Positions 1 through 64,000 of a DNA stretch of 64,000 nucleotides are shown here, in pieces (the first letter of the stretch is position 1; every line of letters starts with the position of its first letter). Both the position numbers and the translations under genes were made by a program. Under the pieces are notes generated by a model that worked only from the letters and a program-made list of their open reading frames with translations, searched no databases and had not been told where the DNA came from. Source of the stretch: Pyrococcus yayanosii CH1 (GTDB taxonomy: Archaea; Methanobacteriota_B; Thermococci; Thermococcales; Thermococcaceae); the NCBI RefSeq assembly GCF_000215995.1, contig NC_015680.1, positions 1,054,001 through 1,118,000 on the forward strand, written 5' to 3'.

Positions 1-857
1 GGATTAGCCACGTTGCTCTTCCCACTGCCGAGAGAAACGGTGGTGTTTATGAACCGGGCCTCTTCTCCCACCATGGCTCTCGTCATGGGCCTCGTATGGA
101 CGTACTCAGGCCAGTTCTGGAGGACTGTCAGCTGAACCTTAGCCCCCTTATGGAGATACGCCTCCGTCATGTCTAGGTGGAGAGAGTGACGGACGAGGAT
201 AGGGGCCGTGCACCCTTCTATCAGGTGAACCTGGCTGTTGGGTCCAGCGATTATGATGATGTGAGGCGCCTGGGCGAGGGAGCTCTCTTGGATTAGGAAG
301 AAGAGATGAAGAGGGAATGGAACCTTCAGCCCTTCCTTAACGTATAGGAATATGCCCCCGTTCCACACGGCCGTGTGATAGGCAGTCAGCTTGCTCTCTC
401 CGGCGTTGAACAGCCTTAGAAAGTGCTCCTTGATGACCTCCGGATACTTCTTCAAGGCTTCCTCCATCGGAAGAACTATTAGGCCTCTCTTTGCCCACTC
501 CCGGATGAACTGATTGTATATGACACCTGTATCCGTCTGAACGGCGAGGCCAGCTATGTACTTCTGCTCAACCTCGCTTATGCCAAGCCTGTCGAGAAGG
601 GCTCTCATCTCCGGTGGGAGGTCATCAAGACTCTCTATGTGTTCAGGGAGGCCCTCCACTTCCGGCTTCGCTATGAACTGGAGCAACTGCTCTTCATCAA
701 TGACGGGATCATTAAGGGGAGCCTTCTCAAAAGCCTCAAGTCCCTTGTACCTTATGCGCGTCATCCACTCAGGTTCCTTATTTCTCCTCGCCAGCTCCTC
801 TATCTGGTCCTCTATAACGGAACGAACGTCCTTAGAGGTGAGCGTTTCCACCATCAT
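1..857 (-). CDS. sufB: SufB, Fe-S cluster assembly scaffold (C-terminus beyond window)
   Basis: SufB is the scaffold of the SUF iron-sulfur assembly complex and works with the SufC ATPase in the cytoplasm. Reading leftward from the ATG gives MMVETLTSKDV, then a SufB/D core with GVIYNQFIREWAKRGL and the characteristic HLIEGCTAPILVRHSL segment around the conserved Cys. The reading frame runs off the window edge, so about 285 residues are visible of a family that is normally about 450 long. The start overlaps the sufC stop by four bases (ATGA), showing translational coupling. The EGCTAP segment favours SufB over SufD. Confidence 0.93.
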   Translation of the reverse strand, partial: MMVETLTSKDVRSVIEDQIEELARRNKEPEWMTRIRYKGLEAFEKAPLNDPVIDEEQLLQFIAKPEVEGLPEHIESLDDLPPEMRALLDRLGISEVEQKYIAGLAVQTDTGVIYNQFIREWAKRGLIVLPMEEALKKYPEVIKEHFLRLFNAGESKLTAYHTAVWNGGIFLYVKEGLKVPFPLHLFFLIQESSLAQAPHIIIIAGPNSQVHLIEGCTAPILVRHSLHLDMTEAYLHKGAKVQLTVLQNWPEYVHTRPMTRAMVGEEARFINTTVSLGSGKSNVAN

Positions 858-1591
858 TCCACCTCCGAGAATACAGCCTTGAAACCTTCCCTCTCTATGA
901 CCTCGATGAGCTCCTTCGAGCCCGTCCTGACTATCCTTCCATCCTTCATCACGTGAACTTTCAGGTAGTCCGTGTCGATGTGAGCGAGTATCCTCCCATA
1001 GTGGGTTATCAAGATTATGGCCGTCCCCTTCTTGTGAAGCTCCTCTATCTTCCTGCTTATAACGCTGAGCGAATCTACGTCAACACCGCTATCCGGTTCG
1101 TCCAGGATTAGGAGCTTAGGTTCCACAAGAAGGGCCTGAAGGAGCTCGAGCCTCTTCTTCTCGCCACCTGAGAAGCCAACGTTAACGTAGCGCCTGAGAT
1201 CCTCCTCGGTGAACCAAAGCTCCCTTGCCCTTTCCTCTATCAACTCGTACGCCTCGGCGGGGTCAATCCCTTTGAGCTCGGTGAGAACCTGCTGGAGGAA
1301 ATCAATAATCCTAACTCCCTTAACCTCCGGGGGAACTTGAAAGGCCAAAAAAATCCCCCTCCTTGCCCTCTCGTCGGGACCAAGGGAAGTTATCTCCTCC
1401 CCATCGAAGAGAATCTTGCCTCTTACGACCTCGTATCGGGGATGGCCGGCTATGGTTAAGGCGAGTGTGGACTTTCCACTTCCATTCGGCCCCATAACCA
1501 CGTGAAGCTCTCCAGGATTTACCATGACGTTAACACCATGAAGAATCTCCTTCCCCTCAATCGCAACCCTAAGGTCCTCAATTTTTAACAT
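854..1591 (-). CDS. sufC: SufC, ABC-type ATPase of the SUF system
   Basis: ATPase subunit that drives the SufB scaffold during Fe-S cluster assembly; soluble and cytoplasmic. The 245 residues contain Walker A GPNGSGKST (about 34-42), the ABC signature FSGGEKKRLE, and Walker B LLILDEPDSGVD, with the usual SufC length. The ATG follows a GGGGGTGCTGAG ribosome binding site, and a TATA-like TTAAAAAA lies about 35 bases upstream. It is first in a sufC-sufB operon divergent from a NifX-like gene. Confidence 0.97.
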   Translation of the reverse strand: MLKIEDLRVAIEGKEILHGVNVMVNPGELHVVMGPNGSGKSTLALTIAGHPRYEVVRGKILFDGEEITSLGPDERARRGIFLAFQVPPEVKGVRIIDFLQQVLTELKGIDPAEAYELIEERARELWFTEEDLRRYVNVGFSGGEKKRLELLQALLVEPKLLILDEPDSGVDVDSLSVISRKIEELHKKGTAIILITHYGRILAHIDTDYLKVHVMKDGRIVRTGSKELIEVIEREGFKAVFSEVE

Positions 1592-1621
1592 CTCAGCACC
1601 CCCCGGTTACAGTAACATCTA

Positions 1622-1690
1622 CATTTTTTAAGCATTTTGGGACATTTTTGGGTATCGCATAGAGTGCATATGCACGAAATTTTTAAAGTT
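1622..1690. promoter_or_regulatory. Divergent promoter region with a 12-bp perfect palindrome
   Basis: The gap between sufC and the NifX-like gene has a TATA-like element for each direction: TTAAAAAA on the minus strand near 1622-1632 and TTTTTAAAG on the plus strand near 1680-1688. GTGCATATGCAC at 1664-1675 is a perfect palindrome touching the BRE/TATA of the plus-strand promoter, the position expected for a repressor or activator site. The regulator is unknown. Confidence 0.5.
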
Positions 1691-1720
1691 CGGCTCCCCT
1701 AATTCAGTGGGGTGGAGGAA

Positions 1721-2143
1721 ATGAGAATAGTGGTAACCACGATAAGGGGAGGACTCGACGACTTCGTCAACCAGGCATTCGGGAGGACGCCCACGTTCAC
1801 AATCGTAGATGTTGAGAATGGCGAAATAATGAACGCTCAAGTGGTCCCGAACCCGGCGGCGAACGCCTCAAGAGGTGCGGGCATTCAGGCGGCCCAGTTC
1901 TGCATCGAGCAAGGAGCCGACGTGGTGATAGCCGGGCGCTTCGGTCCAAACTCTTACCAGGTCCTTCAAGCCGCTGGTATAAGAATTGTCTCGGCCCCCT
2001 CGACGATGACCGTTAAGGAGGCAGTCAAAGCTTTCCTTAGGGGCGAGCTAACCCAACCAGTTTTGAGGCCCGAAGGTGGCAGGAGGGGCATGGGAAGGGA
2101 CCGCAAAGGGAGTGAGAGTGATGAAACTTACCATGATTTTTGA
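1721..2143 (+). CDS. NifX/DiNase FeMo-cofactor-domain protein
   Basis: Small 140-residue protein of the dinitrogenase iron-molybdenum cofactor biosynthesis (NifX/NafY/MTH1175-like) family. These proteins bind metal clusters or precursors and occur in many archaea without nitrogenase. The N-terminus MRIVVTTIRGGLDDFVNQAF and the later GADVVIAGRFGPNSYQVL fit the family fold. The ATG is preferred over a GTG nine bases upstream because GGTGG sits five bases ahead of it. It overlaps the next gene by 23 bases. A role in Fe-S or other metal-cluster handling is inferred from the family and from suf next door. Confidence 0.85.
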   Translation: MRIVVTTIRGGLDDFVNQAFGRTPTFTIVDVENGEIMNAQVVPNPAANASRGAGIQAAQFCIEQGADVVIAGRFGPNSYQVLQAAGIRIVSAPSTMTVKEAVKAFLRGELTQPVLRPEGGRRGMGRDRKGSESDETYHDF

Positions 2144-2924
2144 GAACCACTCCGGCTATAAGAAGGGCCTGATTGGCTATCATGGATTTTCTGCCCTGAT
2201 AGAGCACGAAGGCCGTAGAATTCTCGTGGACACGGGGACTGAAGGAAAAGTTCTGCTCAGCAACATGCGCGAACTGGGAATTAAACCAGACTCCATAGAT
2301 ACCATCTTCTTGACCCACGGCCACTACGATCACACAGGGGGTCTGAAGGATTTTTTAATGGCCAGAGAGAGTTCCGTTAAGATATATGCCCACCCAGGGA
2401 TATTTCAGGAGAGGATAGCCCTAAAGCCACAGCGAAGGACCATCGGGATACCCTTCCCAAGGGATGAGCTGGAAGAACTCGGGGCCAAGTTCGTCCTGAG
2501 AAAGGAGCCCTTTGAAATATTCCCTGGATTCATAAGCTCTGGAGAGATAACAAGGGAGACCTGGGACAGGGCAGTAGGATATCTGCCAGACGGAACGCCA
2601 GATTCCCTCAAGGATGACATCGCCCTCATCGTTGACCTTGGAGATAGTATTGCCGTGATAACCGGGTGTGGACACAGCGGCGTGATAAACATCCTCAAGC
2701 ACGCCACTTGCATAGCGAAGAAGCCCATCAAGGCACTCATTGGTGGCCTTCATTTGAGAGGGGCTAAAAAGGAGCTCCTCGACGATGTCATCCGAGAAGT
2801 CAAAGTGGCAGGTGTGGAGGTTCTCTATGTTGGACATTGCACGGGCCTAGAGGAGTACGCCTACCTGCGGGCGAAGCTTGGAAACGTTCACCCCCTCCAC
2901 GCCGGCCTCACGGTGGAGGTTTAG
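2121..2924 (+). CDS. Metallo-beta-lactamase-fold hydrolase, dihydropterin synthase-like subfamily
   Basis: 267-residue MBL-fold protein with the metal-binding motif THGHYDHTGG, a second conserved GCGHSGVINIL segment, and a late GGLHLRGAKKE. This resembles archaeal proteins annotated as 7,8-dihydropterin-6-methyl-4-(beta-D-ribofuranosyl)-aminobenzene-5'-phosphate synthase, an assignment that has rarely been tested. The start MKLTMIFENHSG was chosen because GGAGTGAGAGTG precedes it. It is translationally coupled to the NifX-like gene, so the two probably act together. The true substrate is unknown. Confidence 0.85.
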   Translation: MKLTMIFENHSGYKKGLIGYHGFSALIEHEGRRILVDTGTEGKVLLSNMRELGIKPDSIDTIFLTHGHYDHTGGLKDFLMARESSVKIYAHPGIFQERIALKPQRRTIGIPFPRDELEELGAKFVLRKEPFEIFPGFISSGEITRETWDRAVGYLPDGTPDSLKDDIALIVDLGDSIAVITGCGHSGVINILKHATCIAKKPIKALIGGLHLRGAKKELLDDVIREVKVAGVEVLYVGHCTGLEEYAYLRAKLGNVHPLHAGLTVEV

Positions 2925-2969
2925 GCGGAAAAGATATAAGATGCCCCTCCTTAAGCCACGTTGATAACC

Positions 2970-3308
2970 ATGCCCGGTCCCGGGTGGAATAGAGGAAGAG
3001 GAAGGAGAAGAAAGCTAAGGAAGATAGGCTTCCTCCCCCAGGTTAGGCACTTCTATCCCGCAATTCCCCCAGTATTTCCACCCAAACCCCCCATAATGAT
3101 GACCTATGAGGAGTTCGAGGCTCTGAGACTTGTTGACTACGAGGGATTGACCCAGGAGGAGGCTGGAGAGAGGATGGGCGTGTCTAGAGGTACCGTGTGG
3201 AGGGCCCTTAGCTCGGCAAGAAAGAAGGTCGCTCAGATGCTCGTTGAGGGTAGGGAACTGATAATCCTACCTCAGGGCAACGAGGTTCCCAGAACGGGGG
3301 AGGAGTAG
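2970..3308 (+). CDS. DUF134 (UPF0251) DNA-binding protein
   Basis: 112-residue protein with a basic, proline-rich N-terminus and a sigma-factor-like HTH (LTQEEAGERMGVSRGTVWRAL), the hallmark of the DUF134/UPF0251 family. These proteins often sit beside NifX-domain or Fe-S genes, as here, which suggests a local regulator. TATA-like AAAGATATAAG lies about 35 bases before the ATG. An in-frame TTG nine bases upstream is a less likely start. Confidence 0.88.
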   Translation: MPGPGWNRGRGRRRKLRKIGFLPQVRHFYPAIPPVFPPKPPIMMTYEEFEALRLVDYEGLTQEEAGERMGVSRGTVWRALSSARKKVAQMLVEGRELIILPQGNEVPRTGEE

Positions 3309-3309
3309 G

Positions 3310-4173
3310 GTGAAGAAGGGAGTACTGCTCTTCTTATTACTTATATTCCTAACACCAGTCCAGGCATACTCTCTGAAGAGCGTTACAATAACCGTTTACA
3401 GGGATGGATACGCAAATATCTACGAGGTGATAGTACCATCCCCAGGGGAGAGCAGGATAGAAGTGCCTCTCCCTGTGGAAAATTTCACAGGTCTTAGCGT
3501 CCTCGTAGATGGGAAAGAAACATCATACATCCTTAACGGTTCAAGGATAGTCGTCTATACATGGAACGCGAGCAGGGTTGAGGTGATGTACTACACGCCC
3601 GACATAACATCCAAAGCTGGAGCGAAATGGGCAGTAAGGGTGTCCTTTGAGGCCCCCGTAACGGTAATCCTTCCGGAGCGCTCCGTTATAGTGGGCCTTT
3701 CTGGCATCCCCATGAAAATCGAGAACAATTCAATTACGATGCCCCCGGGCAATCAGACGATATACTACCTCCTAGAATTTCAGAAACCCTCCCAACCAGC
3801 TCCCATCGAAAATAAGAGCATGTCATGGCAACTAATTCTGGCTGTGTTGGTCGTTGTAACATTTGGGGCTATTTTCTCCCTGAAATTCCTCCGAGGAGAA
3901 GGTAAAAGTAATAAAGCAAGGTTGAAGAGTCTCGACGAGCTTGTTAAGGCGTTCAACCTCAACGAGGATGAGAAGAGGGCCCTTATGTTCATATATGACC
4001 ATGGAGGCAAGGTGAGACAAGCAGATGTTCGGAATGCCTTGGGTATACCGAGGACCACTGCATGGAGGATGTTCAAAAGGCTTGAAAAGATGGGTCTTGT
4101 TAAAATTTCCAAAGTTAATAACGAAAATTGGGTTGAGCTTAACTTTGAGATAACTAAGGAAAATCAACAATAA
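3310..4173 (+). CDS. Membrane-anchored winged-helix regulator with secreted N-terminal domain
   Basis: 287 residues: a signal peptide (MKKGVLLFLLLIFLTPVQA), a beta-rich extracytoplasmic region of about 145 residues, one transmembrane helix (LILAVLVVVTFGAIFSLKF, about 175-193), and a C-terminal winged helix (LNEDEKRALMFIYDHGGKVR to KMGLVKI). The topology is sensor outside and DNA-binding domain inside. This organisation is common in Thermococcales, but targets are generally unknown. The GTG start directly follows the DUF134 stop with GGGGGAGGAG as ribosome binding site, so the two are likely cotranscribed. Confidence 0.75.
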   Translation: MKKGVLLFLLLIFLTPVQAYSLKSVTITVYRDGYANIYEVIVPSPGESRIEVPLPVENFTGLSVLVDGKETSYILNGSRIVVYTWNASRVEVMYYTPDITSKAGAKWAVRVSFEAPVTVILPERSVIVGLSGIPMKIENNSITMPPGNQTIYYLLEFQKPSQPAPIENKSMSWQLILAVLVVVTFGAIFSLKFLRGEGKSNKARLKSLDELVKAFNLNEDEKRALMFIYDHGGKVRQADVRNALGIPRTTAWRMFKRLEKMGLVKISKVNNENWVELNFEITKENQQ

Positions 4174-4481
4174 TGGAGAACAACTTTCTAAAATTTTACG
4201 TCTTTTTGTAGTCCTTAAAAAAATTATCTAACTTAGTAAAAAATGCCAAATTTGTACTATCTTAACTCGTATCCAAATAAAGGTGTTGTATAGGGTAGGG
4301 GAAGCACCCTAAAACAAGACCTCTACTGGGATACTCCAACCATGTAATTTGCCCCCCAAATGTACATTTATGAACGAAGATTTTAGATATAATGATCCTT
4401 ATATCTAAAATCCACGAACAACTATGCACGTTAGAGTGACCAGCCACTACCTTTAACAATCCTTCCGGAGATATTTTCATT
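4174..4481. other. AT-rich intergenic region without a recognised gene
   Basis: This 308-base gap separates the winged-helix gene from the radical SAM gene. It has A/T-rich tracts at the left end that would suit a terminator, a strong inverted repeat (listed separately), and a weak AGGGT/ACCCT hairpin near 4290. A 72-codon open frame on the minus strand has no ribosome binding site or recognisable domain, so I do not call it. Confidence 0.6.
4379..4412. repeat. Perfect 14-bp inverted repeat with 6-bp spacer
   Basis: GATTTTAGATATAA at 4379-4392 is exactly complementary to TTATATCTAAAATC at 4399-4412 around TGATCC. It lies about 70 bases before the radical SAM start, too far upstream to be its TATA region. 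It could be an operator, a hairpin terminator-like structure, or the end of a decayed small element. Confidence 0.8.
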
Positions 4482-5549
4482 ATGACGAGATGCAGATTGT
4501 GCGGTTATGAGTTCGTGGAAATTAGCAAGTCACTGGGAGTGTGCGTTAACTGCCTTAAAGAAGATGATAGGGCCCTAAAGATAGCTATGGAAAGCCATTT
4601 TAAATGGCGCAGACTTATGGGGCTTCCTCCAGAACTCCCAAGGGACGGGGAAGTCGAGTGCAATATCTGCGCCAACGAGTGTCGGATTCCAAGAAACGGT
4701 TCAGGCTACTGTGGTGTGATATGGAACAAGAATGGAAATATAACATCGGTGACCGGAGCATTCAACAAAGCCCTTCTCCACTGGTATCTAGATCCTCACC
4801 CAACGAACTGCGTTGCCGAGCCAATATGCCCAGAGCGGGAGCACTACGGTTTCTACAACCTAGCGGTATTCTTCGCTGGCTGTAATCTTGACTGTCTATT
4901 CTGCCAGAACATCGAACACAAGCACATGCTTACTAGCCATAAAGGAAACTTGGTAAGCGCCGAGGAACTAGCCAACGTTGCGAGTGATAAAAGAGTAACC
5001 TGTGTCTGCTACTTTGGCGGCGATCCTTGTCCTAACGCTTTCTACTCCATTAGAACCTCGCGGGAAATTCTGAGAAGGAGGAAAATCAGAATCTGCTGGG
5101 AGACGAACGGGCTTGAGAATCCAAGGATCATGAAGGAAATGGCAAGACTCAGCCTTGAAAGTGGTGGAATAGTTAAGATCGACTGGAAGGCCTACACACC
5201 AACCGTTTATCAGGCATTGACTGGCGTAAACGGTGAAAGGGCCGTGGAGAGGATAAAGGAAAATGTCAAGCTCATCCTAGATATTGAGGGCAATGGGGAA
5301 CCTCCACTCTTGGTCGTCAGTACCCTTGTTGTCCCTCACTACATCGACGAGCATGAAGTGTTCGGCATTGCGAGTTACATAGCCGAGCTGAATCCGGAGA
5401 CGCCATATGTCCTTTTGGCCTTCGCTCCCCAGCATCTTATGTCCGACGTTCCACCAACGAGCAGAAGGCAGATGGAAATAGCCTACAAGGCGGCCCAGAA
5501 GGCTGGGCTGAAGAACGTTTACATAGGAAACCCCTGGTTGCTTAGATAA
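4482..5549 (+). CDS. Radical SAM protein, PFL-activase-like
   Basis: 355-residue radical SAM enzyme. The cluster motif CNLDCLFCQN (CxxxCxxC) binds the 4Fe-4S cluster that cleaves SAM. Upstream are a zinc-finger-like pair of Cys motifs (CRLCGYE and CVNCLK) and a second Cys set (CNICANECRIPRNGSGYCG), as in archaeal proteins annotated as pyruvate formate-lyase activating enzyme-like. CYFGGDPCPN follows the cluster. It appears to be a single-gene unit. No glycyl radical enzyme is seen nearby, so the substrate is unknown. Confidence 0.85.
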   Translation: MTRCRLCGYEFVEISKSLGVCVNCLKEDDRALKIAMESHFKWRRLMGLPPELPRDGEVECNICANECRIPRNGSGYCGVIWNKNGNITSVTGAFNKALLHWYLDPHPTNCVAEPICPEREHYGFYNLAVFFAGCNLDCLFCQNIEHKHMLTSHKGNLVSAEELANVASDKRVTCVCYFGGDPCPNAFYSIRTSREILRRRKIRICWETNGLENPRIMKEMARLSLESGGIVKIDWKAYTPTVYQALTGVNGERAVERIKENVKLILDIEGNGEPPLLVVSTLVVPHYIDEHEVFGIASYIAELNPETPYVLLAFAPQHLMSDVPPTSRRQMEIAYKAAQKAGLKNVYIGNPWLLR

Positions 5550-5559
5550 TAAAAAAGAG

Positions 5560-5889
5560 TCACTTGGCCTTGAAGTAAATCCACAGACCCAATAGAAGGC
5601 CTGGCCCAACTAGAAGCAGGGGGACAAAGTAGTTTTTAAGATATGAGGAGAGGGCATAGTAGTTTATCAGGAACGAACCAAGGGTCATAACCATTAGGAA
5701 GTTCTTGTCGCTCGTCTTCCTTTTTATATCCACTGACATTCTCTCGACCATCATAAAACCCAGCAAGCCATACCCTATTGCCCCCACTAGAGCCGCAATC
5801 CTCTGAGCCCACGTCGTTGCGAAGGCCGCTATGAACAGCATTACCAGCCCTCCTCCCGTAAAGAACATAAATGATAATATCTCTAGCAT
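5560..5889 (-). CDS. Small four-helix integral membrane protein
   Basis: 109 residues with about four hydrophobic helices (SFMFFTGGGLVMLFIAAFA; IAALVGAIGYGLLGFMMV; FLMVMTLGSFLINYYAL; FVPLLLVGPGLLLGLWIYF). The start MLEILSF was chosen because GGTGTCCGCC precedes it and the TATA-like ATTTAAAAA lies about 40 bases upstream. The upstream in-frame codons would lie before the likely transcript start. Function is unknown; it follows the methyltransferase gene but probably has its own promoter. Confidence 0.6.
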   Translation of the reverse strand: MLEILSFMFFTGGGLVMLFIAAFATTWAQRIAALVGAIGYGLLGFMMVERMSVDIKRKTSDKNFLMVMTLGSFLINYYALSSYLKNYFVPLLLVGPGLLLGLWIYFKAK

Positions 5890-5923
5890 GGCGGACACCC
5901 GCTTTACATGCATGTAAAAGTTT

Positions 5924-7279
5924 TTAAATTTTTTGAACCTTTTCGAAAAGAGCATAGAAAAAGCCTATCGTGGAGTGACGGTGTGGCCATGCCCGCATGG
6001 TTCCCTCAAGGAATCCTTGATCATAGGGGCCGCTGAGCGGCACAAGCCTAAAGTCTTCGTGCTTCTCCAAGAACCACTTCACGTTTTCCTCATCCTCCTC
6101 AAGGAAAACACTGCACGTAGTGTAAAGCAGACGGCCGCCGGGCTTAAGGAGGCGGGCAGCGGCATCCAGCAATTCTCTCTGTAGCTCTACCATCTCCCTT
6201 ATCTTTGCCTCTCTGAGACGCCATCTGAGCTCCGGATTCTTACCTATCGTTCCCGAGGACGTGCACGGGGCATCCAAGAGAACCTTATCCGCGACCTCCT
6301 CCCCAAGTATCTCAGGAGCTTTTCTTGCATCCTTCTTAATCGGCTTAACTATCCTAATTCCCATTCTCTTCAGAAACTCCTTCATACGTCTCATCCTGGC
6401 TTCGTCAATATCAAAGGCGTATATTTTCCCCTTGTTCTTCATAAGCTCCGCTAGGTGCGTCGTCTTACCGCCCGGGGCCGCCGCCATGTCCACAACGACT
6501 TCTCCCGGTTTGGGATCAAGAACCAGTGATGCAACCGCCGAGGCTTCCTCCTGGACTATTATCTTCCCCTTCCGGAACAGAGAGCTGGAATCAAAGTCGT
6601 AAGGGCCCTTTAGCTTAACGACGGTCGGAGCTTTCTCGCTGACGACAACTTCCTTCCCCTCATTCCTTAGAACCTCCACAACCTCCTCAACGCCCGCCTT
6701 TAGTGTGTTTACCCTAATGCTTATCCACTCATGCCTTTCGTTGACCGCCCTAAAGAAGTCTTCAGTCTCGTCTCCCAATATCGCCCTTATCCTCTCTATG
6801 AGCCAGGCGGGGGCAAGATATTCCCATTCAAGCCTCTCTAGCTCGTCTTTCGGGGCTGGCCTGTAGGAGACTATCTTATCAAAGATGTCCCAATAATACA
6901 TACCCACATAGGGGTGGGTTCTGGCTGAAATAAAGTCAGAAGCCTTCCAACGGAGGTTCTTCAGAGTGTTAGCGTTGGGATCGTGGAATAGAACAACATC
7001 AAAGGCAACCCTTAAGGCGGCTCTAAGCCAGGGGTCAAGGATTAGGGGGGTTACACCGACAACGTCTTCTATCGCCCTGTCTATCAGCCCCTGCTTCTTC
7101 ATGATGTCGTAGAATATCATCGTAAGTGTCCTGTTGAGCCAGGCTTCCTTTATCTCGTGCTTCTTAAACGCCTCTCTCTTCGCGTACTGGCTAGGTTTTA
7201 TTATCTCCCCCAGCCTCACGGCTTCGATTATTGCTCTGATACCCCGCGGCGGTATCGATAACTTTCTTTCCTCCATCAT
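5924..7279 (-). CDS. NOL1/NOP2/Sun-family RNA m5C methyltransferase
   Basis: 451-residue SAM-dependent RNA cytosine-5 methyltransferase. An N-terminal NusB-like helical region is followed by a PUA-like stretch and the Rossmann domain. Motif I is VVVDMAAAPGGKTTHLAEL, and the two catalytic cysteine motifs are DAPCTSSGTIGKNPE and LLYTTCSVFLEEDE. Whether it modifies tRNA or rRNA cannot be decided. There is no clear ribosome binding site and TTTAAAAA lies about 30 bases ahead, so the message is probably leaderless. Confidence 0.92.
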   Translation of the reverse strand: MMEERKLSIPPRGIRAIIEAVRLGEIIKPSQYAKREAFKKHEIKEAWLNRTLTMIFYDIMKKQGLIDRAIEDVVGVTPLILDPWLRAALRVAFDVVLFHDPNANTLKNLRWKASDFISARTHPYVGMYYWDIFDKIVSYRPAPKDELERLEWEYLAPAWLIERIRAILGDETEDFFRAVNERHEWISIRVNTLKAGVEEVVEVLRNEGKEVVVSEKAPTVVKLKGPYDFDSSSLFRKGKIIVQEEASAVASLVLDPKPGEVVVDMAAAPGGKTTHLAELMKNKGKIYAFDIDEARMRRMKEFLKRMGIRIVKPIKKDARKAPEILGEEVADKVLLDAPCTSSGTIGKNPELRWRLREAKIREMVELQRELLDAAARLLKPGGRLLYTTCSVFLEEDEENVKWFLEKHEDFRLVPLSGPYDQGFLEGTMRAWPHRHSTIGFFYALFEKVQKI

Positions 7280-7537
7280 TTTTAGGTAGAGTCTATGACA
7301 TTTTTAAAGCCAACCCATTATTTCACCACCCTAGATAGTATAAAATTTGCATTTTTTACCATAGTTCTAGATTTTTGCATTTGCATTTAATGGAAAAAGT
7401 TTTTTTGTTTAAATATTGGTACAATTGAGATACAACTTAGTTAATTAAAGATGTTAATTACAAAATAAAGTAAAATTTGGAACACTCAATGTCAATCTAA
7501 GCAAGCCAGCCATTAAAATCACAAAAAGTTAGATAAA
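7280..7537. other. AT-rich intergenic region
   Basis: A strongly A/T-rich 258-base gap with repeated TTTGCATTT-like units near 7345-7392 and TTAATTAA-type palindromes near 7438-7462. It probably holds the purB transcript end and the promoter of the methyltransferase. No coding or RNA gene is evident. Confidence 0.5.
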
Positions 7538-8890
7538 TTAAAGGCCGCGTTTCTCCATCTCCTCGACGTATTTAATGACGCTATCCACTATCTCCCCCGC
7601 CTTTCCGATGTAGTTCTCCGGCCTGAGGCTCTCAAGGTCCTCTTCACTAAGACATCTCATAATAACCTCGCTCTCCCTAGCAACTTCGAGTAGATCCCTT
7701 CCCTCCCTGAAGGCCTTCATGGCAAGCTGCCTAATAAGCTCGTGGGCTTCCTGCCTACTCATCCCCCTCTCCGCGAGCTTGAGCATTAGGGGCTCGGCCA
7801 TTATGAGGTTCTTCGTCATGTAGAGGTTCCTTCTGATGTTCTCCGGGAAGAACTCTAGGTCCCTCAGGATCTTCTTCGTGGTCTTCAGCATCTCATCAAG
7901 GAGAACGAAGCTTTCTGGAAGTATAACGCGCTCAACCGAGGAGTTCGTCAGGTCACGCTCGTGCCAGAGCGGGTTGTTGAGCAGGGCAGGAATGACGTTC
8001 GAATAGAGCACCCTAGCAAGGCCGCTGACTTTCTCACTCCTCACAGGATTCCTCTTATGGGGCATGGTAGAAGAGCCAACCTGCTTCTTTCCGAAGGGTT
8101 CGCTGACCTCAAGGATCTCAGTCCGCTGGAGGTTCCTTATTTCGAGAGCAATCTTGTCGAGCGTAGAAGCAACTAGGGCTAGGAAAAACACAAGCTCGGC
8201 GTAAACATCCCTCTGAACTATCTGATTGGTTATACGAGCTGGCTTGAGACCGAGGTCCTCCATGACGAGCCTTTCTATCTCGAGAGCCCTATCACCAAAA
8301 GATGCTCCCGTTCCAACGGCCCCTCTCATTTTCCCAACGAGAACCCTTTCTTTGAGCTGGTGGAGTCTCTCTATGTGCCGCTGAATCTCGTCGAGCCAGA
8401 GGGCAAACTTCATGCCATAGGTCGTGGGGACTGCGTGCTGGCCGTGCGTCCTCCCTATGCAGACGGTGTACTTGTGTTTTTTCGCGAGCTCCTTGAGGAT
8501 AGAGCGGAGGTCCTTGAGGTCCTTCTCGATTATGTCTAAGGAGTCCCTTATGAGGAGGGCGTTCGCCGTGTCTATTATATCGTTTGATGTTGCGCCGAGG
8601 TGAACATACTTGCCGTGTTCACCGCAGACATCACTCAGAGCCCTGACGACGGCCATTATGTCGTGCCCTATCTCCGCCTCTATCTCCTTAACGCGCTCCA
8701 CGGTAACGTACTTCGTGTTGGCTCTTTCGGAGATGACACGGGCACTCTCCTCGGGGATGTTTCCCACCTTCGCATGAGCCCTCGCTAAGGCAGCCTCGAC
8801 GTCGAGGAGCCTCTGGAGCTTGTTCTCCTCGTCCCAAATCCTCAGCATCTCCTCGCTGCCATAGCGGTAATCTATCGGATGAACGGCCAT
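7538..8890 (-). CDS. purB: Adenylosuccinate lyase
   Basis: Catalyses two fumarate-releasing steps of purine synthesis: SAICAR to AICAR, and adenylosuccinate to AMP. The 450 residues include the fumarase/aspartase superfamily signature GSSTMPHKRNPVRSE, the GATSNDIIDTANAL segment and the TICIGRTH-like TVCIGRTHGQHAVPTTYG catalytic region. The length is normal. The ATG follows GGTGATAGC, with a TATA-like element about 35 bases upstream. No other purine genes are next to it. Confidence 0.97.
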   Translation of the reverse strand: MAVHPIDYRYGSEEMLRIWDEENKLQRLLDVEAALARAHAKVGNIPEESARVISERANTKYVTVERVKEIEAEIGHDIMAVVRALSDVCGEHGKYVHLGATSNDIIDTANALLIRDSLDIIEKDLKDLRSILKELAKKHKYTVCIGRTHGQHAVPTTYGMKFALWLDEIQRHIERLHQLKERVLVGKMRGAVGTGASFGDRALEIERLVMEDLGLKPARITNQIVQRDVYAELVFFLALVASTLDKIALEIRNLQRTEILEVSEPFGKKQVGSSTMPHKRNPVRSEKVSGLARVLYSNVIPALLNNPLWHERDLTNSSVERVILPESFVLLDEMLKTTKKILRDLEFFPENIRRNLYMTKNLIMAEPLMLKLAERGMSRQEAHELIRQLAMKAFREGRDLLEVARESEVIMRCLSEEDLESLRPENYIGKAGEIVDSVIKYVEEMEKRGL

Positions 8891-9023
8891 GCTATCACCA
8901 TGTACATGTTAGGTTCTAGCTTAAAAACGGTTCGGTTTTGCCAGATAGATGTAATTCCACATCAAGCAGCCGGTAAAAGAGCCGGAGAGAAAACATCAAA
9001 AGTCTCGCCTCTAATATACCATA

Positions 9024-9080
9024 GGGGCGATGACGACGCCTTCCGACACTGAGACGTGATGAGTGGACGGCTTCCCGAGC
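9024..9080 (+). ncRNA. Candidate C/D box guide sRNA
   Basis: In the gap between ridA and purB, boxes occur in the canonical order and spacing of archaeal C/D RNAs. They are a C-like GCGATGA (9027-9033, one mismatch), a 15-base spacer, D' CTGA (9049-9052), a 3-base spacer, a perfect C' GTGATGA (9056-9062), a 12-base spacer, and a D-like CCGA (9075-9078). AGGG and CCCT flank the outer boxes and could close the terminal stem. The two guides would direct 2'-O-methylation, but targets were not identified. The C and D mismatches and the weak promoter limit confidence. Confidence 0.5.
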
Positions 9081-9082
9081 CC

Positions 9083-9466
9083 TCATTTCCCGAGGTAGGC
9101 TATCGCCTCAACCTCGATGGCGACATCTTTTGGGAGCCTCGACACCTCTACGACCGCCCTGGCCGGCTTCGATGAACTAAAGAACTCGGCGTAAACCTCA
9201 TTCATTGCCTGGAAGTCATCCAAGTCCCTCAGATACACGGTCACCTTGACGATATCCTCAAGGCTTCCCCCGGCAGCCTCCACTATGGCTCTAATATTTT
9301 CCAAAACGCGCCTCGTTTGAGCCTTTATGTCACCCTTCACGAGCTTCCCCGTTTCGGGGTCTATGGGTATCTGGCCAGATATGAAGAGGAAGCTGCCTAC
9401 CTTCACGGCTTGGCTGTAGGGGCCTATCGGCTTTGGGGCTTTCTTAGTGAAGATGACCTCCTTCAT
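9083..9466 (-). CDS. ridA: RidA family enamine/imine deaminase
   Basis: 127-residue RidA (YjgF/YER057c/UK114) protein. It hydrolyses reactive 2-aminoacrylate and related imines made by PLP enzymes, and family members form trimers. The N-terminal [16 protein letters not shown], the [15 protein letters not shown] segment and the C-terminal [22 protein letters not shown], with the conserved Arg and Glu, are diagnostic. The length is typical and GGGGAGGTTCC precedes the ATG. Confidence 0.96.
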
Positions 9467-9516
9467 GGAACCTCCCCAAGAAAGTTTGGAGGAAGAAGTA
9501 ATTAAGCATTCCCTGA

Positions 9517-11286
9517 CTAAACATAATAGTATTCGCCCTTCTCCTTCTGCTCCCTGTCCTTGACGCTGCCCTCTTTGTTAGCCCTTGGTCTTCCCGTCTC
9601 AGGGTCGCGCCTGAATGTTATGCCAACGCTCGCCAGGAAGCGGTTCATGCCCTCTCTCATGCCCATCGGCGGGAGGGCTCTTCCATAGCGACCGGGCTCG
9701 CCCTCGAAGACCATGAGCCTGTCGCTTATGTAGTCTATCATAAGGACGTCGTGCTCGACCACGAGGGCCGTCTTCTCGTTCTTCTCCATGAGGTGCCTTA
9801 TGGCTCGGGCGACGGCAAGGCGCTGTTCGACGTCGAGGTATGCCGAGGGCTCGTCAAGGAGGTATATGTCCGCGTCCCTTAGAAGCGTGGCTGCTATCGC
9901 GACCCTTTGAAGCTCGCCACCGGACAGCTCGTTAACTTCCCTGTCGTAGAGGTCCGGGATGCGGAGCGGGTTCAGGAGCTCGGTCTTGTAGAAGTTGCTG
10001 TTGAGCTTTGCCTCATCGACCTTGCTTAGGAGCTCGTAAACTGTTCCCTCATAATCAGCCTTTATGTACTGGGGCTTATAAGCCACCGTCAGGTCCCACT
10101 CGACCTTACCCTCGGTGGGCTCCTCAACGCCCGCGAGCATCTTGACGAAGGTCGTCTTTCCAATGCCGTTGGGACCCACTATGCCTATTACCTCACCCTT
10201 TCTTATTTCGCCAGGCTCAACTTCGAGCCTGAAGTCCCCGTAGTCCTTAACAAGCCTTGGGTATTCCACGAGGGTCTCCCTCTCAACGTCAATTCTCTCG
10301 CCCGTCTTGGTAAAGCGAATCTCGTAGGGTCTGAAGCGAACGTTCTCGTCCTTAAGATAGCCGCGGAGGAACTCGTTTATGCCATTTCTAGTGCCCTTTG
10401 GTTGGGAGAAGATTCCATAGACGCCCGGCTCACCATACACAACGTGGATTATGTCGCTAAGGTAATCCAAGACGGCCAAATCATGCTCCACCACGAGGAC
10501 AGCCTTTCCCGAGTCCGCTAATTTCCTTATGGCCCTCGCCACCTTGAGCCTCTGCCTTATGTCGAGATAGCTCGAGGGTTCATCGAAGAAGTAGAAGTGA
10601 GCGTTCCTAAGGAGGGCGGCCGCTATCGCGACCCTTTGAAGCTCGCCGCCTGAGAGGTGCTCTATTTCTCTTCCAAGGATGTTCTCGAGCTCAAGCTCCT
10701 TGACTACCTCCTCGAAGGCCCCTGTCTCGTCAGCCCTCTTGAGAAGATCCTCAACCCTGCCTTTGACGGCCTTAGGGATTAGATCAACGTACTGAGGTTT
10801 AACGACGGGCCGTATCTCGCCCTTCTTCAGCCTCTCGAAGTAGTTCTGAAGCTCGCTTCCACGGAAGGCTTTTACGACGGCATTCCAGCTGCTGTTGTCG
10901 CAACAGAGGTTAGGAATAAGTTGGCCGGCGAGTATCTTGACGGCCGTCGTTTTACCCGTTCCGTTCGGACCCAAGATACCAACAACCATACCATCTTTGA
11001 TAACGGGAAGTCGGTAGAGGACGAAGCCGTTTATTCCATATCGGTGGACGCAGTCCTCCTCAAGCTGCTCGGGCAGGTTGACTATGCTTATGGCGTTGAA
11101 TGGGCACTTATGGACGCATATTCCACAGCCCGTACAGCTTGCCTCTTGGATTATCGGCCTGTACTTCTCCTCGTATATAACTATGGCCTCACCGCCCATT
11201 CTATTGACCGGGCAGACCCTCTCACATAGAAAGTGTCCGCACTTGTCAGGGTTGCACTTGTCGTAGTCGATGACCGCTATCCTCAT
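9517..11286 (-). CDS. ABCE1/Rli1 ribosome recycling ATPase
   Basis: 589-residue twin-ATPase that splits ribosomes after termination, working with aPelota or aRF1. The N-terminus has the two 4Fe-4S motifs ([16 protein letters not shown] and [16 protein letters not shown]). The two nucleotide domains have Walker [10 protein letters not shown] and GPNGIGKTT, signatures [13 protein letters not shown] (twice), and Walker [13 protein letters not shown] and [12 protein letters not shown]. Length and domain order are canonical. A TTTTTAAACC element lies about 35 bases ahead of the ATG. Confidence 0.98.
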
Positions 11287-11372
11287 AACACCACCGGCTT
11301 AGCCTTAAGGGAAGGGTTTAAAAATTCCACTCCTCCGATAAGTTTAATACTATTCCCGGGAGAGTAAAACTC

Positions 11373-12368
11373 ATGAAAGTCCTTGTCCTGCATAAGCCGG
11401 GAGATTTAAGGCTTGAAGATGTTGACGAGCCTACCCCCAAAGGAAATTGGGTAAAAATTAGGGTAAAGCGCGTGGGAATCTGTGGCACTGACAAGGCTTT
11501 TTATAAAGGGACCTACATGCCTCAAAAGCTTCCCATTATCCCTGGACATGAAATTGCGGGAATCGTTAATGATGTTGGCAACAAAGAGCTCGAACACCTT
11601 GTTGGAGAAAAGGTAACTACAGAAATCAACGTTCACTGCGGGAAATGCTGGTATTGCTTACATGGAATGTCCTCACACTGTCCATACAGGCAGACGATAG
11701 GGATAAGCATTGACGGAGGGATGGCAGAATACGTGCTAACTAGGGCCGATTTAATTCATTCTATTGAAGGCCTATCGTGGGAGGAGGGTGCGTTTGTTGA
11801 GCCTCTTGCAGCTGTTATAGAGATGCTGGAAATGCATCCCCTAAACCCATCATCGAATGTGGCAGTCGTTGGAATAGGGACAATGGGCCTATTATCAATT
11901 CAGTTGCTTAATCTGTTGGGCTCGAATGTCGTTGCCGTTGCAAGGGCTGACTCTCCAAAGAGGAGAATTGCCGAAAAGCTTGGGGCTGAGGTAATGACCT
12001 TTGAAGAGGCTTTAGACTTTATGAAGACACACACCCCAGAGGGACATGGCTTTGATTACGTTGTTGAAGCCACAGGCAGTCCAAAAGGTCTGGAAATGGC
12101 ATTGAACTTGGTTAGGCCTAGGGGTGTAATTGCGGCAAAATCGACGCATGGGAGCGATGTATCGTTCAATTACACGCTGATGGTCGTTAAGGAGGTAAAA
12201 ATCGTTGGCAGTAGGTGCGGACCCTTTGAAAAGGCAATAAACCTGCTAAGGAAAAGGCTCATCAACGTTAAAAACCTTGTGACATCTATTTATAAACTCG
12301 AAAAAGGTATAGAAGCATTTGAAAAAAGTTTCGAAAGGGATCAGATAAAGGTGCATCTCATTCCTTGA
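11373..12368 (+). CDS. Zinc-dependent medium-chain alcohol/polyol dehydrogenase
   Basis: 331-residue MDR-family NAD(P) oxidoreductase. The catalytic zinc ligands are C37 (GICGTDK) and H59-E60 (GHEIAG), the structural zinc lobe is CGKCWYCLHGMSSHC, and the Rossmann motif is VVGIGTMG. AAGTTTAATA lies upstream as a promoter element. It ends 11 bases inside the convergent permease gene. Codon choice looks slightly more A/T-rich than in the neighbours. The substrate is unknown; position suggests a possible link to imported nucleosides or sugars. Confidence 0.9.
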   Translation: MKVLVLHKPGDLRLEDVDEPTPKGNWVKIRVKRVGICGTDKAFYKGTYMPQKLPIIPGHEIAGIVNDVGNKELEHLVGEKVTTEINVHCGKCWYCLHGMSSHCPYRQTIGISIDGGMAEYVLTRADLIHSIEGLSWEEGAFVEPLAAVIEMLEMHPLNPSSNVAVVGIGTMGLLSIQLLNLLGSNVVAVARADSPKRRIAEKLGAEVMTFEEALDFMKTHTPEGHGFDYVVEATGSPKGLEMALNLVRPRGVIAAKSTHGSDVSFNYTLMVVKEVKIVGSRCGPFEKAINLLRKRLINVKNLVTSIYKLEKGIEAFEKSFERDQIKVHLIP

Positions 12369-13266
12369 TGTACGGCTTTCCTAAAGCTCTTGGCATTTTG
12401 ACCTTCTTCATTATTATCGCCACAACGACCAGTGTTGCCAGGTAAGGAATCGTCCTAAAGAGGCTCGCCTCGGCCGTGAAAACCCTTCCAGTCATTTCTT
12501 GCAATTTTATTGGAATGTAAATTGACAATGCCTCAAAGAACCCGAAGAGTAAACCACCAACTATCGCCATCAACGGGTTCCAGTTACTAAAAGCAACATT
12601 TGCCAGTGCAATAAAGCCCCTTCCGGCGGATATGAACTTCGTGAACTGCCCAATCCAACCAACAACAAGGTAAGCCCCTCCTAGGCCGGTCAATGCCGAA
12701 CCTACTACGGTTGCATAGAACCTAACTCTGTAAACGTTGACTCCCATAGCTTCGGCCGCCCTCGGATCTTCTCCACAGGCCCTAAGTCTTAATCCGCCCG
12801 GCGTTTTGTATAGCCACCACCATGCGGCAAAGCCAACCAGAAATGCAACTATCGTAAGGGGCGAAAATGACAGACTGCCAACTATTATCATCGGTATTTT
12901 GTTTACCGAGGGTGAAGAGCCATGGCTGTGCCAGAGTGAGACCAGGGCCAATAAGCTTATTCCGTAGGCGAAGGAGTTGAAACCAACGCCCGCTATTATT
13001 TGGTCTCCTTTAAGGTATACGCTTATTAATCCGTGTAAAATTCCGGAGAGTACACCAACGATAACCCCGACCAAAAGCCCCAGGTATGGATTTCCAGTAT
13101 AGAATGTCACAACCGTCGAAGTAAACGCTGAAAGTATGAATATTCCTTCAAGCCCAATGTTAACAACGCCGGATTTCTCTGTTATTATCTCGCCAACCCC
13201 AGCCAAGGTTAACGGAACCATCGAAATCAAGGTGTTTGAAATTATATTCAAAATGTCTCCGATCAT
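12358..13266 (-). CDS. BMP-type ABC transporter permease 2
   Basis: 302-residue membrane permease of the BPD_transp_2 family, the partner of the next gene upstream in a nucleoside-type (BmpA/NupPQ-like) importer. About eight to nine hydrophobic helices are present. The segment LRACGEDPRAAEAMGVNVYRV is the conserved coupling loop to the ATPase. The start overlaps the preceding permease stop by four bases (ATGA), so it is translationally coupled. Confidence 0.9.
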   Translation of the reverse strand: MIGDILNIISNTLISMVPLTLAGVGEIITEKSGVVNIGLEGIFILSAFTSTVVTFYTGNPYLGLLVGVIVGVLSGILHGLISVYLKGDQIIAGVGFNSFAYGISLLALVSLWHSHGSSPSVNKIPMIIVGSLSFSPLTIVAFLVGFAAWWWLYKTPGGLRLRACGEDPRAAEAMGVNVYRVRFYATVVGSALTGLGGAYLVVGWIGQFTKFISAGRGFIALANVAFSNWNPLMAIVGGLLFGFFEALSIYIPIKLQEMTGRVFTAEASLFRTIPYLATLVVVAIIMKKVKMPRALGKPYIKE

Positions 13267-14273
13267 TGCCTTCCCTCCGCAAGCTTTCTGAATATCATCC
13301 TGTAAACGTAGGGAATTGCCAATGCTATCACGATAACACCCATCAAGGTGTCAGCAAGCTCGGGGGGAGCTCCCGTTTTAAGCTCGACCCACTGACCACC
13401 TATTATGAGTCCAGACAGGAAGAGGGCAGAGAATATTATGCCAATTGGATGATTCCTTCCAAGAAGGCCTATACCTATTCCAGTAAAGCCAAGCCCATAA
13501 ACGGCAGAGAGCATGTCATCTATGTTGTAGGTAATTCCAAGGACCAAGAGAGCACCTCCAAGACCAGCGGCAGCCCCTCCAAGGAGCATTGACGTTAGCA
13601 CAGCTTTGGAGGGATCAAATCCAGCGTATCTGGCGGAAGAGGGGGAGAGACCAGAAACCCTCAGCCTGTATCCAAGGTCAGTGTAGTATAGAAGATAGTA
13701 ATATGCCAAAGCAACGATCACTGCTATCGAGAATATAACGCTGAGGTCACCTATTGGCTTTATCCTTGCATTTTCCGGAACGGGAATTGACTCATGAGGT
13801 CTCTGAGGATTATAAAATACTCCGGCAATCAGATATGTTATCACATAGAAAAATACCCAGTTGACCATTATCGCCGTAATTACTTCGTTAATCCCTCTAT
13901 ACACCCTCAAGGCCCCTATGAACCATCCCAGGCAGGCCCCGGCGAGTGCCCCCACTATCAATGCCAAAAGGGGATTATTGGTGTAGTAAGCGGTCATCAA
14001 AGCTGTAAATGCCCCAACATAAAGCTGGCTTTCACCACCTATGTTAAACACACCCGCTATTGACGGTATTGCAAAAGCTAAACCGGTCATTATCAAAGGG
14101 GTACTTTTGTTCATGAGGTATTTAACGTTACCGTAGCCATACTTGAAGAGGATTGCATAAACCTCAATCGGGTTATAGCCTAGTATGACCAAAACAATGG
14201 CACCAACTGAAAATGCTATTGCCAAGGACATCACGATCTCAAATGCCTTTCCTACCAGTTCCCCGTTAGGCAT
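13263..14273 (-). CDS. BMP-type ABC transporter permease 1
   Basis: 336-residue membrane permease that pairs with the downstream gene. It has multiple hydrophobic helices and the coupling loop YRLRVSGLSPSSARYAGFDP. A GGESQLYVGAFTALMTAYYT segment and a late GIGIGLLGRNHPIGI match the nucleoside permease family. The start overlaps the end of the ATPase gene by eight bases. Confidence 0.9.
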   Translation of the reverse strand: MPNGELVGKAFEIVMSLAIAFSVGAIVLVILGYNPIEVYAILFKYGYGNVKYLMNKSTPLIMTGLAFAIPSIAGVFNIGGESQLYVGAFTALMTAYYTNNPLLALIVGALAGACLGWFIGALRVYRGINEVITAIMVNWVFFYVITYLIAGVFYNPQRPHESIPVPENARIKPIGDLSVIFSIAVIVALAYYYLLYYTDLGYRLRVSGLSPSSARYAGFDPSKAVLTSMLLGGAAAGLGGALLVLGITYNIDDMLSAVYGLGFTGIGIGLLGRNHPIGIIFSALFLSGLIIGGQWVELKTGAPPELADTLMGVIVIALAIPYVYRMIFRKLAEGRQ

Positions 14274-15762
14274 TTACACCACCCATCAGGAGCCCTAGCT
14301 TTTCTAACGTGAATTTCTCCCTTTTTCCAACGGCCATTATCTTGCCTTCGTATATAACAGCAATTCTGTCGCTTAACTGGAGGATCTCGTCCAAGTCCGT
14401 TGATATCAGGAGGATAGCTTTTCCTTTATCTCTAAGCTCAACAAGTGTTTTCCTTATGAATTCCGTGGCCCCGATGTCAAGGCCCTGAGTTGGTTCTGAA
14501 ACGATGAAAACCTTTGGCTCCCTCACTATCTCCCTGCCAACCATGACCTTCTGCTGATTGCCTCCACTTAGGTGTTTTATAGGTGTCTTCAATGAAGAAA
14601 CGACAACATCAAACCTCCTAACAACGTCTTCGGCAATGGTATTGGCCTTCTCCCAGAGAATCCTCTTCGATGACGTAACACCCCATAGATTCGTCAAGAT
14701 AACGTTTTCGGTTACATTCATATCATAAACCAAGCCAACTTTTCTTGAGTCAGGAACATAGGCTATGCCAAGTTTATATCTTTCAATGGCAGGCATTCCG
14801 GTAACATCCACGTCAAGAAGCTTTATGCTACCTTTGTAGGACGCCCTGATACCTGCCAAAGCCTCCGCAAGCTCCCTCTGCCCATTTCCCTGGACTCCAG
14901 CAATGCCCAAGATTTCACCCTCCTTAAGTTCCAGGGTTATTCCCTTTACGGCGTCCAATCCCCTATCGTCTTTAACCCACAAATCCTCAACTTTCAGAAC
15001 GGTTTTTCCCGGCTTTGCAGGTTTCTTTTCAATGCTCATAACAACATCTCTTTGAACCATCATCTTTGCAAGATCATTTTCCGAAACTTCATCGGTTTTC
15101 ACCGTTCCAACTACTTCCCCCCTCCTAAGAACCGTTACCCTGTCGGTTATCTCCTTTACTTCCTTAAGCTTGTGGGTTATGAATATTATTGTTATGCCTT
15201 TTTCTCTAAGACCCTTAAGAGTTCTGAAGAGCTCCTCAACTTCGATTGGAGTCAAAACGGACGTCGGCTCATCTAGAATCAACACCTTGGCGTTACCCAT
15301 AAGAACCTTTATTATCTCAACTCTCTGTTGAATTCCGATTGGTAGCTCTTCAACAGGCTCGTAAAGTGGGACTTTAAAGCCAACGTATTCCATCTTCTCC
15401 TTGGCAAGCTTTTCGACTTCCTCAACCGTGATTTTTGGGTTCAGCGACAGCATCGCGAGATGAAGGTTCTCCAGTACTGTAAAGCTTGGAACCAGTGTGA
15501 AGTGCTGGTAGACCATGCCTACTCCATGCCTTATGGCATCCCATGGTCCCTGAAATTTTACCTCCTTCCCAAACAGCTTTATCGTTCCTTTCGTTGGTTT
15601 TATCTCGCCGTAGAGAATCCTCATTAATGTTGATTTCCCTGCACCATTTTCACCCAGAAGACCGTGAATTTCTCCCTCTTCAACGATAAAGTTAACGCCC
15701 TTTAATGCTACAACACCATCTGGGTAAACCTTCACAATGTCCCTCATCTCAACCGCCGGCAT
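14266..15762 (-). CDS. BMP-type ABC transporter ATP-binding protein (tandem)
   Basis: 498 residues with two ABC domains, as in simple-sugar and nucleoside importers. The first domain has Walker A GLLGENGAGKST and Walker B VLILDEPTSVLTPIE. The second has a degenerate Walker A (GIAGVQGNGQREL), signature HLSGGNQQKVMVGRE and FIVSEPTQGLDIGA. It energises the two permeases. GGTGTTCC precedes the ATG, 52 bases after the binding-protein gene. Confidence 0.93.
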   Translation of the reverse strand: MPAVEMRDIVKVYPDGVVALKGVNFIVEEGEIHGLLGENGAGKSTLMRILYGEIKPTKGTIKLFGKEVKFQGPWDAIRHGVGMVYQHFTLVPSFTVLENLHLAMLSLNPKITVEEVEKLAKEKMEYVGFKVPLYEPVEELPIGIQQRVEIIKVLMGNAKVLILDEPTSVLTPIEVEELFRTLKGLREKGITIIFITHKLKEVKEITDRVTVLRRGEVVGTVKTDEVSENDLAKMMVQRDVVMSIEKKPAKPGKTVLKVEDLWVKDDRGLDAVKGITLELKEGEILGIAGVQGNGQRELAEALAGIRASYKGSIKLLDVDVTGMPAIERYKLGIAYVPDSRKVGLVYDMNVTENVILTNLWGVTSSKRILWEKANTIAEDVVRRFDVVVSSLKTPIKHLSGGNQQKVMVGREIVREPKVFIVSEPTQGLDIGATEFIRKTLVELRDKGKAILLISTDLDEILQLSDRIAVIYEGKIMAVGKREKFTLEKLGLLMGGVNA

Positions 15763-15814
15763 TAGAGGAACACCAAACCCAGATATGAATGGGCAAAATA
15801 AAAATGTTAGGGAG

Positions 15815-17035
15815 TCATGAAACAGAACCCTTTTCTAAAGCCGCATCAAGGTTACCCTTGTTAAGTTCCTCAATTATCTTTTCGTATTCTTCGTGCGTCT
15901 TTGGAGTCTTGAAGACTATTTCTCCGCTCTTTATTTTCTCCGCGAGCTCGTTGACTATGTCCCAGACATAGGGCTTTATGTAAGCCTCACGAGTTTCCTT
16001 AACGATGTTAACAACTTCATCGGGCGTCATTCCCTTGAGCTTTCCAGCCTCGTATGCGAACTGGGCAAATTCTCTGACTCCCTCAAGATCCCAGTAACCG
16101 ACTCCATTCTCTTTCAAGCCTAATGTCACTATTCCGCCCTTCCACTCTCCTTTGACGACCATCTCTATAGCCTTGTAAACTGCAACGTCAACTCTCTTAG
16201 CACCGCTTATTGGAATATACTTTGGAGCGTACCATTCCTGGCTAGCATCCTGACCCATGGCTAGGGCCTTGCCCTTTCCTTGTTCATTCCAGTCAATTAT
16301 GGCGTTGAACATCCCCACGTGGGTCAAACCGGCCAGACCATATAGAACCTTTGCATCTTGCTGAAGCAGTTGCATTGCCGTGTTGTAGCCAACTTGAGTG
16401 TCCGTAAAGGTTCCAGTGTACTGCCAGAGCACCTTTACTGGTTTTCCAGTCTTCTTTTCGAAGTACTTGGCCCCGAAGAGGTAACCAATGTGGAACTTCC
16501 AGAGGGGAGGAATGTCCATTCCGGCAACCGCACCAATCGTATTCCCGCCCAGCTCATAAGCCATTCCAGACGCTATAACCCCCATTAGCGCGGCAACTTC
16601 CTGCTCGCGGAAGAGTATGTCAACTTCATTTTCGCGGACCTTCCCAGTTGTTGAATCTATGAGAGCAAACTTCTGGTTTGGGTAATCGTCGGCGACCTCG
16701 TTAAGTGGCCCCGTCCAGAGGAACCCTATCAGCACCAAGAGGTCGTACTCGCCGCTTTCGCTCAGCTGTCTAAGCAAGGGCACCATATCCTCGTTTGACT
16801 TTGGCGTCATGTAGTCAACTTCAACGCCAAGCTCTTTCTTCGCCCTTTCAGCTCCCAAATATGCCATGTCATTGAAACTCAGGTCACCTCTCCCGCCGAC
16901 ATCAAAAAGCACGGCAACTTTGACTTTCTTTTCTGGAGTTGCGGTTGGGGATGTTTCTCCCTGAATGCACCCGCTGGCAACGGCCATCATAACCAAAATA
17001 GCAACGGCCAGAGCAAGTCCTGACCTGTTCCTCAT
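15815..17035 (-). CDS. BMP family substrate-binding lipoprotein
   Basis: 406-residue solute-binding protein of the BMP/PnrA/Med family, which binds purine nucleosides in characterised members. The N-terminus has a lipoprotein signal with lipobox VASGC, then a Thr/Pro-rich linker. The mature part begins KVKVAVLFDVGGRGDLSFND, diagnostic for the family. It is the first gene of the four-gene importer operon. GAGGTGGTGCTGA precedes the ATG and a TTTATAAG element lies about 50 bases upstream. Confidence 0.93.
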   Translation of the reverse strand: MRNRSGLALAVAILVMMAVASGCIQGETSPTATPEKKVKVAVLFDVGGRGDLSFNDMAYLGAERAKKELGVEVDYMTPKSNEDMVPLLRQLSESGEYDLLVLIGFLWTGPLNEVADDYPNQKFALIDSTTGKVRENEVDILFREQEVAALMGVIASGMAYELGGNTIGAVAGMDIPPLWKFHIGYLFGAKYFEKKTGKPVKVLWQYTGTFTDTQVGYNTAMQLLQQDAKVLYGLAGLTHVGMFNAIIDWNEQGKGKALAMGQDASQEWYAPKYIPISGAKRVDVAVYKAIEMVVKGEWKGGIVTLGLKENGVGYWDLEGVREFAQFAYEAGKLKGMTPDEVVNIVKETREAYIKPYVWDIVNELAEKIKSGEIVFKTPKTHEEYEKIIEELNKGNLDAALEKGSVS

Positions 17036-17161
17036 TCAGCACCACCTCGTAAGGCCGAAACTCAGGAGTAGTGGACTTTTAAACCTTATAAACCTTAGTG
17101 GGCTAAACGGATTTAAACCCCTGCAAAGATGGCGCCTATTCTACGTCCTGGGGGCGATAGT

Positions 17162-18025
17162 ATGGGCTCGAAGCTTGAGGAGTTCAAGAGATTCATCAAC
17201 GTGGACTCACTTTTGAAATACGTCTCCGAGAGGAGGCACGAAGATGGGGGCTACTGCTTCGTGTCTCAACTAGCCGACACGAACATAAACGATACCTATT
17301 ACGCCATCAAAATCTACGATCTCTTAGGCCTCGAAGTTCCTGAAAGGGAAAGGACCATAGAGTTTCTCTATAGCTCGGCTCAGATGCAAACCGCAGTTGT
17401 TGGCGTCGCAATGGCTATTGAAGGGCTTATTGTACTAGATGCCAAGGACTTAGCGAGGGAAAAGCTCGACCTGCTGTTTCAGAAGTACAACCCGCTGGAA
17501 GATAAGTTCGCGGTTGGCCTTGGCGGAAGCGAGGAGTTCGGAACGGCCACTCCCCTTGAAGCCACTTACTGGGCCATCAGAGCGATGAAGGCCATTGGCC
17601 ATAAAATGAACGCTGAGATGAGAGAAAAAATCAGGGCCTTCGTGATGCGCTTCAGGATCGGCGATGCCTTTGGTGTGACTCATCCAACGACAACCATGAC
17701 ATACCAGGCCATCTTTACGCTTCACTCTCTCGGCTATAAGATAAAGAGCGGGCACTTCAAGAGGGTAGAGGTATGTGGAGAGTGGGGTGGCTTTACCGAG
17801 GTTCCACATTCCTTACCGCCGTACCTTGAACCAACCTTCTACGCCCTCAGAGGTCTTCAACTCCAAAGAGAGAAGGCTACCTGCATTAGAAGGCATATCG
17901 CCTTCATAAGAGCCCTTCAGAACCCCAACGGTGGCTTCAGGAGGAGCCTCGAGTTGGGCATCTCCAATTTCCAGAACACCTACAGGGCATTGGCGAGTTT
18001 GGACGTGTTGCTCAGGCATCTTTAA
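17162..18025 (+). CDS. Prenyltransferase/squalene-cyclase-like alpha-alpha barrel protein
   Basis: 287 residues made of repeated helical units ending in QNTYRALASLD-type motifs (NDTYYAIKIYDLLGL, TYWAIRAMKAIGH, TYQAIFTLHSLGYK, PTFYALRGLQ, NTYRALASLDVL). This matches protein prenyltransferase beta subunits and squalene/oxidosqualene cyclases. The enzymatic activity is unknown. The start MGSKLEEFKRF was chosen because ATTTAAACC is 45-55 bases upstream and GGGGGCGA precedes it; an upstream in-frame ATG would lie before the transcript start. Confidence 0.75.
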   Translation: MGSKLEEFKRFINVDSLLKYVSERRHEDGGYCFVSQLADTNINDTYYAIKIYDLLGLEVPERERTIEFLYSSAQMQTAVVGVAMAIEGLIVLDAKDLAREKLDLLFQKYNPLEDKFAVGLGGSEEFGTATPLEATYWAIRAMKAIGHKMNAEMREKIRAFVMRFRIGDAFGVTHPTTTMTYQAIFTLHSLGYKIKSGHFKRVEVCGEWGGFTEVPHSLPPYLEPTFYALRGLQLQREKATCIRRHIAFIRALQNPNGGFRRSLELGISNFQNTYRALASLDVLLRHL

Positions 18026-18050
18026 AAGCCGTAATGGCAAAGAGGGAACG

Positions 18051-19067
18051 ATGCCGCTGGCGGTTAAGGTGCCGAGGGAGAAGGGAGAGGAAGTCAGAAG
18101 AAAGCTCATCGAGTTAGGACTCTTTAACAGGGATTACAGGATAGGACGTGAGGGCGATTACCTGCTGATCCCTGTGGTTGAACCCGTCGAAGGATTCGAA
18201 ACCGTTGAGGTGGAGCTCGAGCCCGTGAGGAGGAGGCCACACAGCTATCAGGAGGTCGTCAGGGTTCCCAAGGAGCTGAGGCCCTCCCTCCCAAGCTCCT
18301 TCGATATAGTGGGCGATATAGCCATCATAGAGCTCCCGGAGGAGCTCGTTCCCTACGGGAAGGAGATAGGAAGGGCCATAATGGAGGTTCACCGTCATAT
18401 AAGAGCCGTGTTCGCCAAGGGCGGGAAAGTGGGAGGAGAGTTCAGGGTAAGGCCACTGATTCATCTGGCCGGAGAGAAGAAGACGGAAACCATCCACAGG
18501 GAGAATGGCATAAGGCTCAAGCTCGATATCGCCAAGGTTTACTTCTCGCCTCGCCTCGCCACGGAGAGGAGAAGGATCTTCGAGAGAACCCAGCCGGGGG
18601 AAGTTGTCTTTGATATGTTCGCGGGGGTCGGCCCCTTCTCGATTCTCCTGGCAAAGAAGGCCAAACTCGTCTTTGCCTGTGATATAAACCCCTGGGCCGT
18701 GAAGTACCTCGATGAAAACAAGCGGCTAAACAAGATTCCCAATGTCGTGCCGGTACTCGGGGATGTCAGGAAGGTCGCTGGGCAGATAAAGGCCGACAGG
18801 GTGATAATGAACCTGCCCGGCCATGCGCGGGCCTTCCTGAAGGAAGCCATGCTCAGCGTGAGGGACGGCGGTGTCATCCACTACTACGGATTTTCGCCCG
18901 AGGAAGACCTGTTCGGGAAGCATGAGGAAGCCATAAGGGATGTCGCGGAGGAACTCGGCCTAGAGGTGGAGTTCCTGGACAGGAGAAGGATAAGGAACTA
19001 CGCCCCAAGACAGTACAATGTGGCAATAGACTTCCGCGTTTACGTAAGGTCACCGCAGGTGCAGTAA
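18051..19067 (+). CDS. trm5: tRNA (guanine-37-N1) methyltransferase, Trm5 family
   Basis: 338-residue class I SAM methyltransferase that makes m1G37 in tRNA; Taw22 paralogues also act in wyosine synthesis. An N-terminal D1-like domain is followed by SAM motif VVFDMFAGVGPFSILLAK, acidic post-motif ACDINPWAVKYLDENK, and NLPG in the catalytic segment. GGGAACG precedes the ATG, 25 bases after the prenyltransferase-like gene. Whether this is the Trm5a or Trm5b subtype is not settled here. It converges on the GPN gene with a 28-base overlap. Confidence 0.92.
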   Translation: MPLAVKVPREKGEEVRRKLIELGLFNRDYRIGREGDYLLIPVVEPVEGFETVEVELEPVRRRPHSYQEVVRVPKELRPSLPSSFDIVGDIAIIELPEELVPYGKEIGRAIMEVHRHIRAVFAKGGKVGGEFRVRPLIHLAGEKKTETIHRENGIRLKLDIAKVYFSPRLATERRRIFERTQPGEVVFDMFAGVGPFSILLAKKAKLVFACDINPWAVKYLDENKRLNKIPNVVPVLGDVRKVAGQIKADRVIMNLPGHARAFLKEAMLSVRDGGVIHYYGFSPEEDLFGKHEEAIRDVAEELGLEVEFLDRRRIRNYAPRQYNVAIDFRVYVRSPQVQ

Positions 19068-19786
19068 TGCTCGTAAGCTAGAGTGTTGAGGTCCTCGAAC
19101 CCCTCTCCCGTCTTAGCTGAGAGGTAGATGAACCTAACGGGTGGAGAAACTTCTGAGAGGAAAGAACAAAGCCTGAAAGCTAAGAGACCCTGCATTGAAG
19201 TGTCCAGCCTTAATCTCGTCTTGAGATACTCCATGTCATCGAAGTACCGCTTGTGCATCTCGAGCTCCTCCTCATCCAGCAGATCAACCTTGTTCAGGGC
19301 CGGGACCGTCGTCGTTCCGAGCCTCAGATCTAGGAGAAGGGCGAAGAAGCGGACGAAGCAGTAGTCATGTGGCCTTCTCAAAATCTCCGGGTCCGAGAGG
19401 TAAACCGTGAGAGGGGATGGCAGGTTCTCCATCAGCCTGACGCCAAACTCGTGGAAAAGAAAGGCCTCCATTTGGCCGGGCGTGTCTATAAGGACGTAAT
19501 CGTGTTCTCCTTCAAGCTCTAATATCGCCCCCAGATACTCGTCGAACTTTGCCATGAGCCTGTCGTAGCTCTCCACTATGGCTCCGTTGGGCCCGTAGCC
19601 CTCCGCCATTAGCTCTTCGACGGTTACTGTTTCTCTCACATCAACATCTGGCCTATAGGGAAGCTTCTTCGCCCCAGTATCGAGGTTCACGTAGGCAACC
19701 GAATAGCTTTCCTCCAAGTATTTGCCGAAAGAATATGTGAGGGCCGTCTTACCGCTACCCGCGGTGCCTACGAAGGTTAATATCAT
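19040..19786 (-). CDS. GPN-loop GTPase
   Basis: 248-residue GPN-loop GTPase (PAB0955-like). Eukaryotic homologues assist RNA polymerase II assembly; the archaeal role is not established. Walker A is GTAGSGKTA, the signature insertion is GYGPNGAIVES, and LIDTPGQMEAFLF and LNKVDLL are the other G motifs. GGGGAGCTCC precedes the ATG. It lies 14 bases after minD on the same strand, so the two are probably one operon. Confidence 0.95.
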   Translation of the reverse strand: MILTFVGTAGSGKTALTYSFGKYLEESYSVAYVNLDTGAKKLPYRPDVDVRETVTVEELMAEGYGPNGAIVESYDRLMAKFDEYLGAILELEGEHDYVLIDTPGQMEAFLFHEFGVRLMENLPSPLTVYLSDPEILRRPHDYCFVRFFALLLDLRLGTTTVPALNKVDLLDEEELEMHKRYFDDMEYLKTRLRLDTSMQGLLAFRLCSFLSEVSPPVRFIYLSAKTGEGFEDLNTLAYEHYCTCGDLT

Positions 19787-19800
19787 GAGGAGCTCCCCTC

Positions 19801-20538
19801 CTAATACATGACCCTTGCCTTTATGCCGGCAAGCCTTAGGACCTCCTCGGCAAGCTTCATGAAGGCCTTTGCACCTTCCGATTCAGGCTTATATTTGACA
19901 GCGGGGATGCCCTCAAGGGTTCCCTCCCTGATGGCAGGGTCCTCGGGTATTACGGCGAGGAGAGGAACCTCCATAACTTCCTCGGCGGCCTCCGGGGGTA
20001 TGTCTCTCTCCGTCCTCCCATAGCGGTTCAGGACGAAACCAAGAATCGCAAGGCCAGCCTTTTTAAGGACGATTCCAACCTTCATGGTATCCGTCAGGCA
20101 AGATATTTCGGGGTTTGTCACGAGGATAGCTTCCTCACCACTCAACATTGCGCTCATAGCATCAAGCTGGAGGCCCGCCGGGCAGTCAATTAAAATGAAG
20201 TCGAAGTCGTCCTTAAGGCTCTTTATTGTCTCAGGGAGCTTTCGGGGGTCAGCCTTTAATACGTGTTCCCAGTCAACGGCTCCGGGGAGCAGGTGAACAT
20301 TCTCGAACTGGGTGATGTAGATTGCGTCCTTAACGTCCGCCTCACCCGCGAGAACATCGTGAAGGGTCACCTCAGCGTCATCAACTCCAAGAACGAGGCT
20401 TAGGTTCGCCATGGTTAGGTCACCATCTACGGCAAGGACACTTTTTCCAAGGCTACCGAGAGCAACTGAGAGGTTTGCAGTGAGCGTAGTCTTTCCAGTG
20501 CCCCCCTTTCCCGATACTATCGAGATTATCCGCCCCAT
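19801..20538 (-). CDS. minD: MinD/ParA-family ATPase
   Basis: 245-residue deviant Walker ATPase with SGKGGTGKTTLTANL, switch II LIDCPAGLQLDAM and a VLNRYG segment. MinD-type proteins position cell machinery by membrane-linked ATP cycling; in archaea paralogues place archaella, chemoreceptors or other structures. No MinC or MinE is present. The extreme C-terminus (EVLRLAGIKARVMY) is a plausible short membrane-targeting helix. Confidence 0.88.
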   Translation of the reverse strand: MGRIISIVSGKGGTGKTTLTANLSVALGSLGKSVLAVDGDLTMANLSLVLGVDDAEVTLHDVLAGEADVKDAIYITQFENVHLLPGAVDWEHVLKADPRKLPETIKSLKDDFDFILIDCPAGLQLDAMSAMLSGEEAILVTNPEISCLTDTMKVGIVLKKAGLAILGFVLNRYGRTERDIPPEAAEEVMEVPLLAVIPEDPAIREGTLEGIPAVKYKPESEGAKAFMKLAEEVLRLAGIKARVMY

Positions 20539-20643
20539 AGCCTCTCCCGGCGAAAATCGTCGGCGAAGTTTATAACCTTTGGGCTTTCATTGAGCTAGTC
20601 ATCGAATCGTTAAGTTTTTAAGCTGAGCGGAGGATGCCCCATC

Positions 20644-21501
20644 ATGATCCTCGGGATTCTCCTCGCGCTTATCTCAGCATTCGCGTGGGGAATTTCCTCC
20701 GTCCTTATAAAGGTTGGACTCAGGAAGAAGAGCCCCGTTTCCGCGAACCTCGTGAGGCTCTACGTTGCCGCCCTCACCTACTTGATAATCTTCTACCTAA
20801 ACGGAAGCTACGGAGAGATAGCCTCCTTGCCTTTTTGCAATCACGTTATCGCCTTCATCTCCGCTCAGTTCGGCTTCGTCATAGGGGATTACTTCTACTT
20901 TTCCGCACTCAAGAGGCTTGGCGTGTCGAGGGTCGTTCCAATAACGTCCACATACCCACTCTGGACGATACTTTGGGTTCATCTTTTCTTGGGCAGGACC
21001 ATCACGTTGAACGTGGTGGTGGGAGCCATTCTAATAGTGGCCGCCCTCTGGATAGTGCGGAAGGCAGAGGTCGAGGAGCATGCCGACCCGAAAGGCTTTC
21101 TCTATGCCCTGTTAACTCCCATCTCCTGGAGCCTTGCCATAACCTTAATGGACTGGCTCTCTAACAGGATGAGCCCCCTCACCTTGGCAGGACTTAGAAT
21201 GATCTACGCCGCCCTCGGTCTCACACTCGTCTCGTGGAGATATATAGACGAAATAAAGGGCTTCTCAAAGAGGGAGCTCTCCGTTGTGGGACCTGCCGGT
21301 CTCTTGGGCCTTGTCATTGCCCAATACACCTTCGTAAAATCGGTCGCTCTTGTCGGCTCTCAAATTGCGACTCCTGTCACGGCGATAAACCCCATAGTGT
21401 CCACGACCCTCGCGGTGGGATTCCTTGGAGAACCTCCCAATAAGAAGATACTCATTGGCCTAATACTTGTCGTGATTGGAATAGTCCTGATAACGTCATG
21501 A
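20644..21501 (+). CDS. EamA-family (DMT) transporter
   Basis: 285-residue membrane protein with two EamA repeats and about ten helices. It begins MILGILLALISAFAWGISSV, typical of the family, and the second repeat begins GFLYALLTPISWSLAITLM. The substrate is unknown. GGAGG lies about 13 bases before the ATG, and AGTTTTTAAGC provides a promoter. It converges with the next gene by six bases. Confidence 0.9.
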   Translation: MILGILLALISAFAWGISSVLIKVGLRKKSPVSANLVRLYVAALTYLIIFYLNGSYGEIASLPFCNHVIAFISAQFGFVIGDYFYFSALKRLGVSRVVPITSTYPLWTILWVHLFLGRTITLNVVVGAILIVAALWIVRKAEVEEHADPKGFLYALLTPISWSLAITLMDWLSNRMSPLTLAGLRMIYAALGLTLVSWRYIDEIKGFSKRELSVVGPAGLLGLVIAQYTFVKSVALVGSQIATPVTAINPIVSTTLAVGFLGEPPNKKILIGLILVVIGIVLITS

Positions 21502-22497
21502 GCCTTTGAGGTCAACCTCCTTTACGAGCCTGACTATGAATGTCTTCCCGACCTTCTCCCTCTCCACGAGCCCCTTTCTCTCTAGCTCTTGAATTATCCT
21601 GCTCACAGTGGGTCTCGAATAGCCGACGAGCTCGGGAAGGTCTTCCTGCTTTATTGTCCCGCCATTCTCAACTATAGCCCTGATAACGGCTATTTCCTTC
21701 TCGCTGAGGATTTCTAGGGGAACCTTGCTCGATCCCCACTTCCTCCTGGCTAAGTAAAGAACTATCGGAACTGCCACAAGGAGAGCGCCTATGGCTCCGA
21801 TAAAGGTGTACTTATAGGGGTTTTCCTCCGGAGGCTTGGGCGTTTCTATGGGTGGAGGAGCTATGTTCTCCCCTATCCAATAGGTCGTGTATCCGAGGTT
21901 TCTGAGGGTATCTTCAATGGTCTTGTTTAGGCCGAATCCGACTAGTATCACCATCCTCGCGTTGAGTTCTTCGAGCCCTCTAAGCGCGCTCGGAGACAGG
22001 CGATCCTCCCAGGTTAGAAGAAGGGGGAGTCGATACTCCATCGCCAACTTAGCAGCTGCGAGCGTTGAACCGTAGTCGAGGGCACTCGCGAGGACGACCG
22101 TCTCGCTACCCTGAGGATAGAAATGGACGGCGAGCTTCTCGGCAGTTTCCGTCCTGTCAACACCTCCTATTCTGGTTACGGTAAAGCCCATATTCTCTAG
22201 CTCCCTCTCAATTTCTAGGCTTATAGCTTGGGCATTCCCAACTATGAGAACGTTAGTTCTCCTTAGCTGAACGTAGGAGTAAAGCTGGGCCTTAGTAATC
22301 GGGTCGAGGCCATCGGGGTTCACGGGCAATATCGGGGCCTTTATTAGGTAAGAATAGGGAAGAACAGTTATGTAATCTATCAGGTTATCGTTTCGGACAA
22401 TTATAAGATCATACGTTGGTTCAGTGAAGGGGGTTGCAAAGGGGATGAGAAACGTAAGCACCAACAGGATTATGGAGAGGTATCTTTTCCATCTCAC
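21496..22497 (-). CDS. CW_binding_2-like secreted domain fused to membrane winged helix
   Basis: 333 residues: signal peptide/helix (LSIILLVLTFLIPFATPF), an outside region resembling putative cell-wall-binding repeat 2 (VLIVGNAQAISLEIEREL then RIGGVDRTETAEKLAVHF), a transmembrane helix near 232-250 (TFIGAIGALLVAVPIVLYLA), and a C-terminal MarR-like winged helix (LPELVGYSRPTVSRIIQEL). The topology implies sensing outside and DNA binding inside. The GTG start follows AGGTGAAAACGG. The target genes are unknown. Confidence 0.75.
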   Translation of the reverse strand: MRWKRYLSIILLVLTFLIPFATPFTEPTYDLIIVRNDNLIDYITVLPYSYLIKAPILPVNPDGLDPITKAQLYSYVQLRRTNVLIVGNAQAISLEIERELENMGFTVTRIGGVDRTETAEKLAVHFYPQGSETVVLASALDYGSTLAAAKLAMEYRLPLLLTWEDRLSPSALRGLEELNARMVILVGFGLNKTIEDTLRNLGYTTYWIGENIAPPPIETPKPPEENPYKYTFIGAIGALLVAVPIVLYLARRKWGSSKVPLEILSEKEIAVIRAIVENGGTIKQEDLPELVGYSRPTVSRIIQELERKGLVEREKVGKTFIVRLVKEVDLKGS

Positions 22498-22637
22498 CCG
22501 TTTTCACCTGATTTAACTCAGGGGCGTCTCTTAAAAATCTTGACCCAAGGGCAAACCTTTTAAGTCCACCACTCCCACAGACCTCGGGCTAAGGGGCTAC
22601 CCGATGAATCCCGCTGATGAAGATGGAGGTGGGAGGA

Positions 22638-23015
22638 ATGGCCACGTTCAAGCTCGTGATATCTGATCCAAAGACTGGCATAGCCAAGCAGGTTGAGATA
22701 AGCGGTGAGGCAGCGGAGAAGCTCATAGGAAAGCGCATAGGCGACCAGATACTGGTTAAAGAACTTGGACTTGACCTCAACGCAATCTTTGGCAAGGAGT
22801 TCCCAGAGGACGTCAAGATGGAGATAAGGGGAGGTACCGACAAGGACGGATTCCCCATGAGACCCGACGTCCACGGTCCTAGGAGGGTCAGGATACTCCT
22901 CTCCAAGGGACCAGGTTTCAGGCCCAGGGAAAAGGGGGAGAGAAGGAAGAAGACCGTTCGCGGCAACACCATAAGCCCCGAGATAGTTCAGGTTAACGTT
23001 AAGCTAATATACTGA
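22638..23015 (+). CDS. rps6e: 30S ribosomal protein S6e
   Basis: 125-residue S6e of the small ribosomal subunit. [20 protein letters not shown], the [19 protein letters not shown] segment and [20 protein letters not shown] are characteristic. GGTGGGAGGA precedes the ATG. The leader of about 50 bases after a CTTTTAAG box is relatively long for a Thermococcales gene. Confidence 0.97.
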
Positions 23016-23028
23016 CTGCTCGGTAAAG

Positions 23029-23113
23029 TTTAAATTTTCTTTTTAGGACTTCCCTATGCACGGCAGAGGCCGGGGCTTCCCGATGCCGTGAAGCCGTGCT
23101 GGACCGGGCTACA
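23029..23113 (+). ncRNA. Candidate structured RNA or 5' leader with its own promoter
   Basis: A strong BRE/TATA (GTAAAGTTTAAATTTT, 23024-23038) would start transcription near 23058. Exactly there GCACGGC (23058-23064) pairs with GCCGTGC (23093-23099). Inside, GGC-CGGG-GCTT-CCCG-AT-GCC forms a second stem, and the AGA/GTGAA internal loop resembles a kink-turn. An ACA trinucleotide occurs at 23111-23113, but no lower stem before it pairs, so a canonical H/ACA RNA is not supported. It could be the leader of the downstream membrane protein gene. Confidence 0.4.
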
Positions 23114-23133
23114 TTTATCTGGGGTGGAATGGT

Positions 23134-23931
23134 TTGCTAGAGGTTTTCAATCCGTTACCCCCGCACGTAATCATAACCTCGGTTGCAATCATTCTCACGA
23201 TAGTCTTGTCCCTCGAATCACGAGAGACACTTTACCTCCTCATAATGAGCTTCTTAGTACTCCTGATAGCGACCAATGAAGGCCAGGCGGAGAAGCTCTT
23301 ACCTCTTCTTGTCTTGATGCCCTCGATATTCTTTCTCGCGCCGAAGTTTTCCAGGGAGCTGGGTTTCCTGATACTAGGCCTACTTCTCGCGGTGCCGGCC
23401 GTGAGGGAGCTCTTAACACCCCAAAAGGCCCTTGCCCTCTCCTCCCTCTCCCTCGCCATATCAGTTCTCTTGAGCCACGGGCCATCTGGCAGGGTAACAG
23501 GCGCCCTCTGGACGACCCTTGGGGTTGTGCTGACCCTTATAACATCCCTGTTTACTCCGGTAGCCCCTCTTCTCCCGCTATCCTACCTGCTCACCTTCCC
23601 CAGAAACAAGAGAAGTTACGCGTACGTCATTCTTACCATGGGAGGTCTCGCTATACTATTTAGGGCTGGACCTATCACATTACCACGACCGGAATTGGAG
23701 GTCCCAAGCTGGCTAATTACTGGAACAGTCCTCCAGATGGCCGTCATAGGATACTCCTTCGTTGAGGGATGGAGGAGTCTGATAAGGAAGAAGCAGACGA
23801 CGTTTCTAATCATACTCGCAACACTTACTCTTCCTTTCATAAGGGGGAACGAGCCTGAGTTCGTATTAATATTCTCGGCGGCGGCCGTAAGGGCCCTTGT
23901 GAGTTTCGTCATTCCTCATGAGGAAACTTGA
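23134..23931 (+). CDS. Multi-helix integral membrane protein of unknown function
   Basis: 265 residues with about eight hydrophobic helices (for example VIITSVAIILTIVLSL, LLIMSFLVLLIATN, LLPLLVLMPSIFFLA) and no recognised domain. The TTG start is supported by GGGGTGG six bases upstream; a nearby ATG in another frame stops after two codons. It converges on the DUF2110 gene with 23 bases of overlap. Confidence 0.6.
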   Translation: MLEVFNPLPPHVIITSVAIILTIVLSLESRETLYLLIMSFLVLLIATNEGQAEKLLPLLVLMPSIFFLAPKFSRELGFLILGLLLAVPAVRELLTPQKALALSSLSLAISVLLSHGPSGRVTGALWTTLGVVLTLITSLFTPVAPLLPLSYLLTFPRNKRSYAYVILTMGGLAILFRAGPITLPRPELEVPSWLITGTVLQMAVIGYSFVEGWRSLIRKKQTTFLIILATLTLPFIRGNEPEFVLIFSAAAVRALVSFVIPHEET

Positions 23932-24646
23932 TGGCCCCTATAACGGCCCCCCTAATGTAGGGGCCTATCTCCTTTATAATCCCGGGCGCGTGGGTGCCCT
24001 TCTTCAGGATGAGCATCGTCTCCATGAGCCCAAGCTCCTCCATCCTCCTAACGTCCCTGCTGTGGCCCGTCTCTATGAGGGCCCTCTCAATGTTCTCGCT
24101 TATGGTCCCGGCGATAAACAGCTTATCGTAGCCATCCGTTGTCCATCCTTTTATCTTCTTTATCCACCTCTCCGTAAGGTATACCTCTACTTCCCTCGCT
24201 AGCCTTTCTACCTTCTCAACCCTTACCTCTACGGGCAGATTGTCAACCCATCCAAACTCCCTTATCATCTGCCTAACGGGTTTCTCTCCAAACGTCCTCT
24301 TGAGCCAGTATAAAGGGAGCAGGGCGTCCTTGGGCTTGGGCCTAAGGATTCCCACGTCCACATAGATCCCATAGCCAACCTTGCCGAGATCCACGAGCCT
24401 ACCCCTGATAACATGCCCTTCTTCAATCTTGCCGAGGGACAGGGGGATCTCCCCGAATTCTTCTCTTATTAAGTTCGCGGAGACCTCAGAATCTTCTCCT
24501 TCGAGGCTAATCTTTACCCACTGCCTCGTCGTAACGCTAATCCTCCATCTGACGTCGAGATCTCCAATAAGAGCTCTTAATTTCCGATTAAGTTTGTTAA
24601 AACCACTCCTATCTCCATAAATCTTCTCCCTGATTATAACGTCCAT
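23909..24646 (-). CDS. DUF2110 family archaeal protein
   Basis: 245-residue protein resembling the archaeal DUF2110 family, which often lies beside tfe. There is an S1/OB-like stretch in the middle (GHVIRGRLVDLGKVGYGIYVDVGILRP) consistent with nucleic-acid binding. It starts 19 bases after the tfe stop with a good GGAGGT site, so it is probably cotranscribed with tfe. The function is unknown. Confidence 0.75.
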   Translation of the reverse strand: MDVIIREKIYGDRSGFNKLNRKLRALIGDLDVRWRISVTTRQWVKISLEGEDSEVSANLIREEFGEIPLSLGKIEEGHVIRGRLVDLGKVGYGIYVDVGILRPKPKDALLPLYWLKRTFGEKPVRQMIREFGWVDNLPVEVRVEKVERLAREVEVYLTERWIKKIKGWTTDGYDKLFIAGTISENIERALIETGHSRDVRRMEELGLMETMLILKKGTHAPGIIKEIGPYIRGAVIGAIKFPHEE

Positions 24647-24665
24647 GTCTGAACCTCCAGGTGAA

Positions 24666-25220
24666 CTAGCTTACTTTTTTGCTTTTCTTCCCTCTGCTCG
24701 TCTTCGCAGGTTTTCTAAGTCCAAGCTCTATTTCTAGCTCCTCGATCCTCCTCTTCAGTTCCTCGACTATCTGAGTGTTATCATACTCCTGAAGTATCTC
24801 CCCGCATATTGGACACTGAAAGCCATATTCAAAGGCCTCATCGAAGGTCAACTTGGGGTGGCCGGGTGTACCGCAGTGATAATAGACTTCACTCGTCTCC
24901 TCTTGCAACATCTTCTTCAGCCGTTCCAGCTCCTGCATCTTTCTCGCCCTGACGATTTCCGGCAACCTCTTTATCTCAATGCGCCAGTAATAGTAATACC
25001 ACCCAGTCTCGTCATCCCTTACCCGCTTAAAATCAGCCAGCTTTGCATCGTAGAGGGCATACAGAATCTTGCGGACGGTATTGACACGTATTCCAGTCAC
25101 CTCAGCAAGTTCCTCATCGGTTGCCTCGCCCTTTTTCTCTAGGGCTTTTATTACCTCAACGGCTTCCTCTCCACCTATGTCACGTGCAAGTTCTATGAGC
25201 GCCTTGTTTCTCCTTGCCAT
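24666..25220 (-). CDS. tfe: Transcription initiation factor E alpha (TFE)
   Basis: 184-residue TFE-alpha, which helps open promoter DNA with TBP, TFB and RNA polymerase. An N-terminal winged helix ([20 protein letters not shown] to [13 protein letters not shown]) is followed by a linker helix and a zinc-ribbon region. The first knuckle is CGTPGH rather than CxxC, whereas the second is CPICG. The C-terminus is Lys/Ser-rich. GTTTATATAAATTC gives a strong promoter and GGAGGGCC precedes the ATG. Confidence 0.95.
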
Positions 25221-25335
25221 TGTTCTGGCCCTCCGATATTACCGGTTGAACACATCTCCAATGAATTTATATAAACAATATCAATATATATACTTTGTGT
25301 GCTTTAGAAAGAATACTGACGAACAGAAGCGGGCA

Positions 25336-25617
25336 TTAATCCGTTAGATATTCATCAACTAGCTCCTTGGCGGAGGGTTTGTAAACCTCCAAGACTTCAA
25401 TGTCCTCTATAACATTTCCCTCCCTGAGCTTTAGCTTTACCTTGCCTCCGTAAACTTGGAGATCTAGAAGACCGTAAACGGCATCTTCAGCTTCAATTGG
25501 GCTCTTGAACTTCATTATGTACTCACCATCCTCGGTTATAAGCTTAACCCACCACTCGTTCTTTCTCTTGAAGGGCCTCGTGACCTTCGGTTTGAACTTT
25601 TCAACGACTATCTCCAA
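25336..25617 (-). CDS. Small conserved-type protein of unknown function
   Basis: 93 residues, highly charged and beta-rich (IVVEKFKPKVTRPFKRKNEW, WWVKLITEDGEYIMKF) with no domain I recognise. I chose the TTG start because GGAGGTGG lies five bases ahead; an in-frame GTG five codons upstream sits inside that ribosome binding site. It may follow its own promoter and lies between tfe and the tRNA pair. Confidence 0.6.
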   Translation of the reverse strand: MEIVVEKFKPKVTRPFKRKNEWWVKLITEDGEYIMKFKSPIEAEDAVYGLLDLQVYGGKVKLKLREGNVIEDIEVLEVYKPSAKELVDEYLTD

Positions 25618-25739
25618 TGATGCCACCTCCACGCTGAATTCTCACAAGATTAAAGATATCAAGTCATCGAGTCTATGGAGGATTCACATTAACCCTTCAC
25701 AAAAAAGCTTATAAAACTTCTGTCTGTCTTCGAAGTGGT

Positions 25740-25817
25740 GGGCCGGTAGCTCAGCCTGGTCAGAGCGCCGGGCTTTTAACCCGGCGGTCGCGGGTTCAAA
25801 TCCCGCCCGGCCCGCCA
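25740..25817 (+). tRNA. tRNA-Lys (anticodon TTT)
   Basis: Full cloverleaf: acceptor GGGCCGG pairs with CCGGCCC, the anticodon arm is CGGG-CTTTTAA-CCCG (anticodon TTT), and the T arm is GCGGG-TTCAAAT-CCCGC. CCA is encoded. TATA-like GCTTATAAAAC lies about 28 bases upstream. Confidence 0.97.
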
Positions 25818-25865
25818 TCATGGTAAAACTTAAAAACCCACTTTTATAGACTATCTCTTGGACGT

Positions 25866-25941
25866 AGCCCCGTGGTGTAGCGGCCAAGCATGCGGGACTC
25901 TGGATCCCGCGACCGGGGTTCGAATCCCCGCGGGGCTACCA
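25866..25941 (+). tRNA. tRNA-Gln (anticodon CTG)
   Basis: Acceptor AGCCCCG pairs with CGGGGCT, the anticodon arm is CGGGA-CTCTGGA-TCCCG (anticodon CTG), and the T arm is CCGGGG-TTCGAAT-CCCCG-like. CCA is encoded. CTTTTATAG about 22 bases upstream is the promoter, so it is transcribed separately from tRNA-Lys. Confidence 0.96.
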
Positions 25942-26025
25942 TACGAGTTCCTTAATTTCCTTCCTTATTCTCAAACCACAACGCTTATACACCCAAAGTT
26001 TCCACTACGCATGTGGTGAATTGGT

Positions 26026-26487
26026 ATGATATTACCTCTTTCCTCCGCAGGTCTTATGAGTTCACCTTCTTCTATGATACTTGGGAATGATCGGAGAACT
26101 TGGATTATTGAATTTCTCCAGAAGAACGGTAAAGAGGCCGAAATAAGTGAGCTCGTTGATTATATTACCAAAATCGAAGGGAACACAAGCAGAAGACACA
26201 GGAAGAGTGTTTACGTGAGCCTTGTTCAGACCCATCTTCCAAAGCTTAAGAGGGAGGGCATAGTGGAGATCAAGAGAGGAACAATAAGGCTACTCCAGGT
26301 TCCCGATGATGTTAATGCGTATATTGTTGTAAGGAAAAAGAAAAATATATGGGCTATGGCTTATGCCCTTCTTGCATCCATATCACTCATAGGAGCCGCT
26401 TTGAAAGTAAACCCTGAAGGAGTCATGATATCCTTGGCATTCTTGGCGCTTTCGCTTTTCCACTGGGCCAAGACATCGCACGCCTGA
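26026..26487 (+). CDS. HTH protein with C-terminal membrane helices (DUF7344-like)
   Basis: 153 residues. The N-terminal part (TWIIEFLQKNGKEAEISELV, HRKSVYVSLVQTHLPKLKRE, GIVEIKRGTIRL) matches the DUF7344-type winged helix of archaeal regulators. It is followed by two membrane helices (MAYALLASISLIGAALKV and GVMISLAFLALSLFHWA). It lies directly upstream of the DUF1102/signal-peptidase locus on the same strand and is a candidate local regulator. The start is uncertain between early ATG codons. Confidence 0.7.
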   Translation: MILPLSSAGLMSSPSSMILGNDRRTWIIEFLQKNGKEAEISELVDYITKIEGNTSRRHRKSVYVSLVQTHLPKLKREGIVEIKRGTIRLLQVPDDVNAYIVVRKKKNIWAMAYALLASISLIGAALKVNPEGVMISLAFLALSLFHWAKTSHA

Positions 26488-26544
26488 TACCTTCTGATCT
26501 GCTCTGGCTGGTAATTGATTATTATCTCTCGGGAAAGGCCCAAC

Positions 26545-26600
26545 TACCTAAGTATTCAGAGTTACCTAAGTTTGGTTTAGGACTCACGATATGTGGGTCC
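26545..26600 (+). promoter_or_regulatory. Direct repeat and near-palindrome before the DUF1102 operon
   Basis: TACCTAAGT occurs at 26545-26553 and again at 26563-26571, 18 bases apart. GGACTCAC (26580-26587) and GTGGGTCC (26593-26600) form a 7-of-8 inverted repeat just before the first DUF1102 start. No other good TATA element is visible in the gap. These look like operator sites for a dedicated regulator. Confidence 0.45.
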
Positions 26601-26615
26601 TGAGAAAGCGAGGAG

Positions 26616-27224
26616 ATGGAAAATTTGAACAAACTTGCCCTTGGAGTATTTGGCCTTTTGGCCACGTTCGGTCTCGTGCTCGGCGCGGGGGCGAACTTTA
26701 GTGACTACAACGCCAGCAGAAGTTTCCACTGGGACATAGTCACGGACGATACCGAGCTAATAGACCTTGTTGCCATTCAGCCCTACTCTTACATCAACGG
26801 AGACGGCCTTCTGACGATTGACTTCTCGGCCAATAACCCTAACTATCCGGGATACGGGGATGGTATAAGCCCCTCAAGTGAATACAACTTCGACGAAGTC
26901 TTCGGAGTCAGCAACCACCTTTGGGAAAATATGCCAATAGTCGTCGAAATACAGTCGAGCAGCACTAATGTGGAGTTCTACGGCCATGAAGGGGACGTTT
27001 ACTCAGCTTATGATGGAAGCCTAGCGAGTTCAAGCGACTATGCTAGGGACTGGGTATGCTTCGTTGTCATGCCTGGAGACACTGTTAAGATAGGAATCGA
27101 CCTCAGCGCCAACGGGGACAGCCCTAATGACGTATGGATCGAAGCTATGACAATCAAAGCTTACAGGCTCGGCACGGAGCCGCCGGAGCTCGTCGGTAAG
27201 TGCGGGCAACCTAGGGGGGTTTGA
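26616..27224 (+). CDS. DUF1102-type exported protein 1 (putative surface filament subunit)
   Basis: 202 residues. A SipW-type signal sequence (LALGVFGLLATFGLVLGAGA) precedes the mature start NFSDYNASR, and the acidic, aromatic mature domain shares IDFSANNPNYPGYGDGISPS with its neighbour. There are two Cys at the C-terminal region. DUF1102 proteins resemble TasA/CalY-like subunits, so a role as a secreted filament or sheath protein is an inference. GAGGAG abuts the ATG; a TTG three codons later has better spacing. Function is not demonstrated. Confidence 0.7.
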   Translation: MENLNKLALGVFGLLATFGLVLGAGANFSDYNASRSFHWDIVTDDTELIDLVAIQPYSYINGDGLLTIDFSANNPNYPGYGDGISPSSEYNFDEVFGVSNHLWENMPIVVEIQSSSTNVEFYGHEGDVYSAYDGSLASSSDYARDWVCFVVMPGDTVKIGIDLSANGDSPNDVWIEAMTIKAYRLGTEPPELVGKCGQPRGV

Positions 27225-27226
27225 AA

Positions 27227-27757
27227 ATGAATAAATTCTTTGGAATGGCCCTGCTTCTCGCAGGAATGATGCTTGCAGTTGGCACGGGAGCCAACTTTAG
27301 ATACTACGAGGCGAGCAGGGACATAACGGTGGACATAGTTGGGGACGACAACGAGTTTATAGACCTAACACCGCTTCAGCCCTATGCAATCTTAAGCAAC
27401 GGAAAGCTTGTAATAGACTTTTCGGCCAACAACCCCAACTATCCAGGATACGGGGACGGCATGAGTCCGAACACAACATATGTCTTTGAAGAGGTCTTTG
27501 AAGTTAGCAACGAGCTCTGGGAAAACGAGGACGGAGACTATCCTATATGCGTAACAATCAGTGCCGTGCATCCGAACATTCAGATATTTGCTGGGGACTA
27601 CGACTCTCCAATCGCTGGGCCAGGAAGCTCAATAAGCGTGACCGTCTACCATGGAAGTCCAGTTCCTATAGGCTTTATATTCGACAACACAAACGCGGCT
27701 CTAGGCAGCTATCAGTTTCAGCTGCAGATAGATGCAGTTGCAGGAGCTTGTCAGTGA
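27227..27757 (+). CDS. DUF1102-type exported protein 2
   Basis: 176-residue paralogue of the preceding protein. It has a signal sequence (FFGMALLLAGMMLAVGTGA), then NFRYYEASRDITVDIV, and repeats IDFSANNPNYPGYGDGMSPN almost exactly. The mature part is a likely immunoglobulin-like or jelly-roll beta domain with VYHGSPVPIGFIFDN near the end. GGGGGGTTT lies before the ATG, two bases after the first gene's stop. Two similar subunits in tandem suit a filament with major and minor components. Confidence 0.7.
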   Translation: MNKFFGMALLLAGMMLAVGTGANFRYYEASRDITVDIVGDDNEFIDLTPLQPYAILSNGKLVIDFSANNPNYPGYGDGMSPNTTYVFEEVFEVSNELWENEDGDYPICVTISAVHPNIQIFAGDYDSPIAGPGSSISVTVYHGSPVPIGFIFDNTNAALGSYQFQLQIDAVAGACQ

Positions 27758-27801
27758 AATGGGGGATTTTCCCCCAAATAAATTTCTGGTGATGAGAGAT
27801 T

Positions 27802-28806
27802 ATGAGAATCGTGGAGGTCGCCATTACGCTCGCCGTGTTTATCTTTGTAACGGCATCCGCTACTGGTTTCATTCTTGGAAGGCCCCTCTTTGTCTCCTAC
27901 GTTTACTCGGATAGCATGAAACCAACGCTGGAACAATGGGACCTTTTCTTCATAAACCCTCTATCTAAAGGGGATGTTGGAGACATAATCGTCTTCAAGC
28001 TTGACGGAAAGTGGGTAGTCCACAGAATATACGCGATAAGCGGAGAGGGCTACATAACCAAGGGAGACAACAACGTGGCAACCGATCAGCAGGATGGGAA
28101 AGCAGAGCCGATAAAAAGGGGAGACGTGGCGGGCAAGGTAATAACAATCGGAGGGAAACCTCTTAAGATACCAAGGGCTGGAAAGCACCTGAACTCACCT
28201 TATGTCGCCGTTGGGCTGGTCCTTTTTGGGACAATTCTCCTGACTACCGGAGGAAAGAAAAGCAGAAAGTCCCGTAAATCCCGTAGGAGGTTCCTGACGA
28301 TCAGCTTCAACACCCTCTACGGCCTCATATCCACCATACTCCTCCTCATGTTTGTATTTTCCACGATGCTGTCATGGGGAACCATCGGAATAGGCTATGC
28401 CTCAACGGCGGCGGGTGGGCAAAGGGAAGGGTGGTATCTCCCAGGCTCAACTTTCACGGAGAACATCACCGTGGAAAACAGGGGCCTGTATCCACTCCTC
28501 TTCATCCTTGAGGGAAATGGCATTGGAGAGGACAGTGCTTTCATGCTCTTTAAGGGGGAATCTAAGGACGTGCCAGTTACGGTGAAGGTTCCAGAGGAGA
28601 CAAGAGTGTACAGAGAAAACGTGCACGTTTATGCCTTCATACCAATCCTTCCAGCAAGCACCATAGAGAAACTATACGGAGTAAGTCCTTACCTACCTAT
28701 TGCCGTCCAGATAGCTGAACTGAGCGTCCTCCTGACACTCCTAAGGCTGGCAATAGGGGAAGGAGAGCCAATTAGGATTAAATCACCGAGAACTTTATGG
28801 AGCTGA
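27802..28806 (+). CDS. SipW/S26B-type signal peptidase with C-terminal extension
   Basis: 334 residues. The N-terminal half is an archaeal/SipW signal peptidase I with a membrane anchor and catalytic residues S38 (YSDSMKPTL), H74 (WVVHRIYAI) and D89 (ITKGDNN). After a helix (VGLVLFGTILLTTGG), a Lys/Arg-rich loop and a second helix comes an extra outside domain (LPGSTFTENITVENRG...), giving a length well above a plain S26B enzyme. It is the likely processor of the DUF1102 proteins just upstream. GGTGATGAG precedes the ATG. Confidence 0.88.
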   Translation: MRIVEVAITLAVFIFVTASATGFILGRPLFVSYVYSDSMKPTLEQWDLFFINPLSKGDVGDIIVFKLDGKWVVHRIYAISGEGYITKGDNNVATDQQDGKAEPIKRGDVAGKVITIGGKPLKIPRAGKHLNSPYVAVGLVLFGTILLTTGGKKSRKSRKSRRRFLTISFNTLYGLISTILLLMFVFSTMLSWGTIGIGYASTAAGGQREGWYLPGSTFTENITVENRGLYPLLFILEGNGIGEDSAFMLFKGESKDVPVTVKVPEETRVYRENVHVYAFIPILPASTIEKLYGVSPYLPIAVQIAELSVLLTLLRLAIGEGEPIRIKSPRTLWS

Positions 28807-28811
28807 TTTGG

Positions 28812-29222
28812 ATGAGATACGCTGGATTTATCCTACTCCTAATAGTTGCAGGGATATTCGCCCTCGGTTCTAGGGGCAGCTTTACAGAGTATAACGCTAA
28901 AAGAGCAATCACAGTGCCCGTAGGGAGAAATGCATACATCGAATTTGAGTGCAATAACACCATCATCAGAGTCATCAACAATATGGATGTGCCAATTTCA
29001 GCCAAAGTCGTGGCAAGCTGTTCCCCAGAGCTAAACTGCCATTGGGAAGAGGCCACGATTCTGCCGGGAGAAAGCAAGGAGCTAAAGGGAACCGTAACTG
29101 GGCTTCCCGGCACCTACCAAATTCCCCTGACCATTATAGCCAGATGGAATGGTGGGGATGCCAAAATAACCGCCTGCAGAATAGAAGTAACCATAGAGAA
29201 GGGTGATGACTATGAACGCTGA
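28812..29222 (+). CDS. Small exported protein sharing the DUF1102 mature start
   Basis: 136 residues with signal sequence MRYAGFILLLIVAGIFALGS and mature GSFTEYNAKRAITVPVG, matching the F-xx-Y-N/E-A-x-R pattern of both DUF1102 neighbours. The rest is a short beta domain with three Cys (SCSPELNC, KITACRIEV). It overlaps the signal peptidase 3' region closely. I prefer the second ATG; an earlier in-frame ATG five codons upstream overlaps the peptidase coding end more and has no ribosome binding site. Confidence 0.65.
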   Translation: MRYAGFILLLIVAGIFALGSRGSFTEYNAKRAITVPVGRNAYIEFECNNTIIRVINNMDVPISAKVVASCSPELNCHWEEATILPGESKELKGTVTGLPGTYQIPLTIIARWNGGDAKITACRIEVTIEKGDDYER

Positions 29223-30147
29223 GACTAAGAGAATCCTCGCATTCATCAGCGCGAGCCTCTTCGTGACTTTCATGCTTCTTTCGATAGTTGCCTACACTAG
29301 GGATCCCATAAGGGAAGAGGACAGACTCATGGGCATGGTAGTTCAAACGGCGGCCTTCACTCATGAGGGGCACTTTACCAACTCAACCGTTTATGGGGAG
29401 AGGGCTTCCCTTAAAAACTACCCCACAGGAATCACGGATGCGATATACGGAAGGTACACCTACACAGTATCCCCCGTGCTGACGGGAAGATATGAGCTTC
29501 AGGGCATAGTGACATACTTCGTTACAAAGGGCGGCGAGAGAATCGTGCTTTTTAACGAGACGCTTTTCAAGTACAGTGGAGCATTCGAAGATGGGGGCTT
29601 CACAAGGGTCGTTTACTTCAATCTCACGAAAATTGATGAGAGACGTGATGAGCTCGCTAAGGCTCTCAAGCTCCCACGACTTTCCAGGGAAATATCAATG
29701 AAAGCTTTCGTCCAAGCGAGCGATGAAGAGTTCGCCCACGAAATCACCCTGGTTAGAGATTCGTCAACGGGCCTAACGAGCGTGGCAAATGCTGAGAAAG
29801 TTGTTAGGAAGAACATCGTTGACAGGATGTCAATTAAAAACGAGCTTCTCTTCATGAGCGTCAGCACCGCTAGAATTGTGTTTCCCCTCCTAGCTATCGC
29901 CTCCGGACTAATGTTCCTCTGGCTCTGGGATCCAAAGCCCCGGAAGAGAGGAACGCTGGAAGGCCGTCCTCATGGCATCGAGGCCAAGGTCTTCCTGAAC
30001 GATGAGAAAAGCTTGAAAAAAGTTGCAAACCTTACGGGGAACCCGATATTCCACTATAGGGTGGATGGCACCGACGTTTACGGCGTTGTGGACGGACAGG
30101 TTATCTATGAATATAGGGAAAGAGCTCGAGGAAGTGGGGAATCCTGA
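29212..30147 (+). CDS. DUF5305 membrane protein
   Basis: 311 residues, resembling DUF5305. An N-terminal helix (ILAFISASLFVTFMLLSIVA) is followed by a large extracytoplasmic beta region and a second helix near 225-245 (FPLLAIASGLMFLWLW). A cytoplasmic tail ends in MTYHYR-like segments (NLTGNPIFHYRVDGTDVYGV). It overlaps the previous stop codon (GGTGATGACTATGAA), so it is translationally coupled to the exported-protein genes. A membrane assembly or anchoring role is inferred from location only. Confidence 0.7.
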   Translation: MNAETKRILAFISASLFVTFMLLSIVAYTRDPIREEDRLMGMVVQTAAFTHEGHFTNSTVYGERASLKNYPTGITDAIYGRYTYTVSPVLTGRYELQGIVTYFVTKGGERIVLFNETLFKYSGAFEDGGFTRVVYFNLTKIDERRDELAKALKLPRLSREISMKAFVQASDEEFAHEITLVRDSSTGLTSVANAEKVVRKNIVDRMSIKNELLFMSVSTARIVFPLLAIASGLMFLWLWDPKPRKRGTLEGRPHGIEAKVFLNDEKSLKKVANLTGNPIFHYRVDGTDVYGVVDGQVIYEYRERARGSGES

Positions 30148-30748
30148 GACCCCTCTTCCTCGCGAACTCTCCAGGTACATCGACGAGCGCTGTAGCCTTT
30201 TTTATCACGGAGACATCCGAGCTCGCGGCGATATCGAAGCGTGTCACCGCTAAATCCGGCACCTTCTCGGTTTTGGCTCCTCCTTTAAGGCCCAGCTCCT
30301 CCATTATCGAACGTGTTAACCTCGCCAACCGCCCGCTCCCGCTAACGTTCTTGTCATATAACACCCAGACCTCGGAAGGACCAAAATCTGCTAGGAAGCC
30401 CAAAAGGGTCCGCAGGTTCTCTTCCGTTCTCTCATGGATTTCGTAGCCTCTCCTAAGCTCCAGGTCGCGGACAAAGCCATCCTCACAGAGCACGGCCCTG
30501 CCCGCAAGGAGGGATTCGAATGTTATGAGGACGTTATAGCCATCTATGCCAAGCTTCCTGTCCCTTATGGCTTCCACGGGAACGAGTTTCGACTTTCTCT
30601 CCTCGATTTCAACGTCGCTGAAGACGCATCTCGCCAAAATGTGACGGGTTCGAGCGTCGAGCAAATAGTGATTGGCCACGAAGTTCAGTGCCGTCTTCTT
30701 TCTGTAGCCTCTGCTGAGTAGATACTTGAGGTCCTCATAGGCCTCCAT
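30101..30748 (-). CDS. DUF434/DUF5616 domain protein
   Basis: 215 residues. An N-terminal DUF434-like region (DLKYLLSRGYRKKTALNFVA, HYLLDARTRHILARCVF) is followed by a PIN-like/DUF5616 region with acidic residues (LGIDGYNVLITFESLLAG, VWVLYDKNVSGSG). Nuclease-like chemistry is possible but unproven. GGGTGATTGC precedes the ATG, 17 bases after the HD gene, so the two are probably an operon. It converges with the DUF5305 gene by 47 bases. Confidence 0.75.
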   Translation of the reverse strand: MEAYEDLKYLLSRGYRKKTALNFVANHYLLDARTRHILARCVFSDVEIEERKSKLVPVEAIRDRKLGIDGYNVLITFESLLAGRAVLCEDGFVRDLELRRGYEIHERTEENLRTLLGFLADFGPSEVWVLYDKNVSGSGRLARLTRSIMEELGLKGGAKTEKVPDLAVTRFDIAASSDVSVIKKATALVDVPGEFARKRGLRIPHFLELFPYIHR

Positions 30749-30765
30749 GCAATCACCCGTTAAGG

Positions 30766-31536
30766 TCATATAATCTTCTCGAGTACCTCGTCTTCGGCAA
30801 TAATCCTCACTCGAACCTTTTCCCTAAGCAGGGAACGCCTGGCCTTCTTCGTTAGTATCTCGTCCACCTGGAATATTCCGGAGAGATGGTTCATCCTAAC
30901 CTCGATGAGAATTGGCGTTTTCTCATCGCCCTCCCGGATCTCGACCTTCTCGATTGCGAGGGCCGAGACGCCGTGTATATCCACCTTGTCCGGCTTGTAA
31001 GCAAGTCTGCTTCTCCCGGCCTCCATGTCACAACCGTCGGCCACCGTGAGGATGCTCCCTTCCATCGTCGTACAGTCCGTTGACTCGTCGTGGGTGTAAA
31101 TGGCGTTAAGGGTAAGGGCCTTGAGGAGGAGAGGATTATCATTTTCAAACTTTCTCACGAGCTCTTCTATTATCGGTTCCGCGAGGACAACGCTGAAGAA
31201 GTAGTGGTTCTCCCTGTGGATGATGTTCCCAACGTCGTGGAAGAGAGCAGCAAAGGCCACGATGAACTTGCTCCACCTTAGGGACTTACCCAGCATCTCG
31301 GCCGTTGTCTTCACGCCGAAGCGCTTCAGAATCCTGAGGATTTCCAAGGCTCTTTTCGCCGTTAGAAGGACGTGGATGCTTCCATGGTCATTGAAGCCGT
31401 AGACGTTGAAGACTATTGAGTTCGTCGTTTCAAAGTAGTGGCGGTAGCGTCTGAACGTCTCCTTGAAGAGTCTGAATAGTTCCTCATCCTCCATCAGGAC
31501 CCTTATCTCACTGAGTAAACCCTCCACCGTGTACAC
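30766..31536 (-). CDS. HD-domain phosphohydrolase
   Basis: 256 residues. The metal-binding HD motif is present (DHGSIHVLLTAKRAL, ALFHDVGNIIHRENHYF, then AIYTHDEST and TVADGCDMEAG), typical of HD-type phosphohydrolases. The substrate, such as a nucleotide, is unknown. The GTG start follows GGTGATC. It precedes the DUF434 gene on the same strand. Confidence 0.85.
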   Translation of the reverse strand: MYTVEGLLSEIRVLMEDEELFRLFKETFRRYRHYFETTNSIVFNVYGFNDHGSIHVLLTAKRALEILRILKRFGVKTTAEMLGKSLRWSKFIVAFAALFHDVGNIIHRENHYFFSVVLAEPIIEELVRKFENDNPLLLKALTLNAIYTHDESTDCTTMEGSILTVADGCDMEAGRSRLAYKPDKVDIHGVSALAIEKVEIREGDEKTPILIEVRMNHLSGIFQVDEILTKKARRSLLREKVRVRIIAEDEVLEKII

Positions 31537-31569
31537 ACGATCACCAGAAAAAGTTGGGGATTCGGTTTA

Positions 31570-33579
31570 TTAGCTCTTCCTCGCCCTCCACCATGCGTAT
31601 AGTATCACGGCGCCTGCTCCAGCGGCCGCCCCAAGACCCAGGAATAACAGCTTCGTCCCGAGCGGAGCGTAGGGAACGGTCACCGTGGTTGTCGTCGTAG
31701 CGGTTGCCGTCCGCTTGACCGTCTGGGTAATCGTGAGCGTCGTGGTATTCGTGACCGTTGTAGTTAAATACTTCCCTACGGTCTCCGTCACGGTTGTTGC
31801 GGGAGCTTGGACAACTCTTTCATCAGCCTTCACCTCAAGCTCTGCCCTCCCCGTTCCAGCAGGGCCCCCCAGCGTATCTACGATTGCCGTTACGTTATAT
31901 ATGCCAGGACTCACGGCCACGAGGGTTACGTTGCCCAACCACTCTTCGCCGGGGGATAAGGAGAGTGGTATCACAACCCACTTCTCAAGGAGGGAGCTAC
32001 CATTTACGAGACCAAAGCCCGGTGGAAGATTCAGAGTAAGATTAGCGGGTATAGCTACGTTGCCCGCGTTCTTCACCTTTAGGCTGGCTACGAAGGGTTC
32101 GCCGGCCCTCACAACCTCCGGGAGCGTCAGCTCCACGGTGTAAGTTACGTGAGCGGGAGTTACTGTGATGATAGGCGAGTTGGAGTAAAATTCTAGCTGG
32201 TCGCAACCCCCGCAGACGAGTGGATAGGGAATTGGAACGAGGGCCCTCACATTTCCAACCTCAAGTACTCCCGATTTCAGGGCCCTGACATGGACGATTA
32301 GGGTTTTCTCCTCGCCCGGCTTTAGAGATTCAAGGAAGAGGCAACCGACACACTCATCCAGAACCTCGATGCCATTGCCAGGCATGAAGTATAGTTTTAC
32401 GTTGAATAACCTGTCCTCCCCCACGTTCTTCACGCGGATAGTTAAGGGGAATTTCTCGTACTGGGTGACGTTCTTGGGACCCTCAAGGGAGATGTTTAAC
32501 CACGCGAAGTGCTCCAGCTTAGGCTTGAGGGCAGGGTCGTAGAAGGCAATGATATGGAGCCTGACGCCCTTTGCGTCCGTTTCTGTCCCCACTATTCCTA
32601 GGTCAAGGCCACCGTAGCCAAGCCCTTTGATGACCCTGCTCTCAATGGGCAGGTACTTCGCAACCAAGATATCACCGCACAGGTTCCTTATGCTGATGTA
32701 TGCAAGCCCTCCCTCGCTTCCCTCCGCCCTTATCAAGTAGGGTCCTATCCTGTAGTCTTGTCCCACGTAGAGCCAAAAGTCGTAATCAGGATTCCTTTCG
32801 ACACGTATTATCGCCCCGCGAAGGTGCACTTCGAGGAAGATTATCGGATTGCAGATGTTGTCTGTGTACTCACACACTATCCTCTTGACGTCCACCCTGA
32901 AAGGCCCGACATCCCCAGAAGAGCCTTCAGGAATTTCATACGTGGAGCCATTAAACTCCATGATGACGGAATTAACGAGCTCTCCATTGAGGCCCGTGGT
33001 GTTAACGCTTACCACCTTGAGAACCATCGAGTAATAGGTTATCTCATCCCCAACTCGCACGTTGCCTGAGAAGACGAGGGGATAGGGGTCAACGGTCACC
33101 CTATAGCCTGCAAAGGTAAACGACTTCGTGGAGAAGGTCTTAGTCGTCTCGCCGTCCGAGGCGGTTATCGAGAACCCCGTAGGCCCAACACTCGTTAGCA
33201 TGAAGCTAACAGGCCCAACGCTCACCGACTGGCCCACGAGGATTGGAGGGAAGGTCACGTTCGCCAAAATGTAATTCTTACCTGCCAGAAGAATTCTCTC
33301 GATATCTATGCTAAGATTACCGAAGGGTATGTATTCACAATCCGCGTTGGGACACAGACCGAAGAGCTCTCTCTTACCCGGCATTATTGACTTATAGACC
33401 ACCCTATCTCCATATGTTATCTTGACAAGCACGCTTCCATCGAGACTGACGTCAAGGAAGGAAACTGAATACTCGCCTAAGATCATGTCTATCGGGACGG
33501 TAACCCAGACCGCTAGCCCAGATGCGAGGACACCCGGGGTCGTTAAGAGAAGGAACAATACCAAAAACATCCTCTTCAT
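31570..33579 (-). CDS. Surface protein with Thr-rich stalk and C-terminal membrane anchor
   Basis: 669 residues. A signal peptide (FLVLFLLLTTPGVLA) leads to repeated beta domains, including a CARDB-like unit (AGEPFVASLKVKNAGNVAIP). A Thr-rich stalk (TTVTNTTTLTITQTVKR and TATATTTTTVTVP) and a C-terminal helix (LLFLGLGAAAGAGAVILYAW) with a basic tail anchor it. The ATG follows GGGGTGAGCGAT and overlaps the flaJ stop region, so it is the last gene of the archaellum operon. An S-layer-associated or stator-like role is speculative. Confidence 0.75.
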   Translation of the reverse strand: MKRMFLVLFLLLTTPGVLASGLAVWVTVPIDMILGEYSVSFLDVSLDGSVLVKITYGDRVVYKSIMPGKRELFGLCPNADCEYIPFGNLSIDIERILLAGKNYILANVTFPPILVGQSVSVGPVSFMLTSVGPTGFSITASDGETTKTFSTKSFTFAGYRVTVDPYPLVFSGNVRVGDEITYYSMVLKVVSVNTTGLNGELVNSVIMEFNGSTYEIPEGSSGDVGPFRVDVKRIVCEYTDNICNPIIFLEVHLRGAIIRVERNPDYDFWLYVGQDYRIGPYLIRAEGSEGGLAYISIRNLCGDILVAKYLPIESRVIKGLGYGGLDLGIVGTETDAKGVRLHIIAFYDPALKPKLEHFAWLNISLEGPKNVTQYEKFPLTIRVKNVGEDRLFNVKLYFMPGNGIEVLDECVGCLFLESLKPGEEKTLIVHVRALKSGVLEVGNVRALVPIPYPLVCGGCDQLEFYSNSPIITVTPAHVTYTVELTLPEVVRAGEPFVASLKVKNAGNVAIPANLTLNLPPGFGLVNGSSLLEKWVVIPLSLSPGEEWLGNVTLVAVSPGIYNVTAIVDTLGGPAGTGRAELEVKADERVVQAPATTVTETVGKYLTTTVTNTTTLTITQTVKRTATATTTTTVTVPYAPLGTKLLFLGLGAAAGAGAVILYAWWRARKS

Positions 33580-33584
33580 ATCGC

Positions 33585-35291
33585 TCACCCCAGTAGCCAG
33601 AGTATTGCCTCGCCTCCCCCAAGGTTCATGAACTTAGCCATCAGGTGTTGGCCCAAGTACATTCCCGCCGCGAAGACCCAGAGGAGGATTACGAAGTAGT
33701 AGAGGGAGCCAAGGATGTGACCGCCATCAGCCACCTTAATGGCCATCGCCGAGAGCAGGGAATGAGTTACCATGAGAACCAGCATCACGAGGCTGAGCAT
33801 CGCCATGCCACTGGGTGGTATCACATGAATGATGTCCCCTATGTACTCGGTGGGCACCTCAAGCTTGCCGAATAGATCGTTTATGGAAACGGCCACTTGG
33901 AAGGATGCTGCTATGGAGAATGCAAACGCTCCCGTGAGGCCGAGAATTATGCCGAGGAAGTTCGAAACGCTCTGTTGCCTCTTCCTCCTAAGGCGAACGA
34001 GCCTCTCAAAGTTCCTGCTGATTACTTTGCCAACGTAGTCCGGTTCGGCACCGAGTCTAAGGCTCTCCCTAAAAATTTCCGAGAATATCCCTATGAGCCA
34101 GCTACCGGTCTCAGCTATAAAGAAGTCCCAAGCCCTCTGCGGGTCGACCCTAACGGCCAGCCTGCGGTAAAGGGACTTTATGTCCTCGGTGAGCGTTCCA
34201 AAGTCATGGGCGCTAAGGTATTTCAAGACAAGAAGCAGGGAAGCACCGCTCGCAGCCAAGGAGGAGGAAAGGCTTCTTATGAAGGCGGGGAAGTTCTCAT
34301 CCTTCCTAAATATTGCCGCCTCCTCCCTCCTAACGACATTGCCAACATAGGCGAGGGGAGTTAGGGTGAGGGCCACCACAAAGGGCGTTGGTATTGGAAA
34401 GCGGGGCCTGATGATTAAGTAATAGGCGAGGCCAACTATTGGAATGGCAATAAGAGAGTATATTAAGGCCCTCCTTATCCTCCTCTGTCTCGGCGTTTCA
34501 ACTTTCACTTCCGCCCATATTGGATCCTCGGGCATGCGATATTTTATGACCAGGAGGGCACCCACCTCAGCCGCCACTATGAGGAAGAGAAGGTATAAGG
34601 CCAGCCTCCCAATGTCTTGGGCTGTTATCAGGGGCCCAATGATTATGAAAGCGGCGGCAAAGACCACGGAGATTATTATTGACTCATAGATTTCCTTAAA
34701 GATGTCAAGGTCGTAGAGGGCGCCCTCGTAGAATGTCTGGTAGTCATCCATAACTGTCTGCTGCTCCTGGAAGAGATACTCCTTCAGGTCAACGCCGCTG
34801 TCAAGGGAATAAGCCAGCCGGTCAAGGAAATCTGAGAACACCCTGCTTGGAGTTCTTCTCGCGAGGAAGCGGAAGGCCTCTGGGAGGGAGCGGTGAAGCT
34901 TGTCAACTATTATGTAAACCTTCTTGAGCTCGCTGGCTATAGCACCAAGCTTAGGGTCACTCGAGAGAACCTTGAGGAGGTCGCTCCTGCCTATCTCGCT
35001 CGTCGAAAGGACAGCGAAGTACGTTATGAAGTAGGGGAGCTTGGAGTTAATTGATATCTTCTTCGAATCGGCCATGAGGTAGGGGTATGCCACGGCGTAG
35101 ATGATAATGATAGTCGGGATGAGATACATGAATATTCTGAGGCCGAGAGGAAGAACGAAGAATCGAGTGAATACCATTATCGCCATGAAGATTATGAGGG
35201 AGCCAAATATGCTGGGGATGAGTATCCTGCGCACGTATTCCTTCGGGGACACGTCTGACTTAACGAAGATGCTGATATTCTCTTCCGGCAT
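33585..35291 (-). CDS. flaJ: Archaellum membrane platform FlaJ/ArlJ
   Basis: 568-residue polytopic membrane protein homologous to type IV pilus TadC/PilC, and the platform on which the FlaI motor acts. Helices cluster near the N-terminus (SLIIFMAIMVFTRFFVLPLG), the middle and C-terminus, with two cytoplasmic GspF-like regions. GAGGTGGTGGTAACA precedes the ATG, chosen over an in-frame GTG four codons upstream that overlaps this site. The stop overlaps the Thr-stalk gene's ribosome binding site. Confidence 0.93.
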   Translation of the reverse strand: MPEENISIFVKSDVSPKEYVRRILIPSIFGSLIIFMAIMVFTRFFVLPLGLRIFMYLIPTIIIIYAVAYPYLMADSKKISINSKLPYFITYFAVLSTSEIGRSDLLKVLSSDPKLGAIASELKKVYIIVDKLHRSLPEAFRFLARRTPSRVFSDFLDRLAYSLDSGVDLKEYLFQEQQTVMDDYQTFYEGALYDLDIFKEIYESIIISVVFAAAFIIIGPLITAQDIGRLALYLLFLIVAAEVGALLVIKYRMPEDPIWAEVKVETPRQRRIRRALIYSLIAIPIVGLAYYLIIRPRFPIPTPFVVALTLTPLAYVGNVVRREEAAIFRKDENFPAFIRSLSSSLAASGASLLLVLKYLSAHDFGTLTEDIKSLYRRLAVRVDPQRAWDFFIAETGSWLIGIFSEIFRESLRLGAEPDYVGKVISRNFERLVRLRRKRQQSVSNFLGIILGLTGAFAFSIAASFQVAVSINDLFGKLEVPTEYIGDIIHVIPPSGMAMLSLVMLVLMVTHSLLSAMAIKVADGGHILGSLYYFVILLWVFAAGMYLGQHLMAKFMNLGGGEAILWLLG

Positions 35292-35304
35292 TGTTACCAC
35301 CACC

Positions 35305-36918
35305 TCACAGCCTGAAGCTGAGACCTTCGATGCCCCTCTGGTAGAAGGCCTTAATTTCCCTGTAAACGTCCCAGTAGTTGAATATCTTCAGCTCGACCAT
35401 TCTCTGGATTATCCTTGCCCTAAGGAAGAGCTCGTCGTAGATATCCTTCGGGTCCTCATAACCAGCAATCTCGGCTATCTTCCTCTCGAGTATGTAGGAG
35501 TTGTTCATGCCCCTGAATATGTGCTTATCACTGACAGGGTCCCATTCGAAGACATTTCTCGTTGCGACGCCTCCAAGCTCTTCATAGTAACCCTCTATCT
35601 CGACAACGGTGATAACACGCCTCAGAAACTTGCCCCTCACATAGACGGCCTGCTGGAAGAGGGCGATGTTGAGGTTGTCTATGAAGGTTATTGGGACGTT
35701 GATCGGATGGCCCGTGAAACGCTGGATCATCTTCTTGACATCACCCGCGTGGAACGTGGACATGACGGGGTGTCCAGTCTGCATCGCCTGGAAGGCTATG
35801 GCACCTTCGGCACCACGGATCTCACCGACGATGATATAATTCGGTCTCGAACGCAAGGCCGCTTTGAGAAGGTCGAAAAGTGTAACTCTGCTCTCCTCGG
35901 GACCGCGCTCCCTAGTCACTAGACGCTGCCAGGTTGGATGGGGCACTTGAACCTCGGGTGTATCCTCGGCGGTGAAAACCTTGGAACCTGGCTTTATGAA
36001 GGGGATTATAGCGTTCAAGGTCGTCGTCTTACCTGAGGCTGTTTCACCACAGATAAATATACTCATACCATACTCTATGGCCAGCCAGAGGTAGGCCGCG
36101 ATCTCGGCGCTCATAGTTCCCCAGGCAACGAGCTGGGTTATGCTAAGGGGTGTGGCCGCGAACTTACGAATTGTTGCGCTCGGACCTTTAAGGGAAATGT
36201 CCGGGGAGTATATTATGTTGATACGGGAGCCGTCAGGCAGCGCACCATCAACTATCGGGTTCCTATCGCTCACAGGCCTTCCTATGCGCTCTGAAAGGTT
36301 CTTGAAGTAGTCGGCAAGCTCAACATTGTCCTTGAACTTGATGTTCGTCGGAAGGTGCTCGAATATCTTGTGAACGAGGGATACGTAGTGGGCACCTATG
36401 ATATGGATGTCCTCGATGTATGGGTCCCTCGCGAGAGGCTCAAGAGGACCGATACCTATTATGTCTCTCTTTATGAGGTAGCGGAACTTCTCCATCTCGT
36501 CTTTCGTTATAGTAATTGCTTTTCTACCCTTTACGAGGGAGAGAACTGCCTCTTCAAAGAGGGAGTCCAAGAACCTTTCGAACTCCTCCTGCTCCTCAGG
36601 AATCTCGCGAGAGGGGGCCAACTCGAGTATCCTATCCTTTATGAGCCTGTATTTCTCCTCTTCCTCTTTGCTCTCTATCCTGGGCTCTATGACTATATAC
36701 TGCTTCTCGGTCTGAGGGTCGCCGTAGATGTGGATGAATATTGGATCACCCACTGGGTAGATTATATTCGGATAGGGTATCTCCTTCATTTCCCTGCTGA
36801 GCTGGACGTGGAACTCTGGAATCTTACCGTACTTCCTCCTAAACTGGTCGATGTATTTGCGGAGGTGCGGATTCCTCCTCATCGCATCCTCGAGCGTCGT
36901 TGACACTACCTCCGCCAT
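35305..36918 (-). CDS. flaI: Archaellum motor ATPase FlaI/ArlI
   Basis: 537-residue hexameric ATPase that powers archaellum assembly and rotation. Walker A is CGETASGKTTTLN; the Asp box has VFTAEDTPEVQVPH, Walker B is YIIVGEIRGAEG and the His box MSTFHAGDVKKMI. An N-terminal domain precedes the core. Adjacent to flaJ (14 bases) and flaH (1 base), as usual. Confidence 0.96.
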   Translation of the reverse strand: MAEVVSTTLEDAMRRNPHLRKYIDQFRRKYGKIPEFHVQLSREMKEIPYPNIIYPVGDPIFIHIYGDPQTEKQYIVIEPRIESKEEEEKYRLIKDRILELAPSREIPEEQEEFERFLDSLFEEAVLSLVKGRKAITITKDEMEKFRYLIKRDIIGIGPLEPLARDPYIEDIHIIGAHYVSLVHKIFEHLPTNIKFKDNVELADYFKNLSERIGRPVSDRNPIVDGALPDGSRINIIYSPDISLKGPSATIRKFAATPLSITQLVAWGTMSAEIAAYLWLAIEYGMSIFICGETASGKTTTLNAIIPFIKPGSKVFTAEDTPEVQVPHPTWQRLVTRERGPEESRVTLFDLLKAALRSRPNYIIVGEIRGAEGAIAFQAMQTGHPVMSTFHAGDVKKMIQRFTGHPINVPITFIDNLNIALFQQAVYVRGKFLRRVITVVEIEGYYEELGGVATRNVFEWDPVSDKHIFRGMNNSYILERKIAEIAGYEDPKDIYDELFLRARIIQRMVELKIFNYWDVYREIKAFYQRGIEGLSFRL

Positions 36919-36919
36919 G

Positions 36920-37618
36920 TCACACCACCGCCGCTATCTCTACAACAAGGCCGACCTTTGGCTCCACGCGGAATGGTATTATCTTTTGAAAAGCTCCCTT
37001 GGCATTGTTGTACTTCACTATCGTGGCGGAGTTCTTCAGATCCCCACCGAAGACCCTCACGTTGAGGCGCATGAGCATCGTGGAGGCCTCTTCTAGTAAG
37101 AAGAGAACGTCCCTCGGGAGCTCCTCAGGGTTAGCTGTAAGCACTATCACCTTCCCAAGGCTCGAAAGCCTTTTTATGTACATAAGGAAGTTCCTCACGG
37201 CCCTTACGTCCTGCTCCCTCGAGAGTATCGATGAAAAGGAATCTATCATAACAACATCCTGCTCCCAGAGGCGAGGCTCACCAAGGAGCCTGCTCAGGAA
37301 CTTTCTCTCCTCGCTCACACCGCTCAGGAGAGGATAAAGGGAAACGAACACAAGCTTCTTCCTTATGAGAAAAGGAATCACATCGTAACCAATTGACATC
37401 ATCTGCTTGACGTATTCAACAGTCGTGTACTGGCTGGAGACGTAAGAGCACGTATAACCGTTCATCAGGAAGCCGTAAAGGAGTCTCTGAGAGAGTATGG
37501 ACTTACCGCTACCCCTGTCGCCTTCTATGACTAAAATAGTGCCGGCGGGGATACCCCCGCCAAGACGCCTGTGGAGTTCATCGCCCTTTAGATCCATCCT
37601 GAGGAGCTCCTCGACCAA
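36920..37618 (-). CDS. flaH: Archaellum ATP-binding protein FlaH/ArlH
   Basis: 232-residue RecA/KaiC-like protein that binds ATP and forms a ring under FlaI. The Walker A is EGDRGSGKSILSQRL and the Walker B-like segment VVMIDSFSSIL. The TTG start follows GGGTGATC; a GTG three codons upstream lies inside that site, and an ATG ten codons later (MDLKGDELHRRL) is possible. The length and operon position fit FlaH. Confidence 0.93.
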   Translation of the reverse strand: MVEELLRMDLKGDELHRRLGGGIPAGTILVIEGDRGSGKSILSQRLLYGFLMNGYTCSYVSSQYTTVEYVKQMMSIGYDVIPFLIRKKLVFVSLYPLLSGVSEERKFLSRLLGEPRLWEQDVVMIDSFSSILSREQDVRAVRNFLMYIKRLSSLGKVIVLTANPEELPRDVLFLLEEASTMLMRLNVRVFGGDLKNSATIVKYNNAKGAFQKIIPFRVEPKVGLVVEIAAVV

Positions 37619-37667
37619 GGTGATCACCCGTTACCCTTCTAAGGTGATTTTAGCCTGAAAGAGTTCT

Positions 37668-38141
37668 TTAGATCTCAAACACCAGACTCCTCTTCTTGCC
37701 GTTCTCCAGCACGACGACGAGCTTGTGATATCCCGCGGAGAGTTGTGTCCCAAGTGTGACCTTAATGACACCCACCTCGTAGGGGTCGAGGGATGTTATA
37801 ACATTGCCATTAACATCCATAAATGTGAGGTTGGCCGGAGGGATTAAATTCCCATCTATAAATACCTGGACAGCCTCGGACGTAAAGGATATCGGAACCC
37901 TCCCAATGTTCTTAATGTAAAAGGTGTAGTTGTAAGGGCCAGTACCCTCCACGGGAATGTTCGCCGGATCGTTGATTATCGCGAAGTCTGTTCTAAGTTG
38001 GTCGGCGAGAGAGGCACCTCTAACCTTTATACCTCCAGCTATATCGGTGGTAACGTAAGCTAAGGCGCCGGCGACCGTGCCGGCGACGATGACGGCCACG
38101 ATAAACATTATGAGCTCGCTCACAGGCCCGCCTGCGGCCAT
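37668..38141 (-). CDS. flaG: Archaellum stator protein FlaG/ArlG
   Basis: 157 residues. An N-terminal membrane helix (ELIMFIVAVIVAGTVAGALA) is followed by an extracytoplasmic immunoglobulin-like domain (YTFYIKNIGRVPISFTSEAV). FlaG with FlaF couples the motor to the cell envelope. The ATG overlaps the flaF stop (TGATG) after GGAGGTGAGC. The length is normal. Confidence 0.92.
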   Translation of the reverse strand: MAAGGPVSELIMFIVAVIVAGTVAGALAYVTTDIAGGIKVRGASLADQLRTDFAIINDPANIPVEGTGPYNYTFYIKNIGRVPISFTSEAVQVFIDGNLIPPANLTFMDVNGNVITSLDPYEVGVIKVTLGTQLSAGYHKLVVVLENGKKRSLVFEI

Positions 38142-38608
38142 CAGCTCACCTCCATTACACACTGAGTTGAGCTCGAATCGATGACATAGTTAGTGCCATT
38201 ATAGTGATAGGTTATTATCAGCTGGCACCCATTCGCGAAAGCTAGGCTTACGTGATTTAAGTTGCCACTAGTATCGGCACCCGGAAAGAGGAGTGAGTAG
38301 GAATCACCTGGTATCAGATAGTTAAAATCTACGGAATTTGAATAGATACCGTTGAATATTATGTCAACATTACCAGGAATTGTCTGGCCTTCAAATACAA
38401 ACGTTAAGTTTACGTGAGTCGTATTGTAGGGAAGTATTGAAATGCTACCAATCTTGAAATTTATCTGAGAGAGTCTTAGTGAGTACCAGTAATCTTTTGC
38501 CGAGACCACTTCCGAGTAGGAGTTTTCCCAGGCTACGTATAGAGCCCCGAGGGCGAGTAAAAAAGATATAAAGATTATTGCTGCGCTCGCTGAAACGCTG
38601 AAGCCCAC
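38141..38608 (-). CDS. flaF: Archaellum stator protein FlaF/ArlF
   Basis: 155 residues with an N-terminal helix (SASAAIIFISFLLALGALYV) and a beta-sandwich outside the membrane that binds S-layer in characterised homologues. Its C-terminal end (SSTQCVMEVS) overlaps flaG. GGAGGGAGC precedes the ATG, 24 bases after flaD. Confidence 0.92.
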   Translation of the reverse strand: MGFSVSASAAIIFISFLLALGALYVAWENSYSEVVSAKDYWYSLRLSQINFKIGSISILPYNTTHVNLTFVFEGQTIPGNVDIIFNGIYSNSVDFNYLIPGDSYSLLFPGADTSGNLNHVSLAFANGCQLIITYHYNGTNYVIDSSSTQCVMEVS

Positions 38609-38631
38609 TGGTGCTCCCTCCTTGATAGAGC

Positions 38632-39852
38632 TCAGACGCCGTAAAACTCATCGAGCGTCTTCTCCAGCATCTTGATTTCTCTTTCAAGCCTGTCGAGGAC
38701 GTCTCTCGTTATCCTGAGTCCCCTGAGCCTCTCGATGAAGAGCAGACTTATGAGGTGATCCTGGACGGTGAGCTTTTCAGCCGGCCTCCACTCGGGGTCG
38801 CGGTGGTGTGGCCTTGTACCCTTGGCAAAGCGGAGGAGCTGATTGAGAACCTTCTCGCTTATCCAACCGATGTCGTAGTAGAACTCTAGGACGCGCTCAA
38901 GGTTCTGCATGCCAACCCTGTCGATAAGGAACCCAAGCCACTTGAGTGCTATCATTATGGAGACAAGGTCCTCCGGTATCTCCTCGAGTCTTGCTTTCCT
39001 GGGCTCCTCCTCGAAGAGTATGCTTGCGATGTCCTCGGGTATCTTCATCTTTTCGGCCATTTTAACTCCCTCCTCAACATTTTCCTCTTCGGGAACTTTC
39101 TCCTCTCCTTTCTCAACTTCAGGAGCGGGAGCCTCAATAACCTCCTCAACAACCTCTTCTTCAGGGGGAACTTCTTCAACAACTTCCTCAACCTTGGGCT
39201 TCTCCTCCTCCGGAAGCTCCTCGATTTCGACGGATACTTCCTCGACAGGCTTCTTCTTGGCTTCCTCCTCAAGCTGTTCAATTTCCTGAACAACTTCCTG
39301 AACTTCTTCCTCAGCAACTTCCCCCTTCTCTAACTTCTCCTCCAGCTCTTCTACCTTCTTTCTGGCCTCCTCAAGCTTCTCGCCGGCTATCTTTTCCGAT
39401 ATTTCGTCAAGCTTCTTGTGGAGCCCTTCAATCTTCTCAGCTATCTCCTTACCGGTCTCCTCCTTCTCGCCGCCTTCGAGTATCTCCTCAAGCTTCTCAA
39501 CCTTCTCCTCCACCTCTTCAACCTGCTCGGTAATCTTCTCGGCCCTCTTCTCATGAACTGCGAACTTCTTTTCTTCCAAGGCTTCGACCAAGCGGGAAAG
39601 CTGAGTGCTGAGTTCTGTCAGCCTCTTGCCGAGCTCATCGACCCTCTTGCTTATCTGCTCGTACTTTGCTGCCTGACTTCCATAGGCATCAAGGACCCTC
39701 TTGATTATCTCGTCGAGCTGCTGGGGAGTTAGGGAATCCTTCTTGGCCATGAGCTTTTCCCTAAGCTCGTTGATGACGACGCTGGGCACTTTGCCCTTGA
39801 GCTCGGAGAGCTTTGCATTTATTTCAGCATCCGTAACGTATCCCATCTCCAT
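38632..39852 (-). CDS. flaD: Archaellum protein FlaD/E (ArlD/E)
   Basis: 406 residues. A long Glu/Lys-rich coiled-coil and low-complexity middle precede the conserved C-terminal FlaD/E domain (LEEIPEDLVSIMIALKWLGF, RVGMQNLERVLEFYYDIGWIS). In euryarchaea FlaCDE form the cytoplasmic ring that links the motor to chemotaxis proteins. The E-rich linker is long (about 150 residues). GAGGTGTGAG overlaps the flaC stop and precedes the ATG. Confidence 0.92.
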   Translation of the reverse strand: MEMGYVTDAEINAKLSELKGKVPSVVINELREKLMAKKDSLTPQQLDEIIKRVLDAYGSQAAKYEQISKRVDELGKRLTELSTQLSRLVEALEEKKFAVHEKRAEKITEQVEEVEEKVEKLEEILEGGEKEETGKEIAEKIEGLHKKLDEISEKIAGEKLEEARKKVEELEEKLEKGEVAEEEVQEVVQEIEQLEEEAKKKPVEEVSVEIEELPEEEKPKVEEVVEEVPPEEEVVEEVIEAPAPEVEKGEEKVPEEENVEEGVKMAEKMKIPEDIASILFEEEPRKARLEEIPEDLVSIMIALKWLGFLIDRVGMQNLERVLEFYYDIGWISEKVLNQLLRFAKGTRPHHRDPEWRPAEKLTVQDHLISLLFIERLRGLRITRDVLDRLEREIKMLEKTLDEFYGV

Positions 39853-39855
39853 GGC

Positions 39856-40340
39856 TCACACCTCAGCCAGCACCTCGTAGAGTATTGAGTCTATGTCAAC
39901 ACCATACCCGGCGAGCACCTTGATGTCGTTCTTGACCTGAGCAAGCTCCATCCTGAGCTCCTCGATCTGCTTCTTGAGCTCCTGAATCTCACTGCTGAGG
40001 GAGGACTCTTGAGAGAGCTGCTCCTTGAAGGGGTTTATCTCTTGGGAAACTACTTCATAGAGCATCATTATGTCCTTGATAGTTTTGTCGAGCCTCTCGA
40101 TCTCTTCACGAAGCTCCTGCATCTGCTTCTTGATGTTGTCGATGCTTATCTTAACCCTCGGAAGGTCGTTCTCTATTTCGTTAAGCCTCTCCATAATCTG
40201 GTTTATCTGCTCCTCCTGCTCCCTGTTCTCCACCTTTTGCTCGAGCTCCTCAACGTTTATGACGTCCTCAACGGGCTCAACCTCTGCCTTCTCTTCCCTT
40301 TTCTTTTTTTAAAGATAGCAGAGAGAAAGTCAAGGGCCAT
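39856..40340 (-). CDS. flaC: Archaellum protein FlaC/ArlC, split by an apparent frameshift
   Basis: Coiled-coil FlaC. The natural ATG at 40340 follows GAGGTGGGGGCCT right after the last archaellin and encodes MALDFLSAIFKKRKGK. That frame leaves the FlaC frame at an A7 run (40304-40310). One extra A (or a -1 slip) joins it to the downstream part REEKAEVEPVEDVINVEE...NREQEEQINQIMERL, which otherwise has no start codon before a GTG at 40233. The two parts together match a complete FlaC of about 160 residues. Either slippage or an indel is involved. Confidence 0.75.
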
Positions 40341-40351
40341 AGGCCCCCACC

Positions 40352-41131
40352 TCACTGTAGCTCCATTATGTTGTCCGTATAGGTGCTGGGCGTGGTAAAG
40401 TCTATGACTCCAGCCGCACCATTTTCAGGTATCACCTTCCCGATGACCTTTGTGCTGGGCATGAAACCGAAGCTGCCGTCGCTGTAAGTGTTGTCGTTGT
40501 CGAAGGGCATTAGCCAGATCATTATGGCCGCAATATCGCCCCAGGTGAGGGTTGGATTGTTGACATCTTTGAGGCTTCCGTCTCCATCCTGCACCACTGC
40601 CACGCCAAAGAGTAGTTTGGTGCTGTTCTTGTAGGCGTAGTAGAGGTTCTGCCATACGTCCGAGGCGCTGTTCACGGTCACGTAGCCTGTAATTGTAGTG
40701 GCTCCATAGGGCTCGAGGCTGAGGTTGTATGCGAACACGTCCGGGAGGTCGCCCGTGTAGTGGAAGTATGTCGCCTGAAGGCCCGCGTCCTCTTCGGGGT
40801 CGTAGTACCTGTAGACTGCCATTTTCTTCCCGTCGCTGATAACGATCTTGACGTGGGCGAGGTCAACGCCGGTGCTTCCAGCATTCGGGCTGACGTATAT
40901 GACGAGCCTCGTTATATTGCTGCCCGCTGGTACCGTGCCATTTATGTACCCATAAACGTTCATGACCTTTATGCCACTCGCTACCTCCTGGGTTGTCTGC
41001 CTGCCGGTTGCCATTGCCTTCTGCTGGAGGTAACCGCTCGTGGCTATGAGCACGCCGGCCGCAACCGCCGCCACGAGCACCATCGCTATGAATACTATGA
41101 GCGTGCCAATGCCTATCGCACCCCTCCTCAT
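40352..41131 (-). CDS. flaB: Archaellin FlaB (third copy)
   Basis: 259-residue pre-archaellin. The class III signal MRRGAIG is cut by the FlaK peptidase ahead of the conserved [19 protein letters not shown] helix that packs in the filament core. The [14 protein letters not shown] motif is conserved in all three copies. GAGGTGGTTGAT precedes the ATG. It is the longest of the three, with an insertion in the outer domain. Confidence 0.96.
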   Translation of the reverse strand: MRRGAIGIGTLIVFIAMVLVAAVAAGVLIATSGYLQQKAMATGRQTTQEVASGIKVMNVYGYINGTVPAGSNITRLVIYVSPNAGSTGVDLAHVKIVISDGKKMAVYRYYDPEEDAGLQATYFHYTGDLPDVFAYNLSLEPYGATTITGYVTVNSASDVWQNLYYAYKNSTKLLFGVAVVQDGDGSLKDVNNPTLTWGDIAAIMIWLMPFDNDNTYSDGSFGFMPSTKVIGKVIPENGAAGVIDFTTPSTYTDNIMELQ

Positions 41132-41141
41132 ATCAACCACC

Positions 41142-41798
41142 TCACTGTAGTTCTATCACGTTGTATCCGAAGGTTGGGGGTGTAGTGAAGTCTATAACTC
41201 CAGCCGAGCCTGCCTCGGGTATGACCTTGCCGACGATTTTCGTGGAGGGTCCAATGCCGAGGCTGCCCCTGTACTCGAAGACGTCAGTCTTTATGAGTAG
41301 GGCGACCGTGTCTCCCCACTCGAGGGTCGGGTGGTTGTCTTCCATCTTTGACCCTATGTCGTTTATGATAGCTATGGCGAAGGTACCCTCGTCGAGGTTG
41401 TCCCATATCTGGGCAGTCTCGTTGGCTCCCGTAAATAGGTCTAGTATCTTGCCCGTGTAGAGGATGCCGCTGTAGTTGTAAACGACGAGCTTGATGCCGT
41501 CGCTCATGACTATTTTGACGTTGCTGAGGTCGATGCCACTACTGCCCGCGTTGGGTGTGATGAAGATCGCCATCTTGGTGATAGTGCCATTGGAGGGTGG
41601 GGTCCCATTGACATAGCCGAAGACGTTGACTATTTTTATGCCGCTCGCAACCTCTTGAGTTGTTTGCCTGCCCGTAGCTTGGGCTCTCTGCTGGAGGTAG
41701 CCGGCGGTGCCTATAATAACGCCCGCCGCCACTGCAGCAACGAGCACCATCGCTATGAACACTATGAGCGTGCCGATGCCTATTGCTCCCCTCCTCAT
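41142..41798 (-). CDS. flaB: Archaellin FlaB (second copy)
   Basis: 218-residue pre-archaellin with the MRRGAIG processing site, [19 protein letters not shown] core helix and [26 protein letters not shown] precedes the ATG. Its C-terminal [20 protein letters not shown] echoes the other copies. Likely a minor or junction archaellin. Confidence 0.96.
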
Positions 41799-41867
41799 GC
41801 CATCACCCCCTGAAAAATAATCTTAAAGAAAGAATGAAAGGGCCAAGATATTAAGAGGGAAGAGAAG

Positions 41868-42536
41868 TCACTGGAGGTCGATGACGTTAGTGGTGTACGT
41901 GGATGGGGTCGTGAAGTCTATGACACCTGGAGCACCGAATTCCGGAACGACCTCACCAGTAATCTTAGTCCTAACTGGAATTCCACCCGTGAATATCTGG
42001 TCAGCCTGAACGGCAAGGACGACGATGTCTCCCTGGTTGAGAGTTGGAGCAGTCTTCTGGACCGAACCGTCATAGTCCTGAATAACGATGATACCAAACG
42101 TCGTCGATGTTAACTGTGCCCAGTTGAAAGTGTTCCCATTGGCATCGGTGAGTGTGTCACTGAATACGTTGTCAACCGGGCCAACTACGTAAGTGTCAAG
42201 GGTGTCGTTGTAGTATAGTATGCCCTCGACGTTGCCGTCTGAGAGTATTATCTTAGTATTCTTGAGGTCAATTCCCGAGCTTCCGGCGTTCGGGCTGACG
42301 TAAATGGCAAGCCTAGTAATGTTGAAGCCACCTGTTGGGTTCGGGTTGTATCCCACGACACTCATCACCTTGATTCCGCTGGCTACTTCTTGGGTTGTCT
42401 GCCTGCCCGTGCTGGAAGCCTTCTGCTGGAGGAAGCCGCTGGTGTTGATGAGCACTGCCGCAGCCACTGCCGCCACTAGCACCATGGCAATAAACACAAT
42501 CAAGGTCCCAATACCCACAGCACCCCTCCTTGCCAT
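41868..42536 (-). CDS. flaB: Archaellin FlaB (first copy, nearest the promoter)
   Basis: 222-residue pre-archaellin beginning MARRGAVG, then [19 protein letters not shown] and [17 protein letters not shown]. The start follows GGGGGTGCGGCC; an in-frame upstream start (MKTFQGGA) would precede this site. Being first in the operon behind the strong promoter, it is the likely major subunit, as reported for the first archaellin gene in Pyrococcus furiosus. Confidence 0.95.
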
Positions 42537-42584
42537 GGCCGCACCCCCTTGGAAGGTTTTCAATAATATCTGGGGGCTGTTGGA

Positions 42585-42652
42585 TATAAATTGATTTTTT
42601 GCTTGTGGGAATGTTTGTAAGAATGTAACTACATATGTAGGTGCATATGTAG
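42585..42652 (-). promoter_or_regulatory. Archaellin promoter with tandem EarA-type boxes
   Basis: The minus-strand TATA (TTTATATC, 42585-42592) lies about 25 bases before the expected transcript start. Upstream are CTACATATGTAG (42629-42640, perfect palindrome) and GTGCATATGTAG (42641-42652), which present TACATA twice on the minus strand. TACATA is the core of the EarA site described in Methanococcus maripaludis, as I recall it. The earA gene lies just upstream. Confidence 0.75.
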
Positions 42653-42691
42653 GTATTTATGCAGAAAAAAAGTAATTTAAAGAAAAAAGGA

Positions 42692-43657
42692 TCAGAGCTT
42701 CCTGACGAGGAGGACGCTCCTGCCCACGTCCTCAAAGCTCACGTCAAAGCCCTCCTCTAGTATCGCCCTCTTAATCTCTGCCTTCGCCGGATATCCTATA
42801 AAGTCGCCGTTAAGGCCTTCAAAGAACTCGAGGGCCTCCACGTTGTTGAACTCGTCCCTGAAGACGTCAACCACCACGAGCCTTCCTCCGTCCCTGAGGC
42901 TCTCCAAAACTCTCCCGAGGACGTTACGCCTGTTTTGGATGTACTCAAGGACGAAGCTCATTATAGCAACGTCATAACTGTTGTGAGGTTTCATAACGGC
43001 AACATCAAGCTCCTTTAGCTCTACAGGAAGGTTTTCCTTCTCAACCCTAGCCCTCGCTATGTCGAGCAGACCCGAAGAGTAGTCGACACCTACATAAATG
43101 CCAGATTCGCCCACATGCCTGCCGAAAAATGCTGGAGAGACGGAGCCACAGCCAAGGTCGAGAACCTCAACTCCCCTATCTATCCCTCCCACCCTGAGTA
43201 TTAGTTCCCTGTAAGAGGAGTGGAAGGATGAGCTAAGCCTGATATCCCAGAAGTCTGCGTCCTTGTCAAAGTCCATCAGGACATGGGGGTGATGAGGTGA
43301 TATAAGCGCGAAGTCGACCATCTTATATATTTCCTCGAACATGGGGATCCAGTCGGGAAGTAAGAGGAGGTAATCCTCGTTCGGGAATTTAAGCTCGTAG
43401 GAGAATCCGTTCAAGATGAGGTTAGTAGGCGTTTCCTCTATTATACCCAGGGCCTTCAGATGCTCCACAAGCTTCATAAGAAGAGGCTTGTTAGGGACAC
43501 CTATCTGGGCCAAGAGCTCCCCGTAGCTGGGCCTGCTAGCGACGGCCTTAAATATCCCGTATTTTATTCCAAGCTGGGCAAGGTGTAGGACGCTAAGGCT
43601 TATCATGTGGTCAATGTTCGTGTCCACGATCTTTACAAGCGTTTCCCGACGGCTCAT
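42692..43657 (-). CDS. Archaellum-associated SAM methyltransferase
   Basis: 321 residues. An N-terminal winged-helix-like segment (SVLHLAQLGIKYGIFKAVA to ALGIIEETP) is followed by a class I methyltransferase fold with motif I EVLDLGCGSVSPAFFG and IYVGVDYSSGLLDIARARV. This resembles the Thermococcales gene called fam in the archaellum locus (recalled name). GGGGAGGAGAA precedes the ATG, which overlaps the end of earA. The substrate is unknown; modification of archaellin or a regulator is possible. Confidence 0.8.
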   Translation of the reverse strand: MSRRETLVKIVDTNIDHMISLSVLHLAQLGIKYGIFKAVASRPSYGELLAQIGVPNKPLLMKLVEHLKALGIIEETPTNLILNGFSYELKFPNEDYLLLLPDWIPMFEEIYKMVDFALISPHHPHVLMDFDKDADFWDIRLSSSFHSSYRELILRVGGIDRGVEVLDLGCGSVSPAFFGRHVGESGIYVGVDYSSGLLDIARARVEKENLPVELKELDVAVMKPHNSYDVAIMSFVLEYIQNRRNVLGRVLESLRDGGRLVVVDVFRDEFNNVEALEFFEGLNGDFIGYPAKAEIKRAILEEGFDVSFEDVGRSVLLVRKL

Positions 43658-43668
43658 TTCTCCTCCCC

Positions 43669-43995
43669 TCACATAAATTTCCTGTAATAGGACTGGTAAT
43701 CCTTAAGCATCTCAACAACCTTCTTTCCATATTCTGTGAGCCGGTAGTACTTAAATCCATTGTTCACAACTTCCTCGACGAGACCAAGGTAAACGAGAGA
43801 ACTCTCGCCATTGTACCTGTTACCTAGACCAACGAGGGCACCTCTCACATTGGAGGGATCGGAACCTACTACCCTAGCTATCTCGCTGAGATAGGTGGCA
43901 GAAGGATAAATCTCGTATAGATACAGGAGTATTCTGCGCCGGAGCTCGCTCCTGTGAAGTGAACGCAGGACGTGGGGGTCTATCACTGCAACCAC
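43669..43995 (-). CDS. earA: EarA-type archaellum transcription regulator
   Basis: 108-residue winged-helix protein (YLSEIARVVGSDPSNVRGAL, YRLTEYGKKVVEML), a strong candidate for EarA, the activator of the archaellum promoter in euryarchaea. The location beside flaB and the TACATA boxes support this. The GTG start is preceded by GGGGGAAC; a GTG three codons later has better GGTGG spacing. TATATAAAAT on the minus strand near 44038-44050 is its promoter. Confidence 0.85.
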   Translation of the reverse strand: MVAVIDPHVLRSLHRSELRRRILLYLYEIYPSATYLSEIARVVGSDPSNVRGALVGLGNRYNGESSLVYLGLVEEVVNNGFKYYRLTEYGKKVVEMLKDYQSYYRKFM

Positions 43996-44201
43996 TGTTC
44001 CCCCCCCGCTTTGCTGATTCTTGGCTGATCTTTACCACTTATTTTATATAGCTGTGGAATTAATAAAACTTTCGGAAAGACTTTAAATATTCCCCAATAC
44101 AATACAAGGCAGTAAAGTATAATTATGCGCTGATGCGTTTCCACGTCGCCTCAAGGAATCCTTAAATAAGATGATTGTTCATTTTATGATGGGGTTGGAT
44201 A

Positions 44202-45200
44202 ATGTTTGGCAGAAAGAAGAAGGAGAGACTCAGTTGGTCTTTCATACAAAATAGGTATCCGGATGTTGCCGAAGGACTCAAGTCTCTGAGGGAGTGGGAC
44301 TCCGTTAAAGCTTCCCTAGCGGATGCTGAGAGACTCGGAGACTACTCAATCCTCGCTCTCCATGCGATAGTGGCCCTAAAAAGGGAACTCCACACCGAGA
44401 TAGAGATGGTAAGTGAAAGACTTTATACCCTCTCGTCCAAACTCGATGCCCTCAGGACGGATGCCGATAACTCCTACAAACGTCTCGAAAAGGAGATTGC
44501 CCAGATAAAGGACATCCTCGACGAACTCGAAAGGAGAACCCTTCTCATATCAAACGTTGAGAAGATGCTTCCGAGGCTGGCAGAGCTGGAGGAAAAGATG
44601 GCAACATATCCACTCGAGGTTGCTGAGAGACTTGAGAAGAGATACATCAAAGAGCTTCAGGAGAAGGCTGAGACTCTCATCAGGGAGATTGTAGAGGAGA
44701 AAATAGAAGAGCTTGAGGAAAGGCTTAACACCAAAGGATTTGGACCTGAGGCGATTAGGGAGGTACTAACGAAGTACGAAAAGGCCCTCTTGGAGAATGT
44801 CGAGCTAAAGAAAGAGCTGGAAAGAAAGGATAAGCTAATAAGGGAGCTTTCGGCTAAGGTGTCCAAACTACAGGAGGGTGCAAAAAAAGTTGAGGAGATT
44901 GAGAAGAGGGTGGATGAGTACAAGAGACTCGCCGAGGAGGTAGCCACCATAAGGGCAAAGCTTGCCCAGATAACGGGCCGCTACAACGTCCAAGATGCCC
45001 TAAAGGCCCTTGAAAAGGAATTCATACCGCGCTCAAAGGTGGAGGAACTAGCAAAGAGTGTCAAAAAGCTCATGGAGGAAAACGAGGAGCTGAAGAAGGA
45101 AAATGAGAGGCTAAGAAAAGAGCTCGAGAGGATAAACCAAGCAGTCAAGGTACTAATCGAAGAGGGACTCATCACGACCCAGCTTTCTCAAGAAGGCTGA
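44202..45200 (+). CDS. Long coiled-coil protein
   Basis: 332 residues. A basic N-terminus ([12 protein letters not shown]) and a short globular segment lead to almost continuous heptad coiled coil ([58 protein letters not shown]). No membrane segment or enzymatic motif is seen. CTTAAATAAG about 40 bases upstream is the promoter. It overlaps the convergent HEAT gene by 29 bases. A structural or scaffold role is inferred. Confidence 0.75.
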
Positions 45201-45921
45201 GCTTCGATATGCCCTCCTTGACGACCTTCATAACTAGCTCACTAGGATCCTCGAACTCCTCCAATCTCCTGAGAATCACCTTTCTGAACTTGTCATTAAG
45301 GGTTCCTAGATGAACCAGCACCTCCACTGCACTCGCCCGCACTATCTCATCCTCGTCGTGGAGCAGAGAGATTATACGAGGAAGATATGGGCTAACGTAG
45401 CGGAAACCGTTCTCCCCCATGGCCGCTATGAAGTTGAGGGCAGCGAGCTTATCCTCTCTTGCCCTTGACGTTAGCATCTCAGCAAAGTCCCTCGCTATCT
45501 CGGCCATGAGCGTGGGGTTCGCCCGGGCTATCTCCTCGAGGACGTAGCTCACGTTGACCTTGATCTTTGGATCCCCTATCCGGTAGTTTGCGAAGAGGAC
45601 GGGCACCATAGTCCTGAGTAGTTCTGGCTTTTCTTTAGCTATCTGGCCGAAGGCCTTAGCTATCTCCTGGGTGAGAGGAATCGCCTCGCTCTTTTTCACA
45701 AGGGCGAAGAGCTTTGTAATCAGGGGCTTGTAAAGCTCCTCCTTCTCCCTAGCAAGAATGACAATTATGGATATCGCGTTTTTCACGACCGTCCAGAGGT
45801 CATCGTCGAGATATGATACCAGCTCTTTAAGAACCTCCTCATCATACCTTGCCTTAATGAGAACCCTATCAAGATCCTTTCCCGTCGCTAGAAGCTCTCT
45901 AACGTCGAGCTCCTCCTCCAT
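45172..45921 (-). CDS. HEAT-repeat protein 1
   Basis: 249 residues of tandem helical repeats ([80 protein letters not shown]), the HEAT/armadillo pattern of protein-binding scaffolds. There is no signal peptide. The ATG MEEELDV is preferred over a GTG three codons before it. The partner is unknown. It is the intact member of three HEAT genes in this window. Confidence 0.8.
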
Positions 45922-45980
45922 AGGAACCACACATAAGTTTAATTACCCCACCGGTTAAAAAGGTTACCGGAGGTGATTCA

Positions 45981-47237
45981 ATGAAGCGCGCCCTTGCACT
46001 CATCCTCTTGCTCATACCGTTCGCCATGGCTCAAGATGTGATTCTCTGGAAAGGAAGTCCCTGTGAAGACGTTCCCTATCAAAAGACAATAGAAGCCGTT
46101 GCGATATCCAATGGAACGATATACGCGGGGTGCTCCTACAAATGGGTCGTGAACGGCACGGGGCTCATAAGCGTTTACTACCTAGGTGTGACGGCAGCCT
46201 ACTCTACCAACGGAACGATGCTGTGGACCAATGACTCAGGCTTCGTGATGAAGCTGTATCCGCTACCTGAAGGGAAAATCCTTGTGGGGAGCATAGGAGG
46301 CCTCGTCGTGTTTGACGAGAATGGCAGATACGTTGACAGGTTCCTAGTGGAGGGCAAGCTCTATGACTTCTCCGTTGACGGCGATGAGGTTTATCTCGTC
46401 AGCGGTGACGTTGGAATGGTGGGGAACAGATCATATCCTTACGGCTTTATATATAAGGTTAGGCTCTTGCCTAACGGAACAATCGTTAAGCCGGCCCTTT
46501 GGAGCCTCAACCTCTCAACGATGCCCGACAGGGTCAGAGTGGGAGATGTGATATACGTGGGCTCCGGATTTCCCTCCGGCTACACGAGTCGCCACAGGTT
46601 CGGCGAGCTCCTCGGTATAAATCCAGATGGAAGGCTACTCTGGAACGTTTCACTAGGGGAATGGGTCAGGGACATAGACCTCTGGAATGGAAAAGCGGTC
46701 GTCGGAACGGGCTTTGGCCGAGAGGGCAAGCTACTCGTTGTGGATGGAAACGGGAATGTGTTGCTTGAAAGGGAGCTCTTCTTCGTGGAGGATGTGGAGG
46801 TACATAAAGGTATGGCCTACGTGGGAGGAGCGGAGGAGAACGGAAAGCTTGCGGCGGTTGACCTGAACACGGGGAGAGTGGTGTGGGAGAGGGACTTCCC
46901 CTACAGGGTGAAAGTCGTGAAGTGGTACGAAGGAAAGCTTCTCGTGGGGACCGGGAAGTTCGAGACCAAGGAGGAGGACAACCGAACGGTCGTTTACAAC
47001 ATTGGTGAGCTCTTTGTCGTTGACCCAAGGAACGGAAAAATCCTCAAGGAGCTTAGTTTAGGCTACGTTAGGAGCATCGCCATCGAAAGCGATACCGTCG
47101 TCGTGGGGACGGGAAGTGGCGACTTCTTCGTCTTAGATGGAAGGGAGCTCTCAAGTAAAGGTGTGTGCGGCCCGGGCCTAACAGTCCTACTCACCCTCTT
47201 CGCACTCCCCCTCGGAAAGAAGGCTCTCAGCCTCTAA
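45981..47237 (+). CDS. Secreted PQQ-like beta-propeller with CGP-CTERM-like tail
   Basis: 418 residues. A signal peptide (ALALILLLIPFAMA) leads to repeated propeller blades (IYAGCSYKWVVNG, ILVGSIGGLVVFDENGR, AYVGGAEENGKLAAVDLNTG). The C-terminus CGPGLTVLLTLFALPLGKK is a CGP-CTERM sorting signal of Thermococcales, which is cleaved and probably lipid-linked at Cys. It has many N-glycosylation sequons. GGAGGTGA precedes the ATG. The function is unknown. Confidence 0.85.
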   Translation: MKRALALILLLIPFAMAQDVILWKGSPCEDVPYQKTIEAVAISNGTIYAGCSYKWVVNGTGLISVYYLGVTAAYSTNGTMLWTNDSGFVMKLYPLPEGKILVGSIGGLVVFDENGRYVDRFLVEGKLYDFSVDGDEVYLVSGDVGMVGNRSYPYGFIYKVRLLPNGTIVKPALWSLNLSTMPDRVRVGDVIYVGSGFPSGYTSRHRFGELLGINPDGRLLWNVSLGEWVRDIDLWNGKAVVGTGFGREGKLLVVDGNGNVLLERELFFVEDVEVHKGMAYVGGAEENGKLAAVDLNTGRVVWERDFPYRVKVVKWYEGKLLVGTGKFETKEEDNRTVVYNIGELFVVDPRNGKILKELSLGYVRSIAIESDTVVVGTGSGDFFVLDGRELSSKGVCGPGLTVLLTLFALPLGKKALSL

Positions 47238-47720
47238 GAACTCTCTCACAAGCTTTTTAATCTTTCCCGGCCCATTTACATCTTCTCCAACGGGCAGTAT
47301 CTCACCGGCCTCAGTTATTAGGACCACCCCATGCCTCCCGTTCTCCACTGGGACAACCCTTAAGACGCCTGACTTACCCTGGGCTTTGACAGGAACTCCA
47401 TCCAGGAGGCTTGAGAACACGCCTACAAGAAGGGAGCGAAGAGCTCTCCTGTCGTAGGCCAAGGGGTTTTTACCCACGGAGACGAGAATACAAAAACCGC
47501 CCCCTATCGAGAACTCCATTTTTATAGCCTTTCTCGGGGGTTGGAAATTAACCAACTCGATTATGCTCACCTTTTCAAGCTTCGAGAGGTCTAGCGTCAA
47601 GCATCCCTGGGGCCGCAGTTCAAATATCAGGTGTTTACCCTCTATCCTGAAGCCAGCCCTTCTAAAACGGGGAAAAGCTGGGGGGTTCAAAAGGGAGTAT
47701 GTAAGGACATCAACCCACAT
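47187..47720 (-). CDS. Small protein of unknown function
   Basis: 177 residues, beta-rich with a helical C-terminus (KIKKLVREFLEAESLLSEGE) and no recognised domain. CTTTAAGG lies about 37 bases ahead of the chosen ATG (MWVDVLTYSLLNPP); upstream in-frame GTG and ATG codons are alternatives. The 3' end overlaps the convergent propeller gene by 51 bases. Confidence 0.55.
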   Translation of the reverse strand: MWVDVLTYSLLNPPAFPRFRRAGFRIEGKHLIFELRPQGCLTLDLSKLEKVSIIELVNFQPPRKAIKMEFSIGGGFCILVSVGKNPLAYDRRALRSLLVGVFSSLLDGVPVKAQGKSGVLRVVPVENGRHGVVLITEAGEILPVGEDVNGPGKIKKLVREFLEAESLLSEGECEEGE

Positions 47721-47794
47721 GCTTGAAGATTGAGCGGACACTCCCCTTAAAGGTTTCCCGCAAGGTTTAAGTTGTTCAGGCAAAATCATCTTTC

Positions 47795-48424
47795 ATGTTC
47801 GGAGAGCACGAACTAAGGGAAGGCTCGATAGAGCTGCCCGGCGAGACGATAATGCTGGAGAAGGAGGGTGAGTTCTACAGGTACAGGAGGGGAGACGTGG
47901 AGAGAATTATAGTGGGTGGAGAGGTGCTCCGAATCCTCCCTGCTCCTGCCGTCGGTTACGGGGTCAAGCTCCTCATGATAAGGCTCGCAGAGCCCCTGGC
48001 GGTCCCGCCAGGCGGGAATGTTGAAGGCTTCCTTTCGGCTCCAGTGGAAGTGGAAGTGAAGGTCGAAAACCTTTCCATCGACCGCTTTTCCATTAGCAGG
48101 GAAAAGTATGCCCTCTACGGCACCCTTGAGGCAGGGGTCATAGCCAGGTATTATAAGAGCAGGTTCTGGAGGGAGGAACCTCCAGACCCGGGGGTCGTAA
48201 AGCTGAAAGTCATAAACCCCTCGAATGACTGGAGACTCCTTGAGAGGGTCGTCTTCCCACTCTCGGGACCCATGTTCTACTCTCGGGAGAAGGCTTACTA
48301 TCCCTTGATTACCGTTTCCCTGAAGAAGGACGTGGAGGTAGTCAACACTGGAAAGGCCCCTCTGCCCGGCCTTAAAGCCGCCAGCGAGGAGAGACACCAG
48401 CTCAAGTTCATGATGAGGTGGTGA
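47795..48424 (+). CDS. DUF432 family protein
   Basis: 209 residues, resembling archaeal DUF432 (GSIELPGETIMLEKEGEFYR, ILPAPAVGYGVKLLMIRLAE, CVVL-like VKLKVINPSNDWRLLERVVF). It is predicted beta-rich and lacks membrane helices. DUF432 often precedes an MscS channel in Thermococcales, as here, where the stop overlaps the channel's ribosome binding site. GGTTTAAGTT about 28 bases ahead suggests a leaderless message. Confidence 0.8.
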   Translation: MFGEHELREGSIELPGETIMLEKEGEFYRYRRGDVERIIVGGEVLRILPAPAVGYGVKLLMIRLAEPLAVPPGGNVEGFLSAPVEVEVKVENLSIDRFSISREKYALYGTLEAGVIARYYKSRFWREEPPDPGVVKLKVINPSNDWRLLERVVFPLSGPMFYSREKAYYPLITVSLKKDVEVVNTGKAPLPGLKAASEERHQLKFMMRW

Positions 48425-48426
48425 GG

Positions 48427-49515
48427 ATGTGGGAAGAAGTTGTTCTTGACCAAGTTATAATATTCAACATCACCGTCAGAACCCTCCTTGAATCCATAAC
48501 TATCCTAATGGCTGGACTCATCATCGGCAACCTGCTAAAGCATCAAATTCTCAAGCTCTCCCGGAACACGAAGTTCGTCTGGATATTCAATGAGGAAACT
48601 GCTTCCCTTCTGAGGAACCTCGTAATTCTCGTAGCGATAATATACTCCCTTGATCAACTTGGCATCCTCGACATAGGGGTCGCGGGCACGAAGCTAAGCA
48701 ACATCCTAACGGCCGTCCTCTTTTTCTACTTCGCCCACGCTATAGGCAAGAAGACCAAGGCTTACTGGGTCATGAGGGCCGGTGGGAAGGGCCCAGAAGT
48801 CCAGTTAAAGGCTAAACTCTTTTACTACATCCTCATCACACTCGCCTTTTTTATAGCCCTCAATATAGCGGGCTTCACGGGCAAGCTCACAACGGTGCTG
48901 GCGGCCGCTGGCATAACCGGTATAGTCCTGGGCTTCTCAGCGCAGACCGTTGTTGCGAACTTCATCTCGGGCATATTCATGTACTTCGACAAGCCGATAA
49001 AGATAGGAGACCCGGTTGAGGTTGCGGGCTACTCGGGCATAGTCCACGACATCAGGATACTCTCGACTAGGATAAGGACCTGGGATGGCCTTCTCGTCAG
49101 GATACCTAACGAGAAGCTCTTCAACAGCGAGATAAAGAACCTAATGAAGTACCCGGCTAGGAGAGTGGATGTCGTCGTTGGAATAGCCTATAAGGAGGAC
49201 ATCGATAGAGCGATAGATGTCATTAAGAGGACACTCGAAGATATGGCCTACGTTCTAGCCGAACCTGAACCGGCAGTTTTCGTCCAAGACTTCGGAGATA
49301 ACAGTGTTAACATATCCATCAAGGCGTGGGCCCCAGCCGAAAAGTGGTATAGCGTGAGGACAGAGATTCTCAAGAAAATAAAGGAGGCTCTCGAGAGGGA
49401 GGGCATAGAGATACCCTTCCCGCAGAGGGTCAACTGGTTTGCCCAAGAACTGAGGGTCAAGGTGGAGAGAGATCAGCCTACTCCACAACCAGCGAACGGT
49501 CCTTTTCAGCCATAG
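48427..49515 (+). CDS. MscS-type mechanosensitive ion channel
   Basis: 362 residues. Several N-terminal helices lead to the pore segment and MscS core: TVLAAAGITGIVLGFSAQTV, VANFISGIFMYFDKPIKIGD, then PVEVAGYSGIVHDI. A cytoplasmic MscS C-terminal domain follows (IPFPQRVNWFAQELRV). GAGGTGGTGAGG precedes the ATG and overlaps the DUF432 stop, so the two are coupled. It relieves osmotic stress in homologues. Confidence 0.93.
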   Translation: MWEEVVLDQVIIFNITVRTLLESITILMAGLIIGNLLKHQILKLSRNTKFVWIFNEETASLLRNLVILVAIIYSLDQLGILDIGVAGTKLSNILTAVLFFYFAHAIGKKTKAYWVMRAGGKGPEVQLKAKLFYYILITLAFFIALNIAGFTGKLTTVLAAAGITGIVLGFSAQTVVANFISGIFMYFDKPIKIGDPVEVAGYSGIVHDIRILSTRIRTWDGLLVRIPNEKLFNSEIKNLMKYPARRVDVVVGIAYKEDIDRAIDVIKRTLEDMAYVLAEPEPAVFVQDFGDNSVNISIKAWAPAEKWYSVRTEILKKIKEALEREGIEIPFPQRVNWFAQELRVKVERDQPTPQPANGPFQP

Positions 49516-50134
49516 CCTCTAGAATTCTGATGCATATCCTACCTATTTCTGGACTTTCTGATTCTTTGAGTTCCTTCAGGGCGGGAACTAAGTTCTTCAA
49601 TGGGGGTGCTTTTCCACAGGGAATGCTCCCCACGACTGCCTCAAGTGTTAAAAGGGCATCAAAACGCGTTTCCTTATCTTTTAAGAACGCTTTCAGTCTG
49701 TCTATGATTTTTGTTCCAATATCATCATCCCACCTACGGAGAAAGTAGTAGCCAAAGAATATCAGTGCTCCAAGTCGGCGACTTCTATTCGATGAATCCA
49801 ACCATTCGAGCATTTCCTCCAGGATTTCCCCTCCGAAGTCCGCTCTTAACACCATATTCGCCAAGATTTTGGCCGCCCTATCCCTTGCCCATCTGTTCTG
49901 AGAGCTTAAGATGTTAAGGAGCGGTCCGATGGCCGGCCTCAGGAGAGAAATGTTATCTGGCTTTAACTCCTTGGACAGCACGTATAAAGCCCAGAGGGCA
50001 TCCATCCTATCCTCTATGTTCTTGCTATTGAGCATGTCTATGAGCTCTACCACTATCTCTCGCCTTACCTTCACGAAATTAAGGAGTTCTTTTTTTGTCC
50101 CCCGAGGAGAGCACACGGACAAATGTCTTCTCAA
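49478..50134 (-). CDS. HEAT-repeat protein 2
   Basis: 218 residues of HEAT-like units (LNSKNIEDRMDALWALYVLS, LSSQNRWARDRAAKILANMV, WLDSSNRSRRLGALIFFGYY, FLKDKETRFDALLTLEAVVG). The start is weak: TTG, TTG and GTG options occur without a ribosome binding site, and the gene follows the previous HEAT reading frame by 15 bases. It could be translationally coupled to it, or part of a formerly longer protein. It overlaps the MscS gene by 38 bases at its 3' end. Confidence 0.6.
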   Translation of the reverse strand: MRRHLSVCSPRGTKKELLNFVKVRREIVVELIDMLNSKNIEDRMDALWALYVLSKELKPDNISLLRPAIGPLLNILSSQNRWARDRAAKILANMVLRADFGGEILEEMLEWLDSSNRSRRLGALIFFGYYFLRRWDDDIGTKIIDRLKAFLKDKETRFDALLTLEAVVGSIPCGKAPPLKNLVPALKELKESESPEIGRICIRILEAMAEKDRSLVVE

Positions 50135-50149
50135 CCTTTTTTGAATCTT

Positions 50150-51102
50150 TTAACATTCCTTGAGCTTTGATTTTTCTGATTGCTTAAAGTCCCCCAGGAG
50201 AGGAGGATGCAACTCCCGGGATCCGAACATTTCCTGGAGCGGAGATTTGTACACGGGGCCAAGAATTATCCTTTCGCCAATCTGAAGCCGAACCTTCTCC
50301 ATATTTTCAAGCTCACCTGCAAGCCATTTCAGAATGTATTTATCACCAACTGCCAGGGCAAGGTCTATTGCCTCCTCAAATTTCCCATCCTTCAGCAGCC
50401 CGTTTATTTTCCTAAGGGCCTCTTCCGGGTTTGACACGTAATATTTGTGGAGCAAATCTTCGAGAGCCCCTGCCACCATTTTTGCCTTGTTCGTAATTGT
50501 TGGATCCTTGTGGTAGAGTGCAAGGTTCTTAACGGCCGTGAGTGTCCTTGATAATTCTTTGACTGTTTCCTCCGTTGGTGGAAATTCTGTCAATTCCATT
50601 ACAATGGTCAGGATGAAGTCCAGAAGGAGTATATCTTCACTTGTCAGGAGGTCGGTTAATTCCCTTATGAGCAAGAGGAGGGCCTTTTTATCCCTAACAT
50701 AAGCCGCCATGTTGAGGAGAAGCTTAAGCCCCATAGCTTTTATCCTGGGATCCCTTGAAGAGATTAGACGGGCTATCTTAGACCGGACAACGGGAGAAGT
50801 ATGGAGAGGACGCATACCGGCGAGCACGCTCGGGATTTCGAGCAAGAAGGATTGCCTCAAGGCTCTCCTTTACGACAAAAAGCTTTTCAGGATCTCCCAT
50901 GGTGGAAAGGATCTCCTTTAAGGCCATAAGAGCACCAATACGGACGTTCCTGTCTTTATCCCTTACGAGCTCTATGAGCATTCTAAGAACGTCTTCGCTG
51001 GAGCAGGCCAGCTTGACGACTTCCCCCACGTGCCAGGACGAGACTATCTCTTTGAGTTCCTCCAGTGATAGTTTTGGGGTTCGTAAGATTGCGTCATACC
51101 AT
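50150..51102 (-). pseudogene. HEAT-repeat gene broken by frameshifts
   Basis: The right part reads WYDAILRTPKLSLEELKEIV then HVGEVVKLACSS and RNVRIGALMALKEILSTMGD; the left part continues as LEIPSVLAGMRPLHTSPVV and IKAMGLKLLLNMAAYV. They join only if one base is skipped near 50845-50855 (ESLEAILL to LEIPSVL). At the 5' end, the ATG at 51102 hits a stop after two codons unless the frame also shifts by one. Both halves keep HEAT periodicity, so this is one decayed or frameshifted gene. It starts 26 bases after the methylase stop. Confidence 0.65.
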
Positions 51103-51127
51103 TATGTAGTTTTATTAACCCTTTTGT

Positions 51128-51739
51128 TCAGGCCCTCACAAAGCGGTAAATGTCTACGGCAATCCTAGCCAGCCTCTTCCTATGGAAGAAGAATTGGGCA
51201 GGAATCTCGAGCCAAGTTGTCAGCCTGTGGGTTATCAGGAAGCCGTTGTCCCTAACGAAGGCCTCTATGAAACGCCTTACCTCCGGTTTGGCAAGATGAA
51301 TCAAGTAAACGACGTCCGCAACCTCAAAGGCCTTGAGAAGGAAAGGTCTGTCTGCTCCTTTTCTTTGGGCCCCAAATGGTGGGTTCATGACAACGGTGTC
51401 CACCCGGACAGCAAAGGCAGAGACGTCGCCCTTGAATACTTGAACGCAACCTTCAAAGCCCATGGATGAGACGTTCTCCCTGAGCACTGTCAAGGCGTCT
51501 CCATCCACCTCCACGGCGTGAACCCTCTTGGCCCCGAGAAGGCAGGCTCCAACTGTCAGAACGCCTGTTCCTGCTCCCAGGTCGGCGATTACCTTCCCCT
51601 CCAAGTCGCCGAGGGTGAAGGCTAACCACAAGAGCTCCGCCGCAACGTTTCCCGGCGTTCTATACTGTTCAAGCCAAGGCTTCGGGCTCCTGAACCCCTT
51701 GAGCTTCGAGAGGATTATCGCAAGCTCCTTCTTCCTCAT
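51128..51739 (-). CDS. METTL5-like RNA adenine methyltransferase
   Basis: 203 residues. SAM motif IADLGAGTGVLTVGACLLGA, acidic VHAVEVDGDAL and the catalytic NPPF motif (VVMNPPFGAQRKGA) match the METTL5/COG2263-type family that makes N6-methyladenine in small-subunit rRNA in eukaryotes. The C-terminus is basic. The RNA target here is inferred from the family. Confidence 0.88.
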   Translation of the reverse strand: MRKKELAIILSKLKGFRSPKPWLEQYRTPGNVAAELLWLAFTLGDLEGKVIADLGAGTGVLTVGACLLGAKRVHAVEVDGDALTVLRENVSSMGFEGCVQVFKGDVSAFAVRVDTVVMNPPFGAQRKGADRPFLLKAFEVADVVYLIHLAKPEVRRFIEAFVRDNGFLITHRLTTWLEIPAQFFFHRKRLARIAVDIYRFVRA

Positions 51740-51847
51740 GCCCCGGAGTAGGGGTAGAGACTATTATCGTTTCTCTGAAGCACAAGGTTCTTAAATATGC
51801 AACTTTACTTACATACCGCTGACCATAATGCTGAAGGGGGGAAGAAC

Positions 51848-53454
51848 GTGGCGAGGATAGTTCTTACTACGGACGAGACCCTGACGAGCACGTATCACAA
51901 CGTCCCACTTCTTGACTTCTTGGGATGTGCTCCCTACGATAAGCTCCCCAAATGGGTCTTCAGGCTCCTAAACTCCCAGATACCCGATGAGAACGGCCTC
52001 TCTCCATAGCCCCCTACGGCCTCAGGAAGGTCGAAGCGGCCCTTCTATCCCAAGGGTTCAGGCGGGAGGATGTTGTGGTCGCGCATCCGCGCAAGGTCGA
52101 GCAATTCATAGGACCTGAGACGACCATCGTGGCTCTCTACGAAATGGACCCACTTGGCCTCGGCCCCGTAAGCATGATGTTCACGAACGGTGGCAAATGG
52201 AGGAACTATACATCCGTCAAGTTTAAGGAGCTCGTTGAGAGAATAAACCACCTCAGGGAAGCCAAAGGGCTAAAGTTCAGGCTTGTAGTGGGCGGACCAG
52301 GTGCCTGGCAGCTCGAGATGAGGAGGGAGGAAAGGGAGAAGCTCAGTATAGACCACGTGGTGATAGGAGAGGTTGATCACGTCGCCGGAGAGCTCTTCCG
52401 GGACATAGAGAGTGGCTCAGCCCCCGAGACGATATACGTGAAGGGATGGCCAAGGGCCGAGGAGATCCCGGCGATAACTGGGCCTTCCTACAGTGGCCTC
52501 GTCGAGGTCATGCGTGGTTGCGGCCGCGGTTGCCACTTCTGCGAGCCGAACCTGAGGGTGGCTCGCTATATTTCCCTGGAGACTATTGAAAGCGAGATAC
52601 GGCTGAACGTTCGGGCAGGAATAGACCATGCCTGGCTTCATGGTGAGGACGTTTTCCTATACCGGGTCGAGGACAGGAAGAACTTCTACCCGAACGCCGA
52701 GGCCGTGGTCGAGCTCTTCGAGACCGCGGCCAAGTACACGAAGAACGTTAACCCGACGCACGGGAGTGTTGCAGCTGCTCTCGCGAACCCGGGAATGATT
52801 GAGGCAATTTCAGATATTGTTAATGGTGGCCCTTACCACTGGATTGGGATTCAAGTGGGCCTCGAAACTGCCTCTCCGCTATTAATGGGCAGGTACATGA
52901 ACAACAAGACTAAGCCCTTCTCACCCGATGAATGGCCTTGGGTCGTGCTCAACGGCACATATGTCTTTAACGAGAACTACTGGTTCCCGGCCTACACCAC
53001 GATACTCGGTCTTCCTGGGGATACGGATGAGGACGAGATAATGACCGCCCAGCTAATAATCACGATGGAGAGGGAACTCGAAGAGAAGCTTGGTAGCAGG
53101 GCTCACTTCACGGTCACACCCCTGGCCTTTGTTCCCATGGGTCTGCTAAAGGGCGAGGAGTTCTATAGGATAGAGGACATGATAACCTACGGCCATTTCC
53201 TCCATCTCTACTACGCGTGGAAGCACATGATGCGAGAGGTTACCAAGAGCCTTCCCAAGGTCATGAGGGGGAATCCTTTCCTGATACCCTTCTACCCATT
53301 GGCGAGGCTCGGGACAAGGATCGTGCTTAGGCAGATAGAGAAGTGGGGCAAAAAGAGAGGGTTCGAGGTGAAGAGGCTGGAGCCCCTCGACATTAGGATT
53401 GAGGTGAACGGGCACAGATGGTGGGATAAACCAAACCTGGCCGAGGCGTTCTGA
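51848..53454 (+). pseudogene. Radical SAM/B12-binding-like protein, frameshifted in a CT repeat
   Basis: The first frame (GTG start after GGGGGGAAGAAC) encodes ARIVLTTDETLTSTYHNVP and LLDFLGCAPYDKLPKWVF, a cobalamin-binding-like N-terminus, then stops at TAG 52007. Removing one CT from CCTCTCTCC (51997-52005) continues SIAPYGLRKVEAAL into the downstream frame with the radical SAM motif GCGRGCHFCEPN and HWIGIQVGLETASPLLMGRY. Together they make an intact-length enzyme of about 534 residues. Without that, the cluster-binding domain has no N-terminal half. Confidence 0.75.
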
Positions 53455-53532
53455 ACTTACAAAGCTCAACACCCATACTCTATGGATTACACTTGGCGAT
53501 TCATTTTTAACCTTAGCCGCCCACTTCCAGCC

Positions 53533-54333
53533 ATGCCGCGCTTCACGCCCGAAGAGATAATCGAGCTCATCGTCGAGATAAGGAGGGAGCACGGCCTTCC
53601 AACGCCACCCTTCGAAATAGATGAGGTTCGCTACGATCCGGAAGGAGACAAGCTTTTCATAATAGCCCACGACAGGACAGACAAAAGCGTCGTTATAGGG
53701 AGCAGCCTCGTGATAGGGAAACTCAAGGAGAGGCTCGGCGTGAAGCTCGTGAGCGTTTACACGACTCTTGACATCCTCCTAAAGAGGATGCGACTTGAAG
53801 AAAGTAAGCGGTTCGCCGAGGAGCACGGCCTTGACTTCTTGCTCCCAATAATAGAGGCCGAGTTCTCTTTTCCCCCGAGGAAGTGGCCACCCCTCAGAGG
53901 ATCTGGTAAAGCTCTCGTCTTCCTTGGCTTCAACGCTCATGCCCTTATTGGCCTCGCGAAGAACTTTGGCCTTCAGCCTATCGTCTACGGTGTTCGCTAC
54001 TCTTTTCCACGGATGGAGTTCATACCAGTGGACAGGCCTTGGAGGGAGATCCTCTTTCCCGACCCTCACTTTTTGGCGGAGCTCGGCAAGGACGTTGGGC
54101 TCGTGCTTGCGGAATTCACGTTTCCCGCTAAAGCCGAAAGGGATGTAATTCTGCTCAATCCCATCCGCTTCCTTAGGATAAACTACTTCGAACTCAAGTA
54201 CATGTTCGGGGAGTCAAGGCCGGCTGTTTTTGATAGGGAAGATCTCGTTGACTACGTGGTCTCGATGGTTTCCGAGGGGCTCATGGAGGCCACGGACGGG
54301 GCCAGGATAATAAGGTGGGGGTGGAGGCGGTGA
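53533..54333 (+). CDS. Conserved-looking protein of unknown function
   Basis: 266 residues with no recognised motif. It begins MPRFTPEEIIELIVEIRREH and has an alpha/beta middle (RGSGKALVFLGFNAHALIGL) and PVDRPWREILFPDPHFLAEL. TTTTTAAC lies about 27 bases ahead of this ATG, so it is probably leaderless; an upstream in-frame ATG would precede the transcript start. The end overlaps the next gene by four bases. Confidence 0.6.
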   Translation: MPRFTPEEIIELIVEIRREHGLPTPPFEIDEVRYDPEGDKLFIIAHDRTDKSVVIGSSLVIGKLKERLGVKLVSVYTTLDILLKRMRLEESKRFAEEHGLDFLLPIIEAEFSFPPRKWPPLRGSGKALVFLGFNAHALIGLAKNFGLQPIVYGVRYSFPRMEFIPVDRPWREILFPDPHFLAELGKDVGLVLAEFTFPAKAERDVILLNPIRFLRINYFELKYMFGESRPAVFDREDLVDYVVSMVSEGLMEATDGARIIRWGWRR

Positions 54334-54902
54334 TAATCGGCATCGTTGGGAAGATAGCGGCCGGAAAGACGACTGTAGCAAAGTTCCTTGAGGAAATCGG
54401 ATTTTGTCGAGTGAGCTGCAGCGATCCGCTCGTGGACCTGCTGAAGGGAAAAATCTGGCGCTACACGTGGGTTCCCGAGGTGCCCATAAAGGGAGAACCG
54501 ACGAGAGAGACCCTGATAGAGCTTGGCCGTCTGCTGAAGGAGAAGTACGGGGAGGACGTGCTCATTCGCCTCTCCCTTGACAGGACGAGGGAGTGCGAGA
54601 ACGTCGTCATAGACGGCGTTAGGTCAAGGGGTGAGGTAGAGGCCATAAAGCGGAGGGGAGGCATAGTTATTTACGTGGAGGCTCGGCCTGAGATAAGATT
54701 CGAGCGGCTCAGGAGAAGGGGAGCCGATAAGGATAGGGAAATAAGGACGCTCGACGATTTAAAGAGGTTCGACGAGATTGAAGAGAGACTTTACCGCACG
54801 AGCGAGCTCAAGGCCCTCGCGGATTACGTCATAGTCAACGAGGGCACCCTCGAGGAGCTCCGGGAGAAGGTTATGAGGATAATCAATTTAAAGGTTCGGT
54901 GA
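54330..54902 (+). CDS. UPF0200/dephospho-CoA-kinase-like P-loop kinase
   Basis: 190 residues. P-loop IIGIVGKIAAGKTTVAKFL, VVIDGVRSRGEVEAIK and the lid-like FERLRRRGADKDREIRTLDD resemble the archaeal UPF0200/CoaE-type kinases. The exact substrate is unknown. I chose the GTG that overlaps the previous stop (GTGA), with GGTGGAGGCG ahead; earlier in-frame GTG codons are alternatives. Confidence 0.8.
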   Translation: MIIGIVGKIAAGKTTVAKFLEEIGFCRVSCSDPLVDLLKGKIWRYTWVPEVPIKGEPTRETLIELGRLLKEKYGEDVLIRLSLDRTRECENVVIDGVRSRGEVEAIKRRGGIVIYVEARPEIRFERLRRRGADKDREIRTLDDLKRFDEIEERLYRTSELKALADYVIVNEGTLEELREKVMRIINLKVR

Positions 54903-54911
54903 GACAATCCT

Positions 54912-54971
54912 ACGCCCTCCCCCCTCACACCCCCGCGAAAGGTGACCGGGGGGCGGTCGGGGAGGGCACAT
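54912..54971 (+). ncRNA. H/ACA box guide sRNA
   Basis: A 9-bp lower stem, GCCCTCCCC (54914-54922) with GGGGAGGGC (54959-54967), is directly followed by ACA (54968-54970), as in single-hairpin archaeal H/ACA RNAs. Above it is an asymmetric internal loop (CCTCACA and GCGGTC, the presumed pseudouridylation pocket). An upper CCCCCG/CGGGGG stem and a CGAAAGGTGAC tip with GA and TGA elements of a kink-loop follow. A TATA (ATTTAAAGG, 54886-54894) predicts transcription from about 54912. The target is not identified. Confidence 0.75.
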
Positions 54972-56026
54972 TATCCCCCTACAACCTTCTGAAGAAGCTT
55001 CCATTGCTTCTCGTCCCAAGCGCTCCTATCCGTGACTACTATCAGCGTCCCGTCTCTCATGAGAGTCATATCCCTGAGAGTTGCTAAGAACTTCAGCAGA
55101 GCATCAAAGCCGTTATATAGGGCCAAGTACTCGGGGCAATCTAGGATTACAACACCTCCTTCAAAGGCAGAGAGATATTTCCGAGTTAGTTCCAGCATCC
55201 TCGGGAGATTCGTGGGTCCGATGTTCCTATCGTGTTCGGCGAGAGCTTGAGTAACGAAGTAGACATGCCAAGAGGGCGAACCGTCAATGTTTCTCAGGAA
55301 AGCAAGTGCTTGAACGTTAGCTATCTTGGGAAGCACGCTTGTTTGAAAATCTTCCACATTAATTATCATCGGACCCTTCTGGACTCCGGTCGGGGCTTGT
55401 GACCTGATCTTGAAGTATTCTTCGCTCCTCACAAATCTGATGACACCATACACGAGGGTAAACACTAGAACTGTTGCTATTGTAAAGCCTATGGGGGCAA
55501 ACCACTCAACAGGCCTAAGAAACGGATAGTCCATCTCGTGCAGGCCAATTAAGGATAATGATAAGATGAGAAGCATTGAATCTTTCCTGTATATATCCCT
55601 AAGGCGGAGGAGAAAGAGGCCAGCAAGGAACGTGAAGAAGCCAGATATCCCATAGCCCGTACCCACCATAACAGCCTCCAAGTTACTTGAATGGAAACCT
55701 AAGAGGAGAGAATACAGGGTCAGAATGAGGGGCGTAAGGGGAAGAATTCCAAGGAGCTTGGAAGTTGGAAGAACATCATCTTCTCCGAGCAGCAAGATGG
55801 AGGTCAGCAAGAACAACGAGGATGTTATGGCCACAAAGATGACACCTAACGTTGGGATCTGAAGAATATCGAAGAGCGTATGAATGGCATAGGTTATCAA
55901 AGCGAGGGCCATTACGAAAGCAGAGCGACGACCCGTCTTAAAGTAGACATGGAAGATGTACGCGGCGGCACTAACTTTGACAATGAACGTTATCATGCGA
56001 ATTATATCGATGGTTTGCCACAGCAT
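54971..56026 (-). CDS. DUF835 membrane protein
   Basis: 351 residues. About seven N-terminal helices (ITFIVKVSAAAYIFHVYF, FVMALALITYAIHTLF, FVAITSSLFLLTSILLL and others) are followed by a cytoplasmic DUF835 domain (YLSAFEGGVVILDCPEYLAL, YNGFDALLKFLATLRDMTLM, LIVVTDRSAWDEKQWKLL). DUF835 occurs in archaeal signalling-type proteins but has no known activity. AAGGTGTGGC precedes the ATG; in-frame codons upstream overlap the rio2 promoter. Confidence 0.82.
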   Translation of the reverse strand: MLWQTIDIIRMITFIVKVSAAAYIFHVYFKTGRRSAFVMALALITYAIHTLFDILQIPTLGVIFVAITSSLFLLTSILLLGEDDVLPTSKLLGILPLTPLILTLYSLLLGFHSSNLEAVMVGTGYGISGFFTFLAGLFLLRLRDIYRKDSMLLILSLSLIGLHEMDYPFLRPVEWFAPIGFTIATVLVFTLVYGVIRFVRSEEYFKIRSQAPTGVQKGPMIINVEDFQTSVLPKIANVQALAFLRNIDGSPSWHVYFVTQALAEHDRNIGPTNLPRMLELTRKYLSAFEGGVVILDCPEYLALYNGFDALLKFLATLRDMTLMRDGTLIVVTDRSAWDEKQWKLLQKVVGG

Positions 56027-56093
56027 ATGCCACACCTTATACTTTATCTCTTGTGCTAAGATTTTATAAATTATCTCTCGAATAACTTTGCCG

Positions 56094-57032
56094 ATGGTTA
56101 GCAAGCTACTTGCCCTCGAAGCCTATCCAAAGCTCAAGGACATAGACTTCCGGCTACTCAGGGCAGTGGAGCTTAACATGAGGTACCACAGATGGGTCCC
56201 CCTCGAGGACATAGCGAGGTTTGCCCGCATGGACGTCGAGAGTGCCAGCCACAGACTTGGCCGCCTGGATAATTGGGGCCTTGTTGTTAGAAGGAGCGAC
56301 ATAGGTTACATAGGCTACCAGCTAACGATCCACGGCTACGACGCTCTCGCCATAAGAGCCTTCGCTAAGAAAGGCGTCATAGAGGCCATAAGCACGACGC
56401 AGATAGGAGTCGGAAAAGATGCCGATGTTTACGTGGCCCTCACACCTAGTGGGGAGAAGGTTGCGGTGAAATTTAACCGAATCGGAGAAAGGACGAGCGC
56501 GAGAAGGGCCGGCTACCATGGCCACGTCTTCGCGGACAAGCACCACAAGAGCTGGCTTTATGTTTCGAGGCTTATAGCGAAGAGAGAGCATGAGGCCCTC
56601 ACCCTGCTGAGCCCCTTCGCAAAGGTTCCAAAGCCAATAGCCTGGAACAGGCATGCCATAGTCATGGAGTTCATAAGCGGCGTGGAGCTGGCGGAGCTGA
56701 GGGACACGGACCTGACTAAGGAAGAAGCTGAGGAGATACTGGGAAAGGTCCTGGATGAGTACGAGAAGATAGTTCGCTTCGGAATCGTTCACTCGGACAT
56801 GAGCGAGTTCAACGTCGTCCTGACTGAGGATGGGGATATCCTAATAATAGACTGGGCCCAGTACCTGAGCGCCGCCCATCCCGAGAGCCTTGCCCTGCTG
56901 AAAAGGGATATATCCGTTCTCCTTAACGCCTTCAGGAGGAGATGGGGCGTTAAGAGAGATTTTGAGAAGGAATGGCCGAGGTTCTACGAGGCCTGGCTGA
57001 AGGGAAGGGGGGAGGTTGATTCTGAGAAGTGA
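56094..57032 (+). CDS. rio2: RIO2-type atypical serine kinase/ATPase
   Basis: 312 residues. An N-terminal winged helix (AVELNMRYHRWVPLEDIARF, SHRLGRLDNWGLVVRR) leads to the RIO domain with IGVGKDADVYVAL (P-loop-like), AVKFNRIGERTSARRA, the catalytic loop IVHSDMSEFNVVL and the metal Asp in LIIDWAQYLSA. RIO2 matures the small ribosomal subunit. TTTTATAAATT lies about 30 bases upstream, so it is leaderless, starting at the ATG after TTGCCG. Confidence 0.96.
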   Translation: MVSKLLALEAYPKLKDIDFRLLRAVELNMRYHRWVPLEDIARFARMDVESASHRLGRLDNWGLVVRRSDIGYIGYQLTIHGYDALAIRAFAKKGVIEAISTTQIGVGKDADVYVALTPSGEKVAVKFNRIGERTSARRAGYHGHVFADKHHKSWLYVSRLIAKREHEALTLLSPFAKVPKPIAWNRHAIVMEFISGVELAELRDTDLTKEEAEEILGKVLDEYEKIVRFGIVHSDMSEFNVVLTEDGDILIIDWAQYLSAAHPESLALLKRDISVLLNAFRRRWGVKRDFEKEWPRFYEAWLKGRGEVDSEK

Positions 57033-57081
57033 GAGAAAACGCCTTATAATCTACGGTCCAATTCTGGGCGGAGGGTCCAGA

Positions 57082-58029
57082 ATGAGAGTTCTCGTTACGG
57101 GGGGTGCGGGATTCATTGGCTCCCACCTCGTGGACAGACTCATGGAGGAGGGGCACAGGGTAAGGGTTCTGGACGATTTAAGTGCTGGACGGCTCGAGAA
57201 CATTCGAAGATGGCTCAACCACAACCGCTTTGAGTTCGTGAGGGGTGACATGAGGAACCCTGAAATCGTGAGGGAAGCCGTCGAGGACGTTGACGTCATC
57301 TTTCACCTGGCCGCGAACCCCGAGGTAAGGATAAGCTCCCAGAGCCCAGTGCTCCTCTATGAAACCAACGTGCTCATAACCTACAACCTCCTCCAGGCGA
57401 TTAGAGATTCAAACGTCAAGTTCCTCGTCTTCACGAGCTCCTCGACCGTCTATGGAGATGCCAAAGTCCTTCCAACGCCTGAGACTGCATGGCTTGAGCC
57501 AATAAGCGTCTATGGAGGGGCCAAGCTCGCGGCTGAGGCACTGATAAGCGGCTACGCTCACATATTCGATTTTAAGGCGTTGGTCTTCAGGCTTGCGAAC
57601 ATAATCGGCGAGAGATCGAACCACGGCGTCATCTACGACTTCATAAACAAGCTCAGGAGAAATCCAGAGGAGCTCGAGATACTTGGAGATGGTACGCAGA
57701 GGAAGAGCTACCTCCACGTGAGCGACACTATCGAGGGCATGCTCCATATATTCGAACACTTCAGAAAGGAGGATAAGGTCTACGACGTCTACAACCTCGG
57801 GAACGAGGACTGGATAACCGTTAGGGAGATAGCGGAGATAGTGAGTGAGGAAATGGGCCTTAGACCGGTCTTCAAGTTCACGGGCGGAGTTGACGGAGGG
57901 AGGGGCTGGAAGGGGGACGTCAAGTTCATGCTCCTCAGCATAGAGAAGGCCAAGAGAACAGGCTGGAGGCCGAGGATGAGTAGCAGGGAGGCCGTAAGAA
58001 AGACCGTGAAGGAGCTTTTAAAAGGTTAG
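57082..58029 (+). CDS. NAD-dependent nucleotide-sugar epimerase/dehydratase
   Basis: 315-residue short-chain dehydrogenase-type enzyme. NAD motif VTGGAGFIGSHLVDRLM, catalytic TSSSTVYGD and YGGAK (YxxxK, SVYGGAKLAAE) and RKSYLHVSD. The family converts UDP- or dTDP-sugars, as in GalE. It probably supplies sugars for surface glycosylation. GGAGGGTCC precedes the ATG; an in-frame upstream stretch is untranslated. It converges with the ATPase by four bases. Confidence 0.9.
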   Translation: MRVLVTGGAGFIGSHLVDRLMEEGHRVRVLDDLSAGRLENIRRWLNHNRFEFVRGDMRNPEIVREAVEDVDVIFHLAANPEVRISSQSPVLLYETNVLITYNLLQAIRDSNVKFLVFTSSSTVYGDAKVLPTPETAWLEPISVYGGAKLAAEALISGYAHIFDFKALVFRLANIIGERSNHGVIYDFINKLRRNPEELEILGDGTQRKSYLHVSDTIEGMLHIFEHFRKEDKVYDVYNLGNEDWITVREIAEIVSEEMGLRPVFKFTGGVDGGRGWKGDVKFMLLSIEKAKRTGWRPRMSSREAVRKTVKELLKG

Positions 58030-59339
58030 ACATCCAAGCATGCCAAAAAAACGTGCACGGGAATCATGAGCGGACTCTTCCGGAACTCGTGCTTAGTGAG
58101 TGTTACGACCTTCCTTATTTTCCCAACCCTAACCTTTGATGGCTGGGCTTTTTCCTGCCATTTAACTTCAAATCCCACTCCAGCCCTCGTTACAACGTCA
58201 ATTTCACTCCCATTTCTCCAGTAACCAACGCTCCACTTTCGGGCGAGATGTGTGGCCACAATGCCTTCAACGACTGCGCTCTCATCAGGTTCCTCAACCA
58301 GGCACCACCATGAAAACATGCTGTACAGGAAGGGGTCCGTGAAATGTATTTTTTTCTCTTTTTTGAAGTCTGGTTCGAGGGTGTTCGGGCTAAAGTAGGG
58401 TAGAACTCTAACGACAAAGTTCCTTTCAAAGAACTCAATATAGCTGAACACGGTCTTGTGGGAGCCGATCTCAACTTCTTTTGCGATTGTGTTCCACCCA
58501 ACGGGAGAGGGCACTCTGTTGAGGAGGGCCTTTATAATCCCTCTGGCGACGCCTTCGCTCTTTCCGGCCCTCAGCAGATCTCCCCTTATCCACGAGATAT
58601 ATATGTCATATGACTCTCTGCTGACGCTCCCCCTCTCAAGGATCTCCCTTACGACCCTAGGAAAGCCCCCACTCCTTAGGTAAAGCATGAACATCTCGTA
58701 AAGCCTGTCCTTCCAGGGGAGAAGTCTTAGGCATTTTGATACGTCCCCGTTTGGGTCAACGGTTGGAAGCTTTGAATAAATTTCAGGTGCCGCAACCTTT
58801 AGGAATTCTCGAAAGCTAAGGGGATACATTATGATGTCTCTTCCCATGCCTCTCCTGCCCGGGAATGTTTCAACCTCTCCCTTAACGTACATACTTGTGG
58901 AGCCAGTTAGAATTAGGACGTCATTCCTGAACTTTCCCATATCAATATACAGCTTTATTGCCCTGAACCATTCTCTTGGAAACGTTATCTCGTCGAGGAA
59001 AATGTAAGACCTCTCAATGCCCTCAACTTTGCGGAACTGCATGTATTCATCCAGGACTTCCATTAGCTCCTTGTAGTCGCTCAGATAGTCTGCCCGGAGG
59101 TAGAATATCGCCGTTGGAGGAACGCCTTCGTCAAGAAGCTTCTTTATAAGAAGCTTGAGGAGCGTTGTTTTGCCTACCTGCCTCGGACCGAACACGAAGT
59201 TCAGGGAGAATGGCTCGAGGGATATTTCTTCAATTGCCCGGGGCACCCATTTGACCTTGGCTTCCTCCCATTTGCGGTAGTCCTCGTCCTCTCGAATGAA
59301 CTCTGCCCCTCTCCACCATGGATTGAACTGTTCAATCAT
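58026..59339 (-). CDS. AAA ATPase of the DUF4143 (archaeal ATPase) type
   Basis: 437 residues. Walker A NFVFGPRQVGKTTLLKLL, Walker B SYIFLDEITFPREW and sensor VLILTGSTSMYVKG are followed by a DUF4143 region. The C-terminal part (GFEVKWQEKAQPSKVRVG) has a restriction-endonuclease-like pattern. Archaeal members are often mobile or defence-linked but function is unproven. The start is next to an inverted repeat. Confidence 0.85.
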   Translation of the reverse strand: MIEQFNPWWRGAEFIREDEDYRKWEEAKVKWVPRAIEEISLEPFSLNFVFGPRQVGKTTLLKLLIKKLLDEGVPPTAIFYLRADYLSDYKELMEVLDEYMQFRKVEGIERSYIFLDEITFPREWFRAIKLYIDMGKFRNDVLILTGSTSMYVKGEVETFPGRRGMGRDIIMYPLSFREFLKVAAPEIYSKLPTVDPNGDVSKCLRLLPWKDRLYEMFMLYLRSGGFPRVVREILERGSVSRESYDIYISWIRGDLLRAGKSEGVARGIIKALLNRVPSPVGWNTIAKEVEIGSHKTVFSYIEFFERNFVVRVLPYFSPNTLEPDFKKEKKIHFTDPFLYSMFSWWCLVEEPDESAVVEGIVATHLARKWSVGYWRNGSEIDVVTRAGVGFEVKWQEKAQPSKVRVGKIRKVVTLTKHEFRKSPLMIPVHVFLACLDV

Positions 59340-59340
59340 G

Positions 59341-59375
59341 TTGGTATTTGAATTACCAAGAACTTAAAAACTATT
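59341..59375 (-). promoter_or_regulatory. Promoter of the DUF4143 ATPase with overlapping inverted repeat
   Basis: TTGGTA (59341-59346) and TACCAA (59354-59359) form an inverted repeat around a 7-base spacer, between a TATA-like CTTAAAAA (59363-59370, minus strand) and the ATG. This is a likely operator or 5' leader element that controls the ATPase. Confidence 0.5.
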
Positions 59376-59458
59376 TGGTAGCCTCGGGAACACCCTCACT
59401 TAACGCACCCGCAAAAAATAATAAGGGTTTGAAGCGCTCAGTCTGAGAGGGGGCGCTC

Positions 59459-60454
59459 ATGAAAGTCGTTATAATGGCAGGCGGCTATGCCACGAGGCTT
59501 TGGCCCATAACGAAGTCAAAGCCCAAGCCCCTTCTCCCCGTAGGGGAGAGGTTGATAATAGATTATATACTTGATAAGGTCAAGGAGCTTGACCTCGATG
59601 TTTACGTTTCAACTAACCGGTTCTTCGCGCGACAATTCGAGGAATGGGCCAAAGAACGGGGCATTGAGCTTATCATTGAGGATACCCTAACCGAAGAGGA
59701 AAAGCTGGGAACGATGGGTGCCCTGAGGTATATCGCGGAGAAGTTAGGCTCTGATGATTACCTCGTCATAGCCGGTGATAACATATTCTCCTTCTCCCTC
59801 AGGGACTTTCTTAATCGCTATGAGGGAAAGACCATAATAGCAGTCTACGATGTGGGCGACCTCAAGCTCGCGAAGAGGTACGGTGTTGTTCTGCTCGAGG
59901 GAGATAGGGTGATAGACTTTGAGGAGAAGCCTGCGACGCCTAAGTCGACCCTGGTAAGCACAGGCCTCTATATATTCCCCGAGGATGTCATGGAGCTCTT
60001 GGAAGATTACCTTAGGGAGGGGAATAGGGACTCGCCCGGCTACTTTCTCCAGTGGCTCCTGAAGAGAGGCGTAGAGATAAAGGCTTATAAGTTCGACGAC
60101 TACTGGTACGACATTGGAAGTGCAGACAGCTACATCGAGGCCATGAAGACCCTCATGAAGGAGAGCTACATCGAGGAGATTCAGATAAGCCCCTACGCAA
60201 AGATAATTCCCCCAGTTGTGATAAAGCGGGGGGCGAAGATACTTGGCCGTTCCATAATCGGGCCCTACGTCTACATCGGGGAGGACTGCGTTATAGAGAA
60301 TTCGGACATAAGTGACTCCATAATCTTTAGGGGAACGATAATAAGGAATTCCACAATCTGGCGCTCCATAATTGACGAGCGTTGTGAGATAAGGAATCTT
60401 GAGCTCAAGAAGAGCCTCGTCGGCGGGCATGCGAAGATTCAGCGGGGGGACTGA
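59459..60454 (+). CDS. NDP-sugar pyrophosphorylase (mannose-1-phosphate guanylyltransferase-like)
   Basis: 331 residues. It begins MKVVIMAGGYATRLWPITKS with KPKPLLPVGE, the nucleotidyltransferase signature, and has LVIAGDNIFSFSLRDF and VIDFEEKPATPKS. A C-terminal left-handed beta-helix follows (ISPYAKIIPPVVIKRGAKIL). It makes NDP-sugars for surface glycans or polysaccharides. GGGGGCGCTC precedes the ATG. The exact nucleotide and sugar are not settled. Confidence 0.9.
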   Translation: MKVVIMAGGYATRLWPITKSKPKPLLPVGERLIIDYILDKVKELDLDVYVSTNRFFARQFEEWAKERGIELIIEDTLTEEEKLGTMGALRYIAEKLGSDDYLVIAGDNIFSFSLRDFLNRYEGKTIIAVYDVGDLKLAKRYGVVLLEGDRVIDFEEKPATPKSTLVSTGLYIFPEDVMELLEDYLREGNRDSPGYFLQWLLKRGVEIKAYKFDDYWYDIGSADSYIEAMKTLMKESYIEEIQISPYAKIIPPVVIKRGAKILGRSIIGPYVYIGEDCVIENSDISDSIIFRGTIIRNSTIWRSIIDERCEIRNLELKKSLVGGHAKIQRGD

Positions 60455-60915
60455 CCTTCTTCTCGCCCTGAAGGGTGAGGGGTTCCACTGGGCTGTTCCG
60501 TAGGTAGTAAAAGGCGTGAAATTTGGCATTTTTGTTTTCCGTAATTTTTAAATACTTTTGGGCTAACCAGAATGGTTTCTAAGATTTCTGAATATTTAGC
60601 TCGATTTTCTGCCTCGGAGGTCACAAGCGCAAGCCCTCTCGTTTCCACGTCCCTGTAATACTCTATTCTCTGCTTCGTTGGTATTTCAAGAACCATCGTC
60701 CCGTAGAACTCTTTCCCGACAAGAACCTGCTTCACTAGAGATTCCGCGAGGTATCTTCCTACCGAGGGCGGTTGCTATATCGGTAACTCACAGGCATCGG
60801 CACCAGAGCCACCGGAGGATACATCGAGCTCGCTTCCTGAATGTAGAGGAGACTGCTGAGGTATTCGGGGGTGGAGGTTATCGAGAGATGATGATAAATT
60901 GAAAAATTTCAAAAT
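60455..60915. other. Intergenic region with decayed coding fragments
   Basis: This 461-base gap has no intact gene. A minus-strand frame (listed separately) spans about 60480-60770. On the plus strand, 60834-60902 reads ARFLNVEETAEVFGGGGYRE then MMIN and stop, without an upstream start; the GGGG-Y/H-R-E pattern resembles the end of a DHH-type phosphoesterase, but weakly. A TATA-like ATTTAAAAATT lies near 60545. I see no RNA gene here. Confidence 0.5.
60483..60770 (-). pseudogene. Gene remnant, unrecognised
   Basis: A coding-like frame beginning with a TAG-flanked QPPSVGRYLAESLVKQVLVG and continuing through FYGTMVLEIPTKQRIEYYRD and VETRGLALVTSEAENRAKYS. It then decays into ISRLLLPTEQPSGTPHPSGR, which overlaps the end of the pyrophosphorylase gene. 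It has no good start codon or ribosome binding site. I do not recognise the family. Confidence 0.4.
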
Positions 60916-63685
60916 TTAAGAGGTTAAAATTTCAACAATTTTCGATCCAGTGTTTGAGTACTCGACAATTATAGGCGTATGAGGTATGTAACCCAATTCT
61001 AGAAAGACATCAACTGCAACTTTAGTGCCAAATCTATCGGAACCTGCAAGTACGACAATAATTCTGCCATTGTGAATAGTTGCCATTATCAGCCCTCTGT
61101 GTTTACCTGGCCACTCGTTAGTTACGACATATGGAAAGAGCCTAGCATTGGTCATATAATGTTTAGTTAGGTTATTGGCAAGGGGTCCTCCAACAAGTAT
61201 TAGCACCTTTCCAGAGGGTCCCGTAAAGCTTACATCGTCCGTGAGAGTGATGTCCATTTTGTAAGCTATCATTTTAGCGTACTCTTTATCCACCCTGTTG
61301 AATCCATACACCACCGTCACGTTCGAGAGAGTATCATCCGGGACGCTTGGAATGTGGATGTACTCATTATCAAGGGCAATGACAATAGGCCGAAGCCTCA
61401 TGCCATACTTTTCCCAAAACGAAATATTGGGTATTGCTACCTCGATAGTATCGTTTAGTATCATAGAATATTTGAAAATGTTCCCATAGAACATGCTGTA
61501 GGTAAATTCCTGACCCCAAAACGAATACCGTGTGAATATTGGATAGTTAATGTCACCCATCCAGATATAGAGTTGCTTATCTATGAATTCGTAGGCAGGT
61601 TTCGAGAGCTTAATTGCAATCCATGTGGTTCCGTTCAGTTTGAATGCCCTGACCCACCTTATGTTTTTAGCTCCCTTAGCCTCAATATAAAGTTTGTTCC
61701 AATCCCAGAGGCTCCCATCCAAACTCATCCCTAACTCGAGATTGTCAGGAATGCCATTGTTATTGCTGTCGGAAGTTATAGGAGAACTCCCATGGACGAC
61801 TTCAACGAAATCTGGAATTCCATCCTTATCGCTGTCCATAGAATATTTTTCATGAATATCCTCGAGTACTGCTGTTATGAGATAATTAGCTTCTTGATAT
61901 TTGTCTTGTAGTGTATATTTGAAAGCCTCATTGATTAGTCGTTTTTCTTTGCTGATGTCAATGCCAATGTCCTGAAGCCTCCTCGTGAGGGACATTGCAT
62001 AGCTTATCTTTCTTATAAGCCTGCTGTAGTTCCCTGAAAGCCAGTAGTTAATCGACTCTATACTTGGTGGGACTGGTGTGTGGGTTGAGTAGAACTCAAA
62101 AAAGTCCGATTTGCCCCCATACTCAGTTAAAAGGTTCAGAAACTCCTGCCTAGAAACATTTTTTTCTAATCCTGAGCTTGCTGACAAAATCCTTGAAGGC
62201 TTGGCTGACAAAGAAGTTCTCAACGTATGGTAGTGAGAGGTAAGGTGTGTATTCGGGATTTCCTTTGTTAGCTTCAATGTCAATGAAGGCATAGAACATC
62301 GCTGGAGGCATTTCATGGTTTAGGACAAAGAACTTCACGGTGTCCTCGAAGTCATCGAAGTAATTTTTCCGTTCGTAGTCGTAGACGTCAAGATCAAAAC
62401 TGTATATAGCGTTCCTATCAACATTTGCACCAATTTCCTCCACGATATCCAAGAACTCATCGAGCGAAATTGTGGTGTATTGATATCTCGACAGAGCCTC
62501 TGCATAGGCATCTGCAAGTGTTTTCCCGACCTTATTTAATTGTCTTTCAAGGTAAACAGCCATAACGTATTCATAAAGATATGTGCGAACCTGCTCAATG
62601 TACTTATCCTCGGGCGACCAGCGCTTTAACCTATCCCTGCCCCCGCGCATGTAGAGAAGATAATATAGATAATGGTGACCGAGATAACGTCTTTCCTTTG
62701 TATACTCATATGCAAGGGTGAAGGAATAGTACATAGGAAATCCCTCACCAAATCCAAGAGACCTTCTTGGATCTCTTGAGTAAGTTTGGATGCCCAGAAT
62801 TGAAATCCATGTGTGAACTATGTGGTGTGCTATGTGATCCTGCCTTACATTTTGATCAAAGTGCCAGAATCCCATCCAGTTTGGCGTTATATGAGCCAGT
62901 CCGGTTATTGTGAATCTTTCAGGACTGGGATATCTAAACAGATCCTCCAATCTCTGAGTATAGAAAATAACCTCATTTAGGCTTTCTCTTGCGTCTTCAT
63001 CCAAAAGGACATCGCGTGTTATCAACGGAACCTGCTCAAGAAGTTTGTTATGAATAATACGGTGAGGCTTTTCAAATAAGACATACGTGTATATTCTGCC
63101 ATTGGAGGTCATCGAGTACTTGTATGTTACCTTTCCGGCAACAACGTTCATTCTCAAGAACTCTCTAAGCTTCGCGGTAATCTTGTTGTTTGTTTCCGGC
63201 TTTATTGGAGTGTACAGTTCCCAGCCTTTGGGAAGCAAGAATGTTATCTCCGCCGTCTCGTCAAGTAGATCCGGATAATAAATCAAGACATGCTCAAGCC
63301 CTATCGCCGCAAATCCTTCTGCAACTCCTGGATTTTTGTGGTAATTTTTGATAATCTCATACAAGTCATAATGAACGATGTATCGTATCTTGCAAACATT
63401 TTTAATCTTTTCAACTACCCAATCCTGAGATATTCTGCATCCTTCATAGCTTTTTAGTTCTATAGCCGCCCCAGGAGGCAACCAGCGGACTCCTAAGTGG
63501 ACAGAATCTTGGTACAGGGGTATCTCGGCGTCTATTACCAACTCCCGGCTCCTGTTGTTCACTGTAATTGTATACTTTATTATTCCATTAGATAGCTCTT
63601 TTGCCTCAACGCGAGACACTCCAAATTGGGATAAGTTGGGACAAACAAATAGTAGCACAATTAAAATAGCAAAGCCCTTCTTCAT
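60916..63685 (-). CDS. Very large secreted surface protein with gluzincin-like domain, frameshifted
   Basis: About 922 residues if one base is removed. Signal peptide (FAILIVLLFVCPNLSQFG), an outer beta domain, and a peptidase-like HHIVHTW (287-293) followed by GFGEGFPMYY that matches M1/M61 gluzincins except that Glu is His. Calcium-binding-like DSDKDGIPDF and SDSNNNGIPDN follow, then a C-terminal surface domain. The frame breaks in an A7 run (62159-62165); six A would read FVSKLRIRKNVSRQEFLN through. ATG follows GGTGGGTA-like GAGGTGGGTA. Confidence 0.75.
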
Positions 63686-63960
63686 AGATTACCCACCTCT
63701 TTCCCATTTGTTAGTCTGAAACGGTATGCTCCTTCTTCATTATTCTCATCCCTCACCACCGATCTCGCTGAGCTCATAGGGTTTCGATCCAAAAGTATAA
63801 AACTTTTTCTCAGGTTCTCTAAAAGTCCCTCAAGTTCCGGGCAAAGATGCTTTGCCACGAGACCATAGCTCTTCTCCTAGCCGTAAGACAAATTGACTCC
63901 AATTTTCTCTCTAAATCCCTCAGGATTCCTCTCGCCCGGTTCTCCTTTATTTTTCGTTGT
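63611..63960 (-). pseudogene. Open frame with internal stop upstream of the surface protein
   Basis: Minus-strand frame TTKNKGEPGERNPEGFREKI then GVNLSYG, an in-frame TAG (63877-63879), then EKSYGLVAKHLCPELEGLLE and NLRKSFILLDRNPMSSARSV. It has a protein-like composition but no start codon and runs into the surface gene's leader. It is probably a gene remnant. Its right part fills most of the window-edge gap; the last 40 bases hold A/T-rich sequence. Confidence 0.35.
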
Positions 63961-64000
63961 TTAGAATTTAGAGTGAATTGAGCATACCAAAAGTTTTTAA

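Follow-up and report, generated by a model that had tools for sequence, protein, structure and literature searches.

Several filament systems have been described that resemble the locus analyzed here in gene content or in subunit fold. In the TasA/TapA/SipW system of Bacillus, a dedicated signal peptidase of the ER type adjoins secreted beta-sandwich subunits, and the peptidase gene is overlapped by the gene of an accessory protein, as tapA overlaps sipW (PMC10151520). The threads of Sulfolobus (Saci_0406) are non-type-IV, donor-strand archaeal filaments processed by signal peptidase I, and their mature N-terminus is an Asp accompanied by a YYY motif (PMC9715654). Other points of comparison were the archaeal bundling pilus AbpA of Pyrobaculum calidifontis (PDB 7UEG), the haloarchaeal protein deposited as 'Pilin' in PDB 9P0A, and the Taf fimbriae of haloarchaea (NCBIfam TafA, TafC, TafE, and TafF). 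Literature searches returned no relevant paper on the DUF1102, DUF5305, or Taf names, and no description of a non-type-IV pilus in Thermococcales was found in the literature searched. The locus studied here most likely represents the Thermococcales version of such a pilus, a thin fibre with beta-sandwich subunits.

Gene content and conservation of the locus

The window, a stretch of 64,000 nucleotides from Pyrococcus yayanosii CH1, contains six open reading frames between positions 26026 and 30147, none of them broken and all on the forward strand:

HTH, 26026..26487, + strand, DUF7344 membrane-anchored winged-helix protein and candidate operon regulator (PF24035, E 8e-17)
Promoter/operator region, 26488..26615, + strand, upstream of D1A
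D1A, 26616..27224, + strand, exported DUF1102 subunit (PF06510, E 1e-50)
D1B, 27227..27757, + strand, exported DUF1102 subunit (PF06510, E 7e-58)
SIP, 27802..28806, + strand, S26 signal peptidase with a second outside domain (TIGR02228, 8e-18)
P5, 28797..29222, + strand, small exported Ig-like protein (AlphaFold2 pLDDT 81)
P6, 29212..30147, + strand, membrane protein of the DUF5305 family carrying an outside domain

The ATG at 27227 is favoured over a TTG at 27221 as the start of D1B, and P6 is assigned the ATG at 29212, with a GTG at 29203 as a possible alternative. These reading frames bear out the original prediction of a one-strand cluster consisting of a peptidase, a DUF1102 pair, a third exported protein, and a membrane protein. 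The gene overlaps that it claimed are present between SIP and P5 and between P5 and P6, but not between D1B and SIP (a gap of 44 bp) or between HTH and D1A (a gap of 128 bp).

Conserved synteny had been proposed as a check on the prediction, and the order D1-D1-(D1)-SIP-P5-P6, mostly led by HTH, was found in 70 of 78 loci from Thermococcaceae and Archaeoglobi. DUF1102 proteins scoring above the cut-off occurred in 87 of the 115 Thermococci genomes, all within one family. Many relatives also include a third DUF1102 copy without the N-terminal strand motif described below, which is reported here as new. One relative (L082) has lost both DUF1102 genes and kept SIP, P5, and P6, and SIP may therefore have other substrates. 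An origin from a mobile element appears unlikely, since the operon stands near a tRNA-Gln gene in 14 of the 16 Thermococcaceae loci checked.

The DUF7344 gene is the first of the operon in most relatives. Their spacers between HTH and D1A contain an inverted repeat, GGTAAY..RTTACC, which is followed after mostly 27-28 bp by TATATA. The repeat was found in 26 of 58 relatives (shuffled mean 0.1, maximum 1) and the TATA element in 48 of 58 (shuffled mean 3.7, maximum 9). The window spacer has half-sites at 26510 (GGTAAT) and 26561 (GTTACC), and TATATA was not found between 26488 and 26615. Both the conserved repeat with its TATA box upstream of D1A and the lack of a canonical TATA in the window copy are new observations. 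Because the TATA box is absent there, the operon of the window may be weakly expressed.

Exported proteins and the signal peptidase

D1A and D1B have the whole DUF1102 domain in common, in agreement with the prediction of two DUF1102 subunits. The mature part of D1A begins with NFSDYNASR after an AxA-type site, that of D1B with NFRYYEASR, and that of P5 with SFTEYNAKR. Among the 78 window reading frames of at least 100 amino acids, these three alone carry the strict pattern [GASN]F-x2-[YF]-x-[AV]-x-R, which confirms the earlier claim that three exported proteins share a pattern after the signal helix. A relaxed form of the motif was found in 82 of 83 D1A and 64 of 77 P5 relatives, while elsewhere in the same operons it was rare in P6 (2/76) and HTH (1/67) and did not occur in SIP (0/83). 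In the monomer models of D1B and P5, this N-terminal segment (residues 1-7) is disordered.

P5 had been called a third look-alike of the DUF1102 subunits. The likeness holds mainly for the N-terminal segment: the profile match to D1 was 96.4% with the segment and 44.5% without it. The P5 model gave weak matches to PapD/MSP-like Ig folds, including fimbrial chaperones, at TM values of 0.4-0.5. The protein varies among genera, as it is longer in Thermococcus, with DUF11-type repeats (4.6e-9 in the long forms) and variable tails, and has short forms of 119-150 amino acids in some Pyrococcus and Archaeoglobi.

SIP matched the archaeal signal peptidase I model TIGR02228 with 64.8 bits against a cut-off of 51.85, and the SipW model with an E value of 6e-7, below that model's cut-off of 190 bits. 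The predicted residues S38, H74, and D89 were confirmed: none of the 103 aligned sequences deviates at Ser38 or His74, and Asp89 and Asp95 are each present in 102. Equally well founded was the unusual outside extension, which sits between two further membrane helices of SIP and is present in all 103 sequences. SIP differs from Bacillus SipW in this respect, as the SipW model (189 positions) stops short of the extension. The extension is not a relative of D1 or P5 (probabilities of 5.7% and 24%, respectively). Full-length relatives of SIP are found in haloarchaea, and SIP is a candidate dedicated peptidase and assembly platform.

The DUF5305 identity given to P6 in the original prediction is not visible in the window protein, which has no Pfam match of its own, but it emerges from the family: 28 of 29 aligned members match PF17231 (best 1e-15), and a profile-profile comparison of the family with haloarchaeal DUF5305 gave 98.2% (E 4e-14).

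Relationship to known filaments

A fold prediction had been suggested as a further check. When the AlphaFold2 model of D1B (pLDDT 82.7, pTM 0.79) was compared with 350,542 PDB chains by Foldseek, AbpA (7UEG) ranked first with an E value of 9e-4 and a probability of 1.00, at TM values of only 0.41/0.36, and FimA forms ranked next. No sequence match to AbpA was found. Since PDB sequence searches gave nothing credible for D1A, D1B, or the D1 profile, the structural link is drawn from fold prediction and from the haloarchaeal relatives.

Two labels of the original prediction were not supported. Membership in the TasA/camelysin family failed by sequence, as PF12389 matched three of 75 D1 members (best E 0.14) and none of the window proteins, and TasA was absent among the 50 listed fold matches of the D1B model. 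The Bacillus system is also not known to have a DUF5305 or HTH partner. What the locus does share with it is an ER-like signal peptidase of the SipW type next to the subunit genes. The thread label was rejected on the mature N-termini NFSDY, NFRYY, and SFTEY, which lack the Asp start and YYY motif, and no thread structure was among the 50 listed fold matches. A type IV pilus or archaellum was likewise rejected, as the sites are of the AxA type on inspection and not class III, and the operon contains no ATPase or platform gene.

Relatives of the module were found in haloarchaea. D1 matched haloarchaeal proteins at 99.2% by profile, and at 98.7% when the bodies alone were compared, and the haloarchaeal profile in turn matched 9P0A (1e-28). 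The D1 profile alone misses 9P0A in a PDB search. The homology of D1 to the 9P0A pilin runs through its haloarchaeal relatives, the match in direct comparison being weak. The gene identical to 9P0A shares its locus with HTH (7e-43), SIP (1e-82), and DUF5305 (4e-11), and four further loci related to it show the same gene set (L238-L242); within haloarchaeal loci, the DUF7344 protein was matched with an E value of about 1e-43. The accessory set of HTH, extended signal peptidase, and DUF5305 is common to window-type and 9P0A-type loci. The SIP of the latter has the same outer extension, their DUF1102-like exported proteins have a GAF..R motif, and a P5-like gene adjoins HTH in most. In contrast, sequence identity is low, the haloarchaeal genes are partly on both strands and their signal region begins with RR, whereas the thermophile loci form a single compact operon with two shaft-type copies.

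SIP and HTH were also present in all 11 TafA loci examined, and P6 in nine. D1 proteins match TafA and TafE weakly, with 34 of 75 matching TafA (best 1.5e-6). All Taf models score below their curated cut-offs for the D1 family (D1B reached 15.6 bits against 190 bits for TafA), which excludes family membership by that measure, and TafC was not found in the genome of the window organism. DUF1102 was found fused to a VWA-like domain (L200) and to TafC or beta-helix domains (L187), and these fused proteins look like tip adhesins. The connection between thermophile DUF1102 loci, the 9P0A locus, and TafA loci is new here. Together, the rank of AbpA, the synteny, and the haloarchaeal solved-pilin locus support the original proposal that the locus is dedicated to secreting and assembling a filament other than the archaellum.

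Proposed assembly and alternative explanations

The locus very probably builds a thin non-type-IV surface pilus (probability about 0.82). From the observed gene content, synteny, homology to the solved-pilin locus, and fold similarity, we infer a pathway of cleavage, strand exchange, and regulation. Sec would presumably export D1A, D1B, and P5, and the neighboring ER-type SIP would cleave them, freeing an N-terminal strand F-x2-Y-x3-R. The freed strand would complete the sandwich of the DUF1102 subunit that follows, in the manner of AbpA and TasA; such donor-strand exchange is the probable mode of assembly, judging by the motif, the AbpA-like fold, and the disordered N-terminal segment of both models. 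The shaft would consist of D1A and D1B. P5, which carries the strand motif on an Ig-like body of another kind and has repeats of an adhesive type in Thermococcus, would serve as tip or adapter. Where a third DUF1102 protein exists, it would cap the fibre on its membrane side. Assembly at the membrane would involve P6 together with SIP's outer domain, and HTH may control the promoter between its own gene and D1A. A more detailed scheme, which is rather doubtful, would give the fibre a fixed polarity, with P5 as pure donor at the distal end, D1A and D1B as both donors and acceptors along the shaft, and an acceptor-only, membrane-held third copy at the base in many species. SIP, acting through its outer domain, would then free each donor strand and pass it directly to the growing base, coupling cleavage to polymerization without a chaperone, usher, or ATPase.

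It is also plausible, if not what we expect, that P5 works at the membrane within this pilus, in the manner of TapA, as nucleator or chaperone and not as a distal tip; its strand would cap the initial subunit, which the PapD-like Ig domain would hold. The P5-SIP overlap parallels that of tapA and sipW, and both the fimbrial chaperones among the fold matches and the short P5 forms would suit such a role. The repeats and variable tails of Thermococcus P5 are more adhesin-like, however, and the Ig matches are generic. An unlikely explanation is that D1A, D1B, and P5 are non-polymerizing cell-coat or ligand-binding proteins processed in the SipW manner, where the common N-terminus is only a peptidase recognition sequence. 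In its favour, the motif is a cleavage-site segment common to proteins with different bodies, and the third DUF1102 copy may simply remain uncleaved; yet the motif reaches well beyond the usual peptidase site, the segment is disordered in both models, the fold matches AbpA, and the same gene set surrounds a solved pilin. It is very unlikely that the window organism carries no more than a silent or decaying remnant of the locus: the promoter lacks the TATATA of most relatives and decay is seen in two of them (L076 and L100), but the six reading frames are intact and the catalytic residues conserved.

The pilus reading would unite DUF1102, DUF5305, DUF7344, and the extended signal peptidase in one module across Thermococci, Archaeoglobi, and Halobacteria. 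On this reading, Thermococcus kodakarensis and Pyrococcus furiosus, both open to genetic work and easy subjects for deletion tests, should make another filament in addition to their archaella. Because a gene set of this kind surrounds a solved pilin in salt-loving archaea, the fibre can be searched for in well-studied heat-loving species. The reading also raises the question of how a donor-strand fibre may be assembled outside a single-membrane cell without an usher.

Organization and conservation of the locus

The genome carrying the window is a single contig of 1,716,818 bases. Its putative pilus locus comprises six genes, for which family assignments were obtained by profile search.

Features of the probable pilus locus and its upstream flank (window coordinates)
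25740-25941: tRNA-Lys and tRNA-Gln, just upstream of the pilus locus
26026-30147, plus strand: pilus locus, six intact genes by ORF reading
26026-26487, plus strand: HTH, membrane winged-helix protein, DUF7344 match (8e-17)
26616-27224, plus strand: D1A, exported subunit, DUF1102 match (1e-50)
27227-27757, plus strand: D1B, exported subunit, DUF1102 match (7e-58)
27802-28806, plus strand: SIP, signal peptidase with outer extension, signal peptidase I match (8e-18)
28797-29222, plus strand: P5, small exported protein, no family match in the profile search
29212-30147, plus strand: P6, DUF5305-family membrane protein, no family match when searched by itself

Matches to DUF1102 passed the cut-off in 87 of the 115 Thermococci genomes, every one from a single family. 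The conserved synteny proposed as a check in the original prediction was observed: the order D1-D1-(D1)-SIP-P5-P6, where D1 denotes a DUF1102 gene, was present in 70 of 78 scored loci of Thermococcaceae and Archaeoglobi, with HTH as the first gene in most of the 70, and the remaining loci were mainly interrupted by contig ends. Median intergenic distances were 8 bp for D1A-D1B and -4 bp for each of D1B-SIP, SIP-P5, and P5-P6. Exceptions included a decayed locus (L076), a remnant (L100), and L082 (G101), where both DUF1102 genes were lost while HTH, SIP, P5, and P6 remained intact; here SIP may act on other substrates, or a different subunit may have taken the place of the lost ones.

Of 16 Thermococcaceae loci inspected, 14 have a tRNA-Gln close to the operon. 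In the window, a 672-aa surface protein with a Thr-rich stalk and a C-terminal membrane helix is encoded near the pilus locus (31570-33588, minus strand).

Identity to the window D1B reached 67% in records labelled Archaeoglobi (58-67% in L113, L120-L122, and L124, labelled Archaeoglobi or Geoglobus). Because such values are high for different classes, they suggest that Thermococcales and Archaeoglobi have exchanged the operon or, alternatively, that MAG contigs are mislabelled.

In the HTH-D1A gap of relatives, GGTAAY/RTTACC sites formed an inverted repeat in 26 of 58 loci (shuffle average 0.1), and a TATA element was present in 48 of 58, with TATATA mostly 27 or 28 bp downstream of the sites. 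The window copy retains two half-sites and is missing the TATA; in this species, the subunit promoter seems to have lost its TATA box or to have it at a shifted position. Within 26530-26615, the window reads AACTACCTAAGTATTC where relatives have AACTACCTATATAC; a second ACCTAAGT follows after about 22 bp. The HTH protein would bind the GGTAAY/RTTACC region.

The shared N-terminal segment and the peptidase

The common mature N-terminus noted for three exported proteins was borne out, as the strict pattern occurred in exactly D1A, D1B, and P5 among 78 window ORFs. In relatives, the relaxed form F-x2-[YFLV]-x3-R was found in 82/83 D1A and 64/77 P5 proteins, compared with 0/83 SIP, 2/76 P6, and 1/67 HTH proteins. 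The first and second DUF1102 genes all carried it in both two-copy (42/42 each) and three-copy operons (33/33 each), and only 2/33 third copies did. The third copy (L070-L099, L111, L113, and others), lacking the motif in 31/33, directly precedes SIP, and no obvious AxA site is seen in its signal region.

The profile match between D1 and P5 had a probability of 96.4% with the N-terminal segment and 44.5% without it; hence, what P5 has in common with D1 is chiefly the exported strand segment, and not clearly the body. The P5 model (pLDDT 81, residues 1-7 disordered) weakly matched PapD/MSP-like Ig folds in a structure search.

Across 103 aligned SIP sequences, Ser38 and His74 were invariant, Asp89 and Asp95 were each kept in 102, and the extension was kept in all. 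From sequence, the catalytic domain and the extension are predicted to lie outside and the basic KKSRKSRKSRRR loop inside.

Relation to known pilins

The same module, with HTH, several DUF1102-like proteins, an extended SIP, and DUF5305, was found on haloarchaeal plasmids and genomes. D1 matched the haloarchaeal DUF1102-like proteins with a profile probability of 99.2% (98.7% for the bodies alone), and the haloarchaeal profile matched the solved 'Pilin' (PDB 9P0A chain C) along its length (1e-28). The 9P0A chain, used as a query against haloarchaeal genomes, was identical to a protein in one and 70-92% identical in four more; all five neighbourhoods contained HTH (about 1e-43), SIP (1e-81 to 1e-87), and P6/DUF5305 (1e-9 to 1e-12). 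Genes of the curated fimbrial family TafA, which passed its threshold in 22 of the 294 haloarchaeal genomes, also lay inside the module in all 11 loci examined (SIP and HTH in 11/11, P6 in 9/11). A direct comparison of D1 with the lone 9P0A sequence was weak, scoring 22.4 against 19.2 for the highest of 30 shuffles, though the alignment was in register from the motif onward.

For the proposed comparison with AbpA, the D1B model lacking its signal peptide (pLDDT 82.7, pTM 0.79, residues 1-7 disordered) was used: the Pyrobaculum calidifontis bundling pilus 7UEG (AbpA) ranked first of 350,542 PDB chains (Foldseek; E 9.3e-4, probability 1.00), followed by FimA variants. Since TM values were low (0.41/0.36), the model is suggestive, not conclusive, of membership in the AbpA-type fold.

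A proposed model of fibre assembly

The analysis shows the gene content and its conservation, the homology with a pilin locus, and the similarity in fold; strand exchange and fibre polarity are inferred. In the favoured reading, SIP would release the donor strand of each of D1A, D1B, and P5, D1A and D1B would polymerise through strand exchange, and P5 would cap one fibre end. In species with a third DUF1102 copy, this strand-less subunit would terminate the opposite end. The chief rivals are that D1A, D1B, and P5 are surface proteins that do not polymerise, and that P5 plays a TapA-like role.

Several domain fusions have the form expected of tip or adapter adhesins. DUF11 was found in 14 of 32 P5 proteins (Pfam), L187 has DUF1102-like N-termini ahead of TafC (6e-30), a NosD-type beta-helix, and a PGF-pre-PGF domain, and an Archaeoglobi-type genome (L200, 6695-8263) encodes a 522-aa protein with a DUF1102 domain and a putative VWA domain. 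The latter belongs to a second, separate operon with four DUF1102 copies. The C-terminal tails of Thermococcus P5 proteins (e.g., L073:5562-6950 and L087:5452-6387) contain many Cys, His, Asp, and Glu residues, as if for metal binding, and are strongly variable among species.

Neither DUF1102 nor DUF5305 was named in any paper within the literature collection searched, and a 2025 review of Thermococcales mentioned no pili, filaments, or biofilm. AbpA and threads are known examples of donor-strand archaeal pili (PMC9715654, PMC9674648). The gene family of the DUF1102 subunits also has a known haloarchaeal pilin.
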